NCBI GenBank assembly: GCA_949361645.1
Contig: OX442415.1
Span: 27,750,847 to 27,814,846, forward strand
Reading direction: 5' to 3'
DNA length: 64,000 nucleotides
Source: Spongilla lacustris
Lineage: Eukaryota > Porifera > Demospongiae > Spongillida > Spongillidae
Shown here: positions 1 to 64,000 of the stretch, piece by piece
Layout of the letters: every line of letters begins with the position of its first letter
How positions within the stretch are numbered: the first letter of the stretch is position 1
Translations under genes and position numbers: made by a program
Notes under the pieces: generated by a model
Seen by the model: only the letters and a program-made list of their open reading frames with translations
Database searches by the model: none
Told to the model about the DNA's origin: nothing

Positions 1-1206
1 TCATGGTTTACATGTGTGCATTACAGAAATAAGCCTGGTGCCAATTTACCATGACTGAGCCTACCGCATGCGCATGTAAGTTACTTGCGCACGTGGCTTG
101 CTAAAAGGTAGCAACGCCATCTCCAGTCGTAAGTTACATATGCCAGTTGTTTATAACTGTTGCGCGTGTTCGAATTGAGCATGTCAGCTGTATATAGCCT
201 ACACTGTCAATTTACCAAGATCACTTCGAGCGTAAGTTACATACGTACATAATTGTGTTTTGTTCATTTAAGCTTGTTACCAAGACGATCCAGAGTCGTA
301 AGTTACGAATGTAAACTACTGTTCGTTTTTGTAGGGATTGAAATGAGACGGTAAGTTTATATATAATAATTAACTTATCTATTCCTTCACTATATAGCTA
401 TCCTGCAGTGTACGTTAAAACAGAGACATTCATTGGTTAAAACGCCAGAAACAGTCGTCTTCCACACGTAAGTAAGGCATGCAAAAGTGTCGTTTATCAT
501 CATTCCTACTTTTACAGTGGCAAATACATTTTATGGCAATCATCATCAAGCCTGGTGTTGTGTTCCCGAACATGCCGCAATATATAAGTGATGTATGGAC
601 GTATTTGTAATGTCGTTTTTCAATGAAGCTTTTGTCAACAAATGATAACAATAAATAACTAGCAATAAATTTTATGCTATAGCATCGAGGCCACGTTTGA
701 ATGGCCATACCAGTCCTGGTACCGGGGTGTTTCAGGTTGTTTCAGGCCTGATAAATTCTTCCCTGGTCCCGGGTATTGCCCGCCCGGGTCAAAACAACCC
801 TGACATATTGGGGTCGGAACAGGTTGTTCACAACCCTGGAACAGGTTGAAAATAATTGGTTGTGTACATCTACATGCATGTAGTAACACGTATTTCCTTC
901 TCAGTTTTATAGACCTTTACATCTTAACTTAATTTGATTCATATCCCAGTGGCTGCATCTGGGATGCGCTATCAAATTCCTCATCTCTAGGGGAGAAGGG
1001 ATCTTTCGCTTAAAATTGTCCCAACCTAAGCTAGCTTACTCTTGTTCCACAAGGATATCTCCCATCCATGCACCTTCACAAGGCTCTCTCCTCTACCTCC
1101 ACAAGGCTCTCTCCTCTACCTCCACAAGGCTATCTCACAAGGCTACCTCCCTCTACCCAGAGCATTGCATAGCAGCAGACTGTACTGCAATGAGATAACA
1201 TGCTCA
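1..1206. other. Non-coding stretch with a donor-like repeat array
   Basis: I see no supportable gene here. Between 70 and 360 a short motif, GTAAGTTAC, recurs at about 75, 129, 231, 297 and (as GTAAGTTTA) 350. It is usually preceded by a TTACCAAGA- or GGTAGCAAC-like stretch, giving a diverged tandem unit of about 55-100 bp. Short ORFs in this stretch show no family resemblance. Around 1070-1150 there is a small CTCTCCTCTACCTCCACAAGG tandem duplication. Confidence 0.4.
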
Positions 1207-2608
<1,402 letters not shown>

Positions 2609-2905
2609 ATGGACGCGTGCGCGGGAAATGTGACGGACGTTTGCAAAATTGGCCAGGAATTGCTAATGAGCGTCCGAAATTTCTCGCAACGCAAACGCGG
2701 TAGTAGGGGCCGCCCGACTACCGCTTCTGCACGTTATGGGATAAATTTGAAGACAAAGCGTGTAAGTGGAAATATAACTGGCAGTAATGGCAGAGGTCAT
2801 TTGCGAAAATGGGCCCTGTAAGTAAAGAGTTTTCGTCACGTTCGCTGGAGGAGGTTTCGGTACATACTACTAGTATTGGAATCGCATCTGCTGCGCGTGA
2901 ATGAT
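2609..2905 (+). CDS. Possible small coding segment, unrecognised
   Basis: An ATG at 2609 opens a Lys/Arg-rich frame of about 50 codons with an AT-hook-like RGRP core (KRGSRGRP). It runs into a good donor (CGT/GTAAGT at about 2760). A short downstream frame ending at a TGA near 2903 could be joined in frame from an acceptor at about 2792, but the implied intron would be only ~32 nt. The uninterrupted frame alone stops at 2821. I do not recognise the product. It may be a first exon or transposon residue. Confidence 0.2.
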
Positions 2906-3054
2906 GAGGCTGGCAGCAAATCTGTGGACGAGGAGGTTGCAGATGAAGTTGCCGTTGCAATTGCATTCTTCATAATGAGATTCATTCTCTTCCATACTTA
3001 GCGCTGTTAACCTGGGTAAACAGTGCTAAGTGTTAACTACGTACAACACCCAAG

Positions 3055-3565
3055 TTAACACATCACGGTCGATCTATGGTTAAATTTCTGCTTCCACAGG
3101 CACTGGTTCACATGCCGCAGGTTGACTACTAATCTCTTTTTACCCACCCCATTGCACACCACTGACAAAAGACTACACACTCTAGGGGTATCAACCACCT
3201 TCTCAATGTAACCGCCTCCCAACAATTCTGAAACTGCTGTATCCACAAACTTGGCTTCATCTAGCGCTGATTGTTGGTTGGGTCGTGTGTAAACTGTTGG
3301 CTCCATCAATAGAGGCAAAACGTAACCATTCATGACAGTATCTAATACCCATGGGGGAGCACACAATTCCTCCTTCCAAAATTTCACACACTCCCTTAAA
3401 CTACCTTAACTGTATTACCACTGATTCTGGGCAGATGAAACTCTCCATGCGCACCTGAAACGGCGTCCCAATCCAATTCTGCATGCATCTCATCTTCTCC
3501 ATTAACAATTTCACAGGAATCCTCCACACCTTGACATGCGATAAATTCCCCACTGTAGCGCCCTT
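3055..3565 (-). pseudogene. DIRS-like retrotransposon, reverse-transcriptase N-terminal part
   Basis: The minus strand encodes the start of a reverse transcriptase of the DIRS type common in sponges and cnidarians. It has a FWKEEL.APPWVLDTV block, then SALDEAKFVD, then LSVV...GKKRLVVNLRHVN, the region just before the first catalytic Asp motif. The homology ends abruptly at about 3075, so the catalytic core, RNase H and tyrosine recombinase are missing. A frameshift near 3405 separates this from an upstream frame (positions 3415-3560, GRYSGEFIACQ) that links to the gag part at 6916-7674. The two halves are separated by the inserted DNA transposon at 3566-6915. Confidence 0.75.
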
Positions 3566-3599
3566 CACTGTGCAAAAACTTTGTTATACGATAGCGTAT
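3566..3599. repeat. Left terminal inverted repeat of CMC transposon
   Basis: It starts CACTGTGCAAAAAC and matches the complement of 6882-6915 with two mismatches. It is flanked outside by CTT. Confidence 0.9.
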
Positions 3600-5224
3600 T
3601 CTATAGCGTATATTTGAATATACACCTTAAATATACACACCAGCGTATAGAACCATATACGCAGGTGCGTATATTCAAATATAACCGATCACGCGACATT
3701 TGTGGTTGCTTAGCAAACCGTTGAATTCACTTTGTGGCTACGTTGTCGGTCACCGTATACTAAGTGCTTCATATTCCGTATATTATCCTCCAACCACTCC
3801 CACCCCTCGTTCCCGATCCAGTTTAGTCAATTTAAAATTTTAATCATTTTGCACATGTACAACAAAACAACAAACTAACAGTCCGAGGCGGCAATCTGCA
3901 TATATTCGATCCAAGGCACCTGTACAGAATACGAACAATAAATTCAGATCGTAAAAAAATATATTTCACTCACCACATATCATATCCTCGTTCTGTTTAT
4001 ACACGATTCTATATATAAAGCAACAGATACATTATCGGGTAAGTGATATGCTTACCTTTCTTGTCTCCTATCTCCGATGTTTGACTTAAAACAATGGAAC
4101 AGTGCGGGTTAACACTTACCGTACCATCCGGTCGGAGTCTGCAAGTTAAAAAAAAACCTTAGCAAAACACAACAAATGAATAGGCCTATACCTTTTTATA
4201 TCGCGCTCCATTGTGCCTGCTGTTCTATCATTTCGGTTGTTCAACCGAACGGGAACACTTAGGACACTTGCCAACCTAGTGCAAATAGAGAAAGGTGAAT
4301 TCATTCTTTAGCAACTGCAACACATAATACCGGTAACTTGTACACTCTGGAAAGACAAACTATTGCCATTTAACGATCAAAACCCTGATCTCAGCGCGAT
4401 TCTTACAGTCCTTCTGTCTGTTCATACCAAAGCAACACGACCATGAAACAGCCCGCCTAAAATCTACAAATCACATGCACGGTTAGTTAACCACATTTCT
4501 AATTGGAGCACTTTTGTATCGTACTACACAAACATTTGTACAGGGGTCCAATAGAGGTCTACTGTGTAAGCATTCTACTGCTTCCATTGTAGCATTTACT
4601 GGGATCCGATGTGATCATGACCAAACTCAACTGGCGAGTTAGCATAGGCCATAGCCATGCACCATGAGCCCGGCCTACCGCTCACAAAATTTACCGCCGT
4701 ATATACGGGTACACCAAGCAGACATACATGTATATAGCTAACCTTTGACGTCCAGCAGCTTCGATGCCTATACACCTTCTTACCTCACGTGGGTCCGGGT
4801 ACGGGTCTGACCACTCATGAATCAATTCTGTGGTATACTTATGTAAACAGTGGGATTTTATGGCACAGGTGTTTGCGGCCATATATTTTGTGGACAGTAG
4901 GTTTATAACCCGAAATATTGAAATGATTACGTATTCCCTTAGCAACGTCCTGGGCAACCAGAGCCAAGAAACGTGAGCCTCCTGTACAAAAACAGGAATT
5001 ATACCAGCGTTATTTAAAACCTCGAAACAAAAGAAGCATCATCTTTCTACAAACGCTGCGTTTCTCGTGTTACAGTTTTGACGCTACGGCAAGTTATGGC
5101 TCGTGAAAGCGGGTAACCCTCGACGTACCTCTCCACTTTGAAGTAAGTTTTCCACGCTCCCGACCGGTAAAAAGTTTTGATTCAAGTAAATCTTAGAGAT
5201 AACAGAAGGTACTAACTGATTCCA

Positions 5225-6235
5225 TTATCTGCTTATAGCCGCCTTTTTTTGGGCTAGAGATGCGTATTGCTGAAATATCGTGAATTTAACGGTGTACGTA
5301 TCAGGGGGAGGGATCGCTGCCACGTTTTGTGGACCTATAGGAAGCAGGTGCTCCTTCATAATCAAGGACAGTCTTCTAACTGGGTCATGTACCGAATGGT
5401 ACGTACGTTGCAAGAAGTCAACTTGGTATGGATGGACTCCATCAGTCAGTGATCAGACGATCGGTTTAGAGCTGGTGGAAGCCAGTGTGACATGCTATCT
5501 GCACATCAGCGTCTGAAGGTCCAGGTTCTTCTGCGCACTTGTGAGTGCTGTACTCACCAGCCCGTATTTCCTTCTCACAGGTTTGCTGGCAATGTACCAC
5601 TAGCAAGGTCTAAATGAGTGCATGGTGGTGAAGGCTTCAGCGGTGAAGGAGCCAAAGGAGTGTCCATGATGCAGCATGGACACTTGATCTTACTGCAGTT
5701 GGAAGCCATGAACCAGTGTATGATATGTCGATGCAGCCAGTGCTCTACATGGTAGCTCCAATGGTTCAGTGGTTCACAATTGTCAGGCACAAGGGACACT
5801 GAAGTTGGTCCAGTACGTCTGGATTGTTGGTACTGGCAAGTATATGGTCTTGTGCTGAGAAGCCTGTCTGCATGGCAGGGGCTAAATCTGAGCTGCACTA
5901 TTGTGGGCTGGACAGCCTGCATGTGGTGGTTTTGGATGACATATCTGAGTACTATCACTACACATGTACATGCAGAATATAAATTTTTTATATCACCATG
6001 CAGTCAACTTCTGTGTGGGCCTTCCACTCAAAAGGAATACTGTTGGGCCCATGTTTGTGGTATCACTGGATAGAAAAGGATGGTGGGTGGGTGCGTGTCC
6101 AGGGAGGTGTTGATAAGGAATTTGGAGTGCAAACTGTATGCAGTTATATGTTTTCCTCTTCTTTTTGGCTTTATCCTCAACTAAGAAGCGGCCACACACT
6201 CTGCATCGCTCTTCGACTTTCTTTGCATTCTTAAA
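5225..6235 (-). pseudogene. RAG1-N-like zinc finger/RING + transposase C-terminus, decayed
   Basis: Three pieces lie in order on the minus strand. (1) 6235-5960: a Zn-binding block, CRVCGRFL then KRKTYNC, a THHPF stretch and a EWKAH..VDC motif. This resembles the zinc-binding region before the RING of RAG1 and of the N-RAG-TP transposon proteins known from molluscs. (2) About 5800-5590: a broken RING finger (CPLC near 5784-5801, KCPCC near 5672-5690) followed by a C...AGEYSTHKC zinc-finger-like motif. (3) 5440-5225: a C-terminal block (RTYHSVHDPVRRLSLIMKEH), the same family as the tail of the pseudogene at 8.1-10.4 kb. Frameshifts, stops and a central deletion make it inactive. The RAG1-N resemblance is by motif spacing, not by search. 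Confidence 0.65.
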
Positions 6236-6274
6236 TACTGAGATTATTCATAAAAACTCCTGCCTTATTCTGAG

Positions 6275-6690
6275 GTTAAAAAAAAAGGCGGCTATATAGG
6301 AGCGATATGTATATACTCTCCTATGTGTGCTGATCATTATATTACTCGCTTACAGATTTCTACCGGTTGGTTCGTCCACAAAGACCGCTCAAGTACACCC
6401 CGTCTTTTCCCGCCAAAGTTGCATTGATGTGAAAACGGGCTGCGCAAAACCACTCATAATAAATGTAGTCCTTGGGCAATTATGGCTTAGGTATAGCTGT
6501 GGTAGAGTGTTTTCATGAGCATTTTCTCTTCTCGGAATGTCATAAGACGAGTATGATATAGGCTGGCAAAAACAGACATCGTATAATGAGATGCGGCTAG
6601 ATATTTTTTTGGTGGCTTATACTAAATTACGGTATCGCTTAATTATCCAACCTACTGTCCGGCCGCAAACATCTGTGATGGAATGAAATA
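6275..6690. repeat. Dispersed repeat, copy 1 (with 10915-11650)
   Basis: Colinear shared blocks with 10915-11650: a poly-A followed by GGC/GTCGCT, TATGCTCTCCCATGTGTG-like text, CCCGCCAAAGTT...GGCTGCGCA, and a terminal ...AATTATCCAACCTA.CGTCC..GCAA. It lies inside the CMC transposon, so it is either part of it or a later insertion. Confidence 0.6.
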
Positions 6691-6881
6691 TACGCAGTAG
6701 TATAACTCACTACAGTATATTCAAATATACTCTTAAGAATACACTATCGTATATTTTGAAGGTGTGCTTATATAAACGGTGACGTATTTGACACTTGCGT
6801 ATTCTCAAATATACGCGGTCGTGCACTTCAAATATACTACACAGGTTATATTTTGCGCATTCCTCAAATATACGCATAAAT

Positions 6882-6915
6882 ATACACTATCGTATAACAA
6901 ACTTTTTGCACAGTG
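6882..6915. repeat. Right terminal inverted repeat of CMC transposon
   Basis: It ends GTTTTTGCACAGTG-like (complement CACTGTGCAAAAAG) and is flanked outside by CTT at 6916-6918. Confidence 0.9.
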
Positions 6916-7674
6916 CTTATTAGCACCAATGCACGTGCTTGTACACGTGGCTAATATACCTTTCTCACTACACAAGCTTAACTTGCCCAAATTTGGAGGA
7001 TACATGGTGGTTGCTGTGGACCGCTTCGGGCACTCTCTTCTCATGTGCCCTGGCTCCCCACATGTGAAGCACGAGAAAGTTGACACGACCGCGCCCGTCG
7101 AACGCGGCCTCACCGCAGGAGGAGCCAACGGAGGTTATAACTGCCCTTCCCCCACGGGCTGCAATGCACTGCCGTCACCTCTCCCGTATCTTCGGCCCCG
7201 TCCAAGCCCTTCGGCCTTTCGCTTCCGAGCGATCTTCCTTCCGGCGGCCAGCTCCGCACGCTCCATTCTTTTTTCGTCTCCGGAGACATCTGCCAGGTCA
7301 TCCTCAACGTACTCATCCACGACAGCCCACCCCCATTCGGAGCGATCGGCCAGTTTTAACAGCTTCTGCCTGCGGGCTATAAGTGACATCCCTTCCTGGG
7401 CTGCGCTCATTGCTTTCTGCAGCCCTAGCTTGCCCCTTTCGGCATTCACTTTTTGCAGCCCGGTAGACACCTCCGCAAAAGCGTCTTCGACGTCTTGATT
7501 GAAATGAAACTGATTTTCATTCCCTTTTCTTCTAAAAGTGTAAGGGTCTCGGCGGCCACTAAATCTGGCGAGTTTCTGGGAGGCCTCCTCCTGCGCCGAC
7601 CGCATCGCTTCCTGACCATCTCGCAGCTTCCGCACTTCGCTCAGGAGTAGAGCTACTGCCTCTTCTGTTGCCAT
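6916..7674 (-). pseudogene. DIRS-like retrotransposon gag, with CCHC knuckle
   Basis: The start is ATG at 7674. The first 179 codons (to 7135) give a charged, coiled-coil-rich gag with the block ISARQKL-like (here IARRQKLLKLADRSEWGW) and VVDEY..DDLA..S.DEKR, typical of DIRS-type gag proteins in cnidarians and sponges. A frameshift at about 7130 moves to a frame with a zinc knuckle, CFTCGEPGHMRREC (CX2CX4HX4C), near 7030-7070. The frame is then cut at 6916 by the CACTG-ended transposon and resumes at 3565. The GC content of this ORF is clearly higher than its surroundings. Confidence 0.75.
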
Positions 7675-8119
7675 GCCAGTGGAGGAAAAAAGTTTGTAGC
7701 CACTTGTGCAAACGCTTAGACTGACTCAGTCCGGAAATCCATTCCTACATATACCTCCCACGTGGGACCACACCCTCACGTGATTTATATCACACTTACA
7801 CAGCTTACGGAGGGAGCATAGCTTCCGTCTATTTCACCACGTTCAAACGACGAAAACATATATTCGTCATTTGACAAGTGAGAGCTCTATCAGTCAAATT
7901 CCAACAGGAGGAACAGTAAGTATGATATTGTTCAATATGTTTGTATACATGCATGTTTGTGATGATGTGACCGCACTATAGCCTCTGACACTTGTTCGTG
8001 TCACAAAGGCCAGATCTCCAGATAGTACAAGCAGTCGAACACTAACGTCATCTTACAGACGTCCAATCTGTCAGGGAGGTGGTTACTGTGGGAATCCGAA
8101 TCCTGTCCTTCAATAGGAA
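7675..8119. other. Spacer between gag and transposase pseudogene
   Basis: Contains two CACGTG-type E-boxes (near 7757 and 7773) upstream of the gag start, which may be part of the retroelement leader. No ORF recognised. Confidence 0.4.
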
Positions 8120-10372
8120 GTGATTCAACTTGGAAGGGAAGAAAAGCAAAAATTATTAATGGATGTAGGAATTACGATTGAAATCTCACCTGAAGAAGGA
8201 ATTGCAATGAAGGCTTCAATGGGCATACCATATGCATGGTCCGCAATACATTCCTTTCAAGGTGTCTGAACATATGTTGTATTGATACATTCCAGATGGC
8301 TATTGCAATCTGGCGTGCACTTAGGAAGTGAAAATAATCAACGCTTAATCTCAAAAGCAGTAGTTGGAGAAAATTTGGAGGCAGAAGTCACTCCATTTTC
8401 ATGTGCTGTTCAATCGGGTAGAGGAGAAGAATTGAGAGGTGCAGCCCATGCATATACTCCTGACATCACTGCAAAGATTTTTCAGATTCTAAATGAAAAT
8501 GAAAGGTAAATGAATTATCATAAAAACTATGCTGAATTATACATTTTCTTACCATCAAGGGAAGGAAGACTTACATGGCATGGTGGAGCAATTCCTAGTG
8601 ATGAAATATGGATTAAAGTTTGTGGTGATAAGGGTGGTGGTGCATTCAAAATGGCTTTCCAGATCATTAACACTCCCAATCCAAATGCAGTTCACAGTAC
8701 CTGTTTTTTTCTCTCCATGTTTTGAAGCAAAAGATACTACCACAAACTTACACATTGCTCTAGATAGGTTTTGAAGTGATTTTGACAAAATGGCATCATT
8801 GCATAAACTGCACACACTATTCTAGGGACTACAAACTTCGTATCTTTCTTACTGGAGATTATGAATTTCAAAGCAAGATGTACGGTTTATCTGGAGCAAG
8901 TGGTAGGAACAATACATGTGTGTACATGTTTGAATTGTGATGTATTTATATTGATTATATAGGAAAGTGCCCATGTCCATTTTGTTTGATCACCAATGAT
9001 GGATTACAGTCATTACAGTCTAAACGAAAGTCTAAGAAGAAACATGGGCTCCTCGTTCACTGGAGCTAATTCAACAAGATTTGTGCAATCAGGAGGGAAT
9101 CTAAAGAATGCCAAAAAGTTTAATATCTGCAAAGGGGAACCATTTTTTGATATTCCATTAACGCAGATAAGTATTATTGTGAATATAAATATTTACAAGG
9201 CAATTCGTATAATGCTGTTATTTTTTTATTTACAAAAAAGGTGTGTTTGCCTGGATCGCACATATCACAAGGAATCTTCCTTAAACTGTTCAATTTACTG
9301 GAGGATGAATGTCATGAACTTGATTTGAAAATGGCCAGCAATCTATCATCTCCTATGGGAATGAGCGCAACAGCATATAAGGAATATTCAGATGCACTAA
9401 AAGAACTTTCCAAATTCAAGGAAGAATTGGATTTTGCCAAAGATAATGCAACCCTACTTGATGAAATGCAAACTTATTGCACACTACTTGTGGGAGAGGA
9501 AGAAGATCCGCATTTGATAGACTAAAGTGAACAGTGCATGTAAATCCAGCCATCAACAAGTAGCAATGTTGGTTTGTTCATTCAGATTTTAGTTTTCATT
9601 GGTGTATAATTTCCAATAAATCCACAGGAGAGTAGGGTTAAAGAGCTCACAGCTATGGTGGAAAAAGGATTCCCTATGTCTGAGGGCCCATTTGTAAAGG
9701 GGCTTGATTTGGCTTTACAATCCTTTCATGTACATCGGCAACAGTATCACAGTGGAGCTTTTGTGGGTAACCATGTTCATAAGTCCTTGCACGTAAGTGA
9801 AAGAGCAAAAATTTATTTTATCCACAATTACTGTAGCCTTCAAATATTGACAAACTGTGTGAGTCTCTACTAAACACAGCACAACAGTGTTCACCATCTC
9901 TACTCAGTGATGCTAGATCAGTATGTGCTGACAGTATCGGTTAGCTAATTGTCACACACTATACAATCGAGGAGTTTTGTCACAGGATGAAATAAAGCAA
10001 CTTGGTACCTGAAAAATAATGAGTTTACATGTGCTGACATTATTGTTTTTTTCATTTCCATAGATCAGGCTATCACAGAGTTTTTCTCGTATTTTTTGAC
10101 AAAGAATTCAAAGGAGTAAACAGAACAGTAAAAATGCATTTGTTGGAGAAGCACACAATGGAATGGATGCATCGATATGGAATTGGATTTGGATTGATGG
10201 GAGAGCAAGGCATTGAAGCTATACATTCCAAATTCAATACGTGCTACAGAACATATGCTTCGATGCAGGACAAAGTACAAAGGCTTCATAGCGTAATACA
10301 AGAACACTTTTTAAGCGTTTCTCTAATGCTGGAAGCCAAAAAGAGCCACCGCCAAAGCGACGAAAAAAGTAA
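8120..10372 (+). pseudogene. Multi-exon transposase-like protein ('GLMGEQG' family), inactivated
   Basis: This is a diverged copy of a multi-copy sponge/cnidarian family. Recognisable blocks, in order: MDVGITIEISPEEG (about 8160), GSENNQRLISKAVVGENL (8310-8380), LTWHGGAIPSDEIWIKVCGDKGGG then INTPNPNAV (8570-8700), FEAKDTTTNLHIALDRF (8720-8770), MYGLSGASG/KCPCPFC (8880-8990), PFFDIPLTQ/VCLPGSHIS (9150-9270), HSGAFVGNHVHK (9750-9785), and MHLLEKH...GFGLMGEQGIEAIH (10134-10225). Introns are retained: 8506-8559, 8903-8962, 9167-9240 and one after 9792. The third donor reads CAG/ATAAGT instead of GT. Frameshifts sit near 8706 (a T run) and 9045, and the region near 8250 is scrambled. It is a DNA-level, not retroposed, copy. 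No terminal repeats were found around it. Confidence 0.75.
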
Positions 10373-10914
10373 CTTTTACACTCATCCGTTTATTTTACTC
10401 CAGTAACCGCCATCTTGTAAACCCATATTCCTGATGCTTAGCACAGCCGATAGAAAAAGCGTCCATCTAATAATATAGTATAAATTTATACACTTATGTG
10501 TTCACTATATCTAGTAGAAGGGATTTTCACAGCTCTGTGGCAGTTGGTCCAAACAAGCTCCCGCTTATTATTGCGTAGGAGAGCGCTGGCAGCCTGGCAA
10601 GACAGGACTTGCACTGTTCTCATCAGGAGAGATGACACTATCCGGCTATTCTTTATTTGTGTGTATCACGACAACCAATGACTGGTAGGAAAGCGAATTC
10701 CATTCGCACGCGGTTGCCAGGCCGATAATGAGTCGGTATCTAGGTGTTTAATATTCATCACGGGCGGAGGCGGGAGGCCTAATGTCCAAGTTTTCTATGT
10801 ATCGAAACGGCCGTTAGAAGCGGGTCCCGTTTTTTAATGACATTCATAATTGGGGTCAAATCCTATATGAGAGTTACTACCGTAACTCTCGAAAAAAAAT
10901 TGATACCCAGTTTA
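10373..10914. other. Intergenic, nothing recognised
   Basis: No supportable gene; short unique sequence. Confidence 0.5.
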
Positions 10915-11023
10915 GTGGTAAAAAAAAAAAAAGGTCGCTAGTTCTGCATGAACACTGTATATATGCTCTCCCATGTGTGTTGTTGAGTGCTCATGCTTAT
11001 GCACCTATCAATGGTAAGTGCAA

Positions 11024-11054
<31 letters not shown>

Positions 11055-11650
11055 CCGGGACATATAGGAGGGGATTTGACCATTGTTTCTACGCTGACAC
11101 GTACGGGGGATTTGATATTGGGTGTGGTCAACAGCAAATGGCGCTGCGAATTGACCAGTTATTAACCCCCAACCATGGGGCGTTTGATTTAATAAATGTC
11201 AAATGGTGCATTACCATCCTGTTCTATGGTTTATAATTAGTTCGGTCGTACACCAAGCTTGTAGTAGACCCGCCAAAGTTACATGCGCGTAAAAACAGGC
11301 TGCGCATAACTATTAATCAAATGAAGTGCGTTGAGAATTTTGTTGACTAGACTGGTAGGGTGTTTGCGGGAGCCATTTGTCTTTCAACTTGAAACTGCAT
11401 TAATCATTTATTGTTTTCTTATTTTATTTTATTATTTGTATTATTAATACTGTTTGTTGTCCTGAAAAAAAAAAAAAAAAAAAAGGGAGCCATTTGTTTC
11501 AAAGGAATTACTTACAGCATGTGTGGTATTACTATATGGCTCGCTAAAAACAACATGTATTATTAGGCACGAACATTACAGCTTTTGGGGCGCATACCGT
11601 ATTGTCTAATTATCAACCTAGCGTCCAGGCGCAATATGATAACATAAATG
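10915..11650. repeat. Dispersed repeat, copy 2 (with 6275-6690)
   Basis: Same colinear blocks as 6275-6690, enlarged by a poly-C run (11023-11051), a poly-A run (about 11465-11484) and unique sequence. The CCCGCCAAAGTTACATG block is at about 11270 and the closing ..CAACCTAGCGTCCAGGCGCAA block at about 11610. Confidence 0.6.
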
Positions 11651-11744
11651 TACCGTATTGATTCACCATTATTAATTCTTGCAAGGTATACGTATTACGC
11701 AATGACATATTTAATGAATAAATTTAATGCGCGTTAGATATCAA

Positions 11745-12070
11745 TTTTTTGTCTTGATTTTAGTTAAAGAATGGTTCATGGTATAAGTTTATCAAGTACA
11801 AATATCATGATCAGACCGATTTATTGTACATAGTAAAAGTGTTCAAAATTCAATTTGAAAATAAATCGCAAGATGTCTGCCGATGAATGGGCCGCGGCGA
11901 TTTCTCGATGAGTTAAAATCCTATCAAAAGTTGCGTTCAATCTTGGACTCCCTGCATGTATATGCGATGGCCATATGCATATAACAGAGAGAATGATGAT
12001 GGGGCCACAATGGTATCCATGCAGGAAGAATGGTCGCTCGTTTTTTGATTCCATTGTTCGTGCCGTCAAA
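11745..12070. repeat. Dispersed repeat fragment related to 25870-26000
   Basis: TTGTCTTGATTTTAGTTAAAG and about 100 following bases match 25874-25975 (end of the foldback element at 25461-26012). The rest is unique. Confidence 0.55.
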
Positions 12071-12275
12071 TCTCACCATATCCATTAATCCATATCAAGT
12101 GTCAAACATAATTATTCGCCAGTCGCTTTCAATCGCATGTTTATAATAAATGTTTGCAATAAATCACAAGCATGCAGCAAGTATATACATGTAATTTCTA
12201 TGAATCGAACTAACTTATATATGCCAGCTATAAGTCACTTATCAGTTCAAAATTCAGCTCAGCGCAAGCTCCAGC

Positions 12276-12814
12276 CTAATAACGTTTAATAATATCGCTT
12301 TTGAAAAAGCAGAACATATCAATATTTGTGTTGTCAATACTGGATTCAACTAGGATACTACCGTCACCACCTTCGACCTGCTGGACTTCGCTGGAGGGGA
12401 TCGAATTTCCTCCATTAGATGCAGTTAAAATAAACTGGTTTCCTGTTATGTAGTCAATTTTAGTCATGCCGCGTGTTGTTTTAACCTCATTCCGTATCTA
12501 TTGGACATAATTATAAATTATAATAATACAACCATGCATCCAAACGCAAATCTCTTACGAATGCAATAAAGTCATCATTGCCGTTAAATGTTGCTGGAGG
12601 AAGTATTATCCATTTTGATTCATCATCAGGAGTATAATCAGTTATTAAACCTTCTTGGTTAATGGTGTTAATAAACTGAAATAAGATGTCTGTACGAATG
12701 AAATATTGCATGAGAAAAATGTTTTGTGCACGCACAGATGCATGCATATACATGTATATTTCGGCTATTTAGTAACTCACTTTTACTCTTGTTTGCTTCC
12801 GCGATGTCGACCAT
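12276..12814 (-). CDS. Small three-exon gene, unknown 128-aa protein
   Basis: On the minus strand, exon 1 is 12814-12781 (ATG to AAAA/GTGAGT), exon 2 is 12689-12559 (acceptor CGTACAG, donor TTC/GTAAGA) and exon 3 is 12497-12276 (acceptor CCAATAG, stop TAG). Phases agree at both junctions (1/1 and 0/0) and the joined frame is 387 nt, 128 residues plus stop. That three exons fit with canonical sites makes chance unlikely. The protein starts MVDIAEANKS and has no signal peptide, TM segment or motif I know. The middle is hydrophobic-acidic (PDDESKWIILPPATFNGNDD) and the end is Lys/Phe-rich. I cannot name a family; transcript evidence would settle it. Confidence 0.55.
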
Positions 12815-13073
12815 TACAAGCCGTATATACGCCCAAACAAAAACGTTCGATCTATTTTTCTATGCAACTGATTATAACACCGGGTTTACGTACATGTCAA
12901 GAAATTGTGGACATCAATGCATAACTCGGCTTACAATTGTGATTTTAAAAATCTGATTGCACCATTAAACTCACTAGGTACTTTAGAGATTTATCACGTT
13001 ATTAAAACAGCTAATTAATTTATTAAAATATATTATTGTTATTGTTTTTGACCCTAAATGTTCAGAACTAGGG

Positions 13074-13280
13074 TGGGTTTGTGTCCCTATGGTAGTGGAA
13101 ACCTATGGGGCTTGGGGAAAGGAAGCCACTACCATCATCTCCTCAGTAGCCTCCAGACTTGCTACCTCCACATGCCGGCCAAAATCCATCATACTCAACG
13201 AGATCTATGGTCGGCTGAATCTCAACCTGGTCTGTGCCAATGCCACAGCTGTCCTTTCTAGGATAGCTCCTCCGCCATAG
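13074..13280 (+). pseudogene. Retroelement C-terminal tail (VETYGAWG type)
   Basis: The frame reads VPMVVETYGAWGKEA...LATSTCRPKS...YGRLNLNLVCANATAVLSR. This is the extreme C-terminal domain of a non-LTR-type reverse transcriptase common in sponges and cnidarians. Only about 65 codons remain (5'-truncated). A stop and an AATAAA-like signal (about 13320) follow. Confidence 0.7.
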
Positions 13281-13621
13281 ACCTAACTTTCACATATAAT
13301 GTGTTTATTGTCTTTCTTGTAATAAACCATTACTATTTAGTAAATCTAGATTCGTATGGATTGTATGTCTGAGTGTAATAGATTTAATTTAGCATTGAAT
13401 GGTTCATATTGTCTTGTAATACGTTAATTGTATGCCTGCATGGCAGGAAAGTTAGGAATAGCAATCGCTGTTACATAAAATCCTTCCGAACTAATGCTAT
13501 CGTCGATTTTAGTGATCTAAGCATACGCATGCGCAACTTAGTTCTACTCGTGCCCCTGCCTCTGGATACATTCTGGAGGTCACGTGATATGTTATTTAAC
13601 CATTTGACATTTGTGCATAGC

Positions 13622-13681
13622 TTAGTCTCGTTCCCAGACCATATTTATTGAGAATCACTAGGATCTGGGAACGAGACTTAG
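13622..13681. repeat. 60-bp hairpin with GTCTCGTTCCCAGA arms
   Basis: Arms TTAGTCTCGTTCCCAGA and TCTGGGAACGAGACTTAG flank a ~25-nt loop. A miniature inverted-repeat remnant. Confidence 0.75.
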
Positions 13682-13687
13682 GCATGG

Positions 13688-14161
13688 CTAGCCTTTTGGC
13701 GGAGGGATGGGTATCAAGCCTATATTTGTTAGTATTGTGGATATAATAGCACTACACTCGATCGCTATCAATAATTCTTGGTATACGCTAGTCTTGCTAG
13801 CCTGACGTACATGTACAACATCGAACTTCAATTGGACTGTGAACGAGGGACGCATGCTGGAAGTAAGACTTAGTATTACTATATACATGACCCCCAAAAC
13901 ACGAAGGTTGAGCTGATAGAACGGCTGATGTGGAGTAGCTACCACATAATAGGTGTCACTACGAGAGTCGAGAGTACCCCGCTCGTTTGCACGGGCGTCT
14001 GCTACGTATACGAGGTGAAGTCTGTCCTGTAGTATTTCTTTCCAACTCCGCCGGAATGTCGGCCAAGGTATACGACAAGGCACGGCTGTTTCATTGCATT
14101 GAAATTTGGACAACAGGTCCGCGCCCACTATGAATTTTAAGTACCTAGCAACATGGCTCAT
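13688..14161 (-). CDS. Hypothetical ORF, 157 aa, possible membrane segment
   Basis: An uninterrupted minus-strand frame starts at ATG 14161 and ends 13688. It has one plausible hydrophobic segment near residues 88-104 (VLGVMYIVILSLTSS). Its length is above chance for this AT-rich DNA, and the first half has balanced, gene-like composition. I do not recognise a family. The second half may be intronic. It lies head-to-head with the NHL-repeat exon at 14606, so a shared promoter between 14165 and 14600 is possible but not demonstrated. Confidence 0.35.
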   Translation of the reverse strand: MSHVARYLKFIVGADLLSKFQCNETAVPCRIPWPTFRRSWKEILQDRLHLVYVADARANERGTLDSRSDTYYVVATPHQPFYQLNLRVLGVMYIVILSLTSSMRPSFTVQLKFDVVHVRQASKTSVYQELLIAIECSAIISTILTNIGLIPIPPPKG

Positions 14162-14605
14162 TACTTCCGTAGCAACGACAGTAGGTGGAAAGAGGTTTAT
14201 TTACGAGAAGATGTCGTGGGTTTTTTTACCCAAAGGGCAACCTACACGTGCAGTAAGGACTTTGCTACTCGACAACACTAGTTTCTAGCAATGATACCTT
14301 GGCGAACACGTGCCACACTGCCAAAAAGACACTGGGTCTAAACGGGTATGGTCAACAGTGCTTATGTTTTCTAAGAATTGCTCTTATATTTTTGGACAAG
14401 AAACGCCTCGAACATAGTAAAGGGTTTGATCTTGTGTTTTCAGTCGTCTATACGTGACTACGCTACTTCGTTTGTCCAATTTCGTCGATTGAATACGGCG
14501 CCATTTTGAGGTGTCTATTATAAAATGATTATGTACGTACGCGAGGTGGATACGATAACGATGACGTTGAATAGTGCTAGAGAGTTATGTACTCTTCTTT
14601 TTTCA

Positions 14606-15086
14606 GGTGTTGGTACTGCAGCTGACCGTCGTCATGGACTCAAACGACAGGCTGATTGTTTCTGACTGGGGTAACCATAGGATACAGTTCCTTATGACCA
14701 ATGGTGATTGGCTGTCGACCATCGATGGTAATGGCATTGGAGATCACTGTTTTATTCATCCATGGGGTCTTGCATTAGACCCTCAAGGAAACATCCATGT
14801 TGCAGCCTATGGTTCTAACAGTATAAAAGTATTCACTGCTGATGGCACCTTTGTCAGGCTGTATGGCAATCCAATCGGTCCTAAGGGAATAGCCATTGAC
14901 AACGAGAGCTACAGCCTTGTCAGTGAGGGAGATGGAGATTGCCTCTCAATCTTCGATCCAGAAGGAAAGAAGATCCACACAGTGGGGAATCTAAAGAACC
15001 CCAAGGGAATTGCCGTTGATCCAAAGAATTATAGTGTGTTTGTCGCTGTAATGGGTAGTAATGCTGTATTGCGGTATTTAATCTAG
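14606..15086 (+). CDS. NHL-repeat protein, 3' terminal exon (TRIM-NHL-like)
   Basis: After a good acceptor (CTTCTTTTTTCAG, exon from 14606) the frame runs about 160 codons to TAG at 15086. It contains at least three NHL blades: DSNDRLIVSDWGNHRIQFL (residues ~9-27), HPWGLALDPQGNIHVAAYGSN (~52-72), and GPKGIAIDNESYSLVSEGDGDCL with NPKGIAVDPKNYSVFVA. These are the beta-propeller repeats found at the C-terminus of TRIM2/3/71-like E3 ligases and related proteins, used for RNA or protein binding. No RING, B-box or coiled-coil exon is visible in the preceding 600 bp, so this is either the last exon of a gene with distant 5' exons or a solitary duplicated exon. Confidence 0.85.
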
Positions 15087-16134
15087 GTACATGCAGGTAC
15101 TGAACAATGTAGTATTGGTATTGCTGATGCATATTGCTGTAATGTTAATGTTAATTGTGAATGTGTTCAAATACTATTTACACTGAAAGGAGGTTCAGTA
15201 TTATAATCATTAATTAGTAACACAATATACACAAGTAAACTTATACAAACATACAACTAGACTACATGTACACACAAAATACTAGCTATACCTACCCTAC
15301 ATCACTTTGACAGATGCTATGGGAAAGGATGGCAATGACATTAGCTCAATCATACCAGGTGAAGGTTCAGCCGCCCGTAGAGTTCAGTAAGAACCACTGA
15401 CTTTGCCTTAGATGAGCAATGAAGCAAGCTGGGAAATAGACTCCAAAGTCTCCTTTCCCCAGGCTCCACTAGTAAAGGGTACACAAACCCAATCCATTTG
15501 CTTACATTTGGCGTCATTAGAACAGTGCTTTCTCTGCTCAGTTATTGTCAGTTGCGTTTTGCATACTCCAATATCATTTGAGGGTTAAATGAAACATAAG
15601 CATTCATCTTAATTCTACTTGCGGAATGTAAGTGATGGTTCACTGCATGGCCACCTCAAAATAGATGTCTTCTCATTTCAGACAAGTATGTATCGATGCT
15701 TATGTTGTACCTCCTGTTGTTACTCTAACTGCTGACTGTATCTAAAAAAAAAAGACTAACTGACCACTAAATGGTAATGAGCATCAAGGTGTAGAAGCCA
15801 GGAAAGTGAGGCCACTATGTGCACAACTACAGTTTTAGACTGCATGGGCTTTGAATTTCTGCTCATGTACAATGTAGTGTTGTCTTGGATCTGCGACGAG
15901 ACTTGCTGTACAACTCCATACATCAGTCATTGTGCTGATGCTATAAAATGATTAGTGTCCTCTTTGTACATTGCTGGCATCAAAATGATTAGTTTTTATA
16001 TATTTATCATTATTGTGTGCACTTCTGTTTTGAAACTTCATTTAAAAACACAATATTGCAGTTTGCTTATTTTTGCATTTAAAAATTGTTTCTATTTATT
16101 AAAATATAGATTTTAGAGTGTACAAATGAATGCA
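15087..16134. other. Intergenic, nothing recognised
   Basis: AT-rich unique sequence with short poly-A runs; no gene or clear repeat seen. Confidence 0.5.
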
Positions 16135-16760
16135 CACCTTCCGCTGAATGCTGGCTCACAGAACCCATAATAGAAGCCACATTTCCTCGCTGCATTGCAA
16201 CTCAGAGCCTTTGGAGCAGATAAGAGTCTCCTGGCCAGTGTCTTTTTAAGGCGATGACCAAACTTTTAATGTTACTGTCCTGAAGTCCCAATGGCTATGG
16301 GTGTGAAAAGATTGTTGTGATCCAGGTGTGCATAAATGTGCTCTGCTTGGTTGGCCACTCCTCCGGTCTCTGCAGCTGCAATAGTATTCTAGGGAAAGCA
16401 TTAACGGGGCATATGTATCGGGGCAGGTGGCATCCAGACAAGGAGCTTACCACACTACCAGGGCATATACAATATTTGGTAAGCTTATAAATACAGGCCT
16501 ATTTTGCCGGGTAGGTGCTGAGAATTTTTAAGAGGACTACCTCAGTAAGTTTGCTTGCCCCACCAAGAGGTGTGTTACACCCCAAAATCAAGCACGCCTT
16601 CCATGACTTCAAGAAACTCCAACAACATAAACGAGCCGTCCCGGTGCCTAGGGCAGCAGTGTGGCCTCTCTCCCTACCCTCCACAAGGATGTCAGCTGGA
16701 CGAGAGTGCCGATTGTTGTCACGACACATGATTTCACGCAATTTGTTGCACATCCATCAG
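16135..16760 (-). pseudogene. Retroelement C-terminal region, decayed
   Basis: On the minus strand a segment near 16740-16640 reads SRPADILVEGRERGHTAAL, the 'RPADI' block of non-LTR-type reverse-transcriptase tails. Near 16370-16140 it continues with ANQAEHIYAHLD..LFTPIAI.TSG and YLLQRL.VAMQRGNVASIMGS. These are the closing blocks of the same family as 44285-44575. Several stops and frameshifts and an internal unrelated stretch (about 16400-16500) show it is inactive. Confidence 0.65.
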
Positions 16761-19323
16761 GTCTTTGTAATAAGATACCCTTAACCTTAAATAAATTACA
16801 TTACTCCTCAGTATCTATTGTCTTATATTAAGTGTAACTTTATTACTCCATGTAAATGTGTTTAAAATTTCTAGCAAACTGACATCTTCAAGATTATGGA
16901 TAATTCCATAGTGATACAACAGCAGTTAATGCTTTCCCTGGAATGCTTCACAGGCACTGAGCATCTAAGGTTGGGGTAAAAAACTGCCCAAGTTCACATC
17001 ATTGTTTGCCTACTAAGGGTCAGGCAACATCCACAGTTGCTATACCTAGCCAACAGGGACCAGTGTGATAAAAGTGCTGGCTATCATTGGTTTGGTCTGC
17101 ATACCAAACCATGGCCATGGTTAAGTGGCTATTGGGGTAGAAGCCCCAAGGGTGCCACTTGCCTGTGGAAGGTCATGATATATGGAGCACAACTATAGGA
17201 CATGTATGTACAGGTGGGAGTTGCAAACTGCAGTGGCTGATTGGCTGAGCCACATACACAACATTGCAATGCCTGGACCCAATGGTGGGTGTGGCTTTTA
17301 AGACTGCATATAATGGGAAGGGTTATAAGCTTATCTAGAGGCAGGGCATAACTGCCCTGTGGGTATCCATCACATTATGCTTACCCAACCCTTAACCTGA
17401 TATGTTATTGTATGGGCTCAATCTTTTCAATACCATGAGTGCAAGATGATTCGGTGACAGGTAAATTCATGTTATTTTAACATGGCTAAACCACTTCCTC
17501 AACCCATTCATGCATGGTTGGTTCAAGTTCTGATTGGTGGCTATGGACCTAGCTGACTTATTCCACTTGCTGCACTTCATTCATGGAGTGGTTAACTTTC
17601 AATCGAATCAGTTCTAAATTGCAACAAAAACAAACAAAAGTACATGTATTTTTATACATGTAGTTCATTACGATTGATACATGCATAAGTGTTGTCCCAA
17701 CTAGCTTGGATTAGAAGTTGAAGATGGACATGACAAGCCACTAGGGCTATTGGCTGTGGACCTATATTCCCGGGCCACATTCTCACAATGGCCTATGGGT
17801 AAGCAACAAAACTTTAACTTCCGAAGGGTGCAAAACAATGAATCATGGCCACATAAGGATTAGTGTTGGACATTTTTTTCTTAACAAAATTGTTTCTGCC
17901 ATACTGAGTGCATGGTCATATTATATACCTGGCTATATCACATCTGTCCACTGATTGAAGAAAATTTATAAGACATGTCTGCTTGCTGCTGGTCAGCTGG
18001 CACCCCAACAGTATGTACATGGCATATGCATGTGCTCAGAACTTTATCAGGGGGTGACCAAACATATTAATTACATGGAGAAAGGAGGTGGGACTATATT
18101 GCAATTAGGAATGAAACAGGTTGCTTTGAATATGCTTAATTGATTTGAGGGAGCCCTGAAGTACGTGTTCACTTCGATCCTCTCAACAACGCGCTGCATG
18201 CACATGAACTTTAGTCTTAGTATTAATACTTATATATCTATATGTGGAGCACTAATTAGAGCTAATATACAAGTAGCATGTTCTGCCATGTTTTTCACTT
18301 GCTGCATGCACTTCGTTTATGGAGTGGTTAATTTTCAATTGTAAATCCATTGAATTCCAAATTTCAACAACAACAATAACAACAACAACAAATATTGTTT
18401 CTGCCATACTGAGTGCATTGTCATACTATAAACATACCTGGTTACATCACGTCTGTCAACTGATTGGAGAAACACCTTATCTTTAATAAGATGGTACATG
18501 CATGTGCTCAGAACTTTATCAAGGGGTGGGGTGACCAAACATGGAGACAGCTAGGAGGTGGGGTCACTAAGTGTGGGAGGGAAAATGAGCCACATTAGAA
18601 AATGAACCTGGTGCACCCTTCAGACCACTGACTGTATGTGGCATGGTTTTATTAAATGGCAATCATGGTCGTCAGGTTGTGTGACCTGGTTTTTCCAACA
18701 TATCAACCTCAAGCTAGCAGACTAAAAAGCACTCCAGTTCAAATTATAATTCTGCTAGTGGCAGGATCAGAATACTACTATTTTATAGAATTCTTATTTT
18801 AAGACTGAAGCACACATGGTGCTACTAAATCAGATGAAAAGCCAGATGTGTGTACAGGCTGCATATAGAGGGGCAGCAACCTTATATCTCTATTTTGATG
18901 GCACTTCGTCATTCTGCTCTACATGATAAGGCAACCCTATTGTGCATGGCACCATTTGATTTTTTAAGAAGTTTGAAAAAAGTGTAGATTGCCATCAATT
19001 AAAATTTGTTCTATTTTAATTCCTAAGCAGTGTGCTTAAATTTAAACCAAAACTGTATCTCATGCTTAAGTCTGTATAGGATATTTGCTCACACTTGTTC
19101 AGTCTAGTATAATTTAAAAATCTATGTCACCTGTAAACACAGAATGCATTCCCCTCCTCCCCCCTCCTTCACTCAGTTGTTGTCTTTTAATAATTCATTT
19201 CTTTCTAAAGTTCTCAACTCACTTTCTTATACAAAATGCTAACTGTTCATCTATAGCACATGTTAAAGTCAATTACTAAAATCCAGTACACTTCAAACTT
19301 CATCTTGGCAAGCCGCTACAAAA
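16761..19323. other. Non-coding stretch with a local duplication
   Basis: No gene recognised. A segment at 17888-18060 (ATTGTTTCTGCCATACTGAG ... TGTGCTCAGAACTTTATCA) recurs at 18397-18545 in the same orientation, and its upstream part (GGAGTGGTTAA.TTTCAAT) recurs at about 17590 and 18320. The unit is thus a tandem duplication of about 600-700 bp, diverged and partly deleted. 18367-18391 is a CAA microsatellite. Confidence 0.55.
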
Positions 19324-21542
19324 CTAAAGCAACAACGAATTGTAAAAGATACTCCCAGTTATTGCAGCCACATATATCCAAAGTTGACTGCTAAACTTGC
19401 TAGTTGCACCACTTGTACTAATTGTACTAAAGAGGTCAACATTACCGCACTTTGCCATATTGGCTGCATTTGCTGTGGGTTTCATATTCGGCATTTCATT
19501 GATGAGAACAGCCATGCCCTCCATTTGATGGGGCTCTATGTGACAGTGGAGAAACCAATAGCCTGGATTGTTGGCAATGATCCGAACACGCACATACCCT
19601 CCAGCAGGAAGAATGATGGTGTCTTTGCGAATGGTGTACACTGTAATAGGCTTTAGTGGTGGTACATTATTGATCCAACCTGGATTGGTGCAGCTAGGAT
19701 CAACACAACCAACATACGGATTGGGTGCTGTAACAAATCCAGTTGAGCCATTATACGTTCCATATCCAATATCAACTACGTGAAAGCTGTGGCCATGGAG
19801 ATGAACAGGATGGCCTGAACCATCCATTCCAACGGATCCACTTCCCACAGCACTGAACACAAACTCAACATTTGCGGAGCTGGGGATGTCTATCGTGTGT
19901 GTGCAAATGCATGATGTGGTGCTACAGCTAACGCTCCCCAGGTCGCATTTCTCGTTTTCGTTCAAATCCTGCGTTTGAGGTGGGGTGCTTGGTAGCTTGA
20001 AGTTTCTACCATTGATGGAACTGGAGCTGCCATCGCCTAAAAAGCCAAAGTTGAAAAAGAATGTTTTAGATGGCTGCTGGCTAGGTAGCTCGTTAGATGG
20101 TGTTGGGTTGAGCAGTGTCTGGTCAATGGGCTGCATGCACGTACTCTGATGAAATGCACAGTTCACACAGCTGCCCTGCATAAATGGACAGTTGAATGTT
20201 ATACAGTTGCCGTACTGTGTGCAGGACAGATTGTACGACTGTGCTATACCAGCATACATGTTCGATGATGGCTGGTCAGTGCCGTAGTGAAGGATGGCTT
20301 CAGCAATGTGGTTCAAGCTTTTATATGGTGGCGATCCTGCAATATTGACCTCCAGTGTTTCAGCTTTGATCAGATAATCTGTTTTCACTCCCGGTTCAGT
20401 TGGACTTTTAGGTTTCAATGCAAAATCATAACGCTCTCCCCCATGTATGATGATGTAATCCACATCAACAGGATTGATCAAGTATCCATCCATAGCAATG
20501 ACTGTCAGCCTGTGATTGGAGATGGAGAACTTGTATGCGTACAGGCTTTGTGCTCCTATCAATCTAAACCGATAGCGAACATCAACAGGACCACTTTGGT
20601 AGGCTATGTTGAATACACTGAGCCTTGCTTGATTGTAGGACACATTCCAATAACGCCCCAATCCGTTTATCACACCAGACCAGTATGGGATCGGGCCAAC
20701 TTCACTGCTATCAGCTGCATATGTCCGCCAGTTATTGCCTGCCGTGGGGACCTCACCAATTGATGTGTTAGGGAAGAACCCCAGTGATCCTTCCAGTTGA
20801 GTAAAAAGGTCCTCTGAAGCCAGCTGCTGCCAATCCAACAGAGACAGGATTTGCTCTGTGATACTGTTTAGTTGAAATGAGAAGCTAGGCTGCACCTTCT
20901 CTTTCACAATCAGAGCTCCAAAGAGGCCGTCTGTTCTCTGTGTGCCACTGTGAGAGTGGTACCAGAATGTGCCAGATGGGGAAGCATTGAAAGCATAAGT
21001 GAAAGATGTGCCTGGGGTGATGGGACAGTGGGAAATCCCCCCGACGCCGTCCATCCAGGGAGTGTTCTTCTGGTGCATGCCATGCCAATGGATGGATGTG
21101 GTATCACTACTTAGCATGTTGGTGACCTTTACAACCACCGTTTGACCTTCGTAGACGATGAGGTTAGGACCTGGCATCAAGCCATTTATCGTGAGAACAG
21201 AACGGAAGGTTTTACCATCAACTGTGATTGGTACACTACAACCACGGCTTGCAAACATTTCGTTGGTAATCACAGCACATTGCGCGCGGGTCCCCGGAAG
21301 ATTAGCGTTAATAAGTTTTCCATTAGTGTCAAAGTAGTATGTTCCTCCCATATTGCCAAGTCTGTAATCCAGAAGATCTATCATGTTGTTATCCACCTTG
21401 TAGCTAGAAAATGTCTGGATTTGCTCAATTATGAGGTTGAAGGTACAAGTCTTGTTCGAAGCCTCACACTCACAATTTTTTTGCTGGAAGCCGCAGTTCT
21501 GCTGTCCAGCCACCAGAGTTAGTACTGCAATGTACCAACCAC
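19324..21542 (-). CDS. Laccase-like multicopper oxidase, terminal exon
   Basis: The minus strand encodes a three-cupredoxin secreted oxidase. The exon begins at 21542 after the acceptor TTATCCTTACAG and enters in phase 1. The first visible residues (GWYIAVLTLVAG) are the end of a signal peptide whose ATG lies in an unseen exon. Counting from the GTG codon at 21513, the copper motifs are all present: HWHG (142-145), WYHSHSG (184-190), HPVHLHGHSF (568-577), HCHIEPHQMEGM (656-667). Met is the residue 10 after the Cys ligand, the axial position, as in low-potential laccases. A Cys-rich insert (about 415-455) separates domains 2 and 3. The C-terminus ends in a short hydrophobic stretch that could be a GPI signal or membrane anchor. 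It should oxidise phenols with reduction of O2 to water, outside the cell. The frame is intact to TAG at 19324. Sponge laccases are known, for example in Suberites. Confidence 0.93.
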
Positions 21543-22515
21543 CTGTAAGGATAAATTGGATAACGTAGGGCAGCTGTAACTTAATGTTTGTTCATGGAAT
21601 ACTGACAAGTGAAATCTCAACTACATAGCACATGCCCACAACATACATGTACACACTCATTATGGAGCACTACAAACACCCAATTTGACAACGTTCATAA
21701 TACATGTTCCTTATCACACACAAAAAATAGGACATACATTCAATCCAAGCACCTTACACACCCTCCATGGTTCCATGTAGGTCAGTGGAGCCCTTTTTAG
21801 GGTTAGTTATACTGCCTCTGAAGTTTGGCATTAAGCAGAGGTTAATAGTCTGATGTAAATGGGCATCACTTGGGTACATGTCATAGCAATGTTGGAGACA
21901 TTATTAAGGTGTCAAATGGCACAACAAACCCAGCCAAGTGGGTCAGTTGAGCCATATGTTGTCTTAAGCTAAAGTGATGTGCATACGCTAGCAAGAGTGG
22001 GCCAAGGCCTTCCTGTCTCTTGTCCAATTGCCAAGCATTGTCAAATTATTCATCAAAGTAAATTCATACACTAATGCACGACATTTTTCCAATGAGAGCC
22101 CATTGGCAAGTGTTTTAACGTGATTCACAAAGTCATTCTCCATTATGAGAATCAATAAATTGTATTAATGCCATACGATTGCAGTTAAAGCATATGGCTC
22201 AACTAACTAACTCACCCAAGAATATTATCATTGTGTAGAAATTATGAGTTTCACACTGATCTTATTTTTGAATATTACATTCTAATGAATACTAAAACAA
22301 AATCCTTATGTAGGACAAAACGCTAGTCATTACACTTTTAATGTCAATAAATGCAAGTATCTTTCTTTGTAGAGCTAAAAAAGAGGGTGGCTCAACTAAC
22401 CCAGTGGCTCAACTCAGTAACCCAGTGTCTCAACTAATTAACCCTACAGTGCTTATATGACAAAGAGTTATAATACAAAGTATACTTGCATGTTTACTTA
22501 AGTTTTTAAAAGTGT
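21543..22515. other. Upstream intron of laccase / non-coding
   Basis: Expected to hold the first laccase intron and perhaps exon 1 (signal-peptide start); I could not identify that exon. A CTCAACTAACCCAGTGG-type short tandem repeat lies at 22388-22445. Confidence 0.45.
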
Positions 22516-22801
22516 ACAAGATATAAAAAAACATTCTCTCTGAGAAAGTTAGTGGTATATAGGATTTGAAGGCAATGCTGGTGTAAAACGAAAGGGAACA
22601 AGGGATTTAGTGGAGATACAATGATTATTCCTATATATTTAGCAACATAATTCAGTGTAATGACGTTCTATACAGTGCTAAATATAGGAATAATCATTAT
22701 ATCTCCACTGAATCCCTTGTTCCCTTTCTTTTTACACCACCATTGCCTTCAAATCCTATATACCACTAACTTTTTCAGAGGGAATGATTTTTATATCTTG
22801 T
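22516..22801. mobile_element. Foldback MITE, ~120-bp arms
   Basis: A near-perfect hairpin: the left arm from ACAAGATATAAAAA (22516) through GAGAAAGTTAGTGG and GGAACAAGGGAT to CCTATATATTTAGCA (about 22642) is mirrored by the right arm, about 22677-22801. The loop is about 35 nt. Part of the same unit recurs at 56380-56455. Confidence 0.85.
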
Positions 22802-23020
22802 TTCATTCTTTTTTTTTTATAAGTGACTACTAGTATATAGGTGTACATGTAGTACAATGTAGAAGTAAATACGATTGTACGATAAAATCCACTGAGCCGT
22901 TGTAATTCCCATGTTTATTGCCTTGCAACACAGTTATGTTACATTTGCAGCTGTTCCATTTGTTCGATACTCACGCGCCAATTAAGCTTTCCCACTTAGA
23001 AGCTCGTTTCTCGTCTGAGT

Positions 23021-23290
23021 TCAGTTCATAACGTCGCTCAATGAGTCCCGCGTTATGCCCGCCCTGTCACTCAGTGCTCGTTGCAGCGTCGTCAGAGATG
23101 CTTTCTCCTCCGCGCAAAGGGAAATGTATATTTCCACCAGTTTCCCACGCAGTAGTGCAGGGAGCATAAGGAGCTACTTTTCATCGTCCCATTTACTGGC
23201 AGCCGCAACCAAATGGAACCTTGTCCAGGAACGTTCAAAATCATCGGTAGTGATTTCCGGGAGAGGTAGGCTTGACGTTGGCGTTGCCAT
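23021..23290 (-). pseudogene. Retroelement gag-like fragment with internal stop
   Basis: From ATG 23290 the minus strand reads LPEITTDDFERSWTRFHLVA, then SKWDDEK*LL, then LLRGKLVEIYISL and LTTLQRALSDRAG. This is the N-terminal capsid-like part of an LTR-retroelement gag, of the type with F..AW.RFEL.A.A..W...K....L...L.G.A....L. A TAG at 23174-23176 interrupts it and it ends in TGA at about 23021. No pol is attached. Confidence 0.65.
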
Positions 23291-23469
23291 CCTAGTTACC
23301 GCTGCCACCATGCAATGTAACAGGTATGGTATTATTACCAGTAAAGGGTATTACACCGGACTGACTGACTCTCACATTACAAACATACAGGGTACTATAT
23401 AGTCACAGGAAGTTCTAGAATGTTCAGGCAGGCTTCCTTTTGCATGACTTGTAATGAGCAAGTGTTAAA

Positions 23470-24665
23470 AAACAATTCACGGTGTTTTTGTAGTTTATCT
23501 TTTTGGGTGCCAGATGTGTATAATAATGATATAATTATGTACCTTGTGCATGTACATTGTACAATTTACATGTACCAAATAATGGTTGCATGTCACGCAA
23601 GTACTGTACATGTATATGATTTGCTCCACAAACTGTCAATTGCTTATATTAACTACTTGCGTTAGTTTCTCCCACATCAAAAATGTGCATGTACTCGACA
23701 AAGGAAATGTTAACAGTGACCTCTGTTACACATCCTGATCGATATCCGTACACTATCAGCCACAAAGTCAAAGAGACCGAAAAGCGGTATAGATCTTAAT
23801 ATATAGGTTGACTCAACCAGTGGTGCAGCCAGGATAATACATGTATGTATGGTAGGGCTCACACTGCCAGATGCAGGGTTTGTATGCATGAAATTGAGAA
23901 AGACCTGGGAAAGGTGCACCCCTCCTGCCCAGCTAGGGGGCAATGCTCCCTGAGCCAACACTTGTTTAAATTTCAGCAACACTACACAAACTGTTACCAG
24001 TGCATCCCACAGGTCATATGCTTAGTTGCATGCATGTGCACATTTTTGATGTGGGAGAAACTAACGCAAGTAGTTAATATAAGCAATTGACAGTTTGTGG
24101 AGCAAATCATATACATGTACAGTACTTGCGTGACATGCAACCATTATTTGGTACATGTAAATTGTACAATGTACATGCACAAGGTACATAATTATATCAT
24201 TATTATACACATCTGGCACCCAAAGAGATAAACTACAAAAACACCGTGAATTATTTTAATATTATTCAGTTCCATGCATATGAAAAAAACTGCTGGATTG
24301 CCCGGCTGTGAGCACAGATGATGCTAAGCTTAGATTCCACTAGTGTAATAATTTGCCAGTTCACATTACTGTAACAGGCATTTTTTTGTATGGAGCACTC
24401 TTTAACTCTTTGGGTACCAGATGTATATAATAATGATATAAGTATGTACATGGTAGTACCTTGTGCATGCATATTACATGTATCAAATAATGTTTGCATG
24501 TCACTCAAGTATACTGTACATATATATGATTTGCTCCACAAACTGTCAATTGCTGATAACTACTTCTCCCACATCAAAAAAAGTGCACACGTAGCATATG
24601 ACCTGTGGGATGCACTGGTAACAGTTTGTGTAGTGTTGCTGAAATTTGAAGAGTTGTACTACTAC
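23470..24665. mobile_element. Compound foldback repeat, copy A (three arms)
   Basis: An arm of about 220 bp (ATTCACGGTGTTTTTGTAG ... CTCCCACATCAAAAATGTGC) at 23474-23690 is found inverted at about 24030-24252, and again in the first orientation at 24395-24600. The centre between the last two carries AAAAAACTGCTGGATTGCCC. The 23700-24030 interval has a segment shared with 54690-54770 and one (CACTGCCAGATGCAGGGTTT) shared with 29020-29040. The third arm begins TTAA/CTCTTTGGGT, which hints at a TTAA-inserting parent, but the other end lacks TTAA. Confidence 0.75.
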
Positions 24666-24784
24666 CTATAGTTAGTTTAGGCATGTACCATATTCCTTCT
24701 TCTACTTAACTCATTGCACCCATCTTCAAGAATAGAATGGAGTTATTATTGTGCATACATGTATGCTCTGATATCATGCATGGA

Positions 24785-24960
24785 CATTGGACTGTGATAT
24801 ATATGGTATAATTATATTATAATATAATATAATTATACTATATATATATCACAGTCCAATAATTATATTTATAATGTTATAATATTATTATTATTATTAT
24901 TATATAATCATAATTATATATAATTATAATTATATATATACCCTTGGCACCCAAAGGGCT
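24785..24960. repeat. AT-rich palindrome and TIR-like end
   Basis: ATTGGACTGTGATATATAT (24785) pairs with ATATATATCACAGTCCAAT ending 24860 around a TA-only core. CCTTGGCACCCAAAGGG at about 24943 is the complement of the CCCTTTTGGGTGCCAAGGG end seen at about 29131. The pair therefore marks the outer limits of two copies of the same foldback family in opposite orientation. Confidence 0.6.
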
Positions 24961-25075
24961 AAATAAATTGTATATAGGAGGGGATGCCAGACCGAAGTTC
25001 TTGCTATTGGGATGGGGTACTAGAAAGATCCAAACTTATTATTTTATACGCTATTACAAGTACCTGACCCTACAC

Positions 25076-26280
25076 TATGCTCAATGCAATGCACCCTCCA
25101 GCTACCTTCTTCTTCCAAATCCGTCAACACGGCACTTACATGATAGATACGTCGCCATATGCGGTGGGAAGACAGAACCACGCCAATATATCCAGCAAAT
25201 CTCACGCGAAAGCAGGGTTGGATGCAGGAGACAGAACCACGCGATTGCGAAAGCAGGGGCGGATGCAGGATTTCGGCCCGGGGTCCGACGTGAATATTTG
25301 ATTAGAGGGAGGGGCGGAAGACGATATGCGGGAGTATGGGGCCGGGGACCGGGGCCGGCCATCAATGCGATATATAAAAACGAGGATTTGAGTACACGTA
25401 AGAGGCTATAGACTACTTTCTTAATCAAGCACTCAAATATTTTTGCGGGCCATGGCTCATCATATCCAGAAATGAGCGGTCAAAAGTCAGAAGTAATTAA
25501 TTCGCCGTTTGCGAATCTACGAATATTCCCGTATATCTTTCATGGGTACTTCAATACCAAGCACGCCAGACATTTGCCAAATGGGATTGTTAGTACACTA
25601 CATTTGCCATGATTTTATTGGGATTCCTATTTAAGGAAGCGCTTCCCTAGGATACCATACATTGAGAACAATCCTATAGGGAAGCGACGTCTTTAATAGG
25701 AAAAATACAGCGACTCACTAAAAATCATGGCAAATGTAGTGTACTAACAACCCCATTTGGCAAATGCTGAGAAAAATCTGGCGTGCTTGGTATTGAAGTA
25801 CCGTCTATGGGAAGATATACGGAAATATTAGTTGATCGCAAACCGCGAATTAATTACTTAACGGATATGGTTTTGTCTTGATTTTAGTTAAAGAATGGTT
25901 AATGGGATAATTTTTTGAAGTACATATATCATAATGAGACCTGCTTATAGAGTTGGTTAAAATTCAAATTGAATAAAAAAGACCGCCTATGTATGGGCCA
26001 TTTCTGGATATGTGTCAAAGACCTCTTGCTCATGTGCTTTTTTTATTGAACTGGTGACAGAAGACTACGGAGGCTCAGTCCTAGCTAGACAAGTTTTAAT
26101 TGCATATTACAGCCATGGGACCCATTATTGTAATGTAGAATTGAATAATCCATTCTGCATTGTGCAAAACTATCTGTTGTCATGGCCACTACAATAGGAT
26201 TACCTCCCACCGGCTTCCTCGCGTTAATTCTAATGCATGAGATAGTTTACTTAAGTCTCCATACAGAAACAGTCGACCAG
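25076..26280. repeat. Segmental duplication, copy 1
   Basis: 25076-25440 matches 55006-55395 and 26015-26280 matches 55415-55715, colinear and same orientation. Shared text includes CTCAATGCAATGCACC, GATAGATACGTCGCCATATG, GCGGATGCAGGATTTCGG and CAGTCGACCAGGTCA. Copy 1 is interrupted by a foldback element at 25461-26012 that copy 2 lacks. Confidence 0.8.
25461..26012. mobile_element. Foldback element (CATATCCAGAAAT ends)
   Basis: Terminal inverted repeats CATATCCAGAAAT (25461) and ATTTCTGGATATG (26000-26012) bracket a long hairpin: 25500-25650 (CACTACATTTGCCATGAT, CAATACCAAGCACGCCAGA) mirrored by 25700-25860. Partial copies occur at 28043-28290 and 34126-34290, and one flank at 11745. It is absent from the homologous site in the duplicate at about 55.4 kb, which shows it is an insertion. 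Confidence 0.75.
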
Positions 26281-26462
26281 GTCAAGACACTGGAAACACT
26301 GGAAACACGAAGGTCTACGCCCAACTAGTATATTGCATGGAGGCAACGAATTGAAAGACCTCTGGATCGTTTCGGTGCAGCATGAGAACATTAGAACTTT
26401 GTTAATAGCCGCTTTAATAAATAGTGACGTAACCAAACAATTCGCCATCCCATAGTTTGCAT

Positions 26463-26915
26463 ATATCAGTGCGCAATGCAAATCTGGACTAGTGCGCTGT
26501 GCAAATCTCAACTAGTGCGCGGTGCAAATCTCAATTAGTGTGCTGTGCACGGTGCAAACCTCAACTAGTGCGCGGTGCAAACTTCAAGTACATGTAGCTA
26601 TAGTACGTGGCGCACTTGTCTTAGTGCGCGACCTACCGGGCCACCGTATAAACGAATATGCCAGTGCACTGACCTGCATGACAGAGACATCACGCAAGAC
26701 CCACTTGACATATATTTGACCAAGAGGTATGGCTTTGGTCCCTCCCCCTTTAGGACCATGACAATGTCCCTTAATGGCTTAGAATTGTTTGACAGGTTAT
26801 TTCGTGCACAGCCCAAATAAACCAATATGCCAGTGCACCTGCATGACAGAGACATCACACAAGACCCACTCGACATATCTGAGCAAGAGCCTGAGGTATG
26901 GCTTTGGTCCATGAT
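26463..26915. repeat. Two local tandem repeats
   Basis: 26463-26585 holds about five copies of a ~25-bp unit (CTAGTGCGCGGTGCAAATCT). 26640-26745 and 26815-26912 are a diverged direct duplication (AATATGCCAGTGCA..CTGCATGACAG ... GGTATGGCTTTGGTCC). Confidence 0.75.
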
Positions 26916-27014
26916 ATTAATTTTAGGCGTACAAGGGGAGCGCTATAACGCACGCCGCCGTGGAATGTTAATCTTATTCATTTAGAAATGTGCGGCTAAC
27001 TTCAACGGGTACTG

Positions 27015-27021
27015 TATATAA
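27015..27021 (+). promoter_or_regulatory. TATA box of channel-like gene
   Basis: TATATAA lies 52 bp before the ATG at 27073, placing a start site about 30 bp upstream of the codon. No other start element was identified. Confidence 0.4.
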
Positions 27022-27072
27022 ACCTCTTACCTACACGTATAATATAGGACTATTTATAGCTGCTGTGGCAAC

Positions 27073-27884
27073 ATGAACGCAGGTTTGGGCATTTTACAGG
27101 GCGACCACAAAGAAAAAATAATTCAGCTGTTTTTAGACAAAATCGTCTTGTACATTTCATATCTTATCACGACCTTCATTGTGATCGACTCCTTCATCAG
27201 CCTGGTTCCAATTGCAAGTGGCGGCGGATCACTGGAATGCTTCATCAAAAGGGACAACGTCAATTCAGGACAGCAATCATACGTCAACGAATATTGTGCT
27301 GACCAAATACCAAAGACGGCATACACGGTGTACCCATTCTCATATTTTGCCAAGGATTGATAAGTGCTCTGTTGCATTACGCTTGGTACTCCATGGTTCT
27401 CTTCGCGAATCGCTACCAGAAAGCTAAGCCTGAGGCGAAATGCGGATGCAGCTATTGGCTATTTTGTTTTTATTTAGTAAAAAACTGTTGTCAATTTGGG
27501 TTGGCTGTTGCTGCTCTGGGTTTGGCAATTGACTTAAACTGGGGTCACGATTATATATCTGCGATACAGAAAAGTTTCAACTGTTCCATCGTGAATGACG
27601 GCATCAATTTCTGGCCCGGAGTGGACACCGTACCATGCTTATACAACTCTGCTGCTCTCAATGAAATATTCATTATATTCTACGTCATAATTTTGCTGTG
27701 TTTGATAGTAGCAAGTTTCGTTGGATGTTTCAGATTTATGATAAATGATATATATCCCCCCGAAGATAAGAACATTGTAAATTTTCCTCTAGACGACGAG
27801 TCAAAACCGCAAGGCAAAGTGATAACTGGAGTGATAAGGGGGTCAAAAATTGAGTTCATGGTGCAAGAAGAACTGAATAAGTAA
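27073..27884 (+). CDS. Pannexin/innexin/LRRC8-like four-TM channel, one frameshift
   Basis: An intronless frame of about 270 codons is split by one apparent base deletion at 27331-27345. The first part is ATG 27073 to TGA 27360; the second continues from about 27336 to TAA 27884. The topology matches large-pore channels: a short N-terminus, TM1 (residues 24-46), extracellular loop 1 with two Cys (56 and 75) and a YVNEYC motif, TM2 (ILIFCQGLISALLHYAW), a Lys/Cys-rich cytoplasmic loop, TM3 (FYLVKNCCQFGLAVAALGLAI), loop 2 with two Cys (FNCS...VPCLYNSAALNE) and TM4 (IFIIFYVIILLCLIVASFVG), then a ~45-aa tail. Two cysteines per loop, YVxxYC in loop 1 and PCxYNSAxxNE just before TM4 (compare C.LP.N.FNEK in innexins) are the innexin/pannexin pattern. 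An N-glycosylation sequon in loop 2 would suit a hemichannel. The frameshift may be a real lesion, a polymorphism or a sequence error; the rest is undamaged. LRRC8 N-terminal domain is the main alternative. Confidence 0.6.
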
Positions 27885-28029
27885 CGAAGTGGACTGATTG
27901 TTTTAGCATATACAGGATAGCGTGCATGGACATTTAAATGAAGTATATACATTTGCCATTTCAATATATTACAAATGTATAAAACGATCTTTCATACATG
28001 TTCATTATATTTTGCAGGCATGGGCCACG

Positions 28030-28290
28030 CCGGGCTGTATCATATCCAGAAATAAATGAGCGGTCAAAGGGAAAATCCGCGGTTTACGAATCACCGAGTA
28101 TTCCCGTATATCTTCCCATAGACATGTATGGGTCCTTCAATACCAAGCACGCCAGATTTTTCTCAGCTTTTGCCATAAGGGATTGTTAGTACACTACATT
28201 TGGCATGATTTTTAGTGGGGTCGCCGTATTTTCCTATTTAAGGTTATGCTTACATAGGAGTGTCATAACATTGTCCTCAATGTACTCGTA
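28030..28290. repeat. Partial copy of the CATATCCAGAAAT foldback
   Basis: One arm only; CAATACCAAGCACGCCAGA and TTGTTAGTACACTACATTT match 25550-25610. Confidence 0.7.
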
Positions 28291-28959
28291 GTCATTGGAT
28301 GCGTTTCTCATCACAATATTCCATGACCATTTGTGTCAACACCTTTACGATTTGCTATTTTGCCATGAGAGAAACATATAGCTAGTACATCGAAGAACTA
28401 TATAATATGTATTGAAAACAAGGTCTTCGTATTTAAAAATCGGCTTCCATAATTGAAAGAAGTATTCCATATTGAATCAGACTGTTGTCTCCGTCTCGTG
28501 CCCTCAAAATTGACTCACGGACACGTAAGGAACGAGTATCCGCATATCCCCCTCCTTCTGTGCCAGTTTTATACTGTATGAAATCGGTTTCGCACGCCTC
28601 CTAGCACTACACAAGTCAACAAGGTTTGTTGCTACCAGTTGAGTACATATGCATGTACGTACCCATAAGTTCCGGATATTTTGCCCATTTCATATTGCTG
28701 TTAAGCTGTTACGTTGGTAGTTTATCCTGTGCCTGGAGCAACTATTGGCAGCAATACGGCTACATGCATGTGTGTTAATTCTACAAAATGGGCACCGATT
28801 TATCGAGCATCAAGGAAGCTTATTGGTAGCTTATATTGTATTCTGTTGTATTTGCTGTATGTTGAATGGTCTCCTAACGTTCTGCATGCACTTCACACCA
28901 TTCACTTTCACAGTGTGGCACTACTTCTGTCTGCCGGTGCTGTGCTGCAACACAATACA
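28291..28959. other. Intergenic, nothing recognised
   Basis: No supportable gene or repeat. Confidence 0.5.
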
Positions 28960-29945
28960 GGCCCGTAGCCAGGTTGTGTGTTGGGGGGGGGGGGGGGGGG
29001 GGGGGGGGCAAAGCAGCCCACACTGCCAGATGCAGGGTTTAAATTGAGAAAGCCCTGGGAAAGATGCACCCAGCTAGGGGGCAATGCTCCCAAATCGGGT
29101 CTGGGGCTCTTAGACAACACTTGTTTGATGCATAACCCTTTTGGGTGCCAAGGGCATATTTATATACTATACATCACAGCCCAATGTCCAGGATAGCAGA
29201 CATGGATGTACAATATAATAATAACTCCATTCTGTTCTTGAGGATGGGTACAATGAGATAAGTAGGAGGAGGAATATGGTACATGCATAAACTAATTATA
29301 GCAAGTAGTACAACTCTTCAAATTTCAGCAACACTACACAAACTGTTACCATTGCATCCCACAGGTCATATGCTTAGGTGTGCACATGCATTTTTGATGT
29401 GAGAGAAACGAACGCAAGTAGTTATAAGCAATTGACAGTTTGTGGAGCAAAACATATACATTACAGTACTTGAGTGACATGCAACCATGCACTATTTGGT
29501 ACATGTAAATTGTACAATGTACATGCACAAGGTATACCATGTACATACTTATATCATTATTATACACATCTGGCACCCAAAGAGATAAACTACAAAAACA
29601 CCGTGAATTATTTTAATATTATTCAGTTCCATGCATATGAAAAAAACTGCTGGATTGCCCGGCTGTGAGCACAGATGATGCTAAGATTCCACTAGTGCTT
29701 TTGTATGGAGCACTCTTTAACTCTTTGGGTGCCAGATGTGTATAATAATGATATAAGTATGTACATGGTATACCTTGTGCATGTATATTACATGTATCAA
29801 ATAATGTTTGCATGTCACTCAAGATTTGCTCCACAAACTGTCAATTGCTGATAACTACTTGCGTCAGTTTCTCCCACATCAAAAATGTGCACACGCAGCA
29901 TATGACCTGTGGGATGGTAACAGTTTGTGTAGTGAACAATGAAGT
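28960..29945. mobile_element. Compound foldback repeat, copy B
   Basis: It starts with GCCCGTAGCCAGG next to a 27-bp poly-G (28982-29008), then CACTGCCAGATGCAGGGTTT as at 23860. A long hairpin follows: 29327-29580 (minus orientation) against 29710-29940 (plus), around the AAAAAACTGCTGGATTGCCC centre found in copy A. The interval 29140-29320 is the inverse of 24680-24960. Confidence 0.75.
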
Positions 29946-31648
29946 GTAGTGCAACATAACTGATATAGCTATACAGGGTAATGTTGAGTTATGTGATCAC
30001 TTTTTCTTCTCGCATCATCAACTTGCAGCAGCTCCACATACCCTCCACACTTTGGGTATGTGCTCCAGTAGTGGGGTCAACAAAATGGAGCAAGGGGTTG
30101 ACAGCCAGATGTGTGTTGCCTGTTGCAGCTGTCAGCTGGTTTTAGGAGCTCCACTCGTCACTTAGCACTATACTTCCTGGCCTCACATGTTGGGAAATAA
30201 AGGGAAGCAAGGTTGCAGCATCTCACTTCTCCACCTCCACCAAAAAGCACTCTCCGCTGCCTCCACCAACACCCAGTGTCCATCCACAACTCTGCCATGG
30301 TTGTACTTTCTCTTCCCAAATTTACTTTAATTTCAACTTCAACACCTGGCTCGCCAATCACAGCAGGATGAGCCAGAATGTACTCAAATGTACTCTGCAC
30401 AAATATCATGTACGAAGTTGTACCAGTCCACAGTGATCGCACTGCTTATCTGCAATATGCAATATGCCCCGAAGAGTTGCATCTTTGCAATATGCATATT
30501 AAATTTTATATCATCCTGCGCCTTTTTTACAGATGTCTTCACTGACCACATATGAATGAGCCGTAGAATCACCTCTATGGGCAGGTGACTCCCTGAGTAA
30601 ATAGTGACATGTATCATAAAAACGAGTACACTATACGATATTTATTTAATGCCTGTTTATCACCTTCAAAAAATGATCCCTTACGTAAGGGTGAGACCTT
30701 CCTGCAACCATCTCTTCCTTTGGACCAGATGCATCCCTATTCCGCATGAGCATGTCCTGCTGGAGGAAAGAAGCTTTAAAGCCTGGCACCAACGAACCAT
30801 TGCTGATTAATTAGCGAGATCCCGACACAGATCGCTGTATGAAACAACTTCAGTCCAAGGATACAGGAATCACAGCTGCAGCCATAGCCATCCAAGTTGA
30901 TTCTCCAGAAATCCAGAACAGAAATGTCGAAATCATTTATCCACGAGCCTTAAATAGTCCTGTTTCATTTGATATCAAAGCGTAAGTGCTAACCTTAAAT
31001 TGCAGCTTGGCAGCTTATATCACCTAACGTGCAGCTTGTTAATATTATTACTTGTTAATTGATTTAGATAAATATTAAGAAGGGGGTCCCTTAACTAAAG
31101 TACAACCCATTTTTATTTCTTTAACCGCTTAATTAGATGCCTGACGTACATTTAGATGGCTCAATAGATACGGGGCATTTCGAACATCTCGATTATGTCA
31201 AAGTACAGTTACTAAAAGAGAAAATCACAATGTCCATGAAGTGGGACTTAACATATATATGATCAAGTCCATTACAAAACAACTCTAGCGCACTAAAAAT
31301 TGTGTTTCACCAACATGGAATTACGATGGGTCTGGATAGGAATGTACATGTAGGTGTTTCACCATGTTACTTCCAGCGCATGCAAGTGGAGAATTTTGTT
31401 AACATAATTTTTTGTATACATGAGTTAGGTTAATGTGAGTTGAACTCACATTAACCTAACCTACAATGACAATTACATCATTTGTAATTAATATATAAAT
31501 AAACGGAACAAGAAATACATACAATTAGATGATACTTAAGTAATTAAAATGAAATCATAAAGAGAAATAATAATACTCCATAAATGAGGCCAGAGGAGCA
31601 CCATCATCAAACCCCAGCCCACTTCTCCATTTGATGTGAGATCCTCTC
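29946..31648. other. Non-coding stretch, one exon-like frame
   Basis: Mostly unrecognised. A plus frame at about 30826-30979 (TGITAAAIAIQVDSPEIQNR) runs into a donor-like AAAGC/GTAAGT, and a minus ORF lies at 30158-30442. Neither resembles a family I know, so both are left uncalled. Confidence 0.4.
31424..31460. repeat. Perfect 18-bp-arm hairpin, 1-nt loop
   Basis: GTTAGGTTAATGTGAGTT, then G, then its exact complement. The loop is too tight for a normal RNA stem-loop, so it is better read as a DNA palindrome or insertion scar. Confidence 0.85.
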
Positions 31649-32319
31649 TCACTGCTCAAACCCCTGCAAAAGCGAGCCATGATCTGATATAGCTGCTGGT
31701 GATGGAATAGGCTTTGTCCCACTTGAAGGACAGAGCAGTGGCCATGTGCTTAATGAAGTGACTAGCCTCTTTGTGAAGTAGTCCATCCACGGAAAGGACA
31801 AATGGGGTGAAGGTGCTTCTTCTGTCTTCAACTGCTTTTTTGTACATTCTGTTCTTTTCCTGTGAGCTGGACTCAAGAATGGCATAAGGTGCTCGATGGC
31901 AGTGTGATGGGGCGTCAGTGTCTACATGTATGACACGGACATCAAACAACGCCTCCATCTGTGGTTGCCAAACACCTCTGATTCCCAGGTCAAGCCTTAG
32001 TCATGGATCACTTGAGGTGGCAGTAGCTTCATTCACATGTACAATAGGCTCCTACTTGGGGCCACACCTGACTGGTAAGATCTCCAATGCAATCACGAAT
32101 CTCATTGTGGCGCAGTATAACAAGTCCCCCCTTCTTACAGTCTAGGGCATGTTGGAGGGTGAAATCAGCCCCACATCCATCACATTTGGCTGGCAGATTA
32201 GATGGATGTCGCACATAACGCAGAGCTAGGCCATCTCTGAACTGTACAGGAGCCAAATCAATTAATAGGACATGGCTATTAGACAATACTAAAATTAAAA
32301 AACTGAAACAGTGATACAT
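31649..32319 (-). pseudogene. LINE-type ORF2 C-terminal fragment
   Basis: Reading from 32319 down: [13 protein letters not shown], a CDGCG..FTL.HAL.C..GG zinc-binding block, [12 protein letters not shown], then (after a frameshift at about 32030 and an in-frame TGA at about 32003) LRLDLGIRGVWQPQMEALFD, TDAPSHCHR, FTPFVLSVDGLL and SYIRSWLAFA. This is the post-RT domain of a non-LTR element widespread in sponges and corals. The 5' end is truncated. Confidence 0.8.
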
Positions 32320-32478
32320 TTCATACTACATTGTTAATGTTGGAATGAATAAGATAATTGCATTCAAACAACTGCATATGGCAAAAGATGCATGAAATAA
32401 CAAGTGATTACATGACATACATATATATATATATAATTATTATTATACATTATTATTATTATATATAATTATAATATA

Positions 32479-33082
32479 GGTGTTTCACAATCAAGGAAAA
32501 TTGTTTATAAATTAACCACAAGCAGTTAATAAACTTGTAATTGTTGGTAAATGCTCTCTTAACGTGAGCTTAAATGTTGATGTAAACAGACTAAATATTT
32601 AATTTACTAAGATCAAAAAATTTAAATTAACGAAAACGAATTAATAATTCCATAACTAAAACATACCATTTTATAGGCATCCAAAAGCTCCGACATTTCC
32701 TTGAATTTTTAAACTATCAACTTGGCTGAACTACTAAATCAAGATACAATGGCCCCTAAATCAAGTACATTGCGAAAATCAAAAAAATCGAGATTTCAAT
32801 TTTGAATAACTTCTAAATGCAAGCAGTTAATTAAGTACAGTTTGCAGCTTTTAACTAACCACAAACCCTACATTTAGTAACAGTAATAATATTTAATTGC
32901 AATGAATAGGGGTCTTAGGACTTTAATTTTTATCGACATTAATTAACCATTAAAGTTAAAGATTATATTAATTTCATTTCACCAGCATGTCTTTGCTGTT
33001 AGAACTTTTAACAACAATCACCAGTTAATTAACTGCTTGTGGTTAATTTATAAACAATTTTCCTTGATTGTGAAACACCCTG
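32479..33082. mobile_element. Tc1/mariner-like MITE, ~55-bp TIRs, TA duplication
   Basis: GGTGTTTCACAATCAAGGAA (32479) is mirrored by TTCCTTGATTGTGAAACACC ending at about 33080. The arms match for about 55 bp and the flanks are TA (32477-32478, 33083-33084). The right end has CACCCTG, so the left seems to have lost CAG. No ORF is inside. A diverged sister copy lies at 62899-63421. Confidence 0.85.
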
Positions 33083-33120
33083 TATATATTACCTCATCAA
33101 CACAGGAAATAATATCAGCC

Positions 33121-33249
33121 CTGGGTTTTGTTCGACGATCCCAGGTAGATCCCAGGTCGATAGGCTATTAACAAAATTCACAATTGACTTGGCGGACCTC
33201 AATGGTTGATTTAGTCGTTATCAACCTGGGATCGTCGAACAAAACTCAG
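33121..33249. mobile_element. 129-bp MITE with 26-bp TIRs
   Basis: CTGGGTTTTGTTCGACGATC (33121) is mirrored at 33224-33249 with one mismatch. It overlaps the 3' end of the integrase-like pseudogene, supplying that frame's last residues. Confidence 0.8.
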
Positions 33250-33870
33250 ACTGGGAATACGATATTTTTTCCTGTGCAACATGGCCTGGGCATTATGTTC
33301 CTGCACTTGTTGATACATTCCTTCCATCCACAGTTGCAATGGACTTAGATTGCCAGCAGTACGTAAAGGGTGTTGGATCCAGGCCCCTTTCCACTGGTGA
33401 AGGTGATTATTGATTCGTAGTAGGTAAACAAAATGGTGACAGATGAGATGAGCTTCATTAGTAGGGTCTAAAATATTGATAGCTTCCATGTAGAGAAAAA
33501 GGTCATGGTACAGTTTGCATGGTTACACCAATACATGTATAGACATCCCTCCATAGACATTCTATGTGCTGATTATGTACACTTCTACCAGCCAACATTG
33601 AACCTCGATTTGGCCCACGTTATGGATGGGTCAGCATGTACCACGAAACTTTCACATTTTCCCCACCCTTATCAGATCTGACACGAAGTGGTAAACCATA
33701 CTGCAGAACTGCTTGCAAAAAAAAGGCTTAGTACAGTCTGTGCTTCATTGTTATCACTACAGTGAAGGTAGACTGGAATCCAACTGTATCCATCAATTCC
33801 CCCATGTATGACAAGCCTCCATCTAATCAAAGGTCAAATACATGTGCCAAACAAAATCAAAAAATGCCCT
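33211..33870 (-). pseudogene. Integrase-core (DDE/rve-type) protein, decayed
   Basis: Minus-strand blocks in order: VWHM (about 33845), RWRLVIHGGIDGYSW (33820-33775), [31 protein letters not shown] (33710-33660), [19 protein letters not shown] (33590-33535), then DPTNEAHLICHHFVYLLRIN and GNLSPLQLW. The first D (GGIDGYS), the second D (RSDKGGEN) and the E-helix (HIE.LWRDV) of the DDE catalytic triad are all visible. This is the animal integrase-core family related to transposons and retroelements. A stop at about 33625, and frameshifts at about 33500 and about 33830, inactivate it. Confidence 0.75.
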
Positions 33871-34029
33871 CTTACAAGAATCCTTACTGTTTCAACCTTA
33901 AATTAAAGGAAAATCTCCACCAAAACAAAGCATTGCATTGTCCTAAATGTGCAGAATGGATAGGGGACTCGGCCAGACCATACATTTGAATGACAAGTCG
34001 CTCGAGCATTCTGCAGACCTGACTTGCTT

Positions 34030-34085
34030 CGACCTGTGGCACGATGGCCCGTGGCACGATGGCCCGTGGCACAAAACTGAAGAGG
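34030..34085. repeat. 15-bp tandem repeat (GTGGCACGATGGCCC) x3
   Basis: Three consecutive near-identical copies. Confidence 0.85.
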
Positions 34086-34125
34086 CAACAGAGTTATGAC
34101 GTTCCAGGAGTTTGGACATTGAGGA

Positions 34126-34290
34126 CAATACTATGACAATCGTAGGGAAGCGTAACAATAAGTAGGAAAAATATGACAACCTTACTTATCAAATGTAGTC
34201 TACCAACAATCCCTCGTCGGCTAAGCTGAGAAAAATCTGGCGTGCTTGGTATTGATGCACCCCATACATGTCTTTGGAAAGATACATTTG
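34126..34290. repeat. Partial copy of the CATATCCAGAAAT foldback
   Basis: GAGAAAAATCTGGCGTGCTTGG and CCAACAATCCC match the right arm at 25770-25800. Confidence 0.65.
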
Positions 34291-34914
34291 GGACGTTTTA
34301 AGACAAAACAGGACTTGTGGTATAGAAAATAAAATAGCATCAATTTCAAATCCGTATGTAATAACAGTTTAAGCTTTCGGCTTCATATTTTGAACACTTC
34401 ATACTGCACCATTTCTCTAATTGAAACTTTATTTTGGTGTCTTGCATGTGTACGGTACCGACGATACGAGATCCGGTACCCCATGGGGTTCACAATTGCC
34501 ACATCTTCGGATAGGAGCGCTCAAATCACTTCAAATTCGGTACATACGTAGAGGGGTCCTGTGGCTATTGATTTGTTCTGTTCGTTAAATTGTTACGGAG
34601 ATACAGCTGTGCAAATTAATGCGCTCGATTTACGCCATTATTGTGTGCAACCCGCGTTCCATGCTCCCATTCCACAATAAATTTCGATAGCTTAATATCG
34701 TTCCGTCTTTTAAACTTAGCTACTAGCCGTACGTGTTCACAACTGTGTTTTTACTCACCAGGACGGCCAGGCAGTGAGTTTATAAATTAAAAGAAAAAGA
34801 AGACTTGGCATTTCTAAGACTTCTTACTTCGCAAAACGATCATACCAAATTTCAGTCGTGGGGTGGCAGTATATATTCAACATGGCACACGTAAGCTATT
34901 TCCTATGCACTCGC
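34291..34914. other. Intergenic, nothing recognised
   Basis: No supportable gene or repeat. Confidence 0.5.
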
Positions 34915-35110
34915 ATATTAGTCCACACTGGCACCCTGTATCGGCTAAAGTGATGTATCCGGTATCCCCGCTTTGCGCTCTAATTAGTCCACACTGGGGC
35001 CCTTTGTCGGATCAAGTGATGCTTCCACTCTGATTAGTCCACACTGGCACTATGAGCTCAAGTGATGTATCCCTACTTTGCACTCTAATTAGTCCACACT
35101 AGGGCCGTTT
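34915..35110. repeat. ~60-75-bp minisatellite, about 4 copies
   Basis: TTAGTCCACACTGG recurs at about 34918, 34986, 35034 and 35088, with AAGTGATG-TATCC between. Confidence 0.8.
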
Positions 35111-35574
35111 AATAGCTTTATGCATGTATCTTTGCACTCTAATCGATTATCCACATTTTGGTCTGGAATTTGTACAAGTGATGTACCTGTATGACTGCTT
35201 TGCATTCAATATACACTTTTGCATTACTTACAGGTACATGTACATGTAGGAGTATAGATACGTATAGAATATGATACAAATACACACAAAATGTTAAAAA
35301 TTTTCTAGCTCTAGTACATCCATGTCCTATGCTCTCAAAACATCTACGCCATACAGTTTCAAAATCATGGGTGCACTCCAATCATTACGTACTGTATTAA
35401 ATAAATACAGCGAGTGTTCTGAACGGACATGCGCAGTATGGACATCACTGAATAACTAATAGCATGTTGTACAACAATCAAGTGATTAAGCCTATAGATG
35501 CTACAATATGTATTTAAAATACTACAAACTTCAAGCACTTATATATGCATGTACTCTAGAACTCACTTGTGGCT

Positions 35575-35850
35575 ACAATCTAAACAACAAAAATTTGAGG
35601 CTGTGGCAACATTCTAAACAACAAGCATTTTAGGCTGTGGCAACATTCCATTTTAATAATTCTACACAACAGCCATTTTAGGCTGTGGCAGCTGTGGCAA
35701 CATTCTGCACAACAGGCACTTTAGGCTGTGGCAAAATTCTATTCTAGGTTGTGGCAACATTCTACACAACAGGCATTTTTGGCTGTGTCAATATTCTACA
35801 CACATGTACATGTAATAAGCATTTTAGGCTGTGGCAACATTCAAATGACA
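35575..35850. repeat. ~45-bp minisatellite, about 7 copies
   Basis: Unit GGCTGTGGCAACATTCTACA followed by CAACAGGCATTTTA, with deletions and duplications between copies. Confidence 0.85.
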
Positions 35851-37039
35851 AAACAAATTTAGTACACATTGGAAAATTAGTCCATCAAGCATTTCAAACC
35901 CGTCATTCTGTAAAAGCAGTCCTGTCATCACTCCTGTAAAGTATCATGAAGAGCAGACTGTGGTGAACACATTTCAACTGAAATTTGAAACAAGATAATA
36001 TAATTTATATGAACATGACCATGTTGTCAATGAAACACTTCACTTTATGGTCACAATGCCACAGTACTTGTTATTTGATTAGCCTATAAAGTACATGGGT
36101 TTGAAAAACCAGCTTGGATAACCTAAATAAACAGTTTGAAAATTGGCAGGTTTTCTTTGCTGATTTACATGTTCTTTTATGGCTCCTGTTCTGAATAAGC
36201 AAGAAGTTAGGTGTTTGTGTGTTGTAGGTGATTGCTGATGTGTTGTTACGTTGTGGTACTAGGTTTAATTTGCAGATGTGCACAATCAATGCTAACAAAT
36301 AATGTGTGATATAATTGTAAGGGAACAGAAGGGCTGTAGAGGGCAAGGAAGGGAACCTGCTTCTACCATACTTGAAACTAAACAATACACAGCTACATAT
36401 AGATGATATTTACAAAATTTTCTAACTAGGCCAAGTTTGGGTTACACCCTCCCTCATGCACACAAAACACAATTCTAACACATGCAGCAGCTGTGTCCTC
36501 CGCGTATCTCCTGTGCCTCCTCCCTCTTCCTCTCTCTTTCTTCTTTCCCTCTCTCTCCTTCCTTCCCTTCCCTCACACCTATCTCTCCCTTTCCTTTCCC
36601 ACACTTCCCTTCACTCATACCTCTCCCCTGTGGTGTTCGTTGACTCTGTGCCTTCAGACTCCCAGTACCCAAATGATCACTTCGTACAGACCAGTGGTCT
36701 TATATGACCATTTACCAAAGTTATCTTTGATGGTAGGCATGTTGCTGTGGTCATCCCCTAATCACTCTCCTCCCCCCTCTAGAGTTCCCCATGGTTACCA
36801 GTAGCCTCCATGCATGGGACGTTGACCCTGAGAGGTCAGGACACGTAGGGACCTTCACCATCATGTTCAGGATACATGTAGATCCTGTGAGCTGTGATTA
36901 TTTGGACAATGCCCTCAGGTGGGTGTGCCTTGTTTCATGCCATATAAGGGACTGAAGGTCACACTGTTACCATGTTCATCACAACATTGCCTGTGGTGTT
37001 CTTATTGTACTAGGTACGTGTTTCATTGATCTGGGCATT
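35851..37039. other. Non-coding, pyrimidine-rich tract
   Basis: No gene recognised. 36505-36610 is an almost pure CT stretch, resembling the sequence after the POC1 stop codon at 63810-63880. Confidence 0.5.
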
Positions 37040-37850
37040 ACAGCTGTAGTAGCCCTCACCCTCCCAGTCCCCAGCACACCTCACCCTCCCAGTCATCTTC
37101 AGTACACCCTCACCCTCCCAGTCGTCCTCAGTACACCCTCACCCTCCCAGTCGTCCTCAGCACACCCTCACCCTCCCAATCATCCTCAGCACACCCTCAC
37201 CCTCCCAGTCATCTTCAGTACACCCTCACCCTCCCAGTCCCCAGCACACCCTCCCAGTCCCCATCAAACCCTCACCCTCCCCAGCACACCATCACACCCT
37301 CCCAGTCCCCATCACACCCTCACCCTCCCCAGCACACCTCACACCCTCCCAGTCCTCAACACACCATCCCCTCCCCAGCATGCCATCACACCCTCCCAGT
37401 CCCCATCACACCATCCCCCTCCCCAACACACCATCCCCTCCCCAGCACACCATCACACCCTCCCAGTCCACATCACACCCTCACCCTCCCCAGCATACCT
37501 CACACCCTCCCAGTCCCTGCACACCCTCACCCTCCCCAGCACACCTCACACCCTCCTAGTCCCCATCACACCCTCCCAGTCCTCAGCACACCATCACACA
37601 CCCCCAGTCCCCATCACACCCTCCCCCTCTCCAGCACACCTCACACCTTCCCAGTCCTCAACACACCATCCCCCTCCCCTGCACACCCTCACCCTCCCCA
37701 GCACACCTCACACCTTCCCAGTCCCCAACACACCATTCCCTCCTCAGCACACCCTCACCCTCCCCAGCACACACCTCACCCTCCACAGCACACCTCACAC
37801 CCTCTCAGTCCCCAGCACACTCACTCTCCCCAGCACACCCTCACTGCTTG
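37040..37850. repeat. CT-rich minisatellite, ~800 bp
   Basis: Tandem units built from CACACCCTCACCCTCCCAG and TCCCCAGCACAC with irregular lengths (about 18-31 bp). All purines on this strand are rare. Confidence 0.9.
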
Positions 37851-37854
37851 TCGT

Positions 37855-38700
37855 ATTAAGTGGTAATATGCAGGCATGACATTGGTAGGTGGGGCCAGAG
37901 AAGGTGTGTCTATAATAAATGGGAGTGGGATATGTGGGAAACTTAATAACCAGTATAACCTTAATAACTAATACTGCATTAATAAGTTGCAAAATCCATG
38001 ATGCTAGTAATACCATGATCTTTCTACCCACTGAGGTGTTTGGTGGTACCTGTATGTGTGTGTACTGTCTCAACATGCATGTCTACATTGTATGTCTGTT
38101 CCAATTAGTTGTCTGGTAAGGAGCTCACGTTTAATTGCTGAGTGGAGGAAAGGGGCAGAGAGGAAGGGTAAAATTATCGGTGTGAGTCAGTGAATAAAGG
38201 TGACACTATCATATCATGGGCTTGTGTAAGTTAGCTGGCCGGTACTATTCAGGAGAGAGTGATTTTTGAGAATGAGTGCTTTGAGATGACCAATTAAGCA
38301 ATACCCCTGGAGTCATAGGCCATAGTACTGTGATCCAGTATGTGAGTGTGTGTGTGTGCATGCATATATTGCATATGTGTGTGTGTGTACTGTGCATGCA
38401 TATATGTGCATATGCATGTACCAGCTTTTTTGTAAGCAGCTGATAGGCCAAACACATAATCTTGAACCCTGAAAAAAAAAAAGGGGGGGGGGGGGGGGGG
38501 GGAAACAGGGGCTGCAATCATAAACAATTGCCTATTGTACAAAGTGACTCACCTGAGCCTCTAAGCTACTGGCTGCAGTGGCTGGTGCTACATTAATAGG
38601 CCAGTTGCACTGCCATCACCCATCTGTTTCCTGATTATTGATCTGTGCATCATAAGAACCGTTTTGTCTGATGTAAAGTTGCCCCTCCCCCTTGTGGTGA
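37855..38700. repeat. Local low-copy repeat family, copy 1
   Basis: Segments here (CTTAATAACTA, GATGCTAGTAAT, TTTCTACCCACT, AGCAGCTGATAGGCC, AAACACATAA.CTTGAACC) recur in 39120-39180, 41620-42430 and 42780-43070 in similar order, so this unit has been duplicated three or four times over about 5 kb. A GT/CA microsatellite (38343-38390) and an A(11)G(19) junction (38472-38502) lie inside. Confidence 0.55.
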
Positions 38701-38770
38701 TATGCATGACATAAGGGGCAAGTGGCCTATTATTAGCTAAAGTTGTTACAGGTACAGTTGTTAGCAATGA

Positions 38771-38911
38771 ATAGGAGGGGTGGGGCTATATAGTGAGGGT
38801 GGGGCTGTATGGAGAGGGTTGGGCTATATGGAGAGGGTGGGACTGTATGGAGAGGGTGGGACTATATGGAGAGGGTAAGGCTATATGGTGAGGGTGGGGC
38901 TATAGTGACTG
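38771..38911. repeat. ~20-bp minisatellite, 7 copies
   Basis: Unit GGAGAGGGTGGGGCTATAT with minor variants. Confidence 0.9.
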
Positions 38912-39508
38912 CACCCTCTCCTCTGGATCTGCTCTCCTCTACCTCTGTTCTGCCTCCTCCCTTTTCTGATTCATCCGTATCAATTTAAGTCACTTGCCAC
39001 TTGTTCCTATGATCTATATGGCTCAACCTGTATGACACCAGGCATCAGTATTAGTCATTTAAAATTAGATTATCCTACGCACAATTGACCATGAGTTGGT
39101 GCCGTGCCTGCAAATGATATTTTGACAACAAAGCATGCATGACAAAGGTGGGTGGGGCCAGAGAAGGCGTGTCTAAATAACACTGCCATGTAGCCATTCG
39201 AGGTTCCCATATTAGTTAACAATACATGTACATCTCTTTTAAAATTACATTCATGGGTGCACATGCGCATTGCATTTTAAGGGAAGCTGAAGGATTTAGG
39301 TCTTGAAGATTTCACCTCTAACTACATGTATCATTATATGTAGCTGGAATACTTTACATAACCAGTGTGGTGTACAAAAGCTAGCAACTACTTCTGAAGA
39401 ATATCACCAATCACTGTTTACTCAACAGACTTGAGACAGAAATATCTTTAAAGAGCAAAGGTTAAATGGCATTATACTACATTTGGTGCATACTTTGTTC
39501 TCCTACAG

Positions 39509-39890
39509 TTGAGTACAGTTAGGGCACCAAATGACGATGCATTTCTCTTCCCACTGTGACCACATGCAGCTCTTTCACAGAAAAGCACATTTTAAGCAGA
39601 CTACAAGTCCCCAGCCTCATAGCACAGTGGTGAGGTCTCCCTTAGTAATCAATAAGAAATCAGAAATGCCTCACAGGAAGATGACGATCGACAGACAAAT
39701 GGAGCACATTGTTTCACAGCTGGAAATCACAGCTGAGGTTTGGATGCATGTGTGAGTCAATAAATGTTGCCTATTTCACTGTGGTTTATTTCATTCTTGA
39801 AAAAAAGGCCAACAACCAAATCACCAACAAAAAAAAATCACACTTCAGATCCACCCAAGTGGATAGACAATACAGCTGTGTTATACCCAC
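39509..39890 (+). pseudogene. POC1-like exon pair, decayed duplicate
   Basis: 39509-39751 follows an acceptor (CTCCTACAG) and aligns along its whole length with the real POC1 exon 57264-57518. It shares CAGCTCTTTCACAG, GCACA-TT..AGCAGAC, AGTGGTGAGGT and GAGCACATTGTTTCACAGCTGGA. An in-frame TGA (39557) breaks it. Only ~50 bp later, 39790-39873 aligns with the last POC1 exon (TTCTTGAAAAAAAGGC ... ATCACACTTCAGATCC). Retained exon/intron order shows DNA-level duplication. Intron sequence here is tiny compared with 6.1 kb in the intact copy. Confidence 0.7.
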
Positions 39891-40854
39891 GGTTTCCCTC
39901 ACTCTCCCTCTTCAGCCTCCTCCCCCTCCCTGCAGAGTCACTTGCTCTTTGAATTTGATCTGAAACACATATGCCTTATTAAATATAACATCAGGCATCA
40001 TAAGTATTATTCAAGCAGCAAAATAACTCAGGCATCAGCATATAACCTAGTTGCACTTATTACAAATAGCATGTGTGTACGTACACATGTGACTAGAAAT
40101 GATTGCACACATACAGTATGGTCAGTGGATTTGTACTCATAATGCCACACATCGGTAAATTGAGCATGACTAATCTAGCAAGCCAATGGAATATGTGACA
40201 CAAGCAACTGATGCATCAAACATTTTAATCCATTTGCTGTATGAGATGATAAAGAATTGTCAATTATGTCATGATATCAGTGTTGTAGTCCAAAGCACAC
40301 AATGTATGTCCATTTGAATGAAACCATAGCTCACGTGATCCACTTGGGCATCATGATACCACTTGCAAATTTGGACTGGAGGAGACATGATGTCATGACG
40401 AAATAGACCAAAAGGCATATTTTGCATACAGGTAGTGGTCAACTTTTGTCACAATGACATCAAAAGTAAAGTGCTGGCAATGGGGCAGACACTATGGTCA
40501 CTTTTATTGGAATGTGACCAGTGGGTCAGCAGCAAAATCTGCAGAGTTTATTGAAGCATGAGACTAAATGTCAGGAGCTTGCATATTCTCTCACTCTAGG
40601 GGTCCTTGTACATGTCAGTGAGCTTTATTGCAAGGACCATAAACAACAATATTCAATTCCATCAAAATTAAAAAGGAATGATGAGCTGGATTGGGTGCCC
40701 CGATGAATCCTCTGAGTTGTTTTGGCTAAGTACTTCTTAAGACTATCGGTTTTAATTTGTCACCGGTCAGCGACAACCGCCATTAATGAATTAATGTTTA
40801 CCCTGTATGCTTATAGGCATAAATACCTTCAAAGGTTGCATTACTATATTTGGT

Positions 40855-40910
40855 GCTTTCCAGGCAGAACAGATGTGGTGAATGTCAGACCACACTTCTT
40901 TCACAGATGA
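40855..40910 (+). pseudogene. POC1 exon fragment
   Basis: TGTGGTGAATGTCAGACC..CTTTCACAG matches the centre of exon 57264-57518. Too short and shifted to be coding. Confidence 0.45.
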
Positions 40911-41599
40911 GCATTGAGCATAATTTTGCGTGATGAAAGGTCATCTTTTATTTAAAAAAATTCGACACCCCCCCTCCCCCCTTCCCTTTTCCGAAGGCTG
41001 CGTACGCCCATGCATACAGAGCCGTTAAAAGCTGTTGACAATACGTACATGTAGAGGGTTGGAAACAGCTCACGTGATCCAAAGAGTTATACGATTTTTG
41101 TGCACTCGGACATCACGTCAGAGATGATCACGTCAAACTTAAGTGTCTGGCAGCTGAACAGGCGGCAAATATTGTACTAATAGCGTAGTGAACTATATTA
41201 TTTACATCCAGTAAACGTTCTGAAACCCATACTGTTAGTTGAAGTGCGCTCGTTTGAGTTTGTAGCTTATTGCATTTGGCCTTCACGTGAGCTGTTTTAC
41301 TCCCTACATAAATACATGTTGCAATGTCTTCATAACAAACCTGTGGTCACAGGCATACATGTACATACCCCAGCAAAGGCAACCTTATGCAACAGATGCC
41401 ATGCATTTACAAGGGGTCTCTGGGAATGGTATTTATTAGTGTGAAAGATGCTACATGTATGTGTTGTTGCCATGGGTGATCACCTACTGTGATGTTCGTC
41501 ATTAATTATTCTATACACCACAGCACACACCACAGCACATCTATCGTTTTGGGTTTGACACCATACCAGGGATGGGGGTGGGTTGAGGCAAAGGGCTAA

Positions 41600-43070
41600 C
41601 TACGTGCGTTACGTGCGTATGCATATGATAAACCTAGTAACCAGTATGACCTTAATAACTAGTAAGTTCATGATGCTAGTAATGTAATCTTTCTACCCAC
41701 TTGGATTGTTAGTGACAATCATTTCTCTCATGCATGAATAATTGAACTCTCCCTCTTTTTTTTTCTTTTTTTTTCTTTTTTTTTTAACTTGATGCCAGTA
41801 CTTATTTGAATTTAGAGAAAGGAGAATGGTCCATGCTGCCATGTGTTCTTGAGAATAAGTATCAGCTGCTTACAAACTAAAGCTGGTACATATTGCACAT
41901 GGGCACAATGTGTGAATACAATTATGTTTACTTGTGGCCTATGACTCCAAATGTAGCCTCCTGTTTTTTAGAGCAGAACCAGTGTGGGGGTGGGATGTGC
42001 ATCACTAGGCATATGTGTATGGTAAACCTAGTAAATATGATGCTAGTAGTAATATACCCACTTGGGCATTGTGCTGTAGCAACAATCATTATTCTCATGT
42101 ATGCCATTATAAATGTTCATGAATAATTAATGATTGAACTTTTGTTTTGATGCCTGTACATGTGCATGCAAGTACTTTTCTGGACAGAGAGAAAGAGGGG
42201 GTGAGGGAAGGGAGGACTAATTCATGCTGCCATGTTTTTTTTACGAATAAGTATCAGCTGCTTACAAACTAAAGCTGGTACATGTTGCACATGGGCACAA
42301 TGTGTGAATGCAACTTTTGTTCTTGTCAGATCACAGCACTTAAAAGGCCTATAACTCCAACTTTTTTTAGAATATGAGGTGCAGGATGCTGCTACAGTTA
42401 GGACTGACTTCACTCATCCTCTTTTTCCTGACTATTGCTCTGTGGATCATAAGACTGAATCATTTCACCCAGGCCTGGACTCTGGAGATGGGTCTCATAC
42501 ATTTGAATTCAATTAACCCCTCGTAGCACACATGTGACATTCCCTCATTAGGGCGCTCTATTCAGGTGAAAGGTGAGGTAAAAAGGCATGTACAGTATTC
42601 ATTCCTAGGTAATTGAACATATGTGCATTTAATTTGGCAAGTGTATAGGTCCAGGAGAGGGGTCTATTGATCATACCTTATATTGCAACGAACTGATTAA
42701 TATTATAGCACCCATGTGTAAGTGTACATTATAACATAGCTTGGCCATCACTTTATATTGTCGTTGAGTGCAATTTATAATTTACTGAGGGGAAGGAAGG
42801 GGACAGGGAAATAGTAAATTATTAGGATGAGTGGTTGGATGGTAGAAGACATCTACATATCATGGGATTATTTAGGATGGTTGGCCAGTAATTTCCTGGT
42901 GAGAGAGAAGGCAAGTCACTATCTTCATGTTGTTGGTTTTTATTTATTAAGTGCCTGCACAGAAAAGAATAGGTTAAAGGTCACCCAGTGATGAATAGCA
43001 CCTCAATATTTAGACGTTGGCCTTCAAAGATCTAGACCAAACACATAACCCTGAACTGAAGGGTGAATGT
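41600..43070. repeat. Local low-copy repeat family, copies 2-4
   Basis: 41620-41960 and 41990-42370 are tandem diverged copies (AAGTATCAGCTGCTTACAAA, CACATGGGCACAATGTGTGA). 42780-43060 matches 38130-38460. No ORF. Confidence 0.55.
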
Positions 43071-43737
43071 CTAGGAGGAGTACAAATTGGGAAACTGAGG
43101 TAGGGGGAGGGGTTAATAAAATAAAAGTGTTTAACAAATTTTGTTATCATACACAGCCCATTTCTTTATAAGACGAAAGTACTGGTAGCTAATGGCAGCT
43201 ACAGAACTACGAGCTGTAAGCTGCTGTCTTCCATACATGAGACACAGAGGCATTTCCAGTCCTTGCCTTCATATGTGTATCCAAGTTTGTAATTCTACTT
43301 TTGAGAGTTATTTTCTGTGCAGATGATCAATTATATTGAATACACCAGAACCATCATTATTATTTATCTGGGAAGAAATACTGAACAATACCACACAATA
43401 CCAACACTGTGGTGTACAAATGCAACCCTGCTGCTCTTTGCTTTGCATTTTTCCCCCTCAGGGTATTTGCCCAGGAAGGTTTACATTCATAGACAGTATC
43501 CAAAACTACTCAACTCCCATTAAAATTAGCAGCTACTATAGTAAGGGGATTATAGAACTTTTTTTCCCAAGGAGAATGATGAGCTGGGTTGGGATATGTC
43601 ATTTATTCAGACGGTTGTTATGAATGTCAGAGCCCAAGTGTTATGAATGTCAGAGCCCTCTTGGGCTAAGTAATTGAAAAGCAAAGGTTGGTGGCCAGCA
43701 GTTGAATACTGTAAAAGAGCATGACCCTGTCCCATGG

Positions 43738-43860
43738 TGAATGTCAGACCACATCACTTTAAACATAGATAGTTTAGTTTCTCTAAACTGTCTATGCTTT
43801 AATAAACAAGCACACTCAGCAGTCCATATGGGGTCTCCAGCCCCCACAGTACCCTTTGGG
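43738..43860 (+). pseudogene. POC1 exon fragment
   Basis: CATGGTGAATGTCAGACCAC and, after an inserted hairpin (TAGTTTAGTTTCTCTAAACTGTCTA), AGCACACTCAGCAGTCC.TATGG..TCTCCAGCCCC match the POC1 exon at about 57312-57380. Confidence 0.5.
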
Positions 43861-44284
43861 AGCTGAATATGTTAACCCCATGGCTTAATTTTTTTACACT
43901 GTCACTGAGCTGAACATCTACACTGACATTATAATGGCCACGCACAGTGTAAAATATATTGGCACTACATGGCAGCTGTAAATAGGTCCCATTTATGAGC
44001 AAACGTGAGCCAAGAGAGCTTTTTAGATAACCAGTAGAATATTGTATTGCATATCCAGATATCGGCCGGAAAGCACACCTGTACTTTTAGTCTCTCGATG
44101 CACTCTATATTTCCTCTTCCCCCCTCCCCCCCCCCCCCCCCCATCCATCACGCTGTACAATTGCCCTATCCTTCTACTGCTGTGCTCTCAATCAAAGCAT
44201 AATCATACCAGTATTTTATTATTATTACTAGTAGTATCCGTATAAGAAATCTCATGACACTTTTGCCCCTTCCCATCTATCCAC

Positions 44285-44575
44285 CACAGCCTCTGAAGTA
44301 TGTGCAGCAGCGAACCAGGCAGAGCAGACCAAGATCAAGAAGTACAGTTACATCACCTCCCATGCGTACCATTCCTTCACTCCTGTTGCCTTTGAAACTA
44401 CTGGAGTCTGCGGCCCTCGCTCCATGTAATTCTTGAAGAACTTGGGTCGTCACATTATGAACAACACAGGTGGCAAAAGCTCTCTGGCATACCTCATGCA
44501 AAAGTTTTCAGTTGCCATTCAGAGGGGGAATGCTTTGGGAACTTTGCCTCCAACCCTCTCCCCTCCTTTGAATGA
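44285..44575 (+). pseudogene. Retroelement C-terminal tail (FETTGVCGP type)
   Basis: EVCAAANQAEQTKIKKYSYI, FTPVAFETTGVCGPRSM, then a stop (TAA at about 44427), LKNLGRH, AYLMQKFSVAIQRGNALG. This is the same terminal domain as 16135-16760 (minus). 5'-truncated and broken. Confidence 0.7.
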
Positions 44576-46465
44576 TGCCGTTTAGTGGTAGCATGCATTG
44601 TACATGATATATATATAGCAGCATTATATTTTCCAACACACAATAGCTGCATGGCAAATTATAGTGCATTACAAATAGAACACTGTATTTAAAATGTATT
44701 ATAAAACTGCTAGACATGATAGCACATGTGGTCAGCAGGTTGTATACATGACATTATGATTGGGCATGATCAGGCTAGAAAGCCAAGTGAGCTTCAGGTG
44801 GCATTGCAGTGGTAGGCCCCATCATTAAAGTGCAAATTAACTTTGAGCAGAAACGTATAGGGAACCATAACTTCAGTTTTCTGCTTTTAAATTCTTCTAC
44901 CTTGCCAAATACTGTCATTTTCAGAAAAGGTGTCCCAGCCTTGTCTGATGTCTATACAGCTCCTCACCTGCCTCACTTGTTCTCATGTCTTGAGATAGAG
45001 GAATCTAATCACAACTTGACCCCACAATCACAGCAATACATTTACAATGTCATGGCACAATATATAGACTAAACATGAGACATTGTGCAGGTAACAACAT
45101 TGTGGTGCACATTCGCTCATCTCCTCAGAGCTGTGGCCTTGACTTCACCTTTCTGCATAGGCTTTAAGAGCCATTGTGTCTGACATTGCCCCCCCCCCCC
45201 CCCCCAGTTCACATCAGCAGAATTCAAGGAGTTTTGTGCAGGTAACAACATTGCGGTGCACATTCGCTCGTCTCTTTATCATCCCCAAACAAATGTGCTA
45301 GCAGAGTGGAAACACAACGTTCAAGGGGACATCTGAAGTATCCTTTTGGAAGTGGTGGGTCAGCAGCAAAGTCTGCGAGGAAACATCTTAAAAATAATCA
45401 GGAGCTTGCATAGGTATGCACTCCCTTGGCTATTGAAGAGTATGTGTGAGAAGAGGCCTTTGGTACAGCTGCTGGCCTCCACATTTGCTATCGCCGATAT
45501 CCAAACAGCAGCTAGAACCATATATTTATCCGTGTATTGTAATAATTCTTGACAAGCATACTTAAAAACACATTCAATTTGGCAAGTGCATAACTGTGTA
45601 TGGCAGGGGAATACGGACCATACCTCTTGCACATGCATGGTGACGTAACGGAATTTTGTACTTATAATGTATTCATGAGGTGACTGGGGTCAACATAAGG
45701 CGACTATAAAACCCCGCTACACTGAATGCAGGCACTGAAGTGACATTGTGCCTACCAAGGAAAACGATTTTCTGCTTGGCTTCACGTATAAACCATGTTC
45801 CCGAGAAAAAATATTATCTCCGTGATGTTGTTCTCAGTTAGTACTCGAGAATGTTCGAGGTGAGTACTGTTGGAATTGGAAAAATCGCATTATGCTGAAG
45901 TCCAATCCGTTGGAAGGTCTAAGGCGCAGCGATAATTTGGTCATATAGAACGAACCAAATAAAATATCGAATAAAAATAATAACAGTAGGCTCAACCTGA
46001 GGGCGAATGCGACAGTGATCCTTTCCAGGTGGCTCCCATCTTAAAATTTAATTAACTGTAGTGTGATTTAAGTGTTGTGTGTATTACATATTCTGTTCAT
46101 GTACATGTATAAATATTATTTTATTTAATAAAAATAATAATACATATTCATTTGAATTTGTATTCATAATAATAATAAGAAGAAGAAGAAGTAGATATTA
46201 GTTCAGAGTACATGTATCTTAGTATTTAGTTTTTGTATTGTGTTCCTCATATGCAAGTGTACACACCATGAATTTTTGCATAATTTAAAAAAAGAAAAAT
46301 AAATGCGCTGCATTAAATAGCGTATAGACATATTATACAAACCAGACCAATAGAAAATGCTGCAAAATTCTTAATTGTGGTGTTTTTTTATTGGTTTGTT
46401 TGTTTGTACACATGTACACACTAACAGCTCAGATTGTCGGAGTCTATTGGAATGGTGTGAAACAG
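44576..46465. other. Non-coding stretch
   Basis: No gene recognised. GTGCAGGTAACAACATTG.G and GTGCACATTCGCTC occur twice (45086-45125 and 45236-45275), a short direct duplication around a poly-C run (45190-45206). 45355-45400 resembles 40525-40585. AAG/AAT microsatellites lie at 46130-46195. Confidence 0.45.
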
Positions 46466-49400
46466 TCTGGTGACCTTTTCTGTAGTCCAATCAAGAGTGA
46501 CTGCCATATATGGATCACAGTTCCCTCTGGTGTGCGAGGGTGTAGCAGGTGGACAATGGTATGGACCAAATGGAGTCCTGTACCCAGCAGCATTCCCTAT
46601 AACCACTCCTGGAGGTTATGGTCAACTAAATAGACCAGAAGGAGTAGAGTTGTATCGAGGAACTCCTGATGACTTCCCATCTGGTGTTCAGTGTTGTACC
46701 AATACCTCCTTCACACTCTGTGTTGGAATGTACAATGATCTCACACTAGCATCTTCAGTAAACCTAACTGCAACAGACACTACTAATTATGGTCTCTCTG
46801 TAGCAGCCACATGTAAGTACAGAGGATAGTACTCAGTTCGCATATATATGTATTTTACAGAAGTGTTGACTTTCCCATAGATGGTCCTAACATCACAGGA
46901 GGTGTCCAGTTTCAGCTGTTGACACCTACAAATGTTGATCCACCAGTGTTCCAGTTGACCTGCACCAGCACTAAATTTAGTTCTCCTCCTACAACTGTGC
47001 AATGGACCTTTGATGGAAGTCCAGTCAATGTTGGTAATAATCAAATAGTCACAGGTGGACCCACATCTACTTACAACAACACCCTGACTGTGACTGGGAG
47101 ATCACCTGGGATGTACACATGCAATGTCACCACTACTCGCTCACCAGTGTGTGGAGTTACAGGATTTACTCTTAATCCAAGATCCACTGCTTCATCCCTC
47201 ACTGTACCAGGTAAGTACATAAGTACTTCTACACAGCTCCTCCTGACCTACCCACTGGTGTCACTGCTGTGCAGTCTGGTCCCACATCTGTCAGTGTCTC
47301 TTGGACTGCACCAACCTCAGGTGGTCCAGTGAGCAGATATGATATCTACTATGTGGCTAATGGAGTCCCAAGTACATATGGTGGTTCAACCACTTCAACC
47401 TCTTACATGTATGTCCTAACCAACCTTCAAGTTGGGGTTCAGTACATCATCTCTGTCATAGCTGTGGGGACCTATCTGCCATCACAGAGTGCAGCTGCAA
47501 CTTTAACATTAATAGTAAACCTATCCCCCATCAGTTCCAGCCAAGGTTAGAGACCCCTTTCTTCATAATACTAAATTTGTAAAACTCGTTGTATACCATA
47601 TGTCAGGTACCACTATAACAGGTACCTCGGTGAATAGTATGACTGGTACTCTAGTACACAGTAAGACTGGTACCCCAGTATATATAATGGGTACCCTAGT
47701 ATATACTATGACTGGTACCCCAGTATATACCATGACTGGTACCTCAGACTCCAAATCTACCTCATATTCTGGAGGGGTGCTTGCAGTAGCTCTTATTGCT
47801 GAGTTTGTGGTGATTGCTATTGGCATTGCCATTGTGGGCATAGTGGTGGTATCTTTCAAAAGGAGATGGAAAGTGGGAACGTTTATGTGCATATGGATGT
47901 TAAGCATATGCATATGTGAGCATATGTGTGCCAAATTTGAGTCAATCCACATATCTTGCTTAGTGGTGCGATTTCTATGAAGCAATGTGAGGCATACATT
48001 ACAATAAGAAACAGTGGTCAAAATTTTTCATCCACGGAATTAAACGATGTTCCACCTTCTGATAACTGGTAAGCACATATGCCTGCCATACATTGTATCT
48101 AAGCCAAGGCACCCATCTTACTCAGTGTTGTGATTTCCATGACACCACATGCATCTTGTGTTGATTTGAAAACTTGTGGACAAATTTCAGGCAGTGAATC
48201 AAATGGTGTTCTTTATGATAAATGGTATTTAAAATATAACCATTCATGCCTGTATCCCATTTGAGCCAATGCATTTATCTTACACAGCGGTGGGACTTCC
48301 ATTAAACCATGTGGGTCATATGTTGAAATGAAAACTGATAGATGGGATTCAACCACTGGATCAAAGGGAATACCATCTGACAACTGGTATTTGTAATCTA
48401 ACCACTTACATCTGACATATCATGTTTTTTTACTTAGTGGTACAACTTCAATGACACCATGTGGATCATATGTTGAAATGAAAAGCAATGGACAGGTCTT
48501 CTATAGTAATTTTCCAACCACTGGATCAAAAGGCATTCCATCAGAGATCTGGTATATGTGTACTTAAAGTGTAACCACATATGCCTGAGCTGATGCATTT
48601 ATATATCTTATACTCAGTGGTACAATTTCCATGATGCCATGTGGGTCATACGTTGAAATGAAAACTGGCAGACGTGATTCGACCACTGCATCAAAAGATA
48701 ACCCACCTGAGATCTGGTAGTGAAAGTCTAACCATGCCATATTAGTGCTAATGTGTATATCATATATATCATACTCAGTGGTGCAATTTCTATGAAGCCA
48801 TGTGGGTCATATGTTGAAATGAAAAGTATAAGACGGGATTCAATGACTGAGATCTGGTATTTTTACGAAGTCTTCTGTCATATATGAATTAATACATGTA
48901 TTTTTAAATCTGGAAGTGGTGCAGTTCCCAAGAAACCCAGTGGCTTGTGCATTGAAATGAAAGCTGGTAGGCGAGATTCTGCCACTACAACATCAAAAGA
49001 CATTCCTTCTGACATCAGGGGTTCAAAGTACATGTCCAATACATGTACCTACCATATTTGAGCCAATGAATTTATATTACTCAGTGGTGCAATTTCTATG
49101 AAGCCATATGGGTCATATGTTGAAATGAAAACTATAAGAAAAGATTCGATGACTGAGAGCTGGTATTTTTTTTAAATCTTCTGTCATGTTTGAATTAATA
49201 CATGTATCTTTTAATCAGTGGTGCAATTCCCAAGAAACCAAGTGGTTTGTGTGTCGAAATGAAAACTGGTAGACGTGATTCGACCACTACATCAAAAGAC
49301 GTTCCTTCTGACATCAGGTATTCAAAGCACATGTATAACACATATATACCTACCATATCTGAGACAATGAATTTATCTTACACAGTGGTGCGATTTCTAT

Positions 49401-49506
49401 GAAGCCATGTGGGTCTTACGTTGAAATGAAAACTAGAGGGCAGGCCTGTTGTGAAGTGGAAGAACCTGCACACCATGAGATAAGAACTAATGGAAAGAAC
49501 TACTAA
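46466..49506 (+). CDS. Ig/FN3 single-pass receptor with a tandem-exon docking tail
   Basis: Extracellular exons: A 46466?-46812 (Ig-like, VTAIYGSQFPLVCEG), B 46881-47210 (Ig: LTCTSTKFS...VQWTFDG...GMYTCNVT), C 47237-47545 (FN3: PPDLPTGVTAV...VSWTAPTSGGPVSRYDIYY), D 47607-47872 or 47880 (Thr-rich stalk of TGTPVYTM-type repeats, then TM GGVLAVALIAEFVVIAIGIA.., then basic KRRWK). Introns A-B, B-C and C-D are all phase 1 with canonical sites. The cytoplasmic part is ten mini-exons: 47964-48068, 48126-48224, 48288-48386, 48438-48551, 48618-48716, 48779-48856, 48917-49018, 49085-49162, 49219-49317, 49386-49506 (TAA). Each begins at codon position 3 and encodes a GAISMKPCGSYVEMK-like module. The D donor that fits phase 2 (AAC/GTTTAT) is weak, so that junction is uncertain. 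The signal peptide and first exons are not found. It probably transduces extracellular contact to SH2-domain proteins; ligand unknown. Confidence 0.75.
47964..49506 (+). repeat. Array of ten duplicated mini-exons (YVEM cassettes)
   Basis: Lengths of the nine internal exons are 105, 99, 99, 114, 99, 78, 102, 78 and 99 nt, all multiples of 3, and all have the same phase. Tyr motifs: exon 1 YITI; 3, 4, 5, 6, 8 and 10 YVEM; exons 2, 7 and 9 have Cys in place of Tyr (CVDL, CIEM, CVEM). RRDS occurs in 5, 6, 7 and 9 (RWDS in 3, RKDS in 8). The donor of exon 7 reads CAG/GGGTTC, so it is probably dead or shifted. Exons 6 and 8, and 7 and 9, are closest pairs, indicating duplication of a two-exon unit. 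Confidence 0.75.
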
Positions 49507-52500
49507 GAAAGGATTGTTGAATACAAGTGAACCGTTGACTGGATACCGCATAAATATTGGGTGCATGACCTCACCCTCTTGCTAGCTCATGCAATGTAGT
49601 TTGTCATATATTCAAATAGATCCTCTTTATCAGTAAACTGGAATGCTTAGTTTTGCAATAGAAGCCTGCATGCTGATATCTGAAACCGATTTCAAGTCTG
49701 GATCATGAGTAGTTGTAACGAAGTATGGGTAGCGTGGTGTGTACATTGATTTGTGCATTGCGAACTAAGGGTAAAAATCCATTTAAGAACCACATTTACT
49801 TTCAGAAATCACAGCCCTCTCCACACACGGAATTTTAATATGATTTCTTTTGAAAACTATTCGTTTGTCTCCATCTGGTATTGTTGGTCCGTTTTGGACC
49901 CCTTAGGGATAAGGGGGGTCGGGTGTGTGTGACCTAATAAGAACCAATGGACTTAAGATGGCAAACGTACTTCAATTTAATTTAACGGCCTATGGTTAGA
50001 CATGATTCATAACATGACCTGTTTTTTTCTCGCTTACTAGCTCAACCAATCAGGGCCGTCGAGAGCTGGCACGGGCCCCAGGGCTATATAGCCCTTCCGG
50101 GCCCCAATTGCGGTAGATATAAAACACCATACAGGGGGAAAATATATCGCTTTCGTGTATTGGGTTATAAACTATTCATTTGTTGTTAGTGCATGTGGTG
50201 AAAATTAAAAACACATGTACTGCGTGCCGGTATGGTTATGTAACATTATTTATGTTACGCGCAATGCATGGATTTGCGCAACCCTGGGATCCATGGTTTG
50301 TGGTATAAACCATGGACTGGCCGCGCAATCCTGGGATTGCTTGTGCGCAAAGCATAAATCAGGACAATCCTGGGATTGCTCGTGCGCAAAGCATGCATAG
50401 ATCTGTAATATGCACATAATTATATTACGATGGGTAACGATTACATAATTAATAAAATGCACTTGCAGTATTATAAAAGCCCTATAGTGTACAAATACTT
50501 TTTTTTTCTCTACTGATGAGATACCGAGCACAGTAAACTGCGCCATGGTTCTGAACTCTGGAAAATGAGGTAAGGTTCATCACGTCTTGACGAGCAGTCC
50601 TTCGTTTCTCCATTGGTACTGTTGCTTGGCGAGCCTCCAATAATGCTACCAAATATGAAATACATTTCCCCTTCCTCATAATCACCAGTTTCAGTGGAAA
50701 CAAATCATTACACCAAGATTTCCATTGGCCTTGCATATATAAATTACTTACTTTCGTTCAATTTCATGCACATGTAGCCAATCAACCCAAGACTAATTTC
50801 CATTGATTAAAATGACAAACTACCATTTCCTCCATCTTCGCAGTACCTCTTTCCTCAAGTCATTCACTTTGAAAATAAGATATGCAACTCTTCTGGTGCA
50901 TAGTTCCAGGCCACCTCCTTGCCCCTCTCCTCTGAAGAGCTGGATTCAGAAAAATGGTCCATACCTATTCAATCATCAGGCGATCAACCTTGTAGCTAAA
51001 ATCACAACTTGAACATGCACTTGAGGCTACTATATAGGTTAGTGCTCTTCTCATAAATCCCGATGCTATATGATGAATTTTAGTGCCACTTGACTTTGCT
51101 GTAGATTATTGCATGCAGGCTGACAAACTGAATTTCTGCACCATATAGACCGTGCACGTGGAAGACATTCAAAGAATGCTGAAATCTATATATATTAAAA
51201 ACATACACACATACATGCACAGCTATGATGTGTATGAATCAATTTCCTTTATGAGTGTTGTTTTTTTTTTTTTGTAACCTACGTTATACATGACCTCGTT
51301 GTTGACATGGTTATAAAAATCTTCCACATACGCCACTTTCTTAACACGGCTAGCACAGTTGTGCCACTAGAATTCTGCACTGACAAATGACGACACATAC
51401 GTAGCAAATACTAGTCACATGTTTCTAACGCTGGCTGCTGACGAACAGAGCAAATCACAGAATCCAAGTGCACCCAAAACTTCAAACGGTCGGTTCAAGT
51501 CCCATGCATTTATAACTGACTGCGCAACTATCCAACAAATTTGCTCCCTGCTTTCATTTTTGACAAATACACCCATGCAATTTCATACTCAGCACTGGAT
51601 CGGAACTGATCGTTATGTTGATCGCGATCGTCGTTCCTAACTATGTCGGTGAAGGTGTTTATATGATGAAGCCTAAACATTTCAAAAAATTTGTCGTGTC
51701 ATTTGGTAGGGCGCAGTTCTTTTCTCTTACAACTCTTTCGTTTCTTTTCTGCCACCCGGACTTATGCTTGAACATTTTAGAACTGAAATGAATTTGGCGA
51801 AATTATGAATTAGTGATACATTCTATTCCGCACGGATCGCGCGAACGTACGCACATGCATGTATACAATTTTATTGCGCCTGCGCAATGATCAAAACAAA
51901 ACATCAATCACGCACACACACAAAAAAAAAAAGAGAGACCAGCCAGGCGGCCCGGGCCCCATGTTTAACAACGGGCCCCGGGGTCAGCAGCCCCCCGGGC
52001 CCCCCCCTCTCGGCGGCCCTGCAACCAATGATCGATACTTAGCTGTGGATGCAGATGCATGCGGATGTATACATACGCAAGCACACGCACACAACTACTA
52101 TTAACCTTCCAGCCATGTTTTCAATCAATGGGTTGTAACACATTGCAAGTTAGAAATATTGGTGGGAGGGGGTTACACATCATGCAGGTTTTAAGTGACA
52201 TATCTATATAGGAGCCTCCACAGTCTCCAAACTGGTAGGGGTAGTTTAAGTCTTGGCAAGCCAGGCTGCTTCTCCATGACATCCTTTAGGAAGGTAACAA
52301 GCATACTGGAGGTCACTCCCTTTGAAATAATCCATAGCTTCGAGTCTAATTGCTTCCTAGTGACATGTACATGACTTATATAACTTTTGGGACTTTAATG
52401 AACTGACTCAAGAAACTGGCAGGTAATGTATAAAAAGCCCTGGGACCCTAGAAGAGTGACAACCATGTGCTGCTCATCTATTACTAGGTCATCTGCAGTC

Positions 52501-52628
52501 AAGCATCCTTCTAAAGTATGGTTAAATATTTATTAGCACTCATCCCTCAGCCCTTAAATTTTTTGGCAAGCTCTGGATAACTGCAGAAAAGGCCAGCCAG
52601 CCTTCTGTATGTGGCCTTGAACCCTAAT
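49507..52628. other. Non-coding stretch
   Basis: No gene recognised. 50250-50400 has three copies of a ~30-bp unit (AATCCTGGGATTGCTCGTGCG). 51940-52015 is a GC-rich patch of GGGCCCC motifs, similar in kind to 50075-50105. Confidence 0.45.
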
Positions 52629-52760
52629 CAGGGGCGGATACAGGAATTTTTTAAGCGGGGGGGGGGGGGGGGGGGGGCACGATTAATAAAAGTTATAAGA
52701 AAGTGGGCGTGGATCCCCAGAAGGGAGCGCGGAAGCTTTTGATACTATCTAAGTATTAAA
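52629..52760. repeat. Repeat end (GGGGCGGAT..CAGGA) with poly-G
   Basis: AGGGGCGGATACAGGA precedes a 19-bp G run. The same start (GGGGCGGATGCAGGATTT) occurs at 25255 and 55198, also near G-rich runs: a dispersed element family. Confidence 0.5.
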
Positions 52761-54395
52761 GCATTAAAACTATGCTAGTTTTAGTGCTTTATTTATATGT
52801 ACAATTAAAAATTGCACTAAAAGAAAAGTATTTGCGCATGCACCGTGCGGTTAGATGAGCAAATAGTTTCGGGCCTAAAATTGTTGCGAAAATTCTGCCA
52901 TGTGCGTCGGACCTATCGCACATTGTGTATCATAATCATAATGCTTCATTTGAGTCATAAATAGCAAAATAGGGATATGAAATATTCATTTTGAGTCACT
53001 TTCCTTATGATATAAGGCGCCTGCCGAGGTTGGTTTCCGCAACAAAAAAATGCAAGAAAATCAACGATTGTATGTGCATGCAGGCTGCATGTAATCAGTC
53101 TGTATCAGTACATGTATATTATGTAAGCAATAAAGATTTGCGACACCCCCCAACCCGCATCCAATGAAGTACCCCGTGAGTACCTGCATGAATACCTCCA
53201 TGAACACTCCCATTATTAAAGATTAAGGATATGGCCCACACATCTTCCAATTATCAAATGGACTTTAGCTAATTGGAATTCCGACTTCACCAACTGCGAC
53301 ATGAAATACACCATATTATATACATCATCAAGAATCCTAGGGCTCAGCACTGCTACGTTATACGCTTTTATATCCTTTGATCTAGCTCAATAGTTACAAA
53401 TAAAGATGCACCCACTCACTTAATTAGCTTAGATGCATTAATTTTTTTATAATCTCAAATCATTAAATTTATTATGTGCTTTTCATTGCACGCGATCAGA
53501 AGTTAGAAGAAATTTTTTGAACATGGATATGGTGGCATCTGAGAGTGGGTAAGCAGGGAGGGAGGGAGGAGGAGTGATATTGGTGCCATGGATCACATAG
53601 CCTACGAAGGTGCTAGAACGCTGTTTAGAAGTAAGCGTCCAAAGCACGCTCACGTATCATTACCACAAAAACCGTAACCAGTAGGCCTAGGCCTAGTCAC
53701 GTGGATTATTTAATGAACACGTGCATGAAGGAAGTTTTTTTTTACATCCGTGAATTATAGTGTTTGACGGGAGAATTATAAACCTGGTCTAATAAGATTG
53801 TTAATGTAGGGGGAGAGAAAATTCTATATCTACGTATACGTATACGCTGGTGATCTTGATGAATTATTAAATAAATCTAACTTTTTTGTCCTGAACAATA
53901 TGATTCAAAAGTTTATACATAAAATACATAAAATACTCGCCATGAAGGAATTAGGCAGCAAAAAGGGCTATCTTATCAACATCTCATTAGTACCAGCTGC
54001 AATGCCACATAAGATAAACAACACAGCTGAGTAGCAACTATGGCTAAAACTTAGCTGAGAGTGCAGGCCAAGATGTGATGTGTACAAATTGAACAAAGCA
54101 ATCTGATGGTAATGATTGATTGAGCCAGGTTTAATATCTTCTGATCGGCTGTATAACTACGAAACTGGGTTTGGGTCCCGAGACAACCTTTCGTGTTAGG
54201 AACGTCCTACGATAATTAAAATTGTAGGCTTTTATTTCTTGACGTTCCTTTTCATACAAATAAGAAATTCATTACATAGCGCGCAATTATGCGCGTCTTA
54301 ATTAACTGTTGCCTGGCTACATGTGTACACAGTATCACGCAGCCGCAGAAATTGTGCAAACACGTACATCAGGCCAGGCACTTCTAATTCTGCAG
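52761..54395. other. Intergenic, nothing recognised
   Basis: No supportable gene or repeat. Confidence 0.45.
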
Positions 54396-54511
54396 AGGTG
54401 ACCAAGGCTCACCCGATACTACATTGTAACGATTACACCGAGTGTATGTTGAACACTCCTGTGCCGCCAGGTTTTAATCGCTATATCAATATCCTGGAGG
54501 AGAAAAAATAA
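54396..54511 (+). CDS. Possible terminal exon, unrecognised
   Basis: After a good acceptor (CTAATTCTGCAG) a 38-codon frame (EVTKAHPILHCNDYTECMLN..PPGFNRYINILEEKK) ends in TAA at 54511. The composition is protein-like and the stop directly follows a basic end. No family recognised and no partner exon found. Confidence 0.3.
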
Positions 54512-54689
54512 GTAAACCAAAAACTAGCGATTGGTGGGATGTATTGGTGGTGCAAAAAGCAAGGAAACAAGGTACAGTATGTTACGTATCCATTTGTACA
54601 TATTTAGGACTTTTTCCAATCACTTTCTAGATAGAGAAGTTTTTGATTTACTTGTTAAAATAGCCAGTAACGCCGCTCAATGCAAGCTG

Positions 54690-54770
54690 TTGTGGGTACA
54701 TCCTGGTCGATATCCGTACACTATCCGCCACAAAGGGACCGAAAAGCGATATAGATCGAAGCGGTAATTT
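54690..54770. repeat. Short repeat shared with 23722-23790
   Basis: ACATCCTGGTCGATATCCGT and ACCGAAAAGCGATATAGATC match the loop region of foldback copy A. Confidence 0.75.
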
Positions 54771-55005
54771 TCGATAGGGGTGCGGACTGCGGAATAATGC
54801 GATACCCCCCCCCCCCCCCCCCCCGGTATTAAAGATCGTGGATCAATCGTAACATGTAGCGCCTTTGTCAATATATGATCTCTGCTTCAATTCGCGCAAA
54901 GGCAAGACTGCTTCGCGCGCGCAAAGGCAAGACTGGTACACTACTTGCGTGGGTTCTCAGCATGCATACATGTACAGATAAAAGAGGAGATGCGGTTCAG
55001 TAAGT

Positions 55006-55715
55006 ATGCTCAATGCAATGCACCTTCCAGCTCCCCTCTCCTTCCAAATCCGTCACACGGCACTTACATGATAGATACGTCGCCATATGCGGTAGGAAGA
55101 CAGAATCACGCCACAAATCTCACGCGAAAGCAGGGTTGGATGCCGGAAACAGAACCACGCCGATTGATCTAACAAATCACACGCGATTGTGAAAGTAGGG
55201 GCGGATGCAGGATTTCGGTGAAGGGCCCGGGGTCCGACATGAATAATTGATTAGGGGGGGGGGGGGGGGGCGGAAGAGGACTACAATGTACACGCGATGT
55301 ATAACGATTAACGAGTACACGTAAGAGGCTATAGCTATAGGAATATACTACTTTCTTAATCACGCGCTCAAATGTGTTTGCGACACTTATCATGCAGCCA
55401 TGTCGCGGGACGCGTCAACGGTGTCATACTGCATTGCTTTTTTTTTTATTGAACTGCATGGTGACAGTGACGTGACAGGTGCAGAGCAAGCACAGAGGCT
55501 CAGCCCTAGTTAGACAAGTGCTAATTGCATTTTACAGCCGTAGGACCCATTATTGTAATGTATAATTGAATAATCCATTCTGCATTGTGCAAAACCATCT
55601 GTTGTCGTTGTCATGGCCACTACAATAGGATTACTTCACACCGGCTACCTCGCTTTAATTCTAATGCATGAGATAGTTTACTTAGTCTCCCTACAGGAAA
55701 CAGTCGACCAGGTCA
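55006..55715. repeat. Segmental duplication, copy 2
   Basis: Colinear with 25076-25440 plus 26015-26280. It lacks the foldback inserted in copy 1 but carries a private poly-G run (55254-55270). Confidence 0.8.
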
Positions 55716-55719
55716 GAAT

Positions 55720-56130
55720 TGCCTGTGTCTATTATATCACATGCAGGGGTAGCAGAGTAACAAAGAGTTTGAAGAGCACTGATGCCAGATGGCAGGATGG
55801 CAAAACATCATGTCGAGTACATGCATGTGTTCCCAAGCTGATGCAGGTCCCACTGCCAAATGGGAGAATTAAAGCCTGCCTTGCTTCAAGACCCCAGTTC
55901 CCATAGCTCTCCATAGCAAGAGGGATGCAGTTCCATCCAAGAGTATGACACTTGGCAAGTGGTCATTAGCCTGGTGCATGCTTCCTGTTCCTGGTGTGAG
56001 AGAAGACATCACTGTTAAGTTCAATGCAGCAGGAATGCCACCAGTCCAATTGTTCACTAAAACATCTGTGACACGACTGAGACCTAGAAAGACAGGTGCA
56101 AGAGCACTAGGCCTATACACAGCTTCACCA
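55720..56130 (-). pseudogene. Retroelement C-terminal tail (MESYGNWG type)
   Basis: Minus strand: SRVTDVLVNNWTGGIPAALN then LTVMSSLTPGTG (56080-55985), then in another frame LGWNCIPLAMESYGNWGLEARQA (about 55945-55880). These are the DVLV..W..G.PAALDLTV and ELGW.C.PL..ESYG.WG blocks of the same tail seen at 13074. Frameshifted and 5'-truncated. Confidence 0.7.
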
Positions 56131-56189
56131 AGGCTTTCCCTGTGGCAAAGGTCTACAAAATAAATCCTGCAGCTGATAATAATTATGGC

Positions 56190-56460
56190 AAGCCACCAGA
56201 GTTAGTATTGCAATGCACCAACCACCTGTAAGGATATGTATATATATATTCAGTATTGAAAGGTCAGAGGAAGAGGTCAGCACCTGCCCATCACCATGAA
56301 CACGATCCTTCTGAGCCCACAGAGGCACCACATGAGGTTTGGAAGGGGGGGGGGGGGGGGGGGGGGGAACAAGGGATTGGAGATACAATAATTATTCCTA
56401 TATTTAGCAACATAATTAATGCCGTTCCACAAACTGCTAAATGTAGGAATGGGGAGGGGA
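56190..56460 (-). pseudogene. Fragment of laccase exon/intron boundary plus MITE
   Basis: 56190-56238 matches 21507-21552 (GCCACCAGAGTTAGTA, then TGCAATG.ACCAACCACCTG, TAAGGATA), including the end of the signal peptide and the splice acceptor of the laccase gene. 56380-56455 then matches the foldback at 22600-22690, in the same order and orientation. The rest of the laccase is missing. Confidence 0.65.
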
Positions 56461-57263
56461 TTGATGTTATGTAAACTGCTCTCTCTAACCCGAGAAGTTA
56501 AAGTAATGGTTAAAATGTTTGACCATGTAAAGATCCAAATTACTGCTTATTGATACATGTACATGTATGTAGCTCAAACATCAACAAGGCTTTATAGAAC
56601 AGTGTGCTCTGTGAAAAGCCAGCCTTGGCCTTTTTTCACTCAACTGAAATTACTGATGGAATTAACGTACATGTAAAGTCGGTTGTTTTATCCAATTTAT
56701 TTTGATAAGAATATGTACATGTATGTATTATTGTTGTTAGGTCAAAATCCCTTGGGGAACAAAGCTTGCCAAGTGGGAACTGATGTTGTAAGGCCAAACG
56801 GGGGGGGGAGGGGGGGGGGGGGGCTCTGGCCACCTCATTATGCACACTGTTGGTTTGAAGTGCACAAACGTGATCTGGCCCCAACATAGTAGAACTCTAT
56901 TCAGGCTGAGGAGTACGTACATGTACTATCATCAGCCAGATCACGGCCAGCAGCATCAGCATTCTTTTACTTCTTTGACAAACCCTGGAGAATTTCCTTG
57001 CACACATCTGGTGAAGGATATATGCACTTCTTTGCTGCATGTTGGTTGCTGGGTTTATTGCTTTAGCCTCCCGGCTATAGAATCGTATAACACTTCTGGA
57101 CTACAGTGGTAAATATGTACACTGTAGGTACATACATGTACATTTATAATATCTACTATTTGGACTCCAATTATTCCAATAATGTAAAATGTTATTTTAT
57201 ACATGTACTTCATCAATGCTGTCATGGACTATATTTATTTGATGCATACGTGACTCCCCGCAG
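56461..57263. other. Non-coding, upstream of POC1 exon
   Basis: Probably POC1 intron. I found no WD40-encoding exon here. A 22-bp G run lies at 56801-56822. Confidence 0.45.
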
Positions 57264-60200
57264 TTGAACACGGACAGGGCACCTAAAGACCACACCCTTG
57301 TGCCTCCTCCCGTGGTGAATGTAGGACTGCAGCTCTTTCACAGGCGAGCACACTCAGCAGACCACAGGTCACCAGCCCCAGAACACCTGCACAGTGGTGA
57401 GGTATCCCCTAGCAACCAAGAGAGGTCCACCACTGTGCCTCTGGGGGAGATGACGATGACTCCTCAGCTTACAAACACACTGGAACATATTGTTTCGCAG
57501 CTGGACATCTTGACTGAGGTTTGGAAGATTACATGTTCTTGTACAGTTATGATTCACTGCCAGGCTTAATCTCTATTGTCCTGAATGTCCACCCGGTGGG
57601 TACAATTGGACACTCGGGTGGACAGCAAGAAAGTTTTTGCCGTTTGGTCATAGAAGGGACCTAGTTGCATTTAACAGTACTGGCTCACAGAACAAGTCTT
57701 TTCAGGATCGGGCTGAGATAAGTAAGGCTTAAATCCTTTCGGTACTCTTAAAATGACCCGTGCTAGCAGAACGTCACTCTGACCAATTCGCATGGAGCGT
57801 AATGGATAGGTCCGTTAGCACGGGTCATTTTAAGAGTACCGAAAGGATTTAAGCCTTACTTATCTCTGCCCAACCCTGAAAAGACTTGTTCTGTAAGCCA
57901 GTACCGTTAAATGGAACTAGAACGGCAAAAGCTTTTTTTGCTGTCCATCCGGGTGTCCAATTGTACCCCCGGGTGGACATCCAGGACAATAGACATTAAT
58001 GCCAACATTTGAAATTAGAAGCTCAAGAATGCAGAACATTAATCACATTCATTGGCTATTACAATTACTGAGGAACTTCTGTATGTTTTAAAATTTTTTT
58101 ACATGAGCTCGTCTTAATGTTACAAGGTTTCCACTAATGTTGTTAATTTTCTGCATTTTGTATGTACACATGTAGTTGATACTCTGTCACATACATGTAA
58201 CTCAGGTGATCTTATTATAAGCAAAGTTTTTTATACATCATGACATCTATATGGGGAAAGAAGGGGGGGGGGGGGTTGGGTTGATACCCCTTACATAATC
58301 ACTGTACATGTACAAGTAGCACTGTTGGACAAATCTTACAATATGTTTACTCGTATCTTCATGTACAATGGATGATGAATCAATTTTTGGTCACAAACAG
58401 TCAAGGGAACATTGTCTAGATTTAACCCCTGGGGGAGGGAGGGGGAGGTGAGAGTCGGTCAATATTGCATATGTAAATATTTGTACACATCTATACCCTT
58501 AAAATTGCTCCATTCACTTCATGTGTGCTCATAAATGAACTTAACCATTCGCATAGATTTTTTTTGTGTGCACAATCAGCATGTCTTTGCACATCTTATG
58601 ACTTAGTACACTCATTATTAAGGCAGCTGCCATTAAGATTAGACAGGTGCAATGACTGGTCATATTTGCCCAGACATTCCGTATAAAAATCCGGTTTATT
58701 TATAGATTATTGTATTGTATTATATTTCACTGTGACTGTGCTGATCTAATTATACGCATATCCTGTAAAGTAATGTTTAATATGGAGAGTGTTATAATGG
58801 AGCACATTAGTAGGTTGTCAGCACTGCCTTTTAGGTGTATTGTTCAGTAGTCATGGTTGCAGGCCTAGACTTGGTGGTTTATCACAGCCACAAAGCGGAT
58901 TGTGATTATAGTATTTCTACAGGGGTTGTGATTAAATTTCATTGATAGTGCCAAGGTGAGGGGGGGTCCCCCCCCCTTGTCCAATATTGTAGAGGATTAA
59001 CAGCACCTAAGGGCAATAAACTAGGTGGAAGACACCATCCCCCAAGGTCATTGACCGCATCACGAATATGCTCTTTTTTTTTTTCAGGAGTGTGTGTGGG
59101 TAAAAACGTTAGGGGATCTTTGTCAAAAAGTTTCACAATTTTTTAGATTGCACTTTAGCTCACACTACACTCAGCGTAGTTAAGGACAGGGTCCAATTAT
59201 TTTTACTATTAATTCATACGGCAAGATGGACGGTTTTGAACAATTTACTGCTCTCTTTGTATTTGTTTTCTCACAGGCATATAGTATGGTAAGACTCAGA
59301 ATTCATCGTAGAATGCTATGGAAAGCTTGCTTTTTTTGCTGCTCGATGGGATCTTGAACGGCAATGAAATGAACTGCGCAGTGTCTTTTGAGAAGAAGGG
59401 ACGATAGGCGGAACCTACTTCCTCAACATTAGGGCTTCATTTTTTCCATGAACATACAGCGTCCCATGTGCTTCGAAAATATCTGTTCCGGAACTCTTGT
59501 AGCATTTTGTGTGAAAAGATATACACTGATATACATGCCATTGTGTAGCGCTCTGATTATAAATATTTATTAGCATTGGTAAATATAGGGGTACTGCCTT
59601 CCGAAGGTGGAAACTGTATAGTAAAACCATTTGCCCAATGCTCTAGGATAAAATAAGACTATGAAACTCACATTTTGGTCTTCGCTTTTTATAAACCGTT
59701 ACCACTGTCCCTTCAATGCGGCCACTTCTATTTACGAAATTGAAACTATTACGCGCGGTTATTACGCGGGATACAGCTGCCGCTACTAACCTAACAGCAT
59801 GCATATCACAATCAGTCAGAACTTTCAACGGTAAGCATCGAGGTATATTAGATATGCACAAATAAGTTAAGACACAACAGTGACAGCTGCTAAAAAGATA
59901 CACCCTACCTTACTACCATAAAAGGCTTTGTATGCGGTAATTTCCCTTGTATGAGTACAAAACCATAAGAATCTTAATCAAAACAACATGACATCACATA
60001 CAATATTTTTTAACAATACAGATCAGAATGCAAATGCTACCAATTACTCTAAGAGTAAACTGTGGTTTTGCAAGAGTTGGATTAGTTCGGAGTAGTGAGG
60101 AGGACTTCAAGAGCACATTTCAAGCACCACTCAAACTGGAAGACAACTACTTTCAAAGGAGGTCAGACAGAAGGACGTGCAGTAGCTATGAGACCCATGT

Positions 60201-63200
60201 GAAAGCAATGAGGAGTATGTTCTCCAAGCGGTGGCATCCTCAATCTGGAAAAAGTGAATATGAGATTACATTTGCAGTTGATGCTTGGAAGTCGTTAACC
60301 CCACAAGAAAAACAACACCATTCCTTGGAAATATGCAAACAGTGTTACACTGACTTTTACAACGTTCAGTCCATCTTCCCAGCCAAGCCAATTTACATGG
60401 CAACATGTAATATAGTCACAATAAACAAACTTGTAGAAATGAAAGAGAAGTCATTTATCGAAGTCGCTGTCCAGTCACTAAATGAACACAACACAAGGCA
60501 CACCTCTGTGTACAACACAAGGCACACCTCTGTGTACAAACACAAGGCACACCTCTGTGTACAAACGCAAGGCACACCTCTGTGTACAAACACAAGGCAC
60601 ACCTCTGTGTACAAACACAAGGCACACCTCTGTGTACAAACACAAGGCACACCTGCATGTGTACAAACGCAAGGCACACCTCTGTGTACAAACAAAAGGC
60701 ACACCTCTGTGTACAAACACAAGGCACACCTCTGTGTACAAACACAAGGCACACCTCTGTGTACAAACACAAGGCACACCTCTGTGTACAAACACAAGGC
60801 ACACCTCTGTGTACAAACACAAGGCACACCTCTGTGTACAAACACAAGGCACACCTCTGTGTACAAACACAAGGCACACCTCTGTGTACAAACACAAGGC
60901 ACACCTCTGTGTACAAACACAAGGCACACCTCTGTGTACAAACGCAAGGCACACCTGCATGTGTACAAACGCAAGGCACACCTCTGTGTACAAACACAAG
61001 GCACACCTCTGTGTACAAACACAAGGCACACCTCTGTGTACAAACGCAAGGCACACCTGCATGTGTACAAACGCAAGGCACACCTCTGTGTACAAACGCA
61101 AGGCACACCTCTGTGTACAAACTCAAGGCACACCTCTGTGTACAAACACAAGGCACACCTCTGTGTACAAACACAAGGCACACCTCTGTGTACAAACACA
61201 AGGCACACCTCTGTGTACAAACACAAGACACACCTCTGTGTACAAACACAAGGCACACCTCTGTGTACAAACACATGGCACACCTCTGTGTACAAACACA
61301 TGGCACACCTCTGTGTACAAACACAAGGCACACCTCTGTGTACAAACACAAGGCACACCTCTGTGTACAAACACCTCTGTGTACAAACACAAGTCACACC
61401 TTTGCATGTACACACACAAGGCACACCCACACACAAGCCACACCTCTGCATGTACACACACAAGGCACACCCACACACAAGCCACACCTCTGCATGTACA
61501 CACACACAAGGCACACCTCTGTAATGTGTACAAACACAAGGCACACACACCTCTGTACACGCACCTTTGTGAACAAAGACATCTCCCCTGTGCACACTAG
61601 AGATCAACTGAAATCCTCTAGACAGACCAAGTACATGTAGCACATGATATTTATAACAAAGGACAAATGAGCATACATTCTGTATCACTATAACATATGT
61701 ATTATTATGAGTGCTATAGCTGAACGGATAGGGCACGCTACATATTTGTCACACATCAAACCACACATACAGTTAGCTGTAATCACTGTTCATTCTTGCT
61801 ACATGTATACAACCATACATGCTGCACTCTCATATATAGACACTACAGTACAAATCAGTATAAATCAATCACACACGCACGCACGCTATCACCCTGCCTA
61901 CATGTGTTACCACTTTTTTTTGGCTGCTACCAGGTATTTACTAGTAGTTGGGGGATGATGCGCGCTAGTTAGAAATACCGGTGGTAGAGGGAACAATATA
62001 TTTCAAATTCCAGTGTCAGAAAAATGGGGACTTGCCAAGTACAATAACTTAAACTTCACACTACATTAGTAAACACTGCTAACCTTTCACAAGTTAGGCG
62101 CCACGATCCAGTTCAACCCGCTCATGTTGCAAAGGTGATCCAACAGCATGAAGGCATAGAACAAAACTCTCGTAATAGCTCGATTCCTATGTACACGCGT
62201 AACTAGCTCGATTCCTATGTACACGCGTAACTAGCTCGATTCCTATGTACACGCGTAACTAGCTCGATTCCTATGTACACGCGTAACTAGCTCGATTCCT
62301 ATGTACACGCGTAACTAGCTCGATTCCTATGTACACGCGTAACTAGCTCGATTCCTATGTACACGCGTAACTAGCTCGATTCCTATGTACACGCGTAACT
62401 AGCTCGATTCCTATGTACACGCGTAACTAGCTCGATTCCTATGTACACGCGTAACTTCACTAGGCCTACAACTATTATATACCGTAATTCCATAGTGACG
62501 TATCATTGTACGTCACGTTACGCGCGCGCCGCGTTAGGAAACCTACAATTTTTAGACCCTGTCCTTAACTCCGCTGAGCAGTAGCACAATGATCGAATCA
62601 TATTGTTTATTGTGTTCATACATGTAGGTGTTCATACATGTAGGTGTTCATACATGTAGGTGTTCATACATGTAGGTGTTCATACATGTAGGTGTACATG
62701 TAGGTGTACATGTAGGTGTTCATACATGTAGGTGTTCATACATGTAGGTGTCCATACATGTAGGTGTTCATACATGTAGGTGTTCATACATGTAGGTGTT
62801 CATACATGTAGGTGTACATGTAGGTGTTCATACATGTAGGTGTCCAATTCGGGCAAAGATAGGGTTTTTAACTCAAAATGCTGCTGAACAATAACATACA
62901 GGGTATTCCTCGGAAAATTAACCTTAATTGTTGTAACAACACAAGAAGACATGTTTTTAAAGGTTAATTAATATTGATAAAAGTCTCAAGACCCTATCCA
63001 ACATTATTAATGTTAATAAATGTAGGATGGGTGTTTAGTTAAATATTTAATTTTGTTTAGAACTTATTCAAAATTGAAATCTTGATTTTTTAATTTTTGC
63101 ATTGTACTTGATTTAGAGGCCATTGTATCTTGATTTAGTGGTTTGAATTTATTAATAAATTTGGCAAGTTATTATTAAAATTCAAGAAAATTTTGGAGCT

Positions 63201-63771
63201 TTTGGATGCCTCTAAAATGATGTTTTTGATCAGGTGTTATTGGGAAGTGAAGTTTTAAATTCGTTTTTGTTAATTTTAATTTATTCAATTATTAAATTAA
63301 TATTTAGTTTGTTTACATCAAAATTTAAGCCCGCATTATTAGAGCATTTAGCAACAATTATTGGTTAATTAACTGTTTGTGGTCAATTTACAATCGATTT
63401 TTCTTGATTGAGGAATCCACCAATTGAAGCATCAATGCACTAGCAGTTTACAAGCTACAAATAACTATGCCCACGTGAAAAAAATGGCTCCTGTTTAATC
63501 GAGCATCTTCAAAATCTTGTAACATTTTTTTTAGATGGGTAGAGGCCATTGATGGGCAGCTTGTACGGTACAGGTGAAACAGTGTCTCCAGCTTCTGTCC
63601 TTCATGATGCATCTGCCTTTTTGCCATGCTTATTTAATATGTAACCCCACTATCTTCACCACACAGACCGTTTCTATTCTTGAGCAAAGGCTAACAATGG
63701 CCGAGAACAAACTGCAAGAGTGTTTGGATAACCAACAGAAGATCACACTTCAGATCCAGCCAAGCGAATAG
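57264..63771 (+). CDS. POC1: POC1 centriolar protein, last two exons
   Basis: Exon 57264-57518 (acceptor CTCCCCGCAG, donor GAG/GTTTGG, 85 codons, phase 0 at both ends) encodes a Pro/Ser-rich linker ending [17 protein letters not shown]. Exon 63667-63771 (acceptor CACCACACAG) continues [16 protein letters not shown] and ends TAG. Together they give the conserved POC1 C-terminal coiled-coil (in vertebrates [21 protein letters not shown]), which targets the protein to centrioles and basal bodies. The seven WD40 repeats must be in exons upstream; none was recognised in this window, so the gene is partial or its 5' exons lie beyond. The 6148-bp intron holds a TTAA foldback, a 3.4 kb TIR element, three satellite arrays and a mariner-type MITE. 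Confidence 0.88.
57570..57995. mobile_element. Foldback MITE with TTAA target duplication
   Basis: Arms of ~190 bp (TATTGTCCTG.ATGTCCACCC ... CCTTTCGGTACTCTTAAAAT) at 57570-57762 and 57808-57995, nearly identical. TTAA stands immediately outside both ends (57566-57569 and 57996-57999), as in piggyBac-type insertion. It sits in the POC1 intron. Confidence 0.85.
60028..60489 (+). CDS. Unrecognised ORF fused to a minisatellite
   Basis: After a possible acceptor (AACAATACAG at about 60022) about 150 codons give a non-repetitive, charged sequence ([52 protein letters not shown]). It looks like a genuine exon, possibly of a transposon protein. It then runs into the 25-bp tandem array, where the frame stays open to 61524 only because the repeat lacks stops. 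The true end is unknown. I do not recognise the family. Confidence 0.4.
60490..61560. repeat. 25-bp minisatellite, ~36 copies plus diverged tail
   Basis: Unit GGCACACCTCTGTGTACAAA followed by CACAA. It is very homogeneous to about 61380, with a few 27-bp variants (CCTGCATGTGTAC), then irregular to 61560. The unit lacks stops in all three plus frames and in the minus frames read, producing overlapping long ORFs (498, 372 and 352 codons plus; 447 and 311 minus). Confidence 0.95.
62176..62455. repeat. 28-bp satellite, 10 near-identical copies
   Basis: Unit TAGCTCGATTCCTATGTACA followed by CGCGTAAC. No diverged copy is seen except at the first junction. Confidence 0.97.
62614..62843. repeat. 16-bp satellite, ~15 copies
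   Basis: Unit TACATGTAGGTGTTCA, with three 12-bp variants (GTACATGTAGGT). Confidence 0.95.
62899..63421. mobile_element. Mariner-like MITE, diverged sister of 32479-33082
   Basis: CAGGGTATTCCTC (62899) against GAGGAATCCACC (to 63421), TA before the left end. The interior matches the complement of 32500-33060 throughout (GTACTTGATTTAG.GGCCATTG, GAGCTTTTGGATGCCT). It lies about 250 bp before the last POC1 exon. Confidence 0.8.
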
Positions 63772-64000
63772 GCAATGTAGCATTGCTATTTTGTGTGTCC
63801 TTCCATGCTACCCCTCTCTCTCTCTCTGTTTATACACTGTACTCTGTTCTATCTCCTTCCCTCCCTTCCCTACACTTGCCTTTCTCTAATGCTGTGCTCT
63901 TGATCTGGCATATATACATCAAGGTCTGTTTTCATTTGTCAAAAAGTATTGGCCAACAAACAACTACAGTATTAAAATCGGGATGATCAATCTCTAAATG
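63772..64000. other. POC1 3' flank, pyrimidine-rich
   Basis: A CT run (63808-63826) follows the stop. ATTAAA at 63972 may be the polyadenylation signal. Confidence 0.4.

Follow-up and report, generated by a model that had tools for sequence, protein, structure and literature searches.

A tandem array of YVEM-bearing tail exons in a sponge Ig/FN3 receptor family, with predicted PI3K recruitment and a likely pseudogene copy

The receptor gene and its mini-exon array

The window analyzed here is a 64,000-nucleotide stretch of the Spongilla lacustris genome (contig C1, positions 27750847 to 27814846); genome searches covered 248.6 Mb in 51 contigs. On the plus strand of the window lies a copy of a receptor gene with immunoglobulin (Ig)-like and fibronectin type III (FN3) exons. 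The first ectodomain exon seen (46428 to 46812), delimited by alignment to a sister copy near C1 27.943 Mb and by three-frame translation, encodes a family-specific N-terminal domain. It is followed by an Ig-like exon of phase 1-1 with a canonical donor (46881 to 47210), a 26-nt remnant of the Ig-FN3 intron (47211 to 47236), a 309-nt FN3 exon (47237 to 47545), and an exon encoding stalk repeats and the transmembrane (TM) segment and ending in KRR (47607 to 47868). In a Pfam search, the protein of the 27.943-Mb sister matched fn3 over the cut-off, with Ig families (Ig_3 and Ig_2) just below it. Peroxidase and mucin-like matches on the same protein, both below the cut-off, were taken as chance. 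The sister has a single hydrophobic segment (19-residue mean hydropathy, 2.88), followed by KRR, and no second comparable segment was found in the scored stretch of its tail; the predicted topology places the YVEM motifs described below on the inner side of the membrane. Just before the TM segment (47612 to 47747), the stalk is encoded by a 24-nt tandem repeat with a TGTPVYTM-like product, and the stalk/TM exon is 27 nt longer in the 27.943-Mb copy, so that stalk length differs between the sisters too.

Downstream of the TM exon, reading of the sequence reveals an array of ten mini-exons (e1 to e10) on the plus strand at 47964 to 49506. Their lengths are, in order, 105, 99, 99, 114, 99, 78, 102, 78, 99, and 121 nt, the last measured up to the stop codon. 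YVEM is present in 6/10 mini-exons: e3 (48288 to 48386), e4 (48438 to 48551), e5 (48618 to 48716), e6 (48779 to 48856), e8 (49085 to 49162), and e10 (49386 to 49506). YITI is found only in e1 (47964 to 48068; GAISMKQCEAYITIRNSGQNFSSTELNDVPPSDN). Cys replaces the Tyr of the motif in e2 (48126 to 48224; SCVDLK), e7 (48917 to 49018; LCIEM), and e9 (49219 to 49317; LCVEM), leaving three of the ten modules without Tyr. RRDS accompanies the motif in four mini-exons (e5, e6, e7, and e9), and e8 has RKDS instead. A second Tyr in e4, in a YSNF context, aligns with the second Tyr of the single-tail relatives described below and is also present in the 27.943-Mb sister; we take it to be a possible Grb2-type site by the YxN rule. 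In the terminal mini-exon e10, YVEM is followed by a degenerate remnant of an ancestral tail end (HHEIRTNGKNY, then stop), where the copy at 27.926 Mb retains AYHEIRTNGKNCYE.

All ten mini-exons open with a single base that completes a split codon, in most cases for Cys, and e1 to e9 are multiples of 3 nt in one phase. The coordinates of the array, the motif counts (six YVEM, one YITI, and four RRDS), and the shared phase of e1 to e9 had all been given in a sequence-only reading of the window and proved exact when reread. The introns between the mini-exons measure 51 to 68 nt. Acceptors are AG in 10/10 cases, and the donors after e1 to e9 are GT in 8/9 cases, the exception being CAG/gggttc after e7, where the sister has GT in place of GG. 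The earlier description of the splice sites as canonical bar one is therefore correct within the array, but it passed over the donor of the TM exon (47869 to 47870), which reads GA.

The array belongs to a cluster on C1. The 15-nt pattern TAYGTNGARATGAAR has 32 matches in the genome, 17 of them in the C1 cluster and all 17 in the forward orientation, while the remaining 15 lie elsewhere. Since the reversed control pattern gives 17 matches, about as many as the 15 noncluster matches of the true pattern, the clustering on C1 exceeds chance. When the consensus module was searched against the genome, each of the 25 matches at E ≤ 10 fell on C1, in the interval from 27.657 to 27.963 Mb. Places on C13 that carry the same 15-nt pattern were dropped as candidate family members, because the module search put 25/25 matches on C1.

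Sister copies and lesions of the window copy

The window array has two sister arrays, both no more than 145 kb away. The sister gene at C1:27.941 to 27.945 Mb, 144 kb away, has 14 modelled exons (Ig, FN3, TM, and ten mini-exons), an open reading of 746 residues, and GT at 13/13 internal donors; its first exon probably begins upstream of the modelled start. Seven of its mini-exons contain YVEM, at a spacing of 33 to 60 residues, and five contain RRDS. In the 27.926-Mb copy, the array comprises seven mini-exons; one of these is frameshifted, and its acceptor is broken. Stop-bearing remnants are located at C1 27.658, 27.947, and 27.962 Mb. Mini-exon copy number differs between the genes: e5 is present three times in the 27.943-Mb gene, two of the copies being 97% identical including the intron, and the e6-e7 pair is present twice in the window, as copies 87% identical. 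The window e6-e7 pair is nearest to the pair in the 27.943-Mb gene (93.5%), and the e8-e9 pair is nearest to the pair in the 27.926-Mb copy (91.9%). On these identities, an old duplication of the pair followed by reciprocal loss would fit as well as a gain specific to the window.

Set against the sister genes, the window copy carries four lesions, which the sequence-only reading overlooked or passed over. Alignment with the 27.943-Mb sister and three-frame translation reveal an 11-nt deletion at about 46460/46461, which throws the first ectodomain exon out of frame. The Ig-FN3 intron is 26 nt long in the window versus 49 nt in the 27.943-Mb sister; judged by the 51- to 68-nt introns between the window mini-exons, this is far outside the local range, and retention of the 26 nt would shift the frame and lead to an early stop. 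The TM exon donor is ATG/gaaagt in the window and GTG/gtaagt in both sister copies. The fourth lesion is the GG donor after e7. With these four lesions against it, the idea of a plainly intact window copy was discarded; the copy is probably a pseudogene and probably yields no product. We grade this as probable rather than certain because bypasses can be drawn: an in-frame detour around the TM donor, using a donor at AAA/GTGGGA with an acceptor inside e1, is conceivable, and the 309-nt FN3 exon can be skipped without a change of frame.

Selection on the mini-exons was gauged by comparing the window with the 27.943-Mb sister. Eight of the ten window mini-exons have a one-to-one partner there, and over these eight the values are 0.032 for dN and 0.113 for dS, a dN/dS of 0.29; changes affect 18.5 of 176.5 synonymous sites and 19.5 of 615.5 nonsynonymous sites (Fisher p, 0.0004), and in the introns 26/445 sites differ. 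This ratio supports the reading frame and suggests past constraint. Further backing for the frame first assigned to the mini-exons comes from the sister, whose reading is open for 746 residues, and from nine Ephydatia muelleri gene models in which the module is joined to the TM segment in that same frame. Comparisons with the 27.926-Mb copy gave dN/dS values of 0.55 and 0.74, with no significant constraint (Fisher p, 0.20 and 0.47). Motif cores and the rest of the mini-exons changed alike (5/80 versus 14/185 residues); when the cores were split, by a division chosen post hoc, those with Tyr had changed at 1/60 residues and those without at 4/20 (Fisher p, 0.013).

An alternative explanation for these data could be that the array is a drifting by-product of neutral exon gain and loss, with the window copy dead and the multiplicity of YVEM motifs doing nothing that one site would not do. 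In favor of drift are the four window lesions, the broken exon in the 27.926-Mb copy, the stop-bearing remnants at 27.658, 27.947, and 27.962 Mb, the loss of Tyr from three of ten window modules, and the lack of significant constraint relative to the 27.926-Mb copy. It sits poorly with the 27.943-Mb copy, in which all ten mini-exons are open and have canonical sites, with the dN/dS of 0.29 between that copy and the window, and with the smaller change in Tyr-bearing than in Tyr-less cores. We consider it unlikely that drift accounts for the array.

Receptor relatives and origin of the cassette

With the TM exon as the query, relatives were found on C12, C24, and C3, and further searches added others on C6 and in other parts of C1. 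We read 19 relative tails, leaving out five weak TM-type places (two on C9 and one each on C10, C13, and C21). Sixteen of the 19 have one module, and the other three, all on C24, have two tandem modules inside one exon. These two-module tail exons (C24:5837449, 5866216, and 5807031; AAYGEI...YDVV...CEAYGEV...YEE) represent a second, within-exon route to motif multiplication. Most of the relatives read have one terminal tail exon, B, with two Tyr spaced by 6 to 8 residues beyond the first motif, mostly as YGEI-x7-YEVV. The first-site Tyr is kept in 18/19 tails; at +3, 14 tails have I, 4 have M (one of these being Tyr-less), and 1 has L. Most C24 tails have YGEI-RTGGQDC-YEVV, and in C3 tails the first motif is YMEM or YTEM and the second is YELV, YEVV, or YETV.

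Sequence homology places the gene in the Ig/FN3/TM receptor family typified by the E. muelleri Em0011 group. A protein search with the receptor gave 33 matches, 32 of which are labelled E. muelleri. The ectodomains of the closest E. muelleri proteins are approximately 70 to 79% identical, and the TM segment and module are common to both species. Nine of the 36 proteins retrieved in the E. muelleri set end in the module, joined to the TM segment through a linker ending in PSDNC. In 8/33 matches, all E. muelleri, a tyrosine phosphatase domain is instead joined to this ectodomain family. The S. lacustris genome itself yielded at least 117 tyrosine phosphatase domain matches, many on C24, with 150 of 320 candidates scored; together with the phosphatase-tailed E. 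muelleri proteins, these domains suggest that the family may include paired receptors. With the array part as a protein query, none of 4,238 candidates reached E ≤ 0.01, and no E. muelleri array protein was found. The E. muelleri Ig/FN3 receptors are true relatives, with single-module or phosphatase tails in place of the array seen in the S. lacustris C1 cluster.

The relatives point to a source for the repeated cassette. C24 relatives encode the linker in an exon of its own, the 45-nt exon A (DTFAAGSKKVPSDN), upstream of the docking exon B. In DNA comparisons, exon B resembled each of e1, e3, e4, and e5 more closely than any shuffled sequence did (0/2,000 shuffles each), and the end of exon B resembled the latter half of the terminal exon in the 27.926-Mb copy (0/2,000). 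Mini-exon e3 is composite: its first half resembles B, and its last third, at the 3' end, resembles A (0/2,000 shuffles each), although its score of 38 against B is barely above that of the best shuffle, 37. Exon A also resembled e1 (2/2,000 shuffles); its similarity to e4 and e5 is not significant by DNA (59/2,000 and 358/2,000), though the protein ends are similar. In the C1 cluster, a stopless exon B is joined within one exon to A-like sequence, in 7 to 10 copies, the number differing by sister. The simplest account would be that the cassette arose from exon B, which lost its stop by fusion to a copy of A and was then multiplied. An origin by B-A fusion and tandem duplication explains why the phase is equal on both sides of the cassette. 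The six YVEM motifs are copies of one ancestor and not six independent observations.

The paired Tyr of the relatives raise the possibility that the repeated Tyr of the array dock another SH2 protein, of the Src family or Syk type, as the ITAM-like single tails might, and that Met at +3 is incidental. Like ITAM receptors, the single tails of the sponges have two Tyr motifs 6 to 8 residues apart: the relaxed pattern Yxx[LIVM]-x6-8-Yxx[LIVM] is present in 17/19 tails of the S. lacustris genome and in 8/9 E. muelleri tails. The genome also encodes an SH2-kinase and, at C24:2.994 to 2.996 Mb, a Syk/ZAP-70-type tandem SH2 whose best solved match is SYK over both SH2 domains. However, the last residue of the sponge tails is V, and the strict ITAM consensus Yxx[LI]-x6-8-Yxx[LI] fails in 28/28 of them (0/19 here and 0/9 in E. 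muelleri) and is found in neither array. The ITIM pattern [SIVL]xYxx[IVL] was likewise found in 0/28 single tails and in neither array. The array cassettes moreover lack a paired second Tyr, apart from the changed one in e4, and successive array Tyr are separated by some 33 to 60 residues instead of 6 to 8. Each Tyr-bearing YVEM cassette has V and M at positions +1 and +3, respectively, in agreement with the preference of p85 SH2 domains for pY-[VM]-x-M, and the C3 relatives, independently, also have M at +3. Docking of a different SH2 protein by the array is, in our judgment, quite improbable.

Predicted PI3K docking and comparison with known systems

We return to PI3-kinase (PI3K) as the candidate partner of the array. 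Several YxxM motifs stand in one tail, six in the window copy and seven in the 27.943-Mb sister. The genome contains both p85-type and p110-type domains of a class IA PI3K. A p85-type nSH2 was found at two loci, C24:5.398 and 5.178 Mb, whose best solved matches are PIK3R1/PIK3R2 (E values of 1e-35 and 5e-41), the next family scoring approximately 1e-8 or weaker. The p110 p85-binding domain was over the cut-off at three places in the genome. A genome search with the Pfam p85 inter-SH2 (iSH2) model gave no match; this coiled coil is split by exons, and the control was uninformative. The predicted recruitment of PI3K by a YVEM tail is well motivated. The original proposal of an Ig/FN3 receptor with a YVEM array as its tail gains from the family membership, the domains, and the PI3K subunits, but it cannot be carried over to the window copy, which probably makes no product. 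On balance, we find it fairly probable that the array consists of tandem copies of a tail exon that would recruit PI3K through pYVEM, with the window copy a likely pseudogene and the 27.943-Mb sister the likely functional gene.

In the mechanism that we propose, ligand binding by the ectodomain would lead a tyrosine kinase to phosphorylate the tail, p85 SH2 domains would dock on pYVEM and recruit p110 to the membrane, and PI3K output would scale with the number of YVEM sites. RRxS is a site for basophilic kinases, and the RRDS beside YVEM may, by this motif, provide a second input. Skipping of a mini-exon would keep the frame, making isoforms possible; since equal phase is an automatic consequence of duplication, it does not constitute independent evidence for regulated skipping.

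Several known systems share elements of this arrangement. In the kinase insert of CSF1R (Fms), RRDS and YVEM lie close together, and YVEM is a PI3K site; there, a single YVEM site lies inside a receptor tyrosine kinase, and we claim no relatedness with the sponge array. IRS proteins have several YxxM p85 sites. ErbB3 has seven consensus p85 sites (PMC8555822). In ErbB3 and IRS, as in the array, multiple YxxM motifs are gathered in a single cytoplasmic stretch, and ErbB3 is the nearest known system in working mode. The sponge array differs from both in that its sites are near-identical, lie one per tandem exon in a kinase-less Ig/FN3 receptor, and vary in copy number between sister genes. The tail of PECAM-1 is encoded by eight alternatively spliced exons, and SHP-2 binding is lost from variants that lack exon 14 (PMC5664058). 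PECAM-1, an Ig-family protein, is the nearest known case of a receptor whose tail is encoded by exons subject to alternative splicing; its tail exons are not mutual copies and carry ITIMs, whereas the sponge array exons are copies and have no ITIM. In the open-licence literature, we found no sponge array of this kind, nor reports of YVEM together with CSF1R/RRDS, of YVEM together with p85-SH2, or of exon duplication together with phosphotyrosine-SH2.

Taken across the family, these tails allow a broader and decidedly tentative proposal, about which we are more doubtful than hopeful: freshwater sponges may combine one Ig/FN3 ectodomain family with swappable tails (ITAM-like of Syk type, phosphatase, or an expandable PI3K array), such that gain and loss of tail exons would set the type and strength of the signal, by a paired-receptor principle resembling that of the immune receptors of vertebrates but evolved within a sponge gene cluster. 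If the PI3K reading is true, the number of docking sites changes between sister genes by whole-exon duplication, and the switch of docking class becomes traceable because the two-Tyr, ITAM-like source exon survives in relatives. Multi-site PI3K and ITAM-like tails would then occur in one early-animal receptor family, beside phosphatase-tailed relatives, and the origin of such receptor wiring would become testable in a freshwater sponge.

Other features of the window were noted by the way. NHL-repeat-like frames of similar sequence were seen by eye at window positions 14571 to 15086 and near C1 27.960 Mb; lying by the window gene and by the tail remnant at 27.962 Mb, they hint that a larger block may have been duplicated. 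On the minus strand at 19324 to 21591, a 755-residue open frame looks, by eye, like a multicopper oxidase (HWHG, HPVHLHGHSF, and WFLHCHIE). GC skew is extreme at 36 to 38 kb of the window, and a long minisatellite at 59992 to 61748 leaves several frames open on both strands, with TQGTPLC-like repeats.
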